Positions 1 through 64,000 of a DNA stretch of 64,000 nucleotides are shown piece after piece. How positions within the stretch are numbered: the first letter of the stretch is position 1; each line of letters opens with the position of its first letter. Origin of the DNA: Thamnidium elegans (lineage: Eukaryota > Mucoromycota > Mucoromycetes > Mucorales > Mucoraceae); assembly GCA_025201345.1 (NCBI GenBank), contig JAIXMG010000010.1:434001-498000 (forward strand). Direction: 5' to 3'. The notes under the pieces were generated by a model. The model saw nothing but the letters and a program-made list of their open reading frames with translations, searched no databases and was not told the DNA's origin. The translations under genes and the position numbers were made by a program.

Positions 1-1
1 A

Positions 2-1842
2 CCTACGCAACCTGTAAAAATTAGAAAGAAACCAGGTCGTAAGCCTAATCCAGCATCACCTGCACTTCGCAAAGCCCAAAACAGAGCTGCTCAAAGAGCA
101 TTTCGAGAGCGTAAAGAGCGTCATATGCGCGAACTAGAAATAGCTATTAAACAAATCCGAGAACAACGAGATAAATTACACATTGAAAATGAACAAATGA
201 AAACCGACCGAGAAATTATGCGTTCTGAAAATTGGTACTTGAAGGGAATCGTCTTAACTTTACAATTAGTTTGTTTCCAACACAACTTGGTTATTCCTCA
301 GCACGGACCTTACATCAATGAACAAGCTTTATCAGTGTTAGCTGAATCTATTCCTAAATCTATTTCAACTTATATTAGTGTGAATGCCAGTAATAAATTA
401 CCTGTTCCTTCCAAGTTATTTGGCTATAGACACACTATGAAGCAGCGTGACCGATACCTTTCTTCTGGCTCGATTGTCATCACCAAAAATGGTATTCACT
501 CCGTACCAGACAATTCTACAGAAAGCCTTAGTAATTTATCTTCCGCACCAATGAAAGATCCTGTCGAATGTGAAACTACCCCAAATGAATCGTGCTACAC
601 TGATTTTCCCACTGTTGAGGATCTTGTGCATCCTCTCGAAGACGATAATTCTAATGCTTTTAAAAATATGCCACCGCTCTCCCCAGCATCTGTTGATTTA
701 GAATCCGATATTTTACGGCCTGAACCTAAAAAAGAGTCTGCAAATGCCAGCAATCATATCCCTAAACCAGTCATGTTAACCGAAGAAACACTATCATCTA
801 ATCTTGCTGCTATTCAAACTCTTCGACTTCGACTTCGGCTTCAATCAGCATGTGTCCGTATGGAATCCTTACCTTTTGCTATACAACCTACTATTTTACA
901 GGTAATTTTGACCACCTGCATATATTTGTAATGTGGGGAAAAAAGAATGTGAAATTTTGTTACTAAACTTATTTACTTTTACAGCTTACTATACCTCATG
1001 ACCCTCGTATTGATTTAATTCCTACCCCTCATATGAGAGATAGAATGATTTTGTTTAGAGACCAGTTTGATTTGGACGATTGCTTCCGTTGTTTATTAGG
1101 ACATTCTGTCTTTCATGGTGGAGACCCTGCAGTTGCAGCAAACTGGCAATTACCACCTGAATTCTTTGAAAAATATTGGTTTTTAACTATCGATTACACC
1201 CTTCGTCGTACTACCAATCATTGGAGACGCTTACAAGGTTTAGACGATCTTATTTTTGAAAAGGAAAAGAAACCCCCAGAAGGAATAACCAGTACGAATA
1301 GCAATACAACATCCACTCTTCCACTATTAGAACAGCAAGAGCAAAAATTAAATTATGAGGACATCTCAGCACTTTTAGGAATCGATTTTTGGAAAATTGC
1401 ACAGGAGACACATACAAACTCTCATGGCATTCAAGCTTTCCCGACTAAACCAAACTACGCTTCTTCCCTTTCCTCTGATAGTTCATATAACTCTAATCAT
1501 TCTCAAACACATTCTTCACCAACTAATATTATTGAAGAGGATACCACATCATCATTTGAACCGGTGCGTCTTACAGACGGTTACTCGTTTCCATTCTCTA
1601 AACCTCAACAAACAACGAAAAAGACCATGCAAAAAACATCAACTACCCGACATCATCCTTATCAAAAACAGACTTATACAAAAAATACAGAGCATTCTAC
1701 TCCACCGCCAGTTGCGTTAAACTCTGATAGTACGTGTCATCCTTGGGATACACTGTTAGCTGACTCATCGGTACATAATGATTATGGTAAGGCTAAACAA
1801 ATAATATGTCTACAAGATTATTTAATTAACTTGGAATTCTAA
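2..1842 (+). CDS. bZIP transcription factor with DUF3425 domain (5' partial)
   Basis: Likely nuclear DNA-binding regulator of the fungal Yap/AP-1-like bZIP class. Exons are 2-901 and 985-1842; the intron (902-984) has a GTAATT donor, a TACTAAAC branch-like site and an ACAG acceptor, and falls between codons. The visible 585 residues start inside the protein, so the true start lies left of the window. Residues about 20-45 hold the basic region with the signature NRAAQRAFRERKERH, followed by a heptad-spaced zipper to about residue 80. Exon 2 opens with a DUF3425-type domain (about residues 301-390; IDLIPTPHMRDR, GGDPAVAANWQLPPEFFEKYW, TNHWRRLQGL). The middle and C-terminus are Ser/Thr/Asn-rich and probably disordered. 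The bZIP-DUF3425 pair is known from fungal regulators; which promoters it controls cannot be read from sequence. Confidence 0.9.
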
Positions 1843-2159
1843 ATAATAGATATCATGATGGAAAATCTGATTGATTCAGAAACCATTTTTGGGTCATAAA
1901 ACTTATTTTTTTCATATATTGTCATTTTTACTTTCATATTTCAAAAAAACAAAAAAAGTCGATGAAAAAAAAAGCATATTAACTTTTCTCAACATTTATT
2001 AAATAATATTCATATACCATTTCTCTCTTTTTTTTTCGGTTTCATTAACAAAATAAAAATGAACTTACTTTATTAACGTTACACAGCTCTTTTATTCGTC
2101 TGTTGATATTGTACCACGAAAAACAAATTAGTTAATATACAGTCATTTCAAGAAGTAAA
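1843..2159. other. Intergenic, 3' flank of bZIP gene
   Basis: AT-rich with short A and T runs. No ORF or RNA gene is seen. The left end of the Tc1-type element probably lies here, but no terminal inverted repeat could be recognised. Confidence 0.5.
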
Positions 2160-3019
2160 GTCGTTGGTTTTGAATTTGATGAAAATCCTGAAAGTATTTT
2201 CGAGAAAAAGAAAAAATCAGGCCGACGTCGTATTCTTGGGGAAGAACATAAGCAATTTATTTTAACTTATATTGATGAGAATCATTCTGCTGTTTTAACT
2301 GAAATGGTAGAAAGTTTACTACAATACTTTGTAAATCTTAACGTTTCTCGTACTACTGTCTATAACTTCATGACAACGCCGTGTAACTTATCTATTAAAC
2401 AAGCGTAATTCCAAACTTTGGAAAGAAACAGTGAGGAAAAAATTCAACAAAGGTATGATTGGGTATAAAAGTGGCAACAAACTGATTTGGACTTTATAAC
2501 AAATTGTGTCTTTCTTGATGAATCATCCTTTCATATTAATTTGAAATGAGCTATAGTATGGTCAAAGGAAGGAGCCCCTGCACTAGTTACAGTGCCTATG
2601 ACTAAAGCAAAAGTAACATCGATTTTAGGTGCAATATCTGCCACCGGTCTAATTAATGTTAGTTTACGAGTTCCAAAACGAATCAAAAGAGAAAGCTTGG
2701 GTATGAGACTGATACTTATAGTATAGGAGCAGCGACAGGACATTATTTGAGCTTCTTAAAAGCTACTCTTGATGAAATGGACAAGTATCCAGAAATGAAG
2801 GTACCCTTTCTTGTGATGGATAATGCTCCTATCCATAGCTCAGCTGATATAGGAAAGCATATAAATTCTCGAGGATATCGATTTGTATATCTTCCTCCAT
2901 ATTCTCCTGAATTGAATCCAATTGAGTAGTTCTGGTCAGTTATCAAGAGTAAAGTGAAGCGAAATAAGTTCTTGGAAAAAGAGACGTTGATGACCATAAT
3001 TAGCGAAGTTTATATTTAA
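2160..3019 (+). pseudogene. Decayed Tc1/mariner (DD34E) transposase
   Basis: Remnant of a cut-and-paste DNA transposase of the IS630-Tc1-mariner superfamily. Reading downstream from 2160, an N-terminal helix-turn-helix-like part (RRRILGEEHKQFIL, VSRTTVYNF) is interrupted by TAA codons. The catalytic core follows in pieces: FLDESSFHIN carries the first Asp, FLVMDNAPIH (about 2807-2836) the second, and PPYSPELNPIE (about 2896-2928) the Glu. Thirty-four residues separate the second Asp from the Glu, the DD34E spacing of Tc1-type enzymes. In-frame stops (about 2406, just after the first catalytic block, and directly after the catalytic Glu) and a frame change near 2700 make it non-functional. Flanking terminal inverted repeats were not found by eye. 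Confidence 0.85.
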
Positions 3020-3100
3020 GTGACTTCAAAGGCTTTGTTTATCATTCTTCCAAATGCTTTAGTAAGTGTCTCTACAAAGAAAAGTTATAAAATGTGAAGC

Positions 3101-3102
<2 letters not shown>

Positions 3103-3136
<34 letters not shown>
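3103..3136. repeat. Poly(A) tract, 34 nt
   Basis: Uninterrupted A run between the transposase remnant and the retroelement ORF1 fragment. It may be a relic of a retroposed 3' end or simple slippage; neither can be decided from sequence. Confidence 0.9.
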
Positions 3137-3141
<5 letters not shown>

Positions 3142-3285
3142 GGAAAAATGTTATTGGTATAAAAAAAAGGTAAAGAGAGGTATACTGTATTGCGGTGTGG
3201 GTGGGTAAAGGGTTGGTTGCGTCGCCCTACTAAAATTACAAAATAACAAAAACATACAAAAATTTAGAAAATTGGCTACTTCGAC

Positions 3286-4086
3286 ATGTCTTCTTATAAC
3301 AAACTAATGGTTCCACCTAGGTCAGGGCTCATTCCTGGTATATCCTACGCTGGCGCGGTTCACACAAAGTTGCAAACCAAAAAACGCTCAGTCATTCACT
3401 CAACGAAGCCAACTTTACCTTCATCCTCCTCTCAACCGCCTCAAACAGGTCAGGAGGTTCGCTCACTCATCTTACGTCACGGACGATCGGATAACTGTTA
3501 TTTTGTGGACGTTTCCAAAGTACCATATCTCACTGACCAACAACATTTGGAGGCCATTTGCAGACAATATGGAGGAGCGTCAAACTTCTACAGAGTTAAG
3601 GTGCTGGGTCCCCGACAGAATCGATATTTCGAACTGTATCCTTCGCAGTCGATTATTGCTAAATTCCTCTCCGAAGGTATTTTCTATGAAGCTACCAAAA
3701 CACGGATTTTTCCATGCAAGGCTATTGAAGGTCAAGGCAAGATTATTCGTCTTAACTTGTCTGACATTCCTATCCTCGAGAAATCTGATATCATCTCCAA
3801 ACTTACGGAATTTCTATCCAAACTCGGTACCTTACTCGATTTGGGCTTCACCTATGAATCCACAATGGGCTGGTTTATGGGTTCTAGCTATGCTATTTTA
3901 CAAAGGGACGACAACGTGACTTATCCCACTCTACACCACAAAGTCTCCTTGTCGCACGATGAATACTGTTTTGCCACCTTCCCGGAAATGACGATATGGT
4001 GTCGTTATTGCCACGAAGAAGGGCACTCTGATATGATCAAGCATATACAAATATATATTATCATATATATTTACACATACATATGA
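3286..4086 (+). mobile_element. Truncated retroelement ORF1 (gag-like) fragment
   Basis: An open frame from an ATG at 3286 encodes a protein with a basic, Pro/Ser-rich N-terminus and a central globular part. It ends with WCRYCHEEGHS, the first three ligands (C-x2-C-x4-H) of a CCHC zinc knuckle. The fourth Cys is missing because the sequence switches at about 4030 into AT-rich DNA, and the frame runs on to a chance stop at 4086. Base composition is clearly less AT-rich than the surroundings. This architecture is typical of ORF1/gag proteins of fungal non-LTR retrotransposons. No reverse transcriptase follows. An alternative is a domesticated zinc-knuckle protein, but the abrupt end argues for a 3'-truncated copy. 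Confidence 0.55.
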
Positions 4087-4392
4087 TTATCTTACACGTC
4101 TTTATCCCTTTATGACTAATTCGTATTTATTTTAACTAAGCCATACCGACATCGTCCAGTAATAACTGTTGTCTGAGTAATGATTAGAGGATTGACCATA
4201 GTTACATATCTTGACCAAAGACTAGGTTAGATAAGCACGCTTGAAGTTATATAAGGAAACTGTGGCACTTATTGTGATACAGCACACTACCTACACCTTT
4301 TTTATTTAATTAATATTAAAAAATCTTATACATTATGTTTTTTTAATAAAATTATAGTGATGGTATTTTACACAAAAAGCAGTATAATATAC
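4087..4392. other. Intergenic, 3' flank of kelch paralogue A
   Basis: AT-rich, without coding signal. It probably contains the 3' UTR of the minus-strand kelch gene ending at 4393. Confidence 0.5.
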
Positions 4393-6441
4393 TTAATTAG
4401 CGTCAGGCTTTACAATGCTGTAACTATCTACCGGAGTACTAGAGGGCTTGATGATATTTACTGCAATATCAGGAGGACTCTTATTTATTCGGTGAGAAGA
4501 GTCGTTATTGCTCTCAATCAAATTATTTTGAGAATTCGGTTTAGCAGCCGGGACTTCTCTGTAGTGGTCTTCAATTGCATCCCAATCTACAGCCATCTGC
4601 TCGTGGGTGTCTTGTTGCTTTGCATTTTTTCGACGTCGAAGATAGAAAAATATTAAAGCGATAACGCCCAAACCCTTAAAAGTATAATATATTAATTAAA
4701 GTCATTTAATTAGATTATCATACTTACAACAACAATGGCACCTGCCGTAATTCCTCCAATAGCTCCTTTGCTTAATCCTTCAGGTTCGTTCAAATTTATA
4801 GTTGAGTCTGTGGTTGTGTTAGTAGTTACATTTGTGGTAGAGACATAAGTATCGGTATAGACGATATTAGAGACATTTGAAACGTCAATAGTAAGTATTG
4901 GAAACCCCGTCTCATCGCCATTGCTTCTACCGAAGAGAATAAATAATGTGAAGTTCGCCAAAACAGCTATTTGAAAACAGTTGAATTTATATATCTGTAA
5001 TGATGTTTATTGATTCGCTAAATAGTAAACATACCTGAGTGAAAGTATCTAGGGCCACTTAACTGCGAGGGAACGCCGACATTTTTGTTCATAGTCCACA
5101 TGTTACTCTCTAAATTCAAGGTGTAGCAGTAATTTCCAGATGCTGTATATTTTATATGAGTTAGTGATACTATACCACTGCTCAGAAAATACACATACCT
5201 CTGATACCATCTTTGGAGCCTCCATAGAGAACGATATCTTGAGAATTTGGTACTATACTTATTTATTAGATTTAAAATAACTAGAAGATATACATGAGTT
5301 ACGTACAAAGGTTAGCTGTATGATACATTCTATCTGTGGGAACATCACCATGCAATGTCTCGTTTAACCAATCACCAGAATTAGTATTAAAAACGGAAGC
5401 CCAACTGAAGAATAGTATAGTTGAACTTAGCATATTTTCAGTATCGACATAACTACCTCCAAGATAATATATTTTACTTGTGCTAGGATTAAATGTCGCC
5501 GTTTGATGACTGGGGTAGAACCCTGAAAGTGTGCTACTTTGGGGCGAAAATGAAGACCATATCTGATATAAAAATATGTTAAATGATACATTTTTTTTTC
5601 TGGGGTAGTTATTATTTACACCTGAATCCACAGCTAGCGTCGTAAAGAGACTGAATCCTGTGTATCCTCCGTAACTCTCGGAAAGAATTGGGTCTTTAGA
5701 CGAGGGGGAAAATCTAAAAAAAATATATTAACAACAGACCAATTTTCAGCTACGAAATATTTACTGATCCAATCCTCCATAAAATCCAACCAAATTGTCT
5801 GGCAAGTTAACGGCAGTCGAGTCATAACTATAAAAAAAGGTGAGGGTTACAGATATAAGTAAAATATACTTAGCCAATTATTGATATCATACATTTGTCT
5901 AGATCCTCCTTTTTCATCTGTAAACTGAGGACCCTTCGACCATGTGTTTGAGGAGGTATCATAAATAATTGTTTGATTGGTATAATTAAAACCGAAAACA
6001 TTATAACCTCCTTGAATCATAAACCGCTTTCCATCGGATAATACAACCGATGAAGGTGTTCCTCGATTTTCTGTATTAAAGTCAACAGCGGGTACTACCG
6101 TATTCCACAGGCTATTCATATTATACGTTTTTTGCCCGCTAAATAAATTGATATCTAGAGAATAAAGTTTTTCATCAGCAGTTCGAAGCGCCATAATGCC
6201 GGAAGAAGAAGTATCTCCACCATAGCAATAAATCTGACCACCAACGTAACCACACGCTAAAAATAGTAGCGCAAGCAAAAAAAAAAAAAATAATAATAAT
6301 AATTAGTATACGTTTATTCTATTTTAATATCTTGAAATTGTAATTACATGCCAAAGAGCGAGATGGTATATTATCAGCTGCTAAAACTTTATAAATAAAA
6401 AATGCTACAAGAGAAGCAATCCTTAGACTTATCTTTGTCAT
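4393..6441 (-). CDS. Kelch-repeat type I membrane protein, paralogue A
   Basis: Predicted 517-residue cell-surface or secretory-pathway protein in nine exons: 6441-6348, 6256-5893, 5827-5765, 5713-5620, 5562-5307, 5252-5199, 5142-5035, 4966-4728, 4674-4393. The start was chosen because it gives a signal peptide (MTKISLRIASLVAFFIYKVL) matching the neighbouring paralogue. The ectodomain carries kelch-type blades (QIYCYGGD, NTWSKG, GFYGGLD, KIYYLGGSYV, MYHTANL, DIVLYGG). A Thr/Asn-rich stalk with potential N-glycosylation sites, one hydrophobic helix (GAIGGITAGAIVVVGLG, continuing IALIFFY) stopped by RRRK, and a polar cytoplasmic tail of about 75 residues follow. A kelch propeller suggests protein or glycan binding; no catalytic residues of galactose oxidase could be identified. 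A paralogue with the same structure lies 4.6 kb away at 8872-11051. Confidence 0.85.
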
Positions 6442-8390
6442 AACTTGGAGTATTTTTTTTTCGATAAACGAAAGAAAAGGAATCATTCTTTCCACCCACA
6501 GCTCCAATTTTAATGAATGTATCCGTGTAACCTTTCACAATAACGATAAACTTGTTTTTAATGCGATTACTGAATATCTAAAGTAATACAGAGACTTAGA
6601 TATTTCTGTGACAATTTAGTAGAAATTTACCAATAAAAAGCTGGGTCTATTGAACACCCCAAAGCCATATACCTGTATATGTATATTACATTCTCTGTTA
6701 GTTTGAATCTAAGAACTATTGGTCACGTAAACACGAGAAATTATATTCAAGAGGTACTACTAAAAGATTGTGGCCTATACCCATCGTTCTCTGCTAAAAA
6801 TAGGACTAGTACTTTTAATAAAAGAGACTAAATTATTCCACATAAAGATTATTTCAAGTCTTCTATCTTTCAACTGCCGTCTTTAAAAAAATACCTGAGA
6901 TTAGAAAATACAAAAATCAGGAGGATCGAGTAAAATTTCTAATTGAAGGTCAACAAGAACAATGCAGTAATGATGAAAGACATTTATGTTTTACATTTTC
7001 TATTTCAAATATTAATTGCTATGGAGCTTTATTCTACCAGGTATATTTCCGTATATATACATGTACGCTAAATCCCTCCGTCCTGTTTTACAACTTTTAT
7101 TATCGTCGGAATAATAGCTATATCAGATGATATAATAAGCTCTGTGTTTGGCTTTGTGAAACCCTTACAAATCCTGTCTATGGACTAGTCGTTTGGCACT
7201 ACTATAAGCTGTGTCTGACAAATAACGTTGTTGAGAAAAATATTGCTAATGTTTTTATTGTTGTTGTTTCTGATGACTAGGCTAATGTTGCTGTTGCGAT
7301 GTTGACAAGACAGAGGCAGGTGATATAATTACCTATTTATGATGGCGGCCAATTTTACCGTAATAAACTTCCAGTAGTTTACTCATTAGTTTATGTTGAA
7401 TTTTTATAAGACCAAATAGAACGAATAAAGTAGTGTTATTTGTTATTACAGATGTAGTAGTAGCTAAAAACAAATGCAAATTCAACATACGTATATCTCT
7501 TAATTTGATAGCCTTTTATAGGTGTCCTTTAGTGGTAAAATTTTCAGTGCCTAGATTATGGTATGTCAAAAAAAAAAATGCTATAAGGAAAACATTGATA
7601 GGCTTCTACTGGTATAGTAATACGGTAGTGGCTCTATTTAGGGGTGTTCTATTTAAGGATATGCTCTATTTAAGGATAAATTTTTCCAGGACATCTTCTT
7701 CCGTCGCTAATAATCGATTTAAGGGAGGATTTACCGAGAATTTCGGCCGCTTCTGTAGTTTTTTTTTATTTTTTTTTGGTTTTAGAATGAAACGTAGCAC
7801 TAACCATAATAAATATTATAAATATTTAGGTACATTAGTTTGTGGAGGGGACGGTTCCACACAAAGATTATAGGTTTACATATATACCAAATAAAATAAT
7901 AAAGTAAATCTAGCATAGTTTTTCGTATAATCTCAAAATTGTCGAAAGTGAGACATCGTGTAGTAACACCGTCAGGGCAATATAAGTAGATCCAGCAAAA
8001 GCATATCTGAAAATAGCATTCTAGAAAAATTGTGTGCAACAGGTACGGGTAATGTTCTGATGATATCTACTACATGTATTCATCGAATGGGCATAATCTA
8101 TTTATACTAGATATAACCTCCAGAATTATAATACTTTTTTTTTAAAAAAATAAATTATGTTACGTAGTCGTTATTTTTTCTTCAAGTCTTTTCGTGCAAA
8201 AGTCAAATACAAGCCTAACTAGAAGACCTCTGCGGAACATGAAACATAGCTAGAAGATACAATTTCTGTGCGATTGTAATGCATCATACATGAAAATAAT
8301 AAATAAAACCTGGTAATTACCGCTATGATTTTTCATATCAAATAAACTTTGTGAAAATAGGGCAATCATTTTTAAACTCTTAAATTCACT

Positions 8391-8423
<33 letters not shown>

Positions 8424-8871
8424 CCTACAAAACTGATCAAAGCCTTCTTTACTGACCAAGAAGATGCCAGCCATAAAGTAAGATACCTTTCTCCCGACAC
8501 AAAACAATAATAATAGAAACTCTTTTCATTCAGAAAGCAGTGATAATACATTTACTGGGATACGGATGTACGATCAATTTAGTATAAAATCACCATTGAT
8601 AGAAAACCCACTTGTTGGTTATTTGATTCAGTTACTTTTTGTTTGTTATGACTATCACTTTATATGCTTACTTATATAGTGCTTGTAAAATTAATCTGCA
8701 AAACTTCGGTGTTAATTAGGATTAAATAGACTTCGTTTTTATAGTACCAATAAAAGCATAATAAAATGTTGTTTTAAAATATTTAGTTTTTATTATTATA
8801 TTGAATTGTTTACATTTTTTTTAATACAATTGAAGAACTCTTATTTTACAACAAACGTCGTATAATAATTA
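6442..8871. other. Intergenic between kelch paralogues
   Basis: The part next to 6441-6900 resembles the region upstream of paralogue B (about 11052-11450; shared stretches such as GTGTAACCTT and TATCTTTCAACTG), so promoter DNA was included in the duplication. The rest is AT-rich without convincing ORFs. A T run sits at about 8394-8423. Confidence 0.6.
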
Positions 8872-11051
8872 TTATTTCCAGTCAGGTTTTACAGTAATAT
8901 CATAATCTACTAAGTTAATAGAGGGCTTAACAATATCCACTACAGTATCAGGGCTCTTATTTGCTGGCAGAGAAACGTCGTTATTGTTCTCTATAGTTGC
9001 TGAAACTAAATCAAGAGAGTAGTGGCGTTCATCTGTATTTCCAGTTATTTCCGTAAATCCTGTAAACTTCGGAGGATTCGATTTAGCAGCTGGGACCTCT
9101 TTATAGTGCTCATCAATTTTATCCCAATCGACATCCATATCCCTACTCTCATGTGCGTCTTGTTGCCTTGTTTTTTTTTGACGTCGAATATACAAAAATA
9201 TGAAAGAGATAATACCCAAAGCCTAAAAAAAAATATTAGCCAAAAGTATTTAAATAACTTTAGTGAACTTACAGCAACAACCGATCCTGCTGTAATTCCT
9301 CCAACGGATCCTTTGCTTAATCCAGCAGATCCTTTAGAGTTAGAGTCATTCGAATTAGAATCACTCAAATTAGGGTCATTCGAATTACTGGTTGTATCGG
9401 AGGTATAAGTAGCGGTATAGATAATATTAGAGACACTTGCTACGTCAATAGTGAGTAATGAAGGGTTTAAGGCGCCATCGGCGCCTCTACCAAATAAAAT
9501 AAATAATGTGCTATCTACTAAAACGGCTATTCGATAAAGTTGACGTTAAATGATCTATAATACTCTTTTATAACTCGCTATACGATATCTGTACCTGAAT
9601 GACTGAATCTAGGTCCGCTTAAATATGCGGGAATATTGACAGTGTCATGTTTAGTCCACGTACTAGTCTCTAAATGCAAGGTATAGCAGAAATTACTAGA
9701 TGCTATAAGTTTTATATGAGTGATTACTATATATTATACAAAACTATTTTATAAAAATTCTTGTACCTGTTTGGCCATTTTCGGAACCTCCATAGAGAAT
9801 GATATCTTGTGAATTTGGTACTATAATTAACTGTTAGATTTAAAACAGACTAGAAGAAATACATTGGCTACATACATAGGTTGGATGTATGGTACATTCT
9901 ACTAGCGGGAAGATTTCCTTCCATTGTCTCATTCGACCAAGTACCAGATTCAGTGTTAAAAACAGCTGCCCAATTAAAGGGTATTGTAATTCGTTCCCAG
10001 TTGTTTGTAGTAGTGTAGTAGTTACCCCCAAGGTAGTATATTTTACCAGTACTAGGATTAATTGTAGCCGTTTGATCAAGAGGATAGAAATCTAAAAGTG
10101 TGCTAGCTTGAGGAGAAAAGGGAGACCATGTCTGATTTGAAAGTATGTTAAATGATAGACTTGTTTTCTATAAGAGAATTATATGCTTACGCCTAAATCG
10201 GTGTTATGCGTTGTAAAGCGACTAAATCCAACGTAAGATGAATTTTCACTATTGAAAGTTGCTACATTTCCATTACCAGAGATCTCGGGAGCCGAGATAT
10301 TGGCAAATCTAAAAAAAAAATTAGCAATAGATCAATCTTCAACTAAAGAAATATTTACTGTTCGAATCCACCATAAAATCCAATCAAACCGTTTGGCAAG
10401 TTAACAGCGGTCGAGACAAATCTATAGAAAAAATGGAATGATACAAGTATAAGTGTGATATACATACCAGATTAATAAGACCTTACATTTGTCTTACTCC
10501 TACGTTATCCACTGAATATGCACTACCCTTCGCCCAAGTATTTGAGGAAGTATCATAGATAATTGTTTGGTCTAAATACTTAACCCCAAAAGGACTAAAA
10601 CCTCCTTGAATCATAAGCCGCTTTCCATCTGATAACACAATTGATGTCGGTCTTCTTCGTTTTCCTGTTTCAAAGGGAACATCGGGCAGTATTTTATTCC
10701 ACTGACTAATCATAATCTCACTTTTTTGCCCAGCAAAAGCTTTGATGTTTAAAGAATAAATGTCTTCATCTAATGTCAGGTTATGATTAAAAACTGGAGT
10801 GGTATCTCCGCCGAAGCAATATATCTGACCCTCAACGTAGCCGCAGGCTAAATAGATGTATGGAAACGAAAATAGGTAAATAATCAGTGTATTTACATTT
10901 ATTTTATTCTATTTTAAAACGTTTAAGAAAGCTCTTTCAATATCGTAGAACTGTAATTACACGAAAAAGAGCGAGATGCTATAATATCATTGGCCGAAAC
11001 ATAAGTAAAACACGCCGCCAGAGAAGCAATTATCAGGGCTATCTTTGTCAT
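8872..11051 (-). CDS. Kelch-repeat type I membrane protein, paralogue B
   Basis: Predicted 551-residue paralogue of the protein at 4393-6441. It has nine exons with the same phases and near-identical lengths: 11051-10961, 10847-10487, 10421-10359, 10308-10191, 10131-9876, 9820-9767, 9702-9595, 9526-9273, 9222-8872. It starts with a signal peptide (MTKIALIIASLAACFTYVSA), continues with kelch blades (QIYCFGGD, NTWAKG, GFYGGFE, DIILYGG), a Ser/Asn-rich stalk (SNSNDSNSKGSAGLSKGSV), one membrane helix ending in basic residues (IRRQKK), and a longer cytoplasmic tail than paralogue A. Exons 3, 5, 6 and 7 have equal lengths in both genes; differences concentrate in exons 4, 8 and 9. The substrate or partner is unknown. 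Confidence 0.85.
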
Positions 11052-12510
11052 GATTTATTGCTTTTTTTTTTCCGAAGAACAAAAAGAGAGAAAAATCATT
11101 TTTCTTTTTCTACGTAGTTTTAGTTTAAGTAGAAATGACAGTGTAACCTTCCACAACGGTGACTAACTTATTTTGATACGAATAGTACTAAAAGCAAATT
11201 ATATATAATGTAACACTGAGGCTTAGATATTTCCGTAATTTTGATGTACAAGACAAATTATGCTAAAAGGTGTAGTGATAATCATCAGACTCTATGTTTA
11301 GATTTTTATACCTAATGTAGTAATATACCTTCTTAGAAACACAAGTATTAAGTAGTTTATTTAGTTCATTAAAGATATTGCAACACGTCTTTTTTATCTT
11401 TCAACTGTCATCTTTGATATTAGACTTGTAATAACTGTTATTAATAATATCATTGGCGATTTTCCTTTCTCGTCGATGGATCCGGTCGCTTGAACCATTG
11501 AATGAGATTAATAAAATACTTCTCCTCTTCTGTATATAATGTTAGAGATAAAAAGAAAAAGGAGGTTGTGTTCAATAATGATGCGAGTAATATTATTAAC
11601 GAGTTATTTGAACAACTTGAACCGTTCACCAGTACCACCGACACCGACATACTTCGTTCTGTCATTGACGGATTAGAAACTGGTGAGACTAATAAACGAA
11701 GCAAAAAATATTATTACCGAATAAATATTTACTACTTACCTTTTTTTTTTTTTGGAGCACCGGGGGTAAGGACCTTCTGAAACAACGTATCTCTCAAAAT
11801 ATTTGAAGAGGCCTGTTAGCGGTTTTTTGTTGGTTTAAAGCAAAGACAATATCATTCTTACATTACGAATGCTTTTATGTATCAAGGTTTCCCATTTTAT
11901 TGATACTAATAAGATTATTTACCCTCATTCCTCTCTAAGCATAGTAACACTCTAAAAAAAGAAAAAAATCCCTTTACTTAGCCTGCAGCTACATAATAAA
12001 ATGCAGTATGCATTATAACAATGTTAAGACTACTGAAAGACAAGTCCCCTGCCCCAAAGAAAAATCCATTAAAAATAGACGTTAGTAGTTTTCAAAGGAG
12101 TGCATATTAAAGGCAAATGATACCCTTGAACTTTATTACAAAAAAGGGGGGCTAATTTCCTAATAAAAAATCTATGTCAATTACTGATGCTTCTATTACA
12201 TAGATTGTTTAGCGTAAAAGTAGTAAAGCTCATATTCATGCTTCTGACTGTTTTTTCTTATAAAGGGAAGACTTGATCTATGAAAAAAATTATACAGTAT
12301 TCTTTTTTCTTTCTCTCCAAGTCTTTTATTTAGAGACTAAAATCAATAATAGCTTTTTTATTACTTGAAAGTTACTTTATTATAGTGAGCCTGTAATAAA
12401 CAGGCAAAGAACGCAGCTCTTTTTCATACTGAACAAGTGTTTGCATAACAAGATATATTACACAAGATAAAAAATGTGACCAATTGAGTAAGAGTAAAAA
12501 AAAAAAAGAC

Positions 12511-12545
<35 letters not shown>

Positions 12546-12607
12546 GTTTTATAATAATTATTATTTCTTTTTTCATAACTATTCAAGATACACATATATA
12601 AAAGAAA
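11052..12607. other. Intergenic with one short unassigned ORF
   Basis: The first 400 nt are the duplicated upstream region of the kelch genes. At about 11520-11705 (+) a short frame without homology signals encodes an acidic, helical-looking stretch (NDASNIINELFEQLEP) and runs out in low-complexity DNA. It may be a decayed gene piece, with low confidence. Homopolymer T occupies about 12521-12545, just before the cyclin-fold gene. Confidence 0.4.
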
Positions 12608-13685
12608 ATGTCTAAAAAGAACCCTAGACGATCCTTGCTAAGAAAAGAGCAATCAGAAAGAGACAAAGCAAGATTCTTGACCAAATCCTCTGTGAGTAGA
12701 TAAGAAAATAAAACAAAAGTATAAAAAAGTCTTATATAAACCCGTTTAGGTTTATGGACAAGTTGCAGCTTTTCGACAATTGCTTGGCCTTGTGCAAAGA
12801 CAAGGAATGCATGGACATTATACACCCATTCCTTTTGAACTTATTGGTATATATATAATTTTATTTTCTAAAACACTGCAAAAAAGTACTTAACATATTA
12901 AACTTAGATTTAACTGCTTCGTTTATTGCTAGCCTTATAAGTGGTAGCGATTTTATTCTTGTTACTCCACCTTTAGGAGACAGCCTTCAATTATTTCGAG
13001 AGAACGTCAACTTTATTCGCAGAACCTTATCCAAAGCCCAAATATCCTGTTCATCATTAATCTGTAGTCTATGGTACATTGATCAATACTTTCATCAACC
13101 AGAGGTAATCAAGAATTTATGGAACCCACGTGATTTGTTTATTGCTAGTATAGTTGTAGCCGATAAATATTTGTATAGTATTATTGTTATTTATTCGTAT
13201 CACTTTAATCAAACCAAAAAAGAAAAAGAAAAATACTAACAAATTATTAACACTATAGAGCGGATGTGACATGGTTAAATACAGATTGGTCAGAATGGAC
13301 ACAATTTACATACACCACTGCACACATTAACAAGTTGGAATGTCGATTTTTGACAGACATGAATTTTAAACTGTATATATCCAATATAAATTATAGTAAC
13401 TTTGTAAGTTACTTGGAATTTAGATTACACACAAGACAGTTGTTGTGTGGCAATGTATCTTACCGTGATATTGATGTATTAAGTCAAACCTTAAACCCAG
13501 AATACGTTGCAAGATTACAGTTGAATTTACGACCGTTTGAAGCAATGTTATTGTTATTAAAGCACGCTATATCTATTATTGTCATGTATGCTGCTACTTT
13601 AGCTACACTAGTTTCTGCTGGACTTTATATCGCTCATCAACAATCAGAAAACTCTCTTTCATTATCACATGTTATTTATGATTAA
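12608..13685 (+). CDS. Cyclin-fold protein with hydrophobic C-terminal segment
   Basis: Predicted 290-residue protein in four exons: 12608-12691, 12750-12846, 12908-13172, 13259-13685. The last intron has a perfect TACTAAC branch site. After a basic N-terminus (MSKKNPRRSLLRKEQ) comes a single cyclin N-terminal box: LSKAQISCSSLICSLWYIDQ, NPRDLFIASIVVADKYLAD, then HINKLECRFLTDMNFKLYIS and YLEFRLHTRQLL. This is the helix pattern of Pcl/Pho80-like fungal cyclins. Residues about 255-280 form a long apolar stretch (LKHAISIIVMYAATLATLVS) that could be a membrane anchor, unusual for a cyclin. It is likely a CDK-binding regulator, partner unknown. The subgroup assignment is uncertain; the cyclin fold is well supported. 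Confidence 0.8.
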
Positions 13686-13728
13686 AAAAGAATAAGATTT
13701 TTTTATAATATTTGTGCCTTTTTTGTTT

Positions 13729-13765
<37 letters not shown>

Positions 13766-13769
13766 AATA

Positions 13770-14169
13770 ATGTCGATTAAACATGACAAAACATGGCAAC
13801 TATTAGAAGCCTTACTAAAGACTCTATCAGACAGTTCACCTATAAATATATCGTTTATAACACATCCTATTGACACAGCACTTGTTACTCGTATTAAAGC
13901 ACTCGAGCAAATATATACAAAGTCCACTATTTATAGCTTTTTGATAAAAAGGGGAATTTATCCTATTGTTCTATTTACACTTGTAACGAGTTCAATTGGC
14001 TACGGTGTACAACGAACGTACAGTCGATCGACACAGCTTTTTATTCATCTCGTAGGTGTACTTTACCCTGCTTGGCAAAGTTGGCAGTTAATCAAGAATA
14101 AAAAGCAAGACGATACAAATGAGTTAAAGTCATGGTTAACTTATTGGATGATATTTGGCTCATTCCAAG

Positions 14170-14206
<37 letters not shown>

Positions 14207-14596
14207 TTAGTAAGAAAAAAAAACTCATTATTTCTTTATATAGTGCTGGATCACTGGATGAAGTTGGACTTTGTTTCTCTTTCTAAAAAAAAGTACAATT
14301 TGTATAAACTCTTCATCTTGTATTGGGCACAAAGTCCTCATTCGAAAGGCGCCGACTTATTATACCGTCACGTCCTTCAAAAGCCAACAAACGATGAAAA
14401 TGTCGCTAATAACAATAACAATAATAAAGAAGAAATTACAAAAGAATATAACGAGGATGATCAAGAGATAGTAGGCTACAGCTATTTAGATGGTTATAGC
14501 CCACCCAATTTATTGAATTCAACTAGTAGTGACGACGAAGATTCGGTTAAATCCAATGCAATTCATATTGAAACCACAATAGAAAAAGAGGTATAA
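13770..14596 (+). CDS. TB2/DP1/HVA22 family protein (Yop1/REEP-like)
   Basis: Predicted 250-residue ER membrane-shaping protein. Exons are 13770-14169 and 14244-14596; the intron starts with GT followed by a long T tract. The family core is clear: GYGVQRTYSRSTQLFIHLVG, LYPAWQSWQLI, LKSWLTYWMIFGSFQ, then after the intron LYKLFILYWAQSPHSKGADL and LLYRHV. The hydrophobic hairpins match reticulon-like wedge segments that bend tubular ER. The C-terminal 80 residues are Asn/Asp/Glu-rich and probably cytosolic. Family members associate with ER tubules and vesicle trafficking. The N-terminal extension before the first hairpin (about 60 residues) is longer than in Yop1. It lies just downstream of the cyclin-fold gene on the same strand (85 nt gap with a poly-T tract). 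Confidence 0.85.
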
Positions 14597-14870
14597 AATT
14601 ATTTTTACTGCTTGCAAATACACAGAAGCTAACTCTTTTTATGTAGACTTTTCCTACTATTGAACCAGCATGGTAAAAAAAAAAAGCACTTCAGATAGCT
14701 ACCAATAAAAAATAAAGGACGACGTATATATATTTATTTATTTTTCATGCGTAATGAGCTGAATAATGCAAAAAGGTTTTTCATTGAGACACAAAAAGTG
14801 CCACTGAAAAAGAGGACGTTTTAGATTGTGCGGGGACAAATAAATATATATTTTTATTTATTGTTAACTA

Positions 14871-15667
14871 TTAGACTACTGTAGTAGAAGAAGAAGAAGA
14901 GGAAGAAGAAGATATGGTATTGTTGACTGAAGTATAAGGTTGAATCTTTGTGGTGATAAAAGAGTTTGGAGATGATTTAGCGGTATTTAATCTATTTAAA
15001 TTTGAATGTTGGGATACATTAAGTATTGCATCTTGAGGTACAGCGTCTAAGAATTCTTTGCGTATTTCAGATGACATTTCTAATACTATATTATTTTTTA
15101 ATATTTGACCATAGTTACGAAACATGTAATCTAATGATAATAATTTTAACCCTGTTTCTTCTGCCATAATTGCTTTTTCAAATATTAAACCGCAATTATG
15201 AATGTTCAAGTGATGTCGGTATAGTCTTTCACAGCATACTTTTTTTAACCGTGATAGTAAATACATATTTGCAAGTACAAGTACTTCACAGATGATTTGA
15301 CATGACTCTGTATCATCTAATCGATCATTATACAAGTATTTTAAAAAAGCTAATACTACTTCATAGGGCTCCGGTATTTCCATACGTCTTTCTCTAGATT
15401 CCATCATACCCGATTTATAAATATTTCTAAAATGCGGCCAGCGCGTTATGAGTATCACTTGATGTACATGAAATTCTTGACCTCCTGCTGGAACAATAAT
15501 AAAATCTGATAACTCGGGGTTATTTAATAATCTACTGAATTCACAAGATACTTGTAGTGAAGCTGGTATATCATACAATCCCAGAGACTCACTATTAATC
15601 ACCAGCGCATCTCTTTTTTTTTTTTTTGTATATATATATATATATATATTAGCATTGTATTAACACA

Positions 15668-15722
<55 letters not shown>

Positions 15723-16848
15723 TACCGGAAGTGATCGTATCCTTGCGGTCGAAATGGGTCAGTGTTTCCAAGAAAGAATAAATTATTAAGCGAAACTTGC
15801 TGCTCATCATCATTTTTAGTACTTTCGGTTATAATCGTAAAATAATTCCATCCACCAATATCGAAATTAGCGTTACATTCCTGTCTCGTCCATTCAAGGG
15901 TATCTAAATCCAACATCCATAAACCGTACATGGAATCTACAGTATTATTGTTTGTAAGGTATCTACCAAACACTAATAATTTTCCACATATAGATTCGCA
16001 AAAGTGTTGGCTTTTTAATAGGACCATATTCGTATTACCACCCAATACAAGATGAGGTGTATAAGGTGGGCTATTTAAATTGACTACATATAGATCTGAT
16101 ATCGTATTTCCATGTTCATCTTTACCAGCATAGATATACATTTTATGTCCTACTAAAGTTGCCGAATGGTTATAACGAGGAGGTATACCATGATATTTTG
16201 ACCAACTAAAGGTCTTTAAGTCGAGTACACTTAATTCATCCAATACATAAGTACCTAATAAATAAATAAATTTTTAGTTATATTTGTTTTATAACAATAA
16301 AAATAAATTCTTACAATCTGAATTCTTTGCAAATCCACCATAAATAAATAATTTATTGTTGTACACGGACGCACTATGCAAGTATCGTGCAGGTACGATA
16401 CCGTTTATATCTGGTTGAAACCAAGTTTGTTTCTGTATATCAAACACATGAATATCATTACAATATTCTTGGAACTCATTACATCCGCCTACACATCATA
16501 ATAATTAGTAAAATAATATATAGAAACATCATTTTTGCATACCAAATACTATGATAAAGTTATCCCAAAGTGTAGCTGTATGTCCATATCGCTTACAAGG
16601 TGCTGTTCCTTTTACTGCCTATATTGAATTAATAAAAAAATAAAAAATGGATGCCAAGTATATGTACTCACTTGAATTGTCTCCCACCTCATATTATATA
16701 AATTTAATACGTGTAAATCATTTGTAACATTGCCACCACCACCATACACAAATAATCTATCTTTTACTTTAACAAAAGAAGGTCTCCACAGACCAACAAG
16801 GTTATTTCCTGTAGTTTGAATTGCTTGACCTGATTTTAACAGAGACAT
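14871..16848 (-). CDS. Kelch-BTB domain protein (LZTR1/Ral2-type architecture)
   Basis: Predicted 565-residue protein in five exons: 16848-16672, 16618-16543, 16488-16315, 16254-15726, 15612-14871. The N-terminal half forms a kelch propeller (RLFVYGGGGNVTNDLHVL, RYGHTATLWDNFIIVFGG, ARYLHSASVYNNKLFIYGG, RYNHSATLVGHKMYIYAG, KLLVFGR). The last exon encodes a BTB/POZ domain (NPELSDFIIVPAGGQEFHVH, then FRNIYKSGMMES and FLKYLYNDRLD) and a BACK-like helical region, ending in a polyserine tail. Kelch followed by BTB is the domain order of LZTR1 and yeast Ral2-like proteins, which link Cullin-3 ubiquitin ligase or Ras signalling. The function here is inferred from architecture only. Intron 4 contains a 52-nt homopolymer touching the 5' splice site. 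Confidence 0.85.
15669..15720. repeat. 52-nt homopolymer inside an intron
   Basis: A run of 52 A on the plus strand, that is T on the coding strand, starting immediately after the GTAAG donor of intron 4 of the minus-strand kelch-BTB gene. A short TA dinucleotide repeat follows near the acceptor side. Confidence 0.95.
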
Positions 16849-17529
16849 TTTTTTTTTATTTTTTTTTATATCAAGAAGTATTAAGGAGAGAGAAAAAAAA
16901 AAAAAAAAAAAAAAGAATAACGAGAGAGAGAGAGAGAAAAAAAAAGAGAGTAAATAAATGGAGAATTTAAAGTAAACTGAAAAAAGGGGGAGCAGGAGGT
17001 TAAAGGTAAAAAAAAAGGAGGGAGGTAATATTCATATTTGTTTAAATTTATAAATTTCCGTGAACGCGTAAATCAGGAACAAGGCATATTTACCTGTGTA
17101 ACATTCCTTACTTTTTTGTTGTCAATATCCATTTGTATCAAGTGACGTGTTTGTAAGGGTTTTTCTTTATTTTTTGCAAGTGAAAATATACACTAGTAGA
17201 GGTATATATACACATGGTAAAAAAAAAGAAAGTAAGGTCTAGTGACTTATAGCTTAATTCAATTAAACTACAAATTGCATTTGATGGTCACGACGCATCT
17301 TTTTTATGTGTGTGCGTGCTCAACTTCTTTGTTCTACGTACCTTTATGTTTTTGGAAAATATATTGTCTGAACTTTAAAGTGAGAAAAACCGTAATGTGA
17401 CACTGGAAGCTAGTGGTACCTTAAAAATTGTTTTTTTTTTTTCATTGCAACTTATTTTCGCTTCATCTCTTTCTGTTTGATTGATCTTCTTTTAAAGTTT
17501 TTTTTTTTTTTTTTTTAAAAAAAAAGGGC
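16849..17529. promoter_or_regulatory. Divergent intergenic region, kelch-BTB / PAK kinase
   Basis: A 680-nt head-to-head spacer between the minus-strand kelch-BTB start (16848) and the plus-strand PAK start (17530). It holds purine-rich stretches (GA repeats at about 16922-16937, A runs) next to the kelch-BTB start and T runs next to the PAK start, the strand-polar tracts often seen around fungal transcription starts. No specific factor site could be assigned. Confidence 0.5.
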
Positions 17530-18476
17530 ATGACTGAAATTATTAAAGATGGGTACCTTTCTGTAAAAGAAGACGGCTTACGCGCTTGGATATGGTCAAA
17601 ACGATTTTGTGTCTTGAGAGATCAAGCATTAACTTTTCATCGTAATGAAGCAAGTATTTTTTCTACTTCTCTCTTTTTTTTTTCTTTAACAAACAGTATA
17701 TAAAATATTAACACCTCAAAAAAAAATTTTTTTTTTATGATAATAGCAATCAGGACAGTGTGTAGCCTTGATATTTTTAAAAGAAATCACATCAGTAACA
17801 AGAACAGACCTTAAACCTTATTGTTTTGAAGTAGCAACAAAAGATAAAACCTATTATATTGCTTGTAAAAGTGATGAAGACCTTTATTCTTGGATGGATG
17901 AAATATACAACGTAAGCGAATTTTTATTTATTTTAGTCTCCTTTTTTTTACCTGTAAATATATTTTCTCATACTAACTAAAATAAAAAACCTGTATTATT
18001 ATAGCGATCGACAGTAGGTGCATCAGGACCTACTAACTTTGTTCATGAAGTTCATGTAGGATTTGATCCCCATACTGGTGCATTTACGGTAACTTTTTTT
18101 TTCATTTTTATAGCTTTAAAATATTTTATATAAACAAATAACTTAAATTTTTATTTGTAGGGATTACCTGATCAATGGACGAAATTATTAAAAGGATCAG
18201 CTATTACTGCAGAAGATGCAGCAAAGAATCCTCAAGCTGTTTTAGACGTATTAGAATTTTATACGGAACAAACAAAGAGAGAGGCAGAAGAATACGGCTC
18301 ATCTAATTTAAAGGGTGCTGTCGAGAGAATGAGTGATGATCGATGGGCTGCTTTAATTCAAGAATCCAACGGAGGTCATCGACCTGCTCCACCTAGACCT
18401 GCTCCACCACCACCAAGAAGAAATGATGTAAATGATATGATGGATGATTTAGCGATAAGAACTGTGAGTATATATT

Positions 18477-18507
<31 letters not shown>

Positions 18508-19862
18508 GTGCTATGGCGACACAAGTTAATTAATTTTTTGTAGCCTAAATCCCCAATGGATCCTCGTCATCCCGTAAGCATTTTTATTTTATTTTTATTT
18601 TATTTTATTTTTTCTAACAAAATATATAATTTTAGGGTTATCCAAGACCTGAACCTTCAAAATCACAGGGACGAGTCCCTGCTCGTACCACAAGCATATC
18701 TACTTACGATGAACGTATCATGTTTGAGCGTGAAAAATTAGAGATTGAAATGCGTGAAAGAGAACGTCAAATCCGTGAACAACAACGAGAGAAGGATAGA
18801 CTTCGCGATCAACAACTTCAAAAGGAGCGTGAAAAGGAACGTCAACGTGAACGCGAGCGTGAGCGTGAGCGCGATAAAGAAAGAGAAAACCGTGAAAGAG
18901 AGCGAGAGAGAGAAAAGGCGGCTGCTCAAATCGCTTCTACTCCACAAAAGAAGAAGGTCGAACAACGTATTAGTACCATGACAGAAGCTCAAGTCATGGA
19001 ACAATTAAGAAATGTAGTCACTCCTGGTGATCCCAACGATTTATATAAAAAATTAAAGCGTGTTGGTCAAGGCGCTTCGGGTTCTGTTTATGTTGCTATT
19101 TCTTTAGCTACAAACACAAAGATTGCTATTAAGCAAATGGATTTAGGTCATCAGCCTCGTAAGGATTTGATTGTCACTGAGATCTTGGTCATGAAGGAAT
19201 CTCAACATCCTAATATCGTCAATTACCTTGATTCTTTCTTGGTACGTAACAGTGATCTTTGGGTTATTATGGAATATATGGAAGGTGGTGCTTTAACTGA
19301 TGTTATCGATAACAACTCTATGACCGAACAACAAATTGCTACTGTATGTCAGGAAACCACAAGCGGTTTATTACATTTACATTCTCAAAATATTCTTCAC
19401 AGAGATATTAAATCCGATAATATCTTGTTAAATGCTCAAGGTCAAGTCAAGATCAGTGATTTTGGTTTCTGTGCTAAATTAACTGATCAAAGAAATAAGA
19501 GAGCTACCATGGTAGGTACTCCTTATTGGATGGCACCTGAAGTTGTTAAACAAAAAGAATACGGTGCAAAGGTCGATATTTGGTCTCTTGGTATCATGGC
19601 AATTGAAATGATTGAAAACGAACCACCTTATCTTGATGAAGAACCACTCAAGGCTCTTTATTTAATCGCAACAAACGGTACTCCCACCTTAAAAAATCCC
19701 GAGAAATTATCTCGTGAATTAAAGGGATTTTTAGCTGTTTGTCTTTGTGTTGATGTTCGATCAAGAGCTACTGCTGATGAACTTATGAATCATGAATTCC
19801 TTAAAAAAGCTGGTCCTTTAAACATTTTAGCTCCTTTGCTCAAGTTCAAGACAAAGCATTAA
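17530..19862 (+). CDS. PAK-family Ser/Thr kinase, Cla4-type (PH-CRIB-kinase)
   Basis: Predicted 642-residue effector of Cdc42/Rac GTPases controlling polarity and septation. Exons: 17530-17649, 17747-17911, 18005-18088, 18161-18463, 18544-18573, 18636-19862. Residues 1-95 form a PH domain ([20 protein letters not shown], then [16 protein letters not shown]). Exon 3 is the CRIB motif ([20 protein letters not shown]). A proline-rich linker ([14 protein letters not shown]) and an extremely charged Arg/Glu coiled-coil region (about residues 265-330) precede the kinase at about 370-627. The kinase has the glycine loop [15 protein letters not shown] lysine, [15 protein letters not shown] and [10 protein letters not shown], so it should be active. 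PH plus CRIB identifies the Cla4/Skm1 branch rather than Ste20. The first intron is best explained by a GC donor; a GT alternative exists and changes a few residues. Confidence 0.93.
17650..17746 (+). other. Candidate GC-AG intron in the PAK gene
   Basis: Exon 1 ending at 17649 (GAA) and exon 2 starting at 17747 (CAA TCA GGA CAG) keep the PH-domain frame and need a GCAAGT donor. The alternative is a GT donor at 17654 joined to an AG at 17752-17753, which also keeps the frame but shortens the loop by two residues. Confidence 0.5.
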
Positions 19863-19930
19863 AAAACACTTTTTATTCCCCCCACACACACACACAACAA
19901 AACATTAAAAACAAACACATATTACATATT

Positions 19931-20720
19931 TTAATCTTGATTTATTTTTCCTAACCGACTTTTCAAACTATCAGGAATTTCTCTTTCAGTAGAACTTTCT
20001 CTATCACGGTCAGTAGATCTAGTTTCTTGACGACTAGGAGACACAGATCTTCTTCTTTCTACTTTATTACCTAATCTACTAAATACACTTCTACCATCTC
20101 CACCACTCTTTCTCATACGTTCCAAATGTTCTTTACGTGCCTCGTGTCTTTCAATTGAAATACTCTTATCTTCCTCTACGCCATGAATTAAGTAATATCT
20201 GCTACGTTGACGTGCTCCACGTTCTTTCACATCTTCATCTGTAGATATTCTAATAAACAATTCGTGTGATTTTTCATCTTGGTCAATAAAAGGTTTGGCT
20301 GGTACCAGAGTTCGATGATCAACACGAACAGTAGTATCCACTAATAAACTTGCGAGTGCTTCTTTAGCCTGTTCTTCTGTATTAAACGCCAAGTTACAAG
20401 ATGAATCGTTTATCCATTCTACTTTTTCTAACGCGACATGGTTACAGTAAGCTGTAATATCTTTGGTGCTCATGTCATCAACACCTTGTAAGAACAAGGC
20501 AGTGGGTCGTGCCATGGCTTCAAAGCGATCGATCTCTTCATCCGCAACTAATTGAACTTCTGTAGTAATAGGTTCAGCAAGTGCAGCGTCTAAATCTAAC
20601 TTGTACGTTTAATGGAAAAAAAGGGGGAAGAGTCTTGAGAGCGTTTTTTTTTTTTTTTTTTTTACCTAATTCCATTCTGGCTTTTTCATCAAAGTTACTT
20701 AATTCAAGTTTATCATCCAT
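19931..20720 (-). CDS. Nuclear cap-binding protein subunit 3 (NCBP3) homologue
   Basis: Predicted 237-residue RNA-binding protein in two exons (20720-20666 and 20589-19931); the intron begins GTAAAA followed by an A tract on the coding strand. The central RRM-like fold matches NCBP3: ALFLQGVDDMSTKDITAYC, then VEWINDSSCNLAF and EEQAKEALASL. A second family block follows (ELFIRISTDEDVKERGARQR, then SRYYLIHG). The C-terminus is Arg/Ser/Glu-rich, ending SLKSRLGKINQD. NCBP3 proteins join the nuclear cap-binding complex and connect it to mRNA export; this copy is much shorter than animal members. It is convergent with the PAK gene, leaving 68 nt between stops. Confidence 0.8.
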
Positions 20721-20849
20721 CTTGAATTATTGAAACTACGCGTTTTTGGGAGAGAGGAAAAAGGGAGAAGAAAGGGGGGAGGGGGACGTTTAATAAACAA
20801 AATGACGTTAGTACCACTCTTTCTCCTTTAAAAAAAATCAATTCCTGGG

Positions 20850-20892
<43 letters not shown>

Positions 20893-23800
20893 GCTTAAAA
20901 CATTTGATTTATGCGCTAGTCTTTTAGTTACCGAACACTATTTGATCAATCATTTTTTCTTTGATGTCTATACTATGTGCATATCTATGAAAGAAAAGAA
21001 TTCATCTTTGACGAGTTAAATATATCTTTTTATCCCCTTGTTTTAAAGGAGCTTCCGTGTGTGTAGTATTTATAGACTGTGTATGTGTGTTTTTTTTTAG
21101 AAAAAAAAGTTACATGGAGATACGAAAAAAAAAAGCTATGTTTAGATAAACGCAAGAATATATATATTAGCTTCTTAATTATGCATTTATTAAGGTGTTC
21201 ATTAACGCAAGGCTCGAGTAAACTTCTTTTCGGCTATTAAATATCTATGCTATACGCTCCAAACAGAACATACACGTACGCGTTATTCGAATAACTAAAG
21301 ATCAAAAATATAAAGAAAAAGAAGTTTTAGAGCCGGAATTAATAGAGAGAGAGAGAGAGAGAGAGAAAGAAAGGGGAGATCTTGTAATTGTGTGTATAAA
21401 TATAGACTTTATTACAGAAACCCAAGTATACACACGTCTTTTTTAATCAAATATATACTTGATTTAATAATCTACTCCCTCATTTATCTTTTTTGTTAAA
21501 TACGTAATAAAAATCTATTAATAATATAAAGCTCTTCCTTATAGTTTATTGTTGATATACGCCTTAATCTCGGTAAATATGAAAAGCATTTACTCCAATC
21601 AAAAATAGCTTTTAGAGTACAAAGATTTATATAACGAAAACGCGTTTATTTATTTATTTTTCAACTTGTTTCAGGATACACTCTAGAAGAACAACCGGTT
21701 ATTTTTACAAATAAACGTGCTTGTTATTTTGAACTAGTTGAATCATCTGATACCATATTACTTCTTTTTTTTTTTAAAAAAAAAAAGGGTATATAGTAGC
21801 TAAAAAGAGACAGCCTATATACAATTGTAATCGTACCATTAGATTAAAAAGAAGCTGTTTTCATTATATAGGATTGATAGTCAGGGGAAGGGTACATTGA
21901 GAATGATTAGTAAATTAGTGATTTTTTTCTTAACCAATAAACTAAATTGCCTGTCAAAAATTATATAAAAAGGGGGGGGGGATTTAGGTAACAATGCGGT
22001 TTTAATCTTGAGCTTTGTTTTTTATATATTTCAAATGAAAGAATAAAACCTGTTGTAGTTGTGAAACGAAAAAAAAAAACACAAGTAAAATATTATGCAG
22101 AGTAACCTCAACTGGCCACATCATGAGTTCAATTTAATTCCCATTTATAATTGTGAAGATCATGCCAAAGAAAGTAGCAAAAGTTTTTATTATTACGGTT
22201 TTAGTTTGGTTAGTAAACCTATAGTGCCTCCCAGTGCCTCCCAGTGCCAAATGGCGCATTATTTATATAAGCTCTTGCAGCGCTATAGTTACTAATAAAC
22301 ATAATTATAGTTCTCCACCAAAGACAAACGTACGCGTTGATAATGAAGCACATTTCTTAATGCGCATTATATTTACGCATTCATAAAAAAAAAGTGAGAT
22401 GTATTTTATTACCTTTTCATGCGTTTACTTTGTTTATCCACATAAAAAGGAATCTTGTGTGGTTCAAGTTGGAAGAACGAATACACTTATGTATAAATAC
22501 GACTTACAAAAAACTTTGCTGCATCATGATTAAATCGATTACATGAGAAACTATACCTTTTTTAATCAATCATTTTATCTTTTTTTCTTATATGCTTTTT
22601 TTTTTTCTTCTGGACGTTGGTCAACCTACCTAAAGATAAATATTTCTCGTAATAAGTATTATCCAAGACTTGAATCCATGATATGGAAATAGGATATTGT
22701 TTTATTTTAGTCTTTCTCAGAACTTCATCTCTAGTATCTCAAATAAATCGCACAGCCATCACAGTTAAACTATGATGTTGTTAAAGTGGCGAACATAATC
22801 AAAGAAAAGTTTACCGGAAACTCTACCCCAGTCAATGATCAGAACATTGCCAATTCACTAAAGAGAAATTAAGTTTATAACAGGCTACCAAACTTATATC
22901 GGTAGTACTAACTATACTACATGTTTATATGCAGAAGGTAGATGCTCGAAATTTAAAGAATGCTCAAACTATGATTACGAAATTAAGTTCTGGGGAGGTA
23001 TTGTATTTGAGCCATACTTTCATAGTGTAATTAATAACTGTTGTACCGGTATTTACTACTGTATTTTTTTTTTACTACAACAAACTATTAACAGTTTATA
23101 TAGAGGCCGTTCAAATATTATCCATGGTTTATCGTGCATTGAAGTAAGGGTTCAATTATTACGTCTTTTGATTTGTGTAGCGACATTTCTTCTTCTGTAG
23201 TGTTTATTGATCGAGCTTAAAATCGTATATGAATCACATCAAACGTGCAAGGTGCTTTCAAAAAGCAGGCACTGTATCTAGAGTACATCTAAATAAGGCC
23301 GAATAAAATAGAGCCCTTTTCTTTTTATTTTATAAAAAAAAACAATGGTTATGTTTTTAATTGAAAATGTTTCGGTATGCCAGAGATTTATTACCATTTG
23401 TATTCAGAAGCAAAACTGTTTTTTTAATTACTAAAAAAAGAGTCTTTGTATAAGCATGATATATTCCTCGTTTTTTTTTTTTACCGTTGGAATGGTTCTA
23501 ATGTCACTCTTTACATTGCATCATGCCTACACCTACTTACATGCTCCCTTTTTTTTTATCTACTAGCATGCATCCTTCTTTTTTTATTTTATTATCAATA
23601 TGTAATAAAAAGACCATTGTAACGAACAATTGTCTTATTGGTTCAACTCATGCTCCCCTCTATAGCCCTATATTAACTGTAAATAAAGTTCTAATCTATC
23701 TTTTCTTTCTCCTAGTGCGGTCTCTTTTCTAAACAAAAGAGATCTACAGCTTGTATATCATTTGTCAGTTGAAATAAAGATGATGTTGATTAACATTAAT

Positions 23801-24595
23801 TGGATACATTTTTTTTTTCGTCCTGTAAAAAAAAAAAAAAAAAAAAAAAAAACGATTCTAATGACAGCTATGAAAGGGCTCAAAGGAAAGAGAAATATAC
23901 TTGCCCCGTTATAAGTTGAGTGGTATTATTCTCAATTAATTAAGAAATATATATTTGTCTTAAAATCTATATATAAAAAATAAAATAGATCGTCATCACC
24001 TTTTGATGCTACTTTCTTCAACAAAGATCCTCCAAAAAAAAAGGGTGACATTTGACAGAAACCAAACCAATAGTTATTAATTGCTAATGCAGGGTAATTA
24101 AAGCGCTCAAGACAAATACAATATATTTATAAAATTATGCAATATGTTCCTTATAAAAAAATATAAAAAATTATAAGTACAAGTGGATACCACGCGATAG
24201 TAATTTTATTACTATACATTGTTCCTGAAAAAAAATCTGTTCCTTAACAACGTGGAATTCATAAATTATTTGAATAATCCACGTGTTCGGACCCGTTTAT
24301 GCTCTAAATATCCTCCCCCCTTTACCCTCGGGCAAAATTACCGGTATAACTGAATATGTTTGTAACGCCAATTTATTTTTGAAGAAGGGAGGGAAACAGA
24401 ATATTATATATCTCTTTTTTTTTTATTATTATTATTATAACGTTAAAAGAAGAAAGGGTGGGGCTTTTGCTTGTAAATTAGTAATTTGCTTGTATTAAAT
24501 AGTCTATAGGAAAAAAAAAAAAATGTATGCAGAATAAAAAAAAAAGGGGGGGGGGCGAGAGAAAAAAAGAAAAGGTATATAGGGTAAATTCATAA
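20721..24595. other. Large intergenic gap
   Basis: About 3.9 kb of AT-rich DNA with no convincing gene, tRNA or element. It contains simple sequence: A tract about 20858-20890, GA repeat about 21347-21366, T and A tracts near 23830-23851, and a short triplicated AGTGCCTCCC at about 22229-22254. Possible decayed material exists but nothing can be assigned. Confidence 0.5.
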
Positions 24596-25209
24596 TTATT
24601 TTTTAAAAAGGTTTTGATCATAAAAATAATGTTGCTGTTTGATAGTATTTAATATAGGACTACCATTACGCGGAGTAGGAGGATCCTCATTAATAGAAGA
24701 AGTATAAGAACACGATTTCTTTTTGATAGATTGCTCATCATCAATGTAATCTCCTATATAAGCCATCACTGTACTTTCAAATGATTTGGTACATGTTATT
24801 TCTTGGTTGGTCAAAGGTTGAATGACTGGTTTGGTGATTACTGGAATACTTGTTGTAAAAGAACGACAAGATAATATCATACTTCTTAATTCAAATAGTG
24901 TAATTCGTTTTGCTGGATCCAAGCAAAAAGTACGTATTAAAATACGATCCAACGATTTTGAAATGCCGGGAAGGATCGTTCGGAAGAATTTACGAGGCTG
25001 TTTAACAAATGTAGCAAATGCTGGGTCTTGCAAATTGGCCTTTTTCCATGGATTACGACCTGAAACAAGATTAATTAAAATAACACCCAAGCTCCAAATA
25101 TCGTTTGAAATTGTGTCATAATATTGTACAGATTTAGACTCTGTATTACTTATACTAAATCCCTGACATTCTATGTATAATATATTTGTTTATGAGTATA
25201 CAAACAAAA

Positions 25210-25245
<36 letters not shown>

Positions 25246-25770
25246 TGGCGAGAAATAAAACGAAGAGCCACAATTAAACTCATTTGATATCAATTGAGCA
25301 GTGGTTAAACCGAAATCGGCCAATTTAATACGATGATTTGATAACAACAAGATGTTTTCGGGCTTAAGATCCCGATGAGCGATTAAGTTATGGTGGCAAT
25401 GTTGTACAGCGTCTAATATTTGTAGAAACAAATGTCGGATAACTTTGGTCTTTCCGATAACATCATGAGATGTTATAAGTGAGAATAAATCACCATGTGT
25501 AGCATATTCCATAACAATAAAAACTGCATCTTGTTCTTTGACTACCTTTTCGAGCGAAAGCACATTGGCATGACCAGATAACATGGAGTGTACTGTGATT
25601 TCATTTTCAGTAACGAATGTGTTGGCTACACATTTGACAGCATAGTAGCGGTTGGTATAGACGTATCTGCCCAAATAAACTACTCCGTATGATCCTGAAC
25701 CGATAATTGATACCAGTTGGATAGATTGGTTATCAATATAAGTATATAAAAATTTTTTTGGATCAAACAT
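24596..25770 (-). CDS. Ser/Thr protein kinase, Ran1/Pat1-like
   Basis: Predicted 366-residue kinase in two exons (25770-25245 and 25170-24596). The intron starts GTAAAA and then has a 30-nt A tract on the coding strand. The kinase domain occupies about residues 18-290: glycine loop IGSGSYGVVYLGR, YAVKCV lysine, FIVMEYATHGDLF, IAHRDLKPENILLL, LADFGL, and NCGSSFYFSPECQG in the activation segment with the APE position as SPE. DIWSLGVILINLVSGRNPW and a C-lobe follow. This pattern, especially CGS-Y-SPE, matches the fungal Ran1/Sks1/Vhs1 group linked to nutrient sensing and meiosis control. The C-terminal 75 residues are Ser/Thr/Pro-containing and probably regulatory. Confidence 0.85.
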
Positions 25771-26658
25771 TTTATATGTGTATGTATATGTATATGTGTA
25801 TGTATATATATATATATATATAGTGTATGTAGAAATAAATAAATATGTATATGCAAAAAAAAAAAAACAAAAAAAAAAAAAAAAAGAAAGAAAAAGAGAA
25901 AATATCAATGAAAAAAAAAAGCTTTATTTATTTGATTTATACGCGCGCGCGTGTGAGTGTTGTTCGATATGATTATAAATGGTGTCTGTGTGCTTATCAC
26001 TCCTTGTTTATATTGATTAGACCCCCTTATATTAACCTTATATTTCTTACTCCTTTTTTTTTCTCTCTTTCTTACCCCTTGAAATTCAGTAAAATTTTAG
26101 ACCTCTCGCTCCTAAAGCCAAAACTAATACACTTGATATTATTATAAAAAGGACTCGGACCATTTGCAGCACAATATTTGTTTATCGGAACATCACCTTA
26201 TTGTGCTATCACTGTTTAAAGAGGCAACAGATGACTCCTTAATCATGTGAGTTTCATTATTACACTTGTCAATAAACAAATCGTATTACAACCACACAGC
26301 TTGCTTTTTTTTTTTCTGTAACACTTCAAAAAAGTTGTATATTTAGTCGCATAGTTTTCAAACATTGAACTATTAAACCCCCTCTTATATTTTTTTTTTT
26401 ACGTATATTCTTAAATTAAGGTTTTTAATTACACTATAAGAACTAAGCTGATCAAAACAATTGTTTATTTTATTTTTTTCTAAAAAAAAAAAAAGTCGAA
26501 CGTTAAAAGTGTTGTGTATACAAAGGGGAGGGGTGGGGGGGGGGGAGGAAATTTCTTTTTGAGGGTTATATAAAAATATAGAATTACAACTGATAATAAT
26601 AAAGGAAAATCCCTCTTACTCTAAAAAAAGAATACTTTTCTTTGTTTTTTGTTTTGTT
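25771..26658. other. Intergenic, simple-sequence rich
   Basis: Upstream of the Ran1-like kinase lie TA/TG dinucleotide repeats (about 25772-25824) and A tracts. The remainder carries C/T-rich and A/T runs and probably the 3' UTR of the MPP gene ending at 26659. No ORF is supported. Confidence 0.5.
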
Positions 26659-28503
26659 TTAGTTTCCACTACCTAAGCCATACTTATCAATAGTCTTATT
26701 AACATCGCCTAATCCTTGAAGGTTTCCTTGAACAATAACAGTGGCCTTTCCTGATCCACCGCTAGAGACACTGACGGCGCCACGAACAACACGACTAGCG
26801 ACTCTTCTTAATTCCTCAATATCGACCTTATCAATATTATCTAGCATATCATCAATACCAGTCTTTTTACCGTGTACTTGAATTTGTCTACCGAGATCTT
26901 CTAATTGAACCATACGACTTTCCAAATTCATCAAGAGGGAACTCTTCAATTGATTCTTTGCACGGTTTAACTCGACTTGTGAGACACTAAGTCTACCCAC
27001 ATCTCCTCTAGCTACAATATCCAATTCACGACAGATGACCTCTACCAGCGCATTAGCATATTCAGGTTGACAGGACCCAGCAATACCGAATAAACCGGAA
27101 TCTGTGTAACAGTGATTAAATGCCTGACAAGACTCGACCCAATAATGTTGATTCAATACGTTGGTAAACAAACGTGAATACATTCCTTTACCGGGTCCAC
27201 CAGCCGAGAACGATCCACCGCCACCCAACAATATTTGAAGTGTAGTAAGTGCATAAATATCAGGATCGTCAATGGAAAGACCCTCAAATGCAACATAGAC
27301 ATGAGTTAAAGGTGTCTCAGGTCCAGTCTCCATAAAACTATTGCCACCGGTATAAATAGCAGGCTGTGTGGCAATTTCAAATGGTGTTAATTGCTTTTGT
27401 TGAGCTTGGTTGGATTTAAAGAGTGATTTCACAAATGAGTTCTTGTTCGTTTTTTGTGTTGCGGTTTGTGCTTGTTCGGATTGCTTTTTTAATGCTTCGA
27501 TATGTGTCATAACGGAATCCAGGTTCTCGGTCGATTTAGGTACGTCGCCAAAGTACTTGAGAGCTAAATCAACCACTTGATCGTGTTCAGCACCGCAAGC
27601 TGAAATAACCATACGTTCAGGTCTGTACCAAGTCTTCATGTAATTTTGAATTAACTCGGGTGTCATCGATTCCAAATTTTCAGGAGGACATAAAAGAGGG
27701 TTACCAAGTGTATTGCCTTGATAAGCAACCGTATGTAAAATCTCTGGTAAAATCATTTCTGGCTTTGACCAAATCTCGTCAATTTCATATAATGCAGTCT
27801 GACGCTGTTCTTCTACTTCGGCATTATTGATAGTTGGGTGACAAATAACATCTGAAAATAAAGATAAAACTCTGCTTAAATCCTGAGAGAAAATAGCTGA
27901 TTGATACATGATCGATTCGCGAGAAGAAGAGCACATAATGTTACCACCTAATGATTCTAATTCTGCAACTACTTGATCAGCCGAACGATTGGCTGTACTC
28001 TGTTAAAAAAAAATAAAAAAAAGTGTCAAAATAAAGTTTGTTTTATGCCTTGTTTAAATACTTTACTTTAAAGGCTAATCTATCTAAAATATGACTAACA
28101 CCTCTAGTTTCTGCAGTTTCATATCGACTACCAGCATCAACATAAACACCTACTGCACTAAAATGACCTGGGGTATTTTCAGAAGCAACTCGAATACCAT
28201 TAGGAAGTGTTGTAATTTTACAAAGACCTGTAGAAGCCTTTGAATATTCTTGAGTGATAGTAGGGAACCCCCTTGTCAAATTCTACCGCAGAAAAAAAAA
28301 AACCTTAATTTACTGTATACTTTTTTTTTTTTTTTTTTTTTTTTTTGGTCTCCTAGTAGTAAAAAAGAAGAAGAGAGGGGTTTTTTTTTTACCTTGGAAT
28401 TGTAAGGAATAGTGGATTCAGCACGTTTAATGATAGAAGTTAAAGCATTTCTATTAAAAGATAAAGGAGTTCTAGAAACTGTATTTAAAAGACGAGAAGT
28501 CAT
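26659..28503 (-). CDS. MAS2: Mitochondrial processing peptidase alpha subunit
   Basis: Predicted 555-residue matrix protein that, with the beta subunit, removes presequences from imported mitochondrial precursors. Exons: 28503-28393, 28282-28067, 27999-26659. Residues 1-35 form a basic, hydroxylated, acid-poor targeting presequence. The M16 fold follows (TTLPNGIRVASENTPGHFSA, GVYVDAGSRYET). Where the beta subunit has the zinc motif HxxEH, this protein has SHILDRLAF, so it is the non-catalytic alpha subunit. The alpha hallmark, a glycine-rich substrate loop, is at about residue 367-381 (GGGGSFSAGGPGKGMYSRL). A Gln/Lys-rich stretch near residues 280-312 looks like a lineage-specific insertion. 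Recognition is firm; the symbol follows yeast usage. Confidence 0.95.
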
Positions 28504-29225
28504 TCCTTTGTAATAATATAACAAAAAATAGTATATATATATAAAAAAAAAAGGTAATAAAGGGGTCCAAAATAAAAAAGCGTACTTATTTTTTTTGTAA
28601 GAAGAGGAGGGGGTTAAACAAGTCACGCATGACGTTTTTGGGGGGAAAGCTCAACGCTTACGTTTTGTAACGTTGATTGGGTCTATAACAGTAAAAATTA
28701 TTTATGTTCCCGGGTTTGCATCCAACTGTACTTTTTATGCAATTAGATAATCGAAGATAATTGAAGATTTATATACTAAGAAAAGTCTGCGTGCTATGAT
28801 GCTTCAAGATGTTTAAGTCTTAGTATAACGATATACGCATATTATTCTTTTTTTTTCGCAAACGAATTGTTATTGATAAAATAGTACATAATTATACTGC
28901 TGTATCTTGTTATGCATAAGAAAAAGTGCTTTTAATAAATTAATCAACTTAAAGTATCTTAATATTCTCGCTATTTGACTTAAACTGTATGTCCCTTTCC
29001 AATTTTTCATCGCTCAACTAGCTACCATCTGTATTTAATCACACTTACTAATTAGCTTTCTATATAGAGATTCATCGCTGATACACGAAAAGTGATCAAA
29101 CAGATAGAGAGTAGTTAGATAATGAAATATGTTTGAAAAAGCACATTTCAAATAAGTTAGTTAGCAACTTATAGTCTGATACGCACTTTAACTACTTTTT
29201 AAACGTATGTCTTAGTCTTTCAATA

Positions 29226-29260
<35 letters not shown>

Positions 29261-29265
29261 CAATC
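28504..29265. other. Intergenic, upstream of MPP alpha
   Basis: AT-rich spacer between the MPP start and the DBP5-like remnant, ending with a T tract at 29230-29260. No gene is seen. Confidence 0.5.
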
Positions 29266-29997
29266 ATGTCTGGTACGTATCGGTTTCCTATAAGAGCCAT
29301 AGAATCGGTTAATAATTATTTATTCACCTTATGTATCCTCTAAATAGACCCTATCGAAAGCATTACCCCAAGACTTGATGGTCTCAATACTACAACGGAT
29401 AAGTTGTATCTATATTGTTGGTTTTCTTGTATTAATTTTTTTTCTATTCGTATATTAATAAAGCTACCCGAACATTTGGTAATAAACTTGTAGTTCAACA
29501 GTTAATAGATTACTGAATGACAGCATCCTTTTAACTAACAATTTAAAATAATTAATGAAGGAACGGGAGAAGGTATTGTGCACGTCAAGTTAGCTGATCA
29601 ACAAGCAGATCCCAACTCACCTTTGTACTCTGTGAAGTCTTTTAAACAATTAGGATTGTACTGAACATAAAAGAAAAATATAAAGAGAAAATCTAGATTT
29701 ACTAAATGATAAATGTTTTTTCTTCTTCTGTAGGAGCCCTATGTTTTTAAAGGGTGCGTATGCTATGCCATTTACCAAACCTTCCAAGGTCCAAGAACAT
29801 GCTCTCCCTTTACTTATCAGCGACCCGTACGTATAGAGTATATATATATAAAGGGGGAGGCCAATCATTGTAATATTAACATGCACTTATATAGTCCAAA
29901 AAACATGATCGGTCAATCTCAAAGTGGTACTGGGAAAACTGCCTTTTTGCATATGTTCCAAAGTATTTTCATTATTTTCTTTGCTGCTTTTGTCTAA
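29266..29997 (+). pseudogene. Truncated DBP5/DDX19-like DEAD-box helicase fragment
   Basis: Only the N-terminal part of a DBP5-type mRNA-export helicase is present. Exon-like segments with consensus splice sites are 29266-29272 (ATG), probably about 29346-29398, then about 29556-29657 ([20 protein letters not shown]), 29734-29826 (LKGAYAMPFTKPSKVQEHAL) and from 29895. The last segment reaches Walker A (NMIGQSQSGTGKTA) and then diverges into an unrelated hydrophobic tail with a stop at 29995. All later helicase motifs (DEAD, SAT, HRIGR) are absent downstream. The introns are kept, so this is a genomic duplication fragment rather than a retrocopy. It may still be transcribed, since the ATG follows a T-rich leader like that of other genes here. 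Confidence 0.8.
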
Positions 29998-31117
29998 AAT
30001 AGGTCATTGTTTAACAAAATAATTCTTTTACTAACCTTGTTACTTTTGTCTTGTCGCGAAATTTATCTTGAACATTTAACTTATATATATATATATATAT
30101 ATACCACATCTCTGGAAATACGATCCGTAGTGTTGATATTTAAACTTGAAAAAAAAACAAGGGAGAATCTTGACACATGCTCTATTAATACACGTTTAGA
30201 AAGAAAGAAGAAGTACGAGGTGTTACTTTTCGCGTACCTTGTATGCACAACAGCCGCTGTATTCGTTTGTATATACACGAGAAAGCAAAATAGCAAAAAC
30301 GAAGAAAAAGATACCTTAAAAAAAAAAAAAAAAAAAAAAAAAAGGACGGATAAACGAGTTTAAATCATCGTGACGTACATAGTGGCATATTTAAAATATG
30401 TGCTCACAAACCCTTTTTATGAAATTAACGCGGATGAAAAACAAAAAAGATTGACCCTACAGTTTGTGAAACCAACTGTCAAAAGCTGAATCTAGTGCCT
30501 CTAAAAAGTGTCTCAGTATGAAAATATAAATGTCATAATTACATCCTTTATGATGTATAATACCTTTGTTCGGATTTAATTAAAACATAATAAAGTCTTG
30601 TTAAACAAAAAAAAGTGTAGTTTTATGATTAAAATACAGTAGCAACTAAACTATTCATGTCTTCATAAGTATAGATGGGGGCTTTATCCATGGCAAGATA
30701 GAAGCGAGAATTTATCTAAACTGATCCAAGATAATGCCCAGTTCTTGTGCAACTTTAATTTTTTTTTTTCTCATTTGAGAAACTCTGAACCCACATTTTA
30801 AGAATTGCTGGAACAGTTTTTTATGATCTAATACTTTATTCGGGCCGACAAATACCCGATTTCTTTATAAATTTTTTATTAAGAAGAATAGTAGTAACAC
30901 TAGTAAAGCTATCAATGACATCTAAACAAAACGAAACAAAAAGACCACAGTGTTCATTATTTAACTACATACAAAATGAACTACAAAAAAAAAAGAGAGA
31001 ACCTCACTAGCAGGTATACGTATTTTTTTTTAAGTTCATCATGGTACACAGTTGAAATTAAAAAAATAATCCAGAAATCTAAATTACCCTTTCTTTTTCT
31101 TTTTATATATACGAGAA
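29998..31117. other. Intergenic after the DBP5-like fragment
   Basis: AT-rich, with a TA repeat near 30084-30102 and an A tract about 30319-30343. Frames here are low-complexity and look like chance. No remaining helicase exons were found. Confidence 0.5.
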
Positions 31118-32182
31118 ATGAATTATCAAGATAAAAAAGTACCTGATTCTAGATACAAGATTATTCAATGGTTTAAACTAGATCAATTTGAACCAGAAAG
31201 AGCTTTTACATCCTATTGGATATCTACCAAAGCATTTTTTATTATTCGATTTATTTTAACTCTTTATACCACAATCACCTTTTGGACTTTCTTTGGCTTT
31301 ACAATTGCCTATACTTCGTTCAATGGATTCTTTGCTGCTTTTACTACCTTAACATTTATAGGTTTACACGCTTATCTAGTCGTAAGTTTCTCTCTCTCTC
31401 CCTCTTATTAATCCATAGCGATAATAATCTTTTTTCGTAGACTTCTTCCGTACATCATTTCCGTTATTTAAGGTCTAAAAATGTCAATTTCATGTTGAAT
31501 CAACCTTCCTTTTTAAACTATTTATATCAATGGCTCTACAGTACCATCGTCGTATTCAAGTAAGCATTTAATCTTAAAATCAAAAAGAAAAAATAAAAAC
31601 TCCATTTACTAAACATTGAAATAGTGTATTAACACCTGTCGTTTTCTGGTCTATTTTAAATGTCGCTGGTGAAACCACAGGTATTTTTTTTTTTTTTTTT
31701 CTGCGCAGAAAAAAAAAAAATCAAACAACACTAATATCTACTAGATGTTGCATTGTTAAACTGGTTAAACATATCTGTTCATGGTATCTCATTATTTATT
31801 ATGATGATGGATGTTATTTTTAATCGTATGCAATTACCCAATCGTATGGTCTTATTCGTATTTTTCACTGTTTTATTTTACATGTTCTTAGCATTTGTCA
31901 TATACGCCACGTAAGTCTCCTTTTTTTTTTTTTTGTGGGTGTGTATACTCATATCATTCTATCACTAGTGAAAATGTTTGGGTTTACCCATTCTTGGATT
32001 GGAGCCAAGGACCTAGAACTGCAATCTGGTACTTTGTAGTCGCTATTTTAGTTGTAGTGATATATTTCATTATGGTGGGCATTCATCTCTTACGTGACTG
32101 GATAGCTCGTAAACTGGGTAAACTAGATCAATCTGACAGAGTATCAATTAAATCCGAAGCTAATATTGCCAGTACGGCATAA
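31118..32182 (+). CDS. Multi-pass membrane protein, rolling-stone / FAR-17a-AIG1-like
   Basis: Predicted 272-residue integral membrane protein in five exons: 31118-31381, 31441-31559, 31625-31680, 31745-31910, 31969-32182. About six hydrophobic helices are visible. Two family-like blocks are WSILNVAGETTDVALLNWLN, followed by ISVHGISLFIMMMDVIFNR, and WVYPFLDWSQGPRTAIWYF. The H in ISVHG and the YPFLDW motif are typical of the rolling-stone group, relatives of FAR-17a/AIG1 threonine-type lipid hydrolases. Whether it is a hydrolase of fatty-acid esters is inference. The C-terminal tail is charged and short. It is convergent with the PXA gene; 236 nt separate the stops and include a CA dinucleotide stretch. 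Confidence 0.7.
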
Positions 32183-32418
32183 TCACATATACATTAACTA
32201 TCTTGTAAAAGCTAATTCTATAATAATAATAAACACGTAATACACACACACACACAAAATAGACATGCGTATAAAAAAAAGGGGGAGGGGATATATAATT
32301 TGATATTTAATGAGTGGAATATAAATGTGTATAAATGTAGAAATAAATTAAAATATTTACCAAAAAAAAAAAGCATAAAAAAGCTATTTACAAAATGTAA
32401 AAGAGAGGGATTCAAACC

Positions 32419-34269
32419 TTAGTAGTTTGAATCATTATTAACTAGTAGTTCAGGTAAAACCTTTGCTAAAACAAGGTCTACCAAGATATATAACAAGTGC
32501 TTATTGATTTGCTTGTTCTGTAATGGTTCTAGGGTATCATGAATATGAGACTGTAATACATCCAATTTCTTTGTTCCGAATAAAATTGTACGAACATTGG
32601 CTATAAAAATAAGGGTTTAATTTTTTGAAATATCATTGTTATTCTGTATATAAACTTTTACCTGGTATGGAAATAGTCAGTAATCTTTCTGCTCTTACTC
32701 TCATTTGCTCTCGCTGTAAAGGAGTAGGCGGATCAACTCTTTGCATAAACACACCATCCGGCCACAATAAGTCGCTTCCCAAACGTAAATAAAACACAAT
32801 ATGATCTTCACTTAAAACATGTAATACAGTTTGTTCCAGAAACCTAAAATATGCATCAGTATATATTTTGGTTATGTAATCAGTTTCAATATTTTACTTG
32901 TCAATCAACAATCCGCCACCAAATACTCTAATCAAAGGCCAAACAAACATTGCCAACATTTGCCAAGCCCACTGTAACACCGGTCTATCTTCTACCAAAC
33001 AAGCCATAGTAATAAACTCCATGACAGGCTCAACCAATCTCATTTGTCTCGTTCGTTTCTTGTGCTGATTAATTCTTTGATAGTGTTCCTGAGATTGTGT
33101 CATCGTAGCCATTATATAAAACCAAAACGTACGGAAGGGTGCCATTAATACCTGTAAGGTAATATATCCAAAAGAAAATCGACGACGATGTGCAGCTGTT
33201 GTATGAGGTTCCTCTTCTATCACAATATCTGCCCCTTCTTTTAATCTACGTTCTTCTTGTAATCGTTGCATTTGTTTGGTCAAACTCTCTTCTTTTTCTT
33301 TGGCTAATAGTTTTGCATGCTCTGCTGCAATAGCTGCATCTTTCACATCTTGGCTACTGAGAAATGATGTATTGACTTTAGCTTTGTTTAATTTGGAAGG
33401 TGATTGTCCGTTGGTAAGAGCACTAAAGAACGTCTCTGAAAATTGACCTGAAGCTTCCAACTCATCCAGCGTAGACTCATAAGACGATAAAAGCTATGTA
33501 TAAACGCGTTATAAATATGTAATTTGTTTACACAAACAAACAAAAACAAAAAAAAATGACACAAAATATTTACCTTACAAACGATCATGTGGATTGTATA
33601 TGGATCAGCTAATACCTCTATTAGATTATACAGCACCAAGTTCGATAAGATTTCACGTACCAAGTGTCTTACACAATCACTTTGACAATCCTTGGGCTGC
33701 AATAAAGTTTTTAACAAGGATTCTGTCAACAATCTTAAATATTCTTGCTCGCGATGTTCAACAGGCTGTAATGCAAAATGCGGTTGCATGCCATGAAATA
33801 GCTCGGATAATGACTCGCAACCGCTACCGTGATCCATATACATTCTTTTCTTTGCTTGTCGGTAGTCGTGATAGTGCAGCGTCAAAAGTTTAGGTAAATC
33901 CAACAAGATGAGTTCTGTCCAATCCACCTTAAAATAAATTACTGTTAATAACAAATGATTATTGTTGTTTTATATATATATATATATTACCTCTTGGCAT
34001 AGTTTTTTCTCTAATTTTTGAACAAGTAAAGTTAATATATCTAGAATTTCAGTGGAAAGATCTTCGTCCGTCGTGAGCATTCTGTACCATGGATGAATGA
34101 AATCTCGTAAAAGTAAAGCAAAGTAAGTATACAGTTCAAGGTCAATCGCTTTGGAATGGGTTATGTCTTTTGGCGCTTTATATCTTTTCGGATTTGATTT
34201 TGATAGACTCAATAGATGAGGAAATAGTATTCGTAAATGCAAAGGTCTTAATGAGATGTTGGTATTCAT
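32419..34269 (-). CDS. PXA and nexin-C domain protein
   Basis: Predicted 530-residue protein in five exons: 34269-33991, 33927-33574, 33493-32898, 32843-32662, 32600-32419. The N-terminal two thirds contain a PXA domain (LELYTYFALLLRDFIHPWYR, then LPKLLTLHYHDYRQAKKRM, and LVREILSNLVLYNLIEVLAD). A charged helical linker rich in Lys/Glu follows (about residues 255-310). The C-terminus resembles a nexin-C domain (WQMLAMFVWPLIRVFGGGLL, RVRAERLLTISIPANVRTIL). There is no PX or RGS domain between them, unlike sorting nexin 13/Mdm1, so it resembles the short fungal PXA-only proteins. Relatives act at endosomes, ER contact sites or lipid droplets; that role is inferred here. Confidence 0.78.
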
Positions 34270-35149
34270 CGTGTATTGTTTTTTTTTCAAAAGAAAAAGA
34301 ATCAGGTTGCACTAAAGTCAAGAGATCGCTCATTTATGTGTATTAAAAAATCACGTGGTTATTTCAGGTGTCACCTTTACACCAAAGTTGAATGCTGGAT
34401 GCAGCAAAGTACTCTGAGTTTCTTTATCAGTCTTATACATAGACTAAAGGATAATATTTTACAGCTTCTCCTTCTTGTTTTGTTGTAATACCTTTTTTTT
34501 TTTTTACGGACCCCCACATACCCTTTTTTCCCCCTAACTAATGTAATAAAATTTGTAAAGTGTCAATAACTTCACAAATCGCAACTTGAGGACAGAAGAA
34601 AACTTATCAAGTAGAAATTCTTACGCGTGTAGATCTTATTAGTGGACCTTTATGGTCTTTTCAGCCATTCTAAACTTCAAATCATTTAAACTGTTACAAT
34701 AAAACGCCCATGTAAACAACATACGGTTTTTTTTACAAACGTATTTTTTTAGAATGAAACAAAAAGATTAATCAACAAAATGCAAGTATGGTGTCAAGAA
34801 GCAGACTGTGGTATTCTGTAAGACGGGACCCCCATTGTACCAGAGATCTTCTTGGGGAAAATATCAGCCTATGTGGGTTCTTCGCCAATATTACGGTAGC
34901 TAGATATGTGTGTAACCTATTTGACCAGATCAAGCAGATATTGTTCTCGGTAACATCTACACACCTTTAAACTTTTTTATTCCGCATTCTTGTTCGGTAT
35001 AATTAACAACACATATTACCAGTTTTATTGTGGCTTTATGCTCATGTCTGGTAGTTTTCTATCAATTTTTATAGCAACATATATCCCACCAAGAGAATTG
35101 TTGTCTAATCTTAATCAAACACATTCGTCTCAACCAGCAATTATATGGC

Positions 35150-35221
<72 letters not shown>

Positions 35222-35528
35222 GAATACATTATTTCTGTTACCAGACATCTATTTTTTTTTATAGCAAAATACAACAGTTTCTTTCTTTGAACGACATTAA
35301 CAAGTGTAAATCAGCTTTAAGAGTTGTGCTTTATTAAACCACCGACATATTTTTTTTTTTGTTAAAAGCGAGTACGCCTTTTTTCTCTCTTTTTCTCTTT
35401 CTTTCTTTGTTCTTTTTCTATACCTGTTTTTCTCTCTTTGCAAGAAGAAATAATACTGCCTTTCTTTATATATATATCACTGAAGACGCTTTTCTTTCAC
35501 ACTTTTTTTATTTTTTTTCACAAAGGAC
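34270..35528. other. Intergenic upstream of the large kinase-domain gene
   Basis: No gene is supported. It holds the longest homopolymer of the window and ends with a pyrimidine-rich CT leader (about 35375-35425) and an AT repeat just before the ATG at 35529. Confidence 0.55.
35152..35217. repeat. Poly(T) tract, 66 nt
   Basis: Uninterrupted run of 66 T, the longest homopolymer in the window, in intergenic DNA. It is long enough that its reported length may be an assembly artefact. Confidence 0.95.
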
Positions 35529-38500
35529 ATGAAGTCAAGAAACACACGATCTCAAATGACCAAAAACAGGGCAGACCTCGATAAACACCGCGCAGCCTGT
35601 ACAGAGTGTGACCAGCCTTTTAATAAAACCCAAACTGATCCTGACCTCTGTCAACATAAGACTACCAACTCACGTAGAGTTTCTACAGAGCCAAAAAAAG
35701 CTACTCGTAACCAACTTTACGCTTCTACCAATATACCTATTAGTCGTTCCAAGAAAAACAACCGAACAACAAACCTTAATATATCCTCTGATCAAGTTGA
35801 TTCATTAGCTGTATCAGGCATTGATAATAATGATCCAAAACAAGATAAGGAAGTAGTTATTATTGACTCTAGTAACGAAGAAGATGATTACTTTACTGGT
35901 CTTCAACAAAAAAAGTTAACACGAAAAGACAAATTTACATTATGTCCTAAATATAAAGGTATATTATATATTCAATTAAAAAAAATATACATATGTATAT
36001 ACGTACTAAAAAAAAAAGCCATAATCTCATATATATGTAGATTTTTCGTATGAAGATTATGCTGATAGTGACACAAACACAGAATTGACACCTGCAAAAG
36101 AAGACCAAAAAGAATCTACCAAGTGTACGCCCTCTTATAAAGTTGATTCATTACTTAATTATACTGATGATGATTTCCAAAACGGTACTGGTTCGATCGC
36201 TTCCTGTCCAAGCGATGCTTCTACTGTAGAGAACGAGAACTATTATACAAGACTTAAAGAGCCACAAACAGAAAGTTCGACCCAAGAAAAATATACCATG
36301 TTCTCAAACTATTATAAAGGTAAATACAAAAAAAAAAAAAAAAAAAAAAAAAAATCTCAAGAAAAAAAAAATAACCATAATAATAGACATTTCATACGAG
36401 GACGATCAAACCTATGTTGATGACACCGACACAGAAGTAATGCCGTCACCTTTTACACGGATCAAAAGGACGAAAGCTTCCGCCCGACTTTCTCTCAGCA
36501 GAACATCTAAAAAACCACTCCACATCCTTGATCCCAACGACGCTTCTTCACCCATTCAACCTCGTCTCAAGCTCGACGTACCGCCTGTCTACACCCGAAA
36601 ACTTCCAAAGAGGTCCTCCAAAGCTTTTTATGACCAAGAACCTTTATCACCTACGAGTACTGAGCTTGATGTTGAACATACAAGTAACGTACCGACACGA
36701 AGGTCATTTGCTACTCGCAAACTCCAATTAAACCTCGCTCAGACAGACACATCTGGACAGAACTTTTCTACTGATGACCACGAGACAGGTACTAGTACAC
36801 GTTCGCGAACTGCATCTGCAACCAAACCAGGCCCTTCTACCGCAGACAATTCGCTTGCTACTGAATCTACCAAGAGATCTCCCGTTACTCGAAGAATTAA
36901 ATTAGTGCACCATCCCCCAAAAGCCTCTGCAAAGAAGCCTCTTGTTACCGACCCAGGAACGATTGCAACAACACCAGAGGTTTCTGTAAATCTTAAACCC
37001 AAATCCGTATCCTCATGGATGCCGCTTGATATCACTCAGAGCCCTGTGAAAACTAAAAGAAGAGCATCTGTTACGCGAGGAGCTAGAGCTGAGCCGTATG
37101 CTGCTGCAAAACGTCCAAGTATCGTTGCGCAAGAAAAAGATGCATCCAGTCCTATTAAACAAGAACTTACTGCTTCCTCTAGAACAAAAAGGTCACTTAG
37201 TGTCGCTTCTCAAGAGCTTAGTACTGCTACATATAGAAGAAGGTCATCTTTTACTCGTAGAGCTAAGGCTGAGGCTTACGCTGCGACAAAAAACCCAAGT
37301 TTCGTTGATCAAGAGCCCAACGGTTCATCTAATATTATTAATCAAGAGCCTACTACTTCCTCAAGAAGAAGAAGGTCATCCAGTATCACTGTTGACACAC
37401 ATACCAAAAAGAGTGCCTCTTCATCATCCCGTGCATTTAAAAGAAAGGCTTCATTGTTAACAGAGCCTACTGGACATGTCCTTGCTACCTTGGACCAATC
37501 CAACGAAATACGCGATGGTGCTGCTGAGCCTCGTGCCAAGAAGAGTGCTTCTAAAATAAAGACGCCATTATTAACTCCTGACCTTGTTGCTTCGGATCAA
37601 GTTGATGCACCTCGCTACAAGAGCCGAAAAATATCTTGTACTGAATTACATACCCGTGCTGCGACTAATAAACGTACTTTGAGAAAACGATCTTCTGGCT
37701 CCCTGAATATCGACCTAAACGTATTAACTCCTGTTATCCTCGAAGAAAAAGAGCCTGTATCTGTCCTCGAAGAGACTATGTCTGAAGAAACTCTTTTGTC
37801 TGTAGTACCAAAGGCATCTATGCAAGAGGAAGAAGGAACCGATGACGAATTATTATCTGCCGAAGAAGAAGATAATAATTATGTGGATGAGGAGAAAGAG
37901 AGTCAAGAGGACCTTGAAGGACAAGAATCCATTGACTACCTTCAATTAATCAAAGATGATCCTGTTCTTGGCTCTCTCTGTATCAAAAAAAATGAGTTAA
38001 CTGTATTTAAAAAAGTCTTGGGGGAAGGACAAACTGGAATGGTCTATGAAGGAAACTATGGTCAAATACCAGTTGCCTGCAAAACCATGCGTGTAGAAGT
38101 AAACAAAGAAGATTTCTATTTCCAGATCTTTAAAGAGCTTAGCTTTGCGCACAAGTTATCTAACTGCCGAAATGTTATCCAGTACTTTGGTTGGGCTCAC
38201 AATGATGGCCCAGAAAAAAAGGGTGATTTTCATTTAGTACAGCGTCTAATCGAAAACGGAGACGCAAGAAAGTATCTCTATAAAAGAGGTAAGTTACGCA
38301 AAAAAAAATATATATATATAAAATCTTTTTTTAAAAAAAAAAAAAAAAAAAACTTGTAGGCACTTTCTATCCTGGAGAAGTATTGACTGCGGGTATTTGT
38401 TTGTTCTCTGCGTTGAGTGATGCCCATGCTGTAGATATCGGTATCGTAGACCTGAAGTTAGAAAACTATCTTGTAATGTAGCAATATAAATACACATAAA

Positions 38501-39017
38501 AATCAAGAACTCTATCACTTACCTTTTTTTTTTCATTTTCAAATAGATTGATAGTTCTGGGTCGGGGTTCTTAACTGATTTCGGGTAAGTGATATGCATA
38601 TATAAAAACAGTACGAATAACTAAAATTTATATTATAGCTCGTGTGTAGAGTTTTACGGACGCGAGACTGTAAGCTTAGACGACGAGGAAGTCCCCTGGA
38701 CCAAATCTGTAGCAGCACCTGAGATGATCAGCATGCACGAATTCTCGAAGGCCTCAGACGTCTTCATGGGTACATTGATCCTTGCCGAATTGATGACTGC
38801 TGAACTCAGCGATATGGAATTCAGGAATAAAGTCCTTCGAAGAAAGGCTGGTGGAGCTGTAGATTTCTCGCCCAAAGAAATCAATGCTCGTTACAGCTCT
38901 TGTTTTGATTTGTTAGCTAAAGGTCTTCAGCGCGAGGCTTCCAGTAGACCCACTGCTGAAGAAATGTTATTAGGTTTACTTGCACTCAAAAGAAATGATT
39001 TAATAGTGAGCGCTTAA
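35529..39017 (+). CDS. Large Ser-rich protein with divergent protein kinase domain
   Basis: Predicted 1046-residue protein in six exons: 35529-35958, 36041-36319, 36387-38288, 38360-38472, 38547-38584, 38639-39017. The N-terminal 780 residues are disordered, rich in Ser/Thr/Arg/Lys and probably heavily phosphorylated, with an acidic stretch (EEEDNNYVDEEKESQEDLEG) just before the kinase. The kinase has a glycine loop (LGEGQTGMVYEGNYG, about residue 781), VACKTM lysine, catalytic-loop remnant GIVDLKLENYLI (D901, K903, N906), DFG (919-921) and APE in SVAAPEM. The His-Arg of HRD is missing. The rest of the C-lobe is present to EASSRPTAEEMLL. It resembles tyrosine-kinase-like proteins expanded in Mucoromycota; pathway unknown. 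Activity is uncertain. Confidence 0.8.
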
Positions 39018-39175
39018 GAAAAACTATTTTTTTTTCTTTCAATAAAAAAAAACCCCCACCTTAGCTTTACCGGACATTCAATAATCGAACGTCAATATCA
39101 AAAATTTCCCTCTTTCCTCTCTCTCTCTCTCTCTCTCTTTTTTTTTTTTTTTTATAAGCACATTAGTTATTTATT

Positions 39176-39792
39176 ATGAGTCAGTCACCGCATCCGGAAA
39201 CATTTACTAGAATGAGAGAAGAAACACCTACAACAGCTCATGGTTCAAGAACTTTAATTGTAGAAGATATCGAAACACAAAGTGGAGAAGAGTCTTCGAA
39301 TGATGAAGATGTAGTAGGTGTGTTAAGATTAAGAGGTGACATGAACTCAAGAAGACCCAGAGCAATTCATTGGGATGAAAGTGTTATTGACAACGAACAC
39401 ATGAATAAGAAAAAGACAAAAAGTAAATGTTTATCTTTAGTTATTTAGTATTCTTGTAATTAACGTGTAAATTTTTTTTTTCATAAGTTTGTTGTATATA
39501 TCATAAACCTCATGCTATTGGAGAATCGTCTGAATCAGAAAGTAGTAGCAGCAGTGATAGTGATAATTCTAGTAGCAGTGAAGATGAGCGTCCTCATGTT
39601 AATGGTAAATGTACGCATAAACATACTGTACAAAAGAAGAAAAAGAAGAGAAACCCAAGAGAAGTCAGTCCTAATGCATATGAACGTCAACCAGTATACA
39701 AAGGTAAAAAAAAAAAAACAAAAAAAAAATGCTTCTTTTTTTTAAGGATATATGAATAACCAACATTTATTTTAGATCGTTCAAAAAAATAA
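39176..39792 (+). CDS. YPI1: Protein phosphatase 1 inhibitor-3 (PPP1R11/Ypi1) homologue
   Basis: Predicted 159-residue nuclear regulator of PP1 (Glc7). Exons: 39176-39422, 39488-39703, 39776-39792; the last exon adds only the final five codons and the stop. The family core is unmistakable: VLRLRGDMNSRRPRAIHWDE, then [20 protein letters not shown] spanning intron 1, KPHAIGESSESESSSS. The I of TKICC is formed across the splice junction, which supports the exon choice. RAIHWDESVIDNE covers the region that docks PP1. The C-terminal half is Ser/Asp- then Lys-rich. It sits 158 nt downstream of the kinase-domain gene, with a CT repeat and T tract as leader. Confidence 0.93.
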
Positions 39793-40103
39793 GAACTGAG
39801 GAGCTTTTTTAATGTGTATAAATAGTAAAGTGATCAAAAGGGATTATTATTATTTACAACTTCAAGTAAAAATACATAAGGAGAGAAAAAGGCGTGCAAA
39901 CACACACTATTATTATCTATTATAAATGAAGAATGTAAAATAGTAGAAATTATAATAGGTTTTTTTTTTCTTTTTTTTTTTTCGATGTATTTTTCCTTCT
40001 CTTTCTCTTAATCATTTCTTTTTTTTCTTCTTCTTCTTCTTCACTTCCTCTTTTTTTTTAAAAAAAAAAACGTTCGTCATTATACCTAATAATAATAAAA
40101 AAA
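39793..40103. other. Short intergenic with pyrimidine-rich leader
   Basis: 3' flank of the inhibitor-3 gene followed by a TTC-rich tract (about 40026-40043) and a T-to-A homopolymer switch before the ATG at 40104. No gene. Confidence 0.5.
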
Positions 40104-41774
40104 ATGCATAAGGAAAAAAACTCGGAAGAATCCTTACATCATTCCGGCAACTACTGGTCAGATTTCTTAAAATACTCTAGTCATAAAAAAAAGAAGAACA
40201 GTCGATCAAAGTCGATGTTTGAAATAACAGAAAACCCTTACGCTGACGATAATTGTTGCTGTTGCAATATAAATAATAACGATATGACAACAAGAAATTC
40301 AATCAATTCGAGTTTAATTTACTCGCTACTAACAACTTCCATAAATAATCATAGTTCTTTAAATCCGTCTAGCTCTACTTGTTTATTCTTGTTAAAGTTT
40401 TCTCAAGTTCTTATTTCTTCAGGTGCTCCCTCTCATCGTTTAGATTATTGTCTGCAATTATTACTCGAAAAATTAAATGTAAAAGCACAATTTGGTTATT
40501 TTCCTGGTTTCCTTGTAGTTTCGTTTGGTGATTCAGGCATGTGTGCTTTTTTTTTTTAATTAAGGTTCCACTTTGTTCTTAACCCCGTTTTTCCCTTATT
40601 TATAGAAAATTTAGCTGCATCTGTTCAAATCATTAAAGCAGAATCTGTTCTTGATCTTCATAAACTAACACAAGCATATCAACTATTCGAATCTTTATTA
40701 TGTGACGAAGTATCTATTGAAGAAGCAATACAAGCTCTGGACTTACTTTCTCGGGCTCCAGTACTTTATCCAGTTTGGTTAACCTGGTTAGCATACGCCG
40801 TATCTTCAAGTGCCAGTACACCATTATTTTTCTCGGGAGGAGCAATTGACATGGGTTTTGGTCTAATATTAGGTTTAATCGTTGCCCTGGGTACGCAACA
40901 TCTCTCAAAAAAAGTCACTCGATTTTCGAGTATATTTGATGTGCTTCTAAGTGCAGTTGTTGGATTCTTAGCTGCAGCCATTGCTGCTAGATTCCCTTCA
41001 ACAACATCTTGCTTCTATGCTCTTTCCATCGGAGGCGTAGTTAGTATCTTACCTGGTTATACTACTCTTGTCTCAATTCTCGAAATCGCGGCAGGGGAAA
41101 TTGCTTCGGGGACACTAAGACTTATCACTTCTTTAGTTTATTCTTTATTGATCGGATTTGGTTTAGCTATTGGCGCCAGTATTCATAAAATAATATTTCC
41201 CGCATTAGAGTTAATAAGTGCCGATACACAACAATGCGAAAACGGTATATCGCCATACTACCATATTGCTTTTGTACCCATGTTTGCTATAGCAAATACA
41301 ATCATCCTAAGAGGACATCCATCAAAATTTCCTATTATTTTATCATTAGCCGCATTAGCTCATTGCGTCCACTTCTTCGGTTTACAATGGTTCGTGACTT
41401 ATCAACATGTAGCTACGGTTTTGGCTGCATTTTCTGTAGCTATAGTTTCAAATATATATGCAAGAATAAGACCGACAGTTGGATTTGTGGATATGATTAC
41501 TGGTCTCTTGTTTCTAGTACCTGGGTCTGTAGGTGTGGCATCATCCATTAGTACATTCACTTCGAAAGTTCATACAAATGAACTCAATATTATATTAAAT
41601 GCTGGTTCACAAGGTGTTATATTTGCAACACACATGATGATTATCACTGTATCTGTTTCAGTTGGACTGGTACTGGCTGCTGCTGTTATCTACCCTATAC
41701 GAAAAATAGTAGATTATCGTAGAAAAACGTGTCGTTACCGAAGGCGTAATTGGGTAGGAGAAATTACGTTTTAA
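40104..41774 (+). CDS. ThrE/Prm10-like threonine/serine exporter family protein
   Basis: Predicted 533-residue membrane protein in two exons (40104-40536 and 40606-41774). The cytosolic N-terminal part carries the ThrE domain start (FLLKFSQVLISSGAPSHRLD, YCLQLLLEKLNVKAQFGYFP), then about ten hydrophobic helices, including SCFYALSIGGVVSILPGYTT, LEIAAGEIASGTLRLITSLV and MITGLLFLVPGSVGVASSIS. This is the fused ThrE-type arrangement of fungal Prm10-like proteins and bacterial amino-acid exporters. The transported substrate in fungi is not established. The splice needs a GC donor at 40537: both nearby GT choices give a frame break or a stop, while the GC donor yields a continuous FGDS-E-NLAASVQ. 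The basic C-terminus follows the last helix. Confidence 0.87.
40537..40605 (+). other. GC-AG intron in the ThrE-like gene
   Basis: 69-nt intron with donor TCAG|GCATGT and acceptor TTTATAG. The exon 1 frame leaves one base and exon 2 needs two. The GT at 40541 is out of frame and the GT at 40543 would create TAA across the junction, leaving the GC donor as the only reading that fits. Confidence 0.75.
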
Positions 41775-42812
41775 CAAAATACATATATATATATATTAAT
41801 AAATACTTGGAGGGGATTTTCCGAAACATAAATATAATACAGTTTATTTCTTCTATTTTCGCAATATATTTTTCACGTTATACATATGCTTTGTATCAAG
41901 GGGAGTTAAGGTACTGGTATATACATGAATAATGAATACTTTTGATTGTCATCAAATACGTCATGCACAAAATATGTGATAAATGGGCTTCTTTCAATAG
42001 AATATATACTTTTTTTTTTTTCATTGTTATTTTTAATTAATCATCCTTTGTATATGTTCGGTTCAAGTTAATTTATTAATAATTACTGCTTTTTACCTCC
42101 CTCATTACAAAAAAGAAAATGTAGGGATCTACAAGTGCCACTGTAAGGAAAAGGGATCGCCCCCAAAAAATTAGATTTTATTATGCATAGTTTGACAACT
42201 GTATTTCTAGTTTTTAACAAAGCAATCGTTTTTTACACTTTAACCTTTTTTTTATATAAAAAAAAAAAGACTTTATGAATATCATATTTAATAAATTACT
42301 CACAAAAAAAAAAAATAACCCCTGTCCCCTTATATTAAGTACGTCATGAACAATGGATTGAAGCTATTCATTAAAGAGAAATTATGCACTGTCCCTTTAT
42401 CACGAGTTTGCACAGAATTGTTAAAGACATGAAGAGCTTTCTTTACCTTTTTATTAAAAAAAAAATATCCTGGACTTAATTCAAATAGAGTCTTCCCAAG
42501 TCTGTGGCAAAAATAAAAAATAAAAAGCTAAATAAGCGTGTACTGGTAGGTCTTGTGCTTTTCTTCATCTTAAAATCATTTATCTGAAAACGTTTACTTG
42601 TGATATATTATCTTATTTTTTTTTTAATAAAAATGAAAAAAAAATCAATTATCTTTTTATCTTTTTTGTCCATAACTTTTTAATATTGCACGTATTTTTT
42701 TTTCTTTCTATGATTACTACGCGTAAATACCTCTCATATACAACTTTCTGCTTCTATTTTGGCTATAATAGCCACTACAAAAAAAAATATAAAGCCTACC
42801 TGCAGTAAGAAC

Positions 42813-42844
<32 letters not shown>

Positions 42845-43149
42845 GTATAATATGTTAGCTAGCCCTCTTCCATTTTTACTCTTTAAATATATATACCAAA
42901 GACTATAAAAAATTGTCACATCCATTTGATCCTGGCGGTTGTTCTTTTGAAGAGGAGGGCGTTATAAATAGGTAAGATGACAGTTTATCATCAAGTTGTT
43001 TGAGCTCTGAAAAAAAAACTAGTTTCGTTCCAGCTGATAGACTACTATAAAGTCCCAAAAATTCTTGAAAGATCATCTCTAATCGAGCACAAACACCCCA
43101 AAAAAGTAATGACTCTTAGTGATCCAATTTAATACTGAAAAAGAATCAA
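41775..43149. other. Intergenic, start of the gene-poor region
   Basis: AT-rich with many A/T runs (T tract about 42817-42844). No gene or recognisable element. Confidence 0.5.
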
Positions 43150-43816
43150 ATGTCGCGACGTGTTTGTTAAAAAACTACAGTATAAAAGCGCGTCATTGCA
43201 GTTTGATTTTTTAAAATTCGACGTAACACAAAGTGTAGATATTCTGTCTTCCCAAATTGCTGATGACGGCCCTGTTAATGAAAGGTTATGAGCTTGTGAA
43301 GATTCCAATAAATATTTCAATGCAGCTCAATTTACATTAGGTGATGATTATTTACATCATTGTTTAAGCAATTCGGAGTACAAAAGCCTTTTGAATTATG
43401 AAGACTACCAAGAAATCACTGCTAACACAATTTCTGTACTCAATATGGATTGGAAGATAGATCAATATTACAGAATAGTCTGTGGATTCCTTCTCTCCGG
43501 CACAATATTTGTAGAGGGAAGAGAAATATTATTAATTAACTGCATTGAACTATACAATAGAAAGCCTTCAATCGACCTTCACTTTGAGAAATTCGGAGCT
43601 ACATTTAACAAAAGCAGTGTACCTACTTTGAACAATCGGTATAAGAAGGTTAATGTTATCAAAAGATCGGAAGACGAATCAGAAAAGCTTATTATTGACA
43701 CTCTTGTGTTTAATGGGCCGGTAACCTCCAGCTTAAGACTGGCGATACAGCTTAGGATAAAAAGTTGTAAAGTTTGGAAAAGATTATTAAAAGTGTATAA
43801 ACAACAGATAATATAA
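43150..43816 (+). pseudogene. Decayed ORF of unknown family
   Basis: A long coding-like frame (LNMDWKIDQYYRIVCGFLLS, HFEKFGATFNKSSV, LRLAIQLRIKSCKVWKRLLK) runs to the stop at 43814-43816. Upstream it continues in the same frame past a TGA at 43289-43291 (SNKYFNAAQFTLGDDYLHHC) and probably past a frame change near 43196. Codon use and composition look like former protein-coding DNA. I do not recognise the family; it resembles repetitive hypothetical proteins of Mucorales rather than a known transposase. Intact promoter or start features are not visible. Confidence 0.55.
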
Positions 43817-45322
43817 AAGTGAGCATCAGAATATTAGCTGTCAACTTGGAAAGACTTATTTATTTATGAAAAGCGATATTCAACGACGAGTCTTCAAGAA
43901 AGTATAGTCAAGAAAAGTATAATTTACAATGGGACTTATATCAGTTCAAAGAGTGCGGGAATATAAATACACAAAGAATAAAAGAAATGAAGTTTACTTT
44001 GACTTATGGTGATGAAATATCTGCAATTAATCCTATATTTGTTGTTCTCCAAGAAATGTATATATTAAACAAATGGGAGTCAATCAGTGAGAAATTATAG
44101 AGGGATATTTAGGAAAACCAGGTAGTGAAGTTACTAAACTTATTTTACCAAGAACTTTCGTTTTATTTTATGGCTATAAATAGAATTAGTCTTAGAGCGA
44201 AAACGCCAAAGCCAACTAACAATTTTTATCTGTGTGGGAACCAAAATTCCTTTTATTTCAACTAACAATTAACAAGACATTCAATCGGCTTATGCAACTT
44301 ACGCTAAAACATCTCAAACTTCTGAGCTATTAAGGTGAATATTTCCAACGAAAGAAAATAGAATATACTAACATAAATATGTAGGAAATGACAATAATAA
44401 AAATAATCAACGAGTTTTTTATCGCGCATTTTTTTTCTTCCATGTTATTCTCAGCTGGCAAAAACATCCTCGTACCCTCTCTGTTTACTTTCAACATAGT
44501 CCACATGAAGGTTGTTGACCCCTCTACTAGGTTTCGATTTGCTTTATTGACATCTTTGAAAGTGTGTATTTGGTTAGATGAATACTACCTTTAAAGCTCT
44601 GTGCTTTAGACTTGTTGAAATTACGCATATTGGAGAAAGCTTAACCTTGTCTTCAAATCCGTAGAGAGCCTTTTTAAGCTGAAAATACCTTTGAAAGAAG
44701 TATTTTATGGTAAAATCATTTTTTGTTAGTTGTACTAACGCTGCGTTTGCGAAACCTCCTAATTGACCCGTGTAATTTGTTAAGGATTATATGGCTCAGC
44801 CTGGTAACTTCGCACTGTTTATGAATACTTTCATTCTATAGCATCACTGCTCAAATACATAAAATGGAAAACAACGGTTACTACTGCTTTTGTAGCAAAT
44901 GAAATAATCAGTAGCGCGTAATAAGATATTTCTTATACCCTCAACTAAAAAATGGTCTTTACTTTTAAACAAAATACCGGTTCTATCTCAATTGATTCGT
45001 CTCTTAATTTTACTGTCCGGTTTCCCTAGTTTTTACTTCTAAATCGTCTTTCGCAGCTCTTACCCATAACACAAAGTAATGCGAAAATTACAATCATCGT
45101 CATTTCTCAGATATCAATAAAAACTATTTTTATAATAATAGAGCCAAGTTGACATCTTCCTGTCTGGCGCTTACTAATATATTTAACCATTATCAACATT
45201 TGTAGATAATCCTTAAAACCAATTTTTCTTCTAAAAACAGGAATTAATGCCATAACAAACAATATATATTTGTGCTGAGAACAGACATGCACACAAGTAA
45301 AGTTTTATTCTTTTGATATTAT
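43817..45322. other. Gene-poor stretch with possible decayed coding debris
   Basis: On the minus strand at about 44440-44700 two short adjoining frames read like a broken protein (RYFQLKKALYGFEDKVKLSP, then a frame change and NRNLVEGSTTFMWTMLKVNR). No intact gene is present. The rest is uninformative AT-rich DNA. Confidence 0.35.
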
Positions 45323-46990
45323 TTAATCCTTGAATTGTTCTAGAAGAGTTTGGCGGTACCGGAACAATTGGGGAATTTTTTGAACAAATCCCTTCAATTC
45401 ATTAGGCGTTGTGGGACAGATTAACTCAAAGTAAGTTCTCTTGATGTAACAGTCCTCAAGGTAAGTCAACGATTCGAAGTGAGTTTTTAAATCTAAAAAA
45501 AAGGGTTTTTTTTTGTTAATGAACCATTATTTATGTAGTATGTTATCTGTAGCTCATAACGATCTTACCATGGTATCTGATGTAATATTGGGTGAGCAAA
45601 TTGGATCCTTCGACCTTCTTCAATTTTAACAGCCTCAGTATTTGCTGGAGAAGCTTCTCTTCGTCACTTCGTGTCTTTTCATGACCACTGTTAAAGTCAA
45701 TCCCGCCAGATAATTCAATAAACAAAGGGGTGACTAACTTGTTTTTTACGAGGAACGCAATACCGTCCCACTTTACATCTCCTGTTAAAGGAGCTTGCTT
45801 TTCAGCCCTGTGTCGTTTGAATTGCGTAAATAAGATAGATGGACAGGTGTTAGTTCTCAAAGTGGTACGTGCCATTGCATATCAATTATGTCGTTACAGC
45901 CAACAAACAAATTATGGAGTATGGGAATTGTTGTCATAAAAGCTGTGTTTCTCTCCAGTTGTTGCTGCTGCATTGGGTTTCTTGGGCTATCGATTAAGTT
46001 GAGGCTGTAACAGAAAGGGGAAAGTTAGTTTAATTGGACGTATTTGTGGTGTCGTACTATAAATATCTTACAAATGTGTTGACATTACTTCCGTAAAATT
46101 AAGGTCATAATGAAGTGCAAGATCAAACGATTCATCCATTTTTGAAGTAGCATGGGTTCGGATCAAATCTCTCATGATTTTGGTACTTGGTGGGCAGTTG
46201 ACTAATTTATGGATCAAAGAATCGCAAACAGCAGTTAAAGGTTTATTAGAAAGCTTGATCAGGTCAGCTAATATAGTTGCAGTCTCATTATCGGTGGTAC
46301 TCTCCTTGTCTTTGTCTAAAAAAATAAATTTTTCATCTAATCTGCGTACATATAATGATAAAGTAAATAAATGGAAATAAAATCAAGTTCAAAAAAACTT
46401 ACTCATCGAAGGTACAATCCTCAAGATCTTCCACGACTTTCTCCTTATCTGTAGTATCATTAGTGGGCGAGGTACGGCAGTTTGCTGTTGCTGCCGCTGA
46501 AACCTATTTTATATAATTAGTACTTCAATTATCAGTCTTATTCTACTAGAGCTTGCCTTATTGATTATGGCTTCAAAGGTTGAACACGCCGCCTCGTTAC
46601 TTGATTCAGCTACAACCCTTTGTCTTTTAGCCATCCGCCGTTGCGATTCTAATTCCTCGCGACTAGACCAATATTCTTCATAAATCTTGGAAAAATTTGT
46701 TTTGGCGTTGTTTCTTGACTACATAGAAATAGAAGTTAATAACAAGTTTACCGTTGAAGATAGTTTAGTACGTTGAATTCATTGATCTTTTGTGCAATGA
46801 TATATTTTTGTTCTCTCTTTGCTGCGTTCAAAGCTTTCTTCATTATGTTGCAGTACCAGAAATTGCTTTGTTTCTTGTTTTCACAAACAGTGTTTGCAAA
46901 GTCGAAGTAATCATACGCCGGTATAAGCTCAGCAGCTGTGGCCAGCCAAGATAGGTACGACGATTCTTTTATAGTGGGTTTTTTGAACAT
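45323..46990 (-). CDS. Uncharacterised multi-exon gene with one apparent frameshift
   Basis: Six exons fit on the minus strand: 46990-46772, 46718-46557, 46503-46403, 46341-46072, 46004-45569, 45492-45323, about 452 residues if the frame were continuous. The start is the ATG of MFKKPTIKESSYLSWLATAA. A basic, helical region (SSREELESQRRMAKRQR) and an acidic linker follow. The C-terminal domain has KWDGIAFLVKNKLVTPLFIE, then LSGGIDFN and EEKLLQQILRLLKL. That Asp-to-Glu spacing on predicted strands faintly resembles a PD-(D/E)XK nuclease core, with Ser where Lys is expected; this is only inference. Exon 5 switches frame between 45857 and 45881, consistent with one lost base. Splicing of exons 2-3 needs a GC donor. 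It could be a recently inactivated gene or contain a sequence error. It sits among decayed ORFs. Confidence 0.6.
46504..46556 (-). other. Candidate GC-AG intron
   Basis: 53-nt intron with donor AAG|GCAAGC, close to the consensus for GC donors, and acceptor AAAATAG. It joins exons 46718-46557 and 46503-46403 in phase 0. The only nearby GT donor gives a stop in the next exon. Confidence 0.6.
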
Positions 46991-47283
46991 GTCTTTGAGA
47001 GAAAAAGATACTTTTTTTCTTGTAGTTTTTATTAAGAGTAAGTATAAAAGGAAGAAGGAAAAAAAGGAAAAAAAAGGAAAAAAAAAGGATCAGTTGTTGA
47101 ATTGAGTAACCGCCCGAAGAGACTAGACCATACTTGAGGAGAATCTTTTTAATAGGAATACAGTCAGAGATACAACGAAAGTAAAATTGACGGCTGTCAT
47201 TGTGAATATATCTGATATTGAGTGGTTACCTTGAATAGTAGTTGATCTTCAAGTAGGCATCGTTTCCTTGTACAGTACGGGAG

Positions 47284-47400
47284 GTAAAAACGGCACTACT
47301 AAGGCTGCTGGTGTTGTTTTCGTTCGCGCCTGACAGCTATTATGGCTTTTCATGATACTCTAAACCAATAATTTGTATAATGTTGTAATTTCTAGTGTAT
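47284..47400 (+). repeat. Dispersed repeat, copy 1
   Basis: About 116 nt, from GTAAAAACGGCACTACTAAG to TTGTAATTTCTAGTG, present again in the same orientation at 51367-51482 with about a dozen differences counted by eye. Confidence 0.85.
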
Positions 47401-49615
47401 CCATGAGGGGTTCGTTCATATTACTTTTTTACAGGCCTCTACATCTTGAAGTCTTGATTCAGTTGGAAACTAATAGTCTAGTACTCACGCATTGTAAATG
47501 GGTTTTACGCATTTTATAATAGAGTTAGTATATAAACTATGTCCTTAAATTTTTTATCTTTTTAACTTGCGCAAAGTAAACAAATCATGCAAAAAAAGGG
47601 AAAGTAGTACAAATTAGGCGTACTTTTCCTTTTTTTTTTTTTTGCACTCTTCAGCTTAAAAAGGAACAAGTGAAAGCGTTGGCAGTTTATAAAAAAATAA
47701 TACGTCATACCTACTCAAGTACATCGGATACTTCTGGCTACCGATTTCCAATTATTTGTGTATAAACAAAAACGACTTCGAGGAAAACATGCTTTTTATT
47801 AGATACTTTTTTTTTTCTCACACAAGTATTATTTACATCCCAAGCAGTACTTTTCACTTTTTTTAAAGGAGAATATACGAGAAGTATAATCTGTATCTAT
47901 ACCGATTTAATCATACAAATTTTTCCTAGCAATAAACTGATATATCTTTTTATTTTATGAGAAAAAAAAAAGTCTTTTGTTTACATGAACATTTATGGAA
48001 GTAACTAATTAATTGATCACATGAAAAAAAAAATTGTGAAAAAAAAAAGAACGTACTTTTCTCAAAAATAATTCGGTTGCTCTATATGGTTGGTCCTCTT
48101 CCCCCTTATAAGGCCTTGGTTTACTCTGCTTATATTCTCTCTTGAGAAATACACGGAATTTATGTATGCTATTTTTTTTTTTTTAAAAAAAACCCCTCTC
48201 TCTAATACTTTCCTAATTACTAGATGTAAAAAAAAATGTTACCTTGTGACATATGGTCTCTCTTACTCTATACCTATGGCGTTTTAAAGTAAAAGATGTT
48301 GGCTCTGCCGTTTTGGTGATGATGTCGGAAAGCACTCTGGCGACTAGGATGGTCATCACCGGTCCAGTCCTTTTTTTTAAAAAAAGAAAAAAAAATTGGA
48401 TTATAAACGTACTTGGTCCTCGACTAGCTTGGTTTTCAAGGGAAGGATATTCTCCTCTGTATTTAGCTTATCTTTGGGACTGTCTGAAAAAAAAACTAGT
48501 CAGCTATCAAGCTGAATCTCAAGCGCCTTCAATAATAATCTTATGCTTCATACTTAACACAAAAAATAAAAATTCCTTTCCTCTTTTAATAAATTTAAAC
48601 TGTACATTACAAAGTACCTGCTATTTTTTTCTTATAAAACGAAATAAAACGTTGTTCTCTTTTGTAAATATGACCAATAGGGTTCACAATTGAAACAAAA
48701 ACTCTGGTGTGAAAACATAACAGTTCGATAGCATAACATATACATATATTACCATTAGTGAGGATAGTTGGCCTTCAATCTGCTCTCTACAGTCGAATAT
48801 GAGTTATAATAGCAGAGACGCGGATCAAACTAGTTGTCATAGTACCGAATTGTCGGTGCAGTAATTTGTAAGCCTTAAATTACTTCTCTCTCTTTATCCC
48901 CTTTTTATTAACTGCCGTCGTATTATTTCTTCCTTCACTTTGGAATAAAAAGTTGCGATATTATACGTACTATTATGTAATTAAAATTTAGGCAGAGCAT
49001 TTTTTTGTGCGCGCAAAAAAAACGACTACGCCACTTATTTTTTTTTCTCAAATAGTGTAAGCTAACAATATTTTAACCTCATGTAAAATATACATTGTTG
49101 TTTTCTCTTAAACTCGACTAGTCAATACTGTCTAATATTGTTCAAGACGATATCTTGAAACTAAAAATTCAGTTGGGTGGCGGGGTATTGTAAATAGTTT
49201 ATTGTGTTACTATTATTTCTTATTGGGCACAAACAACGATCGTCGTTTTATATGCAGCTTTAGGTTGTCAGGTACAAATGTAAGTATACATAAACACTAT
49301 ATAAAAACACTCAACCAAACTCTGTTTTGGGCTTCTTCGCTTCTTATTTCCTCACTTTGATTAACTTTAATGTTGATCATTTTGAAAGATTAAGTATCTG
49401 AAGGGTGGCTTTTTTTTTCTGTAATGAAAAAAAAAGAACCAAGCTATGAATACATTGAGCTAAAAAAAAACTCTTTAGTTTCCTGAACTAATAATTATAA
49501 TAGTTTTTTTAGATGGTTCTTCCTAGTACTATATACTTTGCATGGTGGTGATTGTTCCTCAAAAATACTGGTAACTCTGAGTACTGAAATAAACAAGCTT
49601 CCCCATCTTCCATTT

Positions 49616-51220
49616 GATGTCTCTCAAAGTACATGTACTTGTTGTAATTACGGCTTACCAAATGGCTAACTTATGAAGATGTGCCAAGGGCGACGATTGC
49701 GAAACGTGGCGCCGGAAGTAACACAGTTACTTCCTAATCCCGCTTTAAAGGGACGGTTCAAGACGTATTAGTTGGTGGCCTATATGTGTAGCCTATTGCT
49801 CACTGTTAGAACTTTCACTTCTAACTATTACACCTATAGTGGCATTAATTCAAACGACCCTTTTACCTTACCTTATTATTCAGCTTCATATCTTAACTAT
49901 GATAAACCATTTTATAATAAGTTTGTCATTTGAAAAACCTCAGGTTGATCCGGCTTTTTTTTTTCTCTTTTTTGACAACATGATAGTCCAACTCCATCTG
50001 GTTAATCTGGCAAAGAGGTATTATTATTATTTTATGAATACTTGGTGGTTATATTTAAGTGCGGTATACTGACAAACAGTTGTCCAAAGCATGAAGTGAT
50101 CATTATAGGAATATTATATTTGATGGGTAACTCTTTTGGATGTATTTTTTTGGTATTAGAAGGTAAGTTAGAATTAAAAGATAAAATGGAATATCAGGAG
50201 CTGATCTCATTAATTTCTATACTTATATAGCTTGCCGTGCTCTCTTTCTTTTTATGCTGGTGGTGATGGTCTTTCGAAGCAGGCCTTTTATGGGAGGTAT
50301 AGAATATATTGTCAATTGTTAGCTCTCGAGGTCACTAAAAACAACAACTGCATTCTACTTGGTGTCTTTCAAAGCTACAAATTGGTTATAATGATTTGAC
50401 AAATAATTACCATGCTACTAAGACGTCTTAACTAGGTACTTCGGTGTGTTAATATAGCTACTATGAGATACTGTAAAGGACCTTTACGGCTGAAAATCAC
50501 ACCTCCTTCTATCCTCATACCAGGACTGACTCTCACGGGCTAATATAGTGATCATAAGGTGAAGATTTGTAATGGTTTTGTGATTTTAAAAAAGCTACAG
50601 GTTGATATTACAGTTTTTTTTATTATTTCCTTTGACGACAGAGTTCATCTTCATCTCGTTAACCAGTCAGAGCGTTGTTTTTTTTTTTTGGGAAAAGTAA
50701 AAATTAAATTTCGTATACTGTTTTAACAATATGACAGACAGCTAATATAATCATAATAACTAGTAGTTACAAAAAATTTAGACGGCGTATGTCGTATGGA
50801 TCGCAAGATTATTGGTGATCCTTAACTCTGGGTCGTGAAAAAAAAAAAGGTTCCGCTTTGTGTCTTCAAAGTACAGGTTTGTTATAATGGATTTATCGGG
50901 TGGGTTACTTTATGGTGGCATGTTGACCACGGAGGAAAGCTGAAGCGATCCACTTCTCCTATCCTCTGAATAGTATGACTGAAGACGTATTAATTGGGTT
51001 TCCTATGAGTGAGTGCAATTTCATTGCTGCTGGAATTTTCACTTCCAATTATCCTCATAGAAAAATCTACTTAAACATGCTAGAGATAACGCTTATTATC
51101 CCTCTCGTTGTACTATTTTGCAAAGATCCATATCGTAATCACGAGATAAACACTTGTAGTTTTTCGTCTCTTCTTTTGATGCTAGAAGGTAAGCTTATTG
51201 ATTTGTTTTGAAAAGAAAAA
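49616..51220 (+). repeat. Diverged tandem modules
   Basis: Short blocks recur in order. A block like GTGTCTTTCAAAGCTACA is at about 49618, 50361 and 50860. GACGTATTAGTTGG followed by ACTTTCACTTCTAACTATTA at 49764-49828 matches 50982-51050. CAGGTTGAT with a T run and TTTGACAACA at 49943-49982 matches 50599-50640, and GAAGGTAAG occurs at 50159 and 51186. This looks like an old triplicated unit of about 500-750 nt that has decayed. The original content is unknown. Confidence 0.55.
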
Positions 51221-51366
51221 AAAAGCTAAATGCAATATATTTATCGTTTGGTTGCTGAATTGTTATTAAGATGGAAATATTTGCAAGTATTAGACAAAGA
51301 AAAGGAGTATCAAGAGCTGCGATTTTTTTCCTTTTTTTCTTAGCGAAAAAGAAAAAAAAGGGGCCT

Positions 51367-51482
51367 GTAAAAACGACACTACTACTACTGCTGGTGTTGT
51401 TTTCTTTCGCACCTGACAGCGATCATGGCTTTCCATGACACTTTAAACCAATAATTTGTATAATGTTGTAATTTCTAGTGTG
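51367..51482 (+). repeat. Dispersed repeat, copy 2 (with partial copy 3 nearby)
   Basis: Second copy of the 116-nt repeat at 47284-47400. A more diverged partial copy follows at about 51664-51715 (TGACAGCGATCA, TTTTCCATGACA). Confidence 0.85.
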
Positions 51483-51844
51483 ATAATATATATATCTTTT
51501 TTTTTTGGGTGGGGAACCTCTGCCATTTTTTTTATGAATGGTGGTTGGTTTGCGCTGTATCTATCTGTCTTTTTTTTTTTTATATATAATGTTGTGCTTT
51601 ATAATATGAAAATATTATTTATTAAATAGAAGGGGGAAGCTCTGTCACTTTCTTTTTTGTATATTGACAGCGATCAGGGTTTTCCATGACATTCGTAATC
51701 AATGAGTTGTATTGTGCAAAAATATTGTTTATTTTTCTGAGAGGGGGAAAGCTCAGTTTGCCTCTTACAATTATTCACGAATCAACGCAATTGAATAAAA
51801 AGAAAGGGGTATTTATATAAAATTAATAGCTTGTGTTACCCTTA

Positions 51845-52441
51845 TTTTTAAGCTATGCAATTTTCGAAGTAGGTGCTTCGACTTATAATTTCCAACCAAC
51901 AAAGGCAACTAAGGTATTTATTTCGAATAAAAGTATCGAAGCTGCTAATGAAGCCATCATTGAAGAACGATGCAACATCAAATTTCACGACTACGATTCA
52001 TAACTTCGACAAGTACGCTCTTATCTTACATTAAAGACATACCTGAACCCTCGCTGTTCGTCAGAATGGACGGATAATAACTTCTGCAGACCATACACCA
52101 TTTTTACCATATTAGATAAAAATGCCAGCTAAAGTGCGGATTATATTCTAGCTTCGAAGATACTTCTGAAAGTTGCTGATTGTATTCGATACGAGGTGGG
52201 CGCATTAAAAAAGAAAGACCTGTTGGAACTGGTAACGAAAAAAGAAAACTTTAGTTTTGGTGAGTTACTTGATAAGATTCTGTCCATTTTTCCAAATGAA
52301 TCAGAGGAAATGTACATCATCAATAGCATCGAACTTGAAAGTTCTCTAGCAAGCCTTGCCAATATAGCCACTAATCACTTAAAAGTCTCCAACGAAAGCT
52401 TAAAGGCCAACATACTGAGGTTTTCTAAAGATTTCAACTAG
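51845..52441 (+). pseudogene. Decayed ORF of unknown family with two nonsense codons
   Basis: One reading frame stays coding-like for about 197 codons to the stop at 52439-52441, interrupted only by TAA at 52001-52003 and 52130-52132. Readable parts include FEVGASTYNFQPTKATKVFI, KSIEAANEAIIEERCNIKFH and, in the last uninterrupted part, LLELVTKKENFSFGELLDKI and ESSLASLANIATNHLKVSN. The protein looks helical and soluble. I do not recognise the family. A CTATGCAATT after TTTTTAAG at the left edge could be a former intron acceptor, so upstream exons may have been lost. Confidence 0.6.
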
Positions 52442-52842
52442 CTAACCCTTAATCCTTATATGATAGCTTCTTTATTTAGTTTACAAAGCAAACTATTATT
52501 CTAAAAATTAGTTTTTCTTTATTACACTTTCCCGAAGACTAGTTTTACAATCTTTAAAAAAAATATGTAAATAAAATTAAGCTTTTTTTTTTAAAAAAAA
52601 AAAGGGTGCTTTTGGAAATAAAATAGGTTTTAAACAAAGTGAAAAGAAACAGTAGAATGCGGTAGACAAGTTTCACAAAGTCAAACAACATATGGATGAA
52701 TGAGTAGAAGACAATTTTTTTTTTTTTGTATTTGAATTATTATTCTTATTTATGAGGACCCCTTTTTTTTATATACAAAAAAGTTCCGGGGAATCAAAAA
52801 TAAGGTGTATTTATTCTATTAGTTAAAATCGAATGAAATCGT
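52442..52842. other. Intergenic, 3' flank of the eS31 fusion gene
   Basis: AT-rich with T/A runs; no gene. Confidence 0.5.
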
Positions 52843-53452
52843 TTATTCCTAATAAAAAGAAGTGTATTAGTATAATGAAAAAGACCTCTCAAATTTTTTT
52901 ATGAAGCTGATAAACTTACCTTTTGGAAAACGTAGGTCAAGTGACATTTACCACAGTATTGACGATCCTTATGCTTGGCCATGAAGACACCAGCACCACA
53001 AGTGGCGTTAGGACACTCACGACGGAGACGGGTGATCTTACCAGATTCATCAACCTTATAGAACTTCAAGATAGCCATCTTAACCTTGGTACGCTTGTGC
53101 TTGATCTTCTTGGGGGTGGTGTAGGTCTTCTTCTTTCTCTTCTTACCACCACCGAGGAGTTCGGCGTTGAGGTGGAGGGTAGAGTTATCTTGGACACCGT
53201 AAAGGGCAAGAGCCTCAGAGTTTTGGAGAGACTTACCAGCGAAAGAGAGACATTGGAAATCAGCGTCGATACCTTTATTCGTTGAAATATGTCAAAAAAA
53301 GTTTTTTTTTTTTATATTTTATAATTCGTGTTTTTTTTTTTTTTTTTACCTTCACGGGCAGCGATCATAGACTTAACATTCTCAACAGAGGTGGCAGAGG
53401 TAACCTCGAGAGCGAGGGTGTTACCGGCAAGGGACTTAACGAAGAGTTGCAT
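52843..53452 (-). CDS. Divergent ubiquitin-like domain fused to ribosomal protein eS31 (RPS27A)
   Basis: Predicted 153 residues in three exons: 53452-53350, 53272-52920, 52848-52843 (last codon and stop; this tiny exon is inferred from a TTTTTATTAG acceptor). Residues 1-77 have the ubiquitin fold pattern but low identity: [17 protein letters not shown] at the start, GLY-rich end LLGGG. Lys6, 27 and 48 positions are kept; 11, 29, 33 and 63 are replaced by N, M, R and D; Ile44 is Ser, Arg42 Cys, and tail residues 72-74 read ELL. The eS31 half is normal: [20 protein letters not shown], then zinc ribbon [14 protein letters not shown] and [11 protein letters not shown]. The ribosomal part goes to the 40S beak after cleavage behind the diglycine. 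The released domain probably cannot act as ordinary ubiquitin. Confidence 0.9.
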
Positions 53453-53681
53453 GGCTGACAAAAAAGAGAAGGAACCTTGACAATACACGGTTGAGCGTAC
53501 GTTTTCGATTAAAATTTTTTTCGCTAAACGGAGATTAGATATTCCTTCAATTAGCAGTCGTACCTGATATGTGGCTTGTAACCTCAGCACCCCAAGATGA
53601 GCCTGAAAGAGAAGTGTATGTAATATGGAAGGGGAGGGGGCACAATTTCTTTTTGCATATTTTGCAGGATACAAAGAAATT
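53453..53681. promoter_or_regulatory. Divergent promoter region, eS31 fusion / INTS3
   Basis: 229 nt between the minus-strand eS31 start (53452) and the plus-strand INTS3 start (53682). It is the only control space for a ribosomal protein gene and a transcription-complex gene. A GGAGGGG purine block lies at about 53630-53639. No specific factor site was identified. Confidence 0.6.
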
Positions 53682-56600
53682 ATGGCACCTTCTAAACTTT
53701 ATGACTTTGACTTGATAGAAGCTGACGATGAATTAGAAACTGTAAAATACCCCCTCCTAACATGGAATAAAACAAAACTTGATTTAACATCTCGTTTATT
53801 AGGAATTATCAAAACTCTACGCGAACCATCGTGCGGCAGCAGAAAACAAATCTGAATTAGAATTGCATAATTATCTTCAAGACAGAGTAAAGTTATTCAT
53901 TGACTAGCATAGGCCTTAAAGCAGCATATCTAATTATTGGATTTTTTATTATTGTTATTTAGGCGTCTATCAACAAGAAAGAATATCATGATGTTGTTTG
54001 CGCATTATTATATGGCGTTTTAACTGAACCTGAAAATGCACGCTTGGTAAAAAAAAAAAAAAAAAAATTGATTTACAGTCGTATTTTGTTGCTTAAAGAT
54101 ATACCAATTACATAGTTTTTTCAGTCGATCAGTTTTGTAAATAGAGATCAGTTTGGAAATATCATCATGAAATTACAAGCATTGATTATATCCATCAAGT
54201 TCCAAAGCCTTAAACTTCAAGTTCGAGAACAAGTAAAAAAAAAATATATATATATATGTATGTTATCGTTTCACAAACTGATGAATTAAAAAAAAAACTA
54301 TAGATATTTTGGTTGATTAGTGAGTTGACTAGTTTGGGTGTACAAAATGTTGATTCGCTTTATTTATGTTTATTACGACAAATTCGTGGTGGCGATTTAA
54401 GTCAACCTAATTTAATATTATGCGATCAATTATTGAAATTATGCGAACTTCATAAATCGTGGCTTGACTCCAATATGAGATTAATACCAACTTTCGTATA
54501 CACGTATTTAAGAGTCATTGCAGATCATAAATCTACTCATCTTCAGCCATTACAACAAAAAGAAATCAAATTCGTCATCACATTATTAAAAGAAAAGGTA
54601 CGTACACCAAAACATATGAAACTACCTACTAAAAAAAAAAAAAAAATCCTTGAAAAAAATAGTGGATATTATGTTGCGATATTGGCAGAGACTTAATTAG
54701 AGTATTACACGACTTATCAATAACCATTCCCGAATTCAGTGAATTCTGGCAAGATTTATTAAACAATCCACAAAAGCTATCCCCCAGATTTGGAGGTATC
54801 GAAACTTTATTAAAGACGCCTACTAAAAAGGAGTTCCTTCGATGTCGATTAACACCAGATATTGAATTCAAATTATTATTTATTTTACAAAACGTGAGTA
54901 TCTTTAAATTATAATTACCCAGAAAACTAACAAAAGTATATACACAGTTGAAATCAAATCAATATCAAAGAAATTTAAATTGGTTTATTCAAAGGTTTCT
55001 TAGTACACCTGAATCAGAACCATTTTATGTAGATATCGTTCGTTACTTGGTAGCTGGATGGTACCCTTCTAACCAAATCTTGCAAAGTGATATCGTGCCT
55101 AGGTATGTTGTTATCGGTAGTATGCTTCGTTCCATCAAGAATAAAACTGTTGTCGCCAATGTAAAAACTGCTTTAATCTATGACTGGCTATTCTTTACTC
55201 CCACAGACAATATCATGTTTATAGGTATATATATATATAAAAAAATTGGTTATAACGCCCATTAAACTAACTATTTTAAAAAAAGAACCTGCCATGTTAC
55301 TTATGGAAAGATCTGCTGAACGATATCCTTATATTACGTCTGTGATTATGGAATTCTTAAAAAACTCTGTTGACGAATATTTTCCACCATTGAAAGAATA
55401 TATGGCTCAATGTGTAGCCTGTGGTATGCGAGTACTACTTAGTAAGGGTGTTATTCGTAGTCTGATGCCCATCTACAAGTGTCCATCTACAGAGCCTGCG
55501 ACGAAAGAGTACATGTTGGCCTTATTTGGTGAATTCCTTGGCGATGATACCGCTACGCATACATTACCTACGCCCTCTATGCCCACAAACCACCAGGCTG
55601 CGCCTAGTGTCACAGGAACTCCTAAAACCGAAGGATACTTGACAGAGGAGGAATTAGAGGAAGGTGAAGAGGCACCAATGACACATCACGTTGAGGAAGA
55701 CGATGTTGACGAGTATCTTTATGGAGAATCTGACACAAACACAAAATCTGTACTGAAAGCAAACGAAGCTGAATTAGAAGACGACGACGATGATGAATCT
55801 ATGGACGATAATCCTTTATCAACACTCAGTATCCCATTGACAAACGATGAAGATTTGGATGACATGGACACATCTGTCAAGGAAGGTTCTGCTGCTCCGC
55901 GATCCATTCAAGGTGATGACCCTGAAGACGTAGAGCAAATGGCAACTGACGATGATTACGAAGATGAAGTTGAACCAAGTGAGAATATTCAGTCCAATCA
56001 ATCTTACTGGATCTTTGGTGATTCGTTAAAGAGATTCAAGGAAGCGAGTACTAGTGTAAATGCTGCTCAGAAAGAAGGCGATCAGACACAATACGAAACT
56101 CAGTTGTATATTGCCAAAAAAAGCTTAAAGGAGATTTTAGCTGTATTCCTTCGTATGGCTATACCTGCTGAAACACTAGTTCCTACAATTGGACCCTACG
56201 TACGTAACATGGTGGCATCGCATATGTTATCTCATACCTCTAAACCCGAAAACTCGAATGATTTAGACGGTGTATTGAATGACCCTTCTCGAGATGTATT
56301 TGATTTAATCACGGCGACATTTTGGAGTGTACGTGATAATGACGCTTCTAGAGATAAATTGGTTCGACTGATAGGATGTATATCTCATACGAAGAAAAAC
56401 AAAGGACGCCGTCATACAATTGGTATGCGCTGGTGGGCTTTTATTGCGTCGTAAGTCTCGTTTACTAAAGTGTATTAATTATTTTATTAATTGGGTATCA
56501 TAGACAATTAGAACAAGATGAAAACTCCGAAACACCTACAGTTGAAGAATGGTTTCCTAGTATTTTAAGCAACTACGAAACTTATGTTATGCATGCGTAT

Positions 56601-57772
56601 GCTATTGAAGAATCGACAATTGACCAAACCGAGTATTTAAAAGATTATTTGAAACAAGATTTACATGTAAGAGAAGACCCTGATGGTATATTAAAATGTA
56701 ACTATGGAAAACTAATATTTCCCCCTTTTTTTTATTATTAGATGCTTGCTGAGCAGAGCGTAGTTTTCTTTAACGATATTATACCACTTTTATACCAATA
56801 TCTTCCTAATGCAACTGTCGGAAATATGGATTTCCTAAATCTCACCGTTATGATGCTTTTACCTGATTATGTAAGTTTATTTTTTAATTGAATTTTTTTT
56901 TAACACATTCATAATTTTTATATAAATATATAGATGGGTAAGTTAGTTTGTAGCTTACATTACGGATCTGTCAAAGTATTTGGCGATAAAGTGGACGTAG
57001 ATATTCTAAACAACTCATTTTCACTTGCAACATATGAAACCATTTGTGTTTGGCAATTATTAACAGCTGAATTGCAAGGAAGAAATAAGGCTATCGAACA
57101 ATTTTTCGGAGATCCAGAAGTTCTTGATATACTAAAAACAAAATGTAAGTCATAAACCTCCCCCCTTTTGATAGATTTTTTTACTTATATGTTCGTTATA
57201 GTTAAAAATGAAATTGTATCTTCATTATTCTCTATTCTTACATCTGCTAAACCAACGAAAAATCTTATTTATTCCATCATTCGTATCATTCCTGAAAATC
57301 GAAAGGGGACAGAACCTCAAGTGCAGTTTGCATTAGCTTCATTCCAATACTGGGCAACGAATGTAACAAGCGTTTTTTTGACAGCAGTATCCCAAGTAAC
57401 AAGCCAGCTCTTGAAAGAAATTCAAGAGGATGAGGAAGATAAGCCAAGGTTAGGCGCTCCGTTGGTATACATATTAGTTACATGGTGGAACCAAAAATTA
57501 ACTTCAGGTATGCTGCTACAAAAAGTAAATAAAACAAACATTAATAACATATTTTGCTGTTAGAATCGTTCAAGAAGGATAAGAAATTATTGCTGGCTCT
57601 ATCTAAACTCGGCGAATTGGTTAATCAAACTTTTCCCAAAGAATGGAGTCAAAGTGAGTTGAAATAAGACATATTACAACCTGTTCCTAACAAGATTTAT
57701 TCTTTAGCTCAAGCTACAACAGAAACTCGTAGGAAAAAACGTTCCATTTTATTAGACTCGGACGAGGAATAA
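53682..57772 (+). CDS. INTS3: Integrator complex subunit 3 (INTS3/SOSS-A) homologue
   Basis: Predicted about 1108 residues in thirteen exons: 53682-53886, 53963-54046, 54125-54232, 54304-54597, 54663-54893, 54948-55224, 55286-56450, 56504-56666, 56742-56870, 56934-57144, 57202-57507, 57564-57653, 57708-57772. It is a helical-repeat scaffold. INTS3 landmarks in order: LTEPENARLSISFVNRDQFG, LLRQIRGGDLSQPN, TFVYTYLRVIADHKSTHLQP, then FLRCRLTPDIEFKLLFILQN, NWFIQRFLSTPESEPFYVDI, ALIYDWLFFTPTDNIMFIEP and FPPLKEYMAQCVACGM. An acidic low-complexity insert lies in exon 7, and the C-terminus ends RRKKRSILLDSDEE. In animals INTS3 serves Integrator RNA processing and the SOSS DNA-repair complex. Exon 1 needs one base removed near 53826-53827 (GAACCATCG) to join its two conserved parts: a sequence error or a real frameshift. 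Confidence 0.88.
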
Positions 57773-57969
57773 TGTAGCATTTTTTTAATAAAACGCAGCA
57801 TGTGTCATATTTACATTGTGATAGTTTTCCCCGATCAAAATTACGTGATATTACGAAAAATGAGCTCATTGTTCAAACATATTATGATAACAGGTACAAT
57901 TTATGAGTTTTATAGTTTTTTATTTAGTGTATTTGAAAGTATTTACAAAGAATGGTATTTTAAACGAAT

Positions 57970-58266
57970 TTAAGAATTGAAGGTCTTTTGAGCTTCACCC
58001 TTTTTTTCTTGGACCTTGTTACCAGCTTCACCAGTAGTGTTACCAGTGAGAGAGTTATAAGCACCCTTAACAGCACCAGATACTTGGTCAACAGCACCTT
58101 CAACGTAACCTTGAACAGTAGCAGCAGTTTCTTGGACAGCACCAGCATTGTTTTGGGTCTTACCCTTAGATTCGAGAGATTCGTTACCAACAGCGCTACC
58201 TACGGTTTCCTTGGCGTTACCAACAAATTGGTCTTTCTTGGCTTCGGTTCTTGATGGAGAGGACAT
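57970..58266 (-). CDS. CsbD-like stress-response protein
   Basis: Intronless 98-residue hydrophilic protein. It has the CsbD signature of charged, Gly/Ala/Asn-rich segments: KKDQFVGNAKETVGSAVGNE, SLESKGKTQNNAGAVQETAA, VEGAVDQVSGAVKGAYNSLT. Fungal members are small, abundant and probably intrinsically disordered; their biochemical role is unknown, with stress-induced expression reported for the family. It lies tail-to-tail with INTS3 (197 nt). Codons are restricted to a small set (GGT, GCT, AAG, ACC), which suggests high expression. Confidence 0.88.
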   Translation of the reverse strand: MSSPSRTEAKKDQFVGNAKETVGSAVGNESLESKGKTQNNAGAVQETAATVQGYVEGAVDQVSGAVKGAYNSLTGNTTGEAGNKVQEKKGEAQKTFNS

Positions 58267-59902
58267 ATTTAATAGATTTTTTGTATTAATTGATTTTAAT
58301 AATTAAAAAAAAAGAATTCGTCTTGTCAAGTCCTCTTTTTATATGAGAATCATAATGGTTAACTTGACGTCATGTCAACTCCGTAAAAGGGAAGAAGTAT
58401 TTTTATTTTTATTTTTGACATTCGTCATTGTGATTACACTTTTTCTTGACCGCCGTTTAAAATATAAAAGATGCATGAAATACTCAATTCGAACAAAAAA
58501 GAAGAAAAATATCAATAGTTTAAACGTATATAAAGAGAGAAATATTTAAAATGTTCGAGCCTTTTGGATAGAATGCTTAAAGCCAGAAAAGAAAAATTGG
58601 TTTTTTTGAGCGACTTGTAAGTTGCTGGACTCAAAGTTTTGATTTATGTCTCCTTTAAAAGTTTAGTGAAAAAAAACATTTAGTTACAGATAAAAAACCT
58701 TTACATCATTAAACACGCAAAAAAAATATAAACCCGCAAATTGGTACTCCTTTAATGGGAGTGTAGTGCGCGTTTTTCTTGTGCAAACTAAATATTTGTC
58801 TATCCCAGGCTGGTGTGACATATTATTTCGTAAAACAGTATTACTTTCTACACGTGATATCATTTGTTATATATTGGCTTAAGCATTTAAGTTCTGAAAA
58901 AAAGCCTCGATGGCTGATCCGGACCTGATGATACAATACGGAAGATACCTTTTATGGTGATTTTATTTTATTTCAGTGAATCATAGCGCTACTGCATATC
59001 CTGAACTTCCAGTATTATATATAAAAGGCACTTTCCGGCACAATATAAACAATGTCAACATCAGTTAGAAAGACGTTTTTGAGAGGTGAAGCAGACAAGA
59101 CATAAAATGAACATAGTCCCTAGTAGTAGTTTTTTTTTCGTTCGATTTTCATCTTGTTAAAATTCGTTGAATAGACAAGCTTCAATCTTTCTATTAAGTG
59201 ACTTTGTACATATTAACATAAAATAGATTTAGACAAAAAGGCTTATATATAAAGATTCTGTGCATTGATACCTTTTTGTTTCCTAATAGTATACATTTGT
59301 TTGTAGGTTTTTTGATGACACATAAAATCGTGCATTTTGTCGGGTCGTCTGAGTACCATACGGTTACTACGTCTATTAACTTATTACATCCTCTCATAGT
59401 TGGAATATTTAAACTATTACAGTAAACTCAGTGGGTCTAAATAGTGATATTTCTAAAATGCACACAATTAATACAATTTGTAGCGTATCTATCTATTAGA
59501 ATAAAGAACACAACAAAAATTTTTTTTCTGGTTTTGTTTATGCTCAGCCTAAGGCCAGTACTACCATCAATCGGAAAAATCTTAAAAAACAAACAATAAT
59601 AAATTTGCAGCTGAGATATCTAGATCCACGCTCTGAAGATTTATGTACCTTTTTTTTTTTTTTTTTTTTTTTTTGGAACATAAATTCACAGCTTAAAGTT
59701 TTATATGGCTTGTAAAAAAAAGGCTGGGGCATTTGTACAACGTACACGATCCAGTAAAAAGCCTTGTACTGGAGTCAAATTATAAAACAGCTTTAGTTAT
59801 TAATAGTATTGTGGCAGTGCTATAAAAAAAAACTGTATATAAGCAAGGCAATTGACTTTTCAATTTTTTTTTTATTTGAAAAGAAAGCCGACTTCAATAT
59901 AA
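58267..59902. other. Intergenic upstream of CsbD-like and M13 genes
   Basis: Divergent 1.6-kb spacer, AT-rich, with a T tract about 59650-59674. Apart from promoters for the two flanking genes nothing can be assigned. Confidence 0.5.
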
Positions 59903-62736
59903 ATGCCCCCTGCGCTCTCTCTATTAGCTCGACAAGCTGCTGCTTCTAACGTATGCACTACCCCTTTGTGCCACGCCATCGGAAATGAATTCGCACAATA
60001 TGTCAACTTGAATGTTGATCCCTGTTCTGATTTTTTCGAATACAGTTGTAAGTTAGTTTTATATTAAATTAATTCGTATGTTACTAAAAAAAAAATAACC
60101 TCTTCCGTTTAGGTGGCGCTTGGGTAACATCGGATGAAATTGAAAGGGAAAACGAAGGTACGTACAAAAACTTATTCTGTAGCATAAGTAATGTTGTTAA
60201 CCTTGTATTCTGTATTTTATAGCGACTAATATATATGCACTTAGTTCAGGGGATAGTCTTCAAAATATCATTTCGTTTTTAAACGGTACTTTTGAAGAGC
60301 TTACTGAAATCATCAAGACAGAAGATGCCAGCGTACATTCTCAAGACAAGGCAGAAACAGACAAAAATAATTTTCTGATTGCCAAAAATTATTACGACTC
60401 GTGTTTAAATGATGAAGCTCGTCTTGCTACTGGCGCTACGCCCATTTTCCCTATAATTGCCGAAATCGAAAACTCATTCTTCCCTATTGATATGCCTGTT
60501 AGCCCCCAAAATATGGCCGAGGCCCTTGCTTCTTCAACAGCCTACGGAATTCAGACTATTTTTAAGTTCTTGAGAGAGTATGGACCTTATAACCGAGATT
60601 ATAAGGCAGCTTTCATTTTGGGCTTAGACTATGAAGTAGCAATTTCCGGAAATAATCAAAGATCTGAACTTTATTATCGCGCATTCCTTACTGATATGTT
60701 GAGCTCAACTCTCGGTGATTCCTCTCAAGATGAAGCTTACAATGCCTTGGTCAAGCAAGAAAGTCAAATAAGTAATATGACTCTTTGGTCTGCTTCCAAA
60801 ATCCAAAGCGCTATTACGAATATGATTGAATTTGAAAAGAAAATGGTGGAAATTACGACCAAGTACGTATATTAAAAACTATATGAATTTTCATAATTTT
60901 TAAACATTATTTATTTATATAGGTTTAATGAACAGATCGAAAGCGAGGAAAACACTGACAGTGAAGCCAGTACCGATGCTAGTACCGGAGATATCGATGC
61001 TAATACTGAAAGCAGTGAAGATATCAGTTTACTAAAACTTAATCTCAATGGGTTGAAAGCCAGCAGCAAAACTATTGATTGGGAACATTTCTTTAGTCTT
61101 ATGGTTTCACCTGAGTACGCTACCGGTAATTCGACCGTGATTTTTGCAGAAGAACATCTTGCAATGATTGATGAGTTGATATCTTCGACCTCCGTACACG
61201 TTTTGCAAGAATACTGGATCATTCAAACCGTGGGACAAATGTATAGCCGTATAAATGTTCCCAACGTTTTAGAAGTTTCCCCTCCTAGCAGCGTAGAAAC
61301 AGAACCATTTTTCGATGCGACTTATGTTAAAGAGCCTTCCCCAATAACGGATCAGATGATTTGTGGTGAAGAAACTAGCAGAACATTCTATGATATTATT
61401 GGTCGTTTCTTCGCTTTACAAACTCTTGGTGCCTCTAAAGAAAAGGAGGAAGCTGACCAATTTGTTGACAGTATTCATCAATCATGGCTCGCCGATTTAC
61501 CTAACACTTCTTGGCTCGATGATGCCACCAAGACAAAGGTCATAGAAAAGGTATTTTTGCATCGTATATCTATACATAAGTATATTAAAGGAAATAAGTA
61601 TTAATCAATTTGATTTACAGATTCAAGCCTTGAAAAAGAAGGTTGCTTATAGTACCACTAATATTGATTGGAGAGATCCTTCTTCCATTGAGGCCTATTA
61701 TACGGGAATCAGTATAAATGGCGTATATCTTGAAAATTACTATTCTACCGTAGCTTGGAAAAATTATAAACTTTGGAAAGCTTTGGCGAATAAGGTCGAT
61801 GGATACGAATGGTCCGAAGAGAACTATCCTGAACAAGTCAATGCATTCTACCTTCCAACCACTAATTCCGTAAGCATATATTTATTTATCTTTTTGTATT
61901 AATGCAGATTTTAATAAGCTTATCCTAGATTGAAATTCCTATTGGTAACTTTCGCAAGCCTTTCTATAGTCCTGACTACCCTAAATATCTCAATTATGGT
62001 AACCTGGGTCAAACTGTAGGACATGAATTAGTGGTAAGACTAAAATATGTATTCTTGAGATTTGGATATAGAAGCTAGTTAACTCACAAACATATATCAT
62101 ATAGCATTCTCTTGATAGTGACGGTCGATTTTACGATGCTCAGGGATATCAATCTGACTGGTTTTCTAAAGAGTCTAGTACGGAATACGATAGAAAGGCA
62201 CAATGTTTCGTTGAACAATACAATAATTTCACTCTTGGTGCAGATGATGGCATTAGATATCCTGTTAATGGAGTGGTACGTCGTATCCCATCTATTGTCT
62301 TTGTGAATCTAACAAAAACTTTATTTTATTATTAGGCTGGATTAGGAGAAAATATTGCTGATGTTGGAGGAATGGAAATTGCATATAGAGCTTATCATAG
62401 ATATTTAGAAACGGCTGGTATAACTGAGCAGACATTGCCAGGGTTTGAAAATGTTACTCCTGATCAGCTATTTTTTATTAACAGTGTGGTATTTACTTGC
62501 TCCACAGAAAAGAAGGGTGATGTCAAAAGTAACTTAGAGGTATAGATAACACATATGAAGTTGACTGAGATGACTTAAATATCTTACGGATTTTAACTTT
62601 ATTATAGTTACGGACACACTCCCCCAGTTACTTTAGAAACATTGGAACCATGCAGAATAGTGTAGAGTTTGCTAAGGCATTTAATTGTCCTATTGGATCT
62701 CCTATGAACCCTGAAGCTAAATGTTCAATTTGGTAA
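59903..62736 (+). CDS. M13 family zinc metallopeptidase (neprilysin/ECE-like)
   Basis: Predicted 771 residues in nine exons: 59903-60047, 60113-60157, 60223-60862, 60923-61550, 61621-61869, 61929-62033, 62105-62275, 62336-62539, 62608-62736. M13 features: N-terminal [27 protein letters not shown], zinc motif HELVH (H601, E602, H605, split by an intron after V604), third ligand in GENIADVGG (E666) and C-terminal end CSIW. Catalytic residues are complete, so it should be an active oligopeptidase. An acidic insert of about 30 residues ([20 protein letters not shown]) interrupts the N-terminal lobe near residues 281-310. A classical N-terminal membrane anchor is not visible; the short N-terminus [15 protein letters not shown] could be a weak signal or nothing, so location is uncertain. 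Confidence 0.92.
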
Positions 62737-63845
62737 AGAAAATGTACTTTTTTTCTTCTTGTAAAATACTTGTACTTTAGTATATGTTATCACACCTAAA
62801 TAAAAAACAGTCTTCTTTAATTATATGCGTATAGCCTTTTTCTTTTTTTTCTATATGTCTTTACTCAAAATCAAAATGATATTGCCACATGGTAACTTTA
62901 AATAAATATGTTTGAAACCTTAAATTTGATTCGGTTCTTACACTGAAAAGGACAAAAGGGGGCTTTTTATCCTAATAACCAAAGCTTTCAGGTACAATAC
63001 GTCATAAAAAAAATAAGCGTGGATTTGGATCGGTTGATTCAAGTGTCGAGACATTTAAATACAAAATAAGAAATTTGATTTGCTTTAATCTTCCTTTTAT
63101 TATAAATCAGCGAAAAATAGTTAAAATAAAATAAGAAATAAAATAGTTAAAATTAAAATAAAGTAAAATAAGAAATAAAATAAAATAAGGTATATAAATA
63201 AAGTTTTTCTTGACTTCTTGTATAAGATCAATCTTCGAGCAAGGGAAATCATATTTCTTATTTTGTATTTTCATGTCTAAATAAACAACTGTGCCAATTT
63301 ATGACTTCCAACAATAACAGATACTTTACATGTAAAAACGACTTTTTTCTTAATATCGCAAGAAATATAAATATCACGATGATTAAATAAATCCTTTTTA
63401 TCATGGTTGAATAAACCCGTTTTATCATAGTTAAATAAACCCCTTTTTGTCATTAAATTAACCTATATATCCCATCCTTTTTTTTAACAATGAATTTATA
63501 TACAAGCAAGTACGTTTTATATAATCAAATGTCTACATATTCCAAAAAGAGCTTTCCTATGATATGGTGGTGTGCCAGAAATTTCCCTAAATTGGCACTA
63601 GTGATGTAAATGGTGGTGTACCCATTGAACTCTCATACCAGCATGAGTTTCACAATTATCTTTCGTGTGGGGTCGCCATCGTTAATTTAGAGGAATATGA
63701 TTACAATTAAAAATGGTACTTGATAGTTAAAAAGTATAATATAATAGTTATTTTATATAAAAAAAAGAGGGCACAAACAGTCAGATTCTATACTTCTGAT
63801 TCAATCGCTGCTCATTTGAAAAAAATATAATGCTACTAGATAGAT
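62737..63845. other. Intergenic with simple repeats
   Basis: 3' flank of the M13 gene, then AT-rich DNA with an irregular AAAATAAG-type array (about 63118-63190) and a short tandem repeat at 63380-63452. No gene. Confidence 0.5.
63380..63452 (+). repeat. Three tandem copies of a 24-25 nt unit
   Basis: Units start at 63380, 63404 and 63428, each reading TxxTTxAATAAAxCCxTTTT followed by xTCA, with a partial fourth after it. Confidence 0.85.
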
Positions 63846-64000
63846 ATGACGACTAGGCAATCCAAAAAATTTGCAAGGCAGCCCTCTGTCGAAACAGACC
63901 ATGTCACACAATTAGCTTCAGATGCAAAATCCTTTTGCGATACGATTGAGTGCTAATTTCAAAAGGTAGTCAACGAAGGTGATAGAAAACGCCAACTGAA
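63846..64000 (+). pseudogene. Possible gene start or decayed ORF at the window edge
   Basis: An ATG at 63846 opens a 36-codon frame (MTTRQSKKFARQPSVETDHV, then TQLASDAKSFCDTIEC) closed by TAA at 63954-63956. The same frame then continues FQKVVNEGDRKRQL to the end of the window. Good coding character on both sides of the stop suggests a decayed gene, or a gene whose stop is removed by splicing. The family is not recognised. Confidence 0.3.

What the first reader, a model, noticed from the sequence alone, without database searches (positions are those of the whole stretch)
53350..53452. eS31 fusion carries a ubiquitin-like domain that is hardly ubiquitin
Seen: a 77-residue N-terminal domain with ubiquitin length and spacing, but Ile44 replaced by Ser, Arg42 by Cys, residues 70-74 reading NAELL instead of VLRLR, and Lys63, 33, 29 and 11 replaced, while Lys6, 27 and 48 positions remain. 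Known: eS31 is normally fused to near-invariant ubiquitin; divergent ubiquitin-like fusions are known in a few lineages (FUBI-eS30 in animals, UBL-1-eS31 in nematodes). Inference: here the domain has become a cleavable chaperone for eS31 or a separate modifier, and loss of Arg72 and the Ile44 patch should prevent ordinary conjugation and recognition.
Basis: partly seen in the sequence, partly recalled or inferred. Interest (0 to 1): 0.75.

Follow-up and report, generated by a model that had tools for sequence, protein, structure and literature searches.

The report
Fungal ribosomal protein with ubiquitin look-alike
In this mould and many of its relatives the ribosomal protein eS31 is made with a ubiquitin look-alike on its front end that keeps the fold and cutting site of ubiquitin but carries changes expected to stop it from tagging proteins; such look-alikes are known in other organisms, so this is a new and unusually constrained example rather than a new kind of thing.

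Summary
The genome (34 Mb, Mucorales) has three eS31 genes, and 3 of 3 carry the divergent domain. Canonical ubiquitin comes from a five-repeat gene, a two-repeat fusion gene and two ubiquitin-eL40 genes. The domain recurs in Mucorales, Umbelopsis, Calcarisporiella and Mortierellomycetes (69 sequences, 31 named genera). It is under purifying selection (dN/dS 0.07-0.27) and is not merely eroded ubiquitin: the Phe4 patch and LLGG end are kept in nearly all, while Ile44, Val70, Arg72, Arg74 and Lys33 are replaced by an almost fixed set (Ser44, Asn70, Glu/Asp72, Leu74, Arg33). The only full Uba1-type E1 found keeps its Arg42/Arg72-reading residues. Best reading: a private ubiquitin-like leader that helps make eS31, is cut off after Gly76 and stays out of conjugation. 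Cutting, release and non-conjugation are inferred. The kind is known (Caenorhabditis, Giardia, Plasmodium; FUBI-eS30 in animals). My literature searches found no account of this fungal case, but the key 2005 survey could not be read. New member of a known kind.

The parts
53350..53452 (-). Exon 1 of the Ubl-eS31 gene (copy A): Met1 to Glu34 plus the first base of codon 35 (Gly35)
53273..53349 (-). Intron 1, 77 bp, GT..AG, phase 1 in codon 35; the ubiquitin-eL40 genes of the genome have an intron at the same place
   Evidence: eL40 comparison
52920..53272 (-). Exon 2: rest of the ubiquitin-like domain (to Gly76, tail NAELLGG) and eS31 ([11 protein letters not shown]... to QK)
53148..53452 (-). 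Span of the 76-residue ubiquitin-like domain, intron 1 included
   Evidence: the two coding pieces translate to exactly the 76 residues
52849..52919 (-). Intron 2, 71 bp, GT..AG
   Evidence: paralogue B has an intron at the same place
52843..52848 (-). Exon 3: last codon (Glu) and stop

Best explanation
A private ubiquitin-like leader. Shown by sequence: a 76-residue domain predicted to have the ubiquitin fold is fused to eS31 in 3 of 3 eS31 genes found here; it is under purifying selection; and it recurs in four fungal groups with a re-specified but nearly invariant 44/70 surface and tail. Inferred: it descends from ordinary ubiquitin. As in yeast Ubi3, it helps eS31 to be made and folded in cis. 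A deubiquitinase that reads the Phe4 patch, the new Ser44/Asn70 face and the LLGG end then cuts after Gly76, so that eS31 can enter the 40S subunit. Glu/Asp72, Leu74 and the lost Ile44 patch keep the released domain from Uba1 and from ubiquitin receptors. Ribosome synthesis is thereby uncoupled from ubiquitin supply, which comes from the polyubiquitin and ubiquitin-eL40 genes.
For: Three of 3 eS31 genes are divergent, and canonical ubiquitin is encoded elsewhere. The AF2 model of the Mucor lusitanicus orthologue (P0001) has a ubiquitin fold, pLDDT about 90 over residues 1-70; Foldseek gives target TM 0.90-0.98 to the single-ubiquitin chains among the 50 rows listed. Over 69 sequences Q2/F4/T12 are kept in 68/69/68; L73, L74, G75 and G76 in 69; S44 in 65, N70 in 67, an acidic residue at 72 in 66. 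Mean entropy is 0.21 bits for tail 72-76 and 0.07 for the Phe4 patch, against 2.05 for other surface positions. A fold-only chaperone has no need of an invariant flexible tail; a protease does (inference). dN/dS is far below 1. Uba1 keeps Gln/Ser/Asp at yeast 576/589/591; R42E plus R72E together block wild-type Uba1 (PMC5290280, passages). Yeast work is cited for a minor cis-chaperone role of the fused ubiquitin and for a need to cut it off (PMC8122580, passages; PMC11274626, passages).
Against: No expression, cleavage or conjugation data. The xUB precedent needed both R42E and R72E, and position 42 is still Arg in 24 of 69. Conserved Lys6/27/48 (63/65/67 of 69) could mean some chain or acceptor use. 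The match to DUB evolution is weak: switched positions of the USP36-like enzyme are not significantly concentrated in the loops I marked as ubiquitin contacts (4 of 23 against 7 of 90, P = 0.23), and Mortierellomycetes have Asp72 without a basic residue in blocking loop 1 (0 of 9). The same reviews report that the yeast precursor is cut so fast that a direct role in assembly is unlikely.
Confidence: 0.6

Rival explanations
1. A second protein modifier: the cut domain is conjugated through its own or a borrowed E1 (for example the NEDD8 E1).
For: The GG end is invariant (69 of 69) and Lys6, 27 and 48 are mostly kept. The 44/70 face is conserved in a new form, as a modifier's receptor site would be. 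The genome has other ThiF-domain loci (18 exon-wise matches), most of which I did not study. Conjugation of FUBI to a few proteins is reported (PMC10611586, passages).
Against: Only one full UBA_E1_SCCH (Uba1-type) gene was found, with a ubiquitin-type tail pocket; the only other hit is weak and partial. Arg74 is lost in all 69. No charge-swapped E1 was seen, but the other E1-like loci were not examined.
Confidence: 0.18
2. A ribosome-retained domain as in Giardia: the Ubl stays on eS31 and is part of the working 40S subunit.
For: A divergent Ub-eS31 that is not cut is reported for Giardia (PMC8122580, passages).
Against: Giardia is said to have an additional alanine between the two glycines, whereas here LLGG is intact in 69 of 69. 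Uncut ubiquitin on yeast eS31 is reported to assemble poorly and to disturb initiation, though only mildly.
Confidence: 0.08
3. Relaxed drift: the fused ubiquitin is redundant with polyubiquitin and only its fold matters, so it wandered once concerted evolution with the other ubiquitin genes failed.
For: Other surface positions vary widely (2.05 bits). Failure to be homogenised with the other ubiquitin genes is the published explanation for other divergent UbS27a (PMC10457151, passages). It may well describe how the change started.
Against: Five changed positions (7, 33, 44, 70, 74) are themselves almost fixed (entropy 0-0.37 bits) and residues 73-76 are invariant; drift under fold-only constraint is not expected to give that. 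dN/dS 0.07-0.27.
Confidence: 0.14

Closest known systems
Divergent ribosomal ubiquitins on eS31 (UbS27a): Caenorhabditis, Giardia, Plasmodium and other protists
   Same: Same place (N-terminus of eS31), strong divergence, ubiquitin fold kept in the Giardia case (all as cited in PMC10457151). A solved ribosome chain is named 'Ubiquitin-like protein 1-ribosomal protein eS31 fusion protein' (9bh5, listed; that it is C. elegans is recalled).
   Different: Here the GG end is intact (in Giardia it is broken and the fusion is not cut), and many fungi share one nearly fixed signature (R33, S44, N70, E/D72, L74). I did not compare sequences directly with those of C. elegans or the protists.
FUBI-eS30 (FAU) of animals and other Holozoa
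   Same: A ubiquitin-like leader on a 40S protein. By PMC10611586 (sections 9 and 10 read) FUBI conserves the Phe4 patch, an RXLGG end (Leu for Arg74), and Val and Pro at the places of ubiquitin 42 and 49; here F4 is 69 of 69, L74 69 of 69, non-Arg42 45 of 69 and P49 29 of 69.
   Different: Fused to eS31, not eS30. FUBI keeps Arg at the place of 72; here it is Glu, Asp or Ala. FUBI's Ile44 patch is entirely hydrophobic; here positions 44 and 70 are mostly polar (Ser, Asn). FUBI lacks two residues near position 8; this domain does not.
Engineered xUB (R42E R72E) of orthogonal ubiquitin transfer (PMC5290280, passages)
   Same: Acidic residue at 72 and often no Arg at 42, in a genome whose Uba1 keeps the residues that read those arginines.
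   Different: Natural; never Glu at 42 and still Arg there in 24 of 69; no partner E1 with swapped charges was found.

Membership tests
Canonical ubiquitin | Near-invariant 76-residue sequence | tested here: not met
   53% identity to this genome's own ubiquitin; the 69 divergent sequences lie at 41-54%
Canonical ubiquitin | LRLRGG tail and Leu8-Ile44-Val70 patch | tested here: not met
   AELLGG tail; Ile44 lost in 69 of 69 and Val70 lost in 69 of 69, Leu8 kept in 65
Ubiquitin superfamily (PF00240) | Profile match over the curated cut-off and beta-grasp fold | tested here: met
   61.8 bits against a cut-off of 25.4; fold from the model of P0001, an orthologue, and Foldseek
Ubiquitin-eS31 fusion genes | N-terminal ubiquitin-fold domain, GG junction, then eS31 (PF01599) | tested here: met
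Divergent ribosomal ubiquitin variants (Catic and Ploegh type) | Divergent ubiquitin on eS31 while other ubiquitin genes of the same genome stay canonical | tested here: met
   (the ubiquitin of one eL40 gene, L012, was read only from about residue 36 on)
Divergent ribosomal ubiquitin variants (Giardia form) | Broken GG junction, fusion not cut | tested here: not met
   LLGG intact in 69 of 69; actual cutting not testable here
FUBI | Fusion to eS30 | tested here: not met
   Fused to eS31; neither of the genome's two eS30 matches has a PF00240 match within 100 kb
FUBI | RXLGG tail, Phe4 patch, Val40 and Pro47 (ubiquitin 42 and 49) | tested here: inconclusive
   Phe4 and Leu74 met in 69 of 69; Arg72 in 0 of 69; Val42 in 0 of 69; Pro49 in 29 of 69
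FUBI-type maturation by USP36 | Cleavage by a USP36/USP16-class DUB | not testable with these tools
   A USP36-class gene is present (locus L019); no biochemistry possible

The most novel reading that the evidence does not exclude
Fungi independently evolved a FUBI-like, protease-addressed and E1-proof ubiquitin on eS31, with its tail charge reversed and a re-specified 44/70 face. In the Mucorales, Umbelopsis and Calcarisporiella the USP36-class deubiquitinase changed its blocking loop to match, which makes cutting of eS31 a dedicated licensing step for 40S assembly.
Probability: 0.18. Interest if true: 0.72.

Novelty: new member of a known kind. Interest (0 to 1): 0.46.

Why it matters
Ubiquitin is one of the most conserved proteins known, and a review I read in part calls the reason for its fusion genes a mystery (PMC8122580, passages). 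A genome in which every eS31 gene found carries a domain that probably can no longer serve as ordinary ubiquitin, yet is kept under strong constraint, helps separate the possible reasons for the fusion: ubiquitin supply becomes unlikely here, leaving help in making eS31 and controlled cutting. Mucoromycota can be cultured, so this could be tested. Surveys that keep only proteins with at least 80% identity to yeast ubiquitin, as that review did, would miss these proteins.

Tried and rejected
Pseudogene or assembly error: rejected; the frame and splice sites are intact, there are two paralogues and 66 database relatives.

Canonical Ub-eS31 elsewhere: 3 of 3 eS31 matches in the genome are divergent. 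In the protein search no entry named as Mucorales has canonical ubiquitin among the 120 listed of 2146 hits, although canonical chytrid fusions are listed; the unlisted hits were not seen.

Compensating E1: the single full Uba1-type gene found is unchanged at the three yeast positions. The other E1-like loci were not examined.

Co-evolving DUB: I aligned the genome's own USP36-like catalytic domain with 56 relatives chosen by hand from the 120 listed of 1371. Most Mucorales replace the alpha5 Arg (Met in 20 of 24; kept in none of 24) and the Gly before Asn-Thr-Cys (kept in 2 of 24). A basic residue in blocking loop 1 occurs in 23 of 24 Mucorales, 3 of 3 Umbelopsis, 1 of 1 Calcarisporiella, 0 of 9 Mortierellomycetes and 1 of 19 others. 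But switched positions are not enriched in the loops I marked (4 of 23 against 7 of 90, P = 0.23), the groups are nested by descent, and Mortierellomycetes break the link, so I do not count it as support. The Arg-Tyr pair is old: it also occurs in chytrids and other outgroups, so it is not a mark of FUBI-cutting enzymes alone. An exact pattern search for that motif in the genome gave 0 matches. The residue numbers used for USP36 are from PMC10611586; their placing on the alignment is mine.

Literature: no paper in the held library joins ubiquitin-like and S27a with Mucorales, ubiquitin, S27a and divergent with Rhizopus, or ubiquitin and S27a with Mortierella. Two with Mucor (search listing only) look unrelated by title. 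Catic and Ploegh 2005, said to list 12 further species of which 9 are protists, was not readable here, so an earlier notice of a mould among the other 3 cannot be excluded.

Full report
What is there. On the minus strand, 53452-52843, lies a complete three-exon gene for a 153-residue protein: a 76-residue ubiquitin-like domain ending ...LNAELLGG, then eS31. Upstream, on the other strand, is a gene whose exons at 54304-54914 match Integrator subunit 3 (PF10189); its start was not determined.

The genome. The window lies in a 34.1 Mb assembly of 64 contigs. Its USP36-like enzyme is 98% identical over the searched region to one of Thamnidium elegans (P0136), and its eS31 fusion 95% to one of Mucor lusitanicus (P0001), so it is a Mucorales, probably Thamnidium or near it (inference). 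PF01599 finds three eS31 genes: A (window), B (contig C21, coding region ending about 800 bp from the contig end) and C (same contig as A, about 190 kb away). All three carry the divergent domain with the same NAELLGG tail. Their eS31 parts are identical in protein sequence except for the last residue of C. A and B share both intron positions; C has none. Canonical ubiquitin is encoded by a five-repeat gene on C12, a two-repeat gene on C45 that runs on into a zinc-finger-like sequence (AN1 type by recall; no profile was run), and two ubiquitin-eL40 genes, one read whole and one from about residue 36 on.

Origin. Intron 1 of A sits in codon 35, phase 1, and B's is at the same place. The ubiquitin-eL40 gene read whole has an intron at the same codon and phase, and the other shows the same junction sequence. 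With 53% identity, this points to descent from an ordinary ubiquitin rather than recruitment of another Ubl (inference).

Distribution. Of 137 aligned domains (133 database proteins, the three genes here and a reference), 69 form a block at 41-54% identity to ubiquitin. They come from 31 named genera, 19 of Mucorales, Umbelopsis, Calcarisporiella and 10 of Mortierellomycetes (names as, placing by general knowledge), plus 9 unnamed metagenome proteins. Proteins named as chytrids, Zancudomyces, Dimargaris, a basidiomycete and Rhizophagus have canonical ubiquitin in the same listing. Paraglomus (P0113) is intermediate at 67%, with Arg72 kept but Leu74. Both searches list only the best hits or close kin, so absence from other groups is not shown. 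In a maximum-likelihood tree of 56 proteins the canonical proteins plus Paraglomus form a supported group (100/99), so all divergent ones lie on one side of that branch, which fits one origin but does not prove it. The Mucorales proteins (99/95) split into a group holding C (99/96) and the rest holding A and B (85/79, not strong). Phycomyces, Absidia, Hesseltinella, Cunninghamella, Backusella and Rhizopus appear on both sides, so the two paralogues probably predate the order. The root is a midpoint, for drawing only.

Selection. NG86 values for the domain are dN 0.030, dS 0.453 (A-B); 0.318, 1.57 (A-C); 0.336, 1.23 (B-C); ratios 0.065, 0.20, 0.27, with 0 of 1000 bootstraps reaching 1 in each. 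A-C and B-C dS are near saturation, so those ratios are rough. eS31 is more constrained still: dN 0, 0.005 and 0.005.

What is kept and what is changed (n = 69). Kept: Gln2 68, Phe4 69, Thr12 68, Lys6 63, Lys27 65, Lys48 67, Leu73, Gly75 and Gly76 69. Changed to an almost fixed new residue: Lys33 to Arg 69, Arg74 to Leu 69, Val70 to Asn 67 (Ser 2), Ile44 to Ser 65 (Thr 3, Asn 1), Thr7 to Ser 66. Arg72 is lost in 69 (Glu 49, Asp 17, Ala 3). Position 42 varies (Cys 28, Arg 24, Leu 14, His 2, Lys 1). Mean entropy: Phe4 patch 0.07, tail 72-76 0.21, core 0.71, other surface 2.05 bits. After thinning at 85% identity (46 rows) the pattern holds: Leu74 46, Arg33 46, Ser44 42, Asn70 44 of 46. The patch grouping and the burial list are recalled, from general knowledge of ubiquitin.

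Reading. The conserved features, Phe4 patch, 44/70 face and tail, lie among those by which USP36 holds ubiquitin and FUBI (PMC10611586, sections 9 and 10 read). In FUBI, Leu in place of Arg74 and an altered Ile44 surround restrict cutting to USP16 and USP36. The fungal domain shares Leu74 (69 of 69), lacks Arg42 in 45 of 69 and has Pro49 in 29 of 69, but carries an acidic residue at 72 in 66 of 69, which FUBI does not. I therefore favour a cut, non-conjugated leader. Against ordinary conjugation: Uba1 of this genome has Gln, Ser and Asp at the positions of yeast Gln576, Ser589 and Asp591 (numbering worked out by me from chain offsets), which in engineered pairs were changed to Arg to accept R42E/R72E ubiquitin (PMC5290280, passages). 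That precedent involves both sites, so E72 alone may weaken rather than abolish charging. Yeast work cited in PMC8122580 and PMC11274626 (passages) says the fused ubiquitin acts as a minor cis-chaperone, that uncut fusion assembles poorly and is unstable, and that cutting is needed; it also says a direct role in assembly is unlikely.

Structure. The AF2 model of P0001, made with 63 sequences, gives a ubiquitin fold with pLDDT about 90 for residues 1-70, falling in the tail and low in the eS31 linker (mean 69.6). Foldseek's listed matches are ubiquitins, target TM 0.90-0.98 for single chains.

Known or new. Divergent UbS27a is a known kind: Caenorhabditis, 12 further species in Catic and Ploegh 2005, the Giardia structure (Catic 2007), Plasmodium. 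I saw the older papers only as cited in PMC10457151 (passages and the first part of the Discussion) and PMC6332867 (passages). My searches found no account of the Mucoromycota case in the open library, which lacks most subscription journals. What seems new is a wide fungal distribution with a nearly invariant new signature and an intact cutting site. I file it as a new member of a known kind.

Not shown: transcription, cutting, the enzyme, conjugation or its absence, and any function of the free domain. A link to a remodelled USP36-class enzyme was looked for and is not supported statistically.

Noticed in passing
G000 C45:167483-168300 (L005): Two canonical ubiquitin repeats run in frame into a zinc-finger-like sequence (AN1 type by recall, no profile run). 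Ubiquitin-zf-AN1 architectures are mentioned in PMC8122580 (passages).
   Followed up: partly
L019 (G000 C64:759998-760816): USP36-class deubiquitinase: in Mucorales the residues before the catalytic Asn-Thr-Cys, the alpha5 Arg-Tyr pair and blocking loop 1 differ from those of other fungi and animals.
   Followed up: partly
L009, L011 against window 52843-53452: Between A and C the eS31 half has much lower dS (0.46) than the Ubl half (1.57), hinting at gene conversion or codon constraint in the eS31 half.
   Followed up: no
P0008, P0010, P0011: Choanephora, Blakeslea and Rhizopus stolonifer domains look like chimeras: like paralogue A up to about residue 48, like paralogue C after it, suggesting gene conversion.
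   Followed up: no
P0013, P0046, P0077: Database models read GGDLHHPKK or GGDLHYPKK at the junction and lack the [10 protein letters not shown] stretch; probably wrong splice predictions.
   Followed up: no
window 54304-54914 (+): Exons on the other strand matching the N-terminal domain of Integrator subunit 3 (PF10189), upstream of the Ubl-eS31 gene and pointing away from it.
   Followed up: partly
P0057: A ubiquitin-S27a fragment named as Klebsiella pneumoniae; probably eukaryotic contamination of a bacterial record.
   Followed up: no
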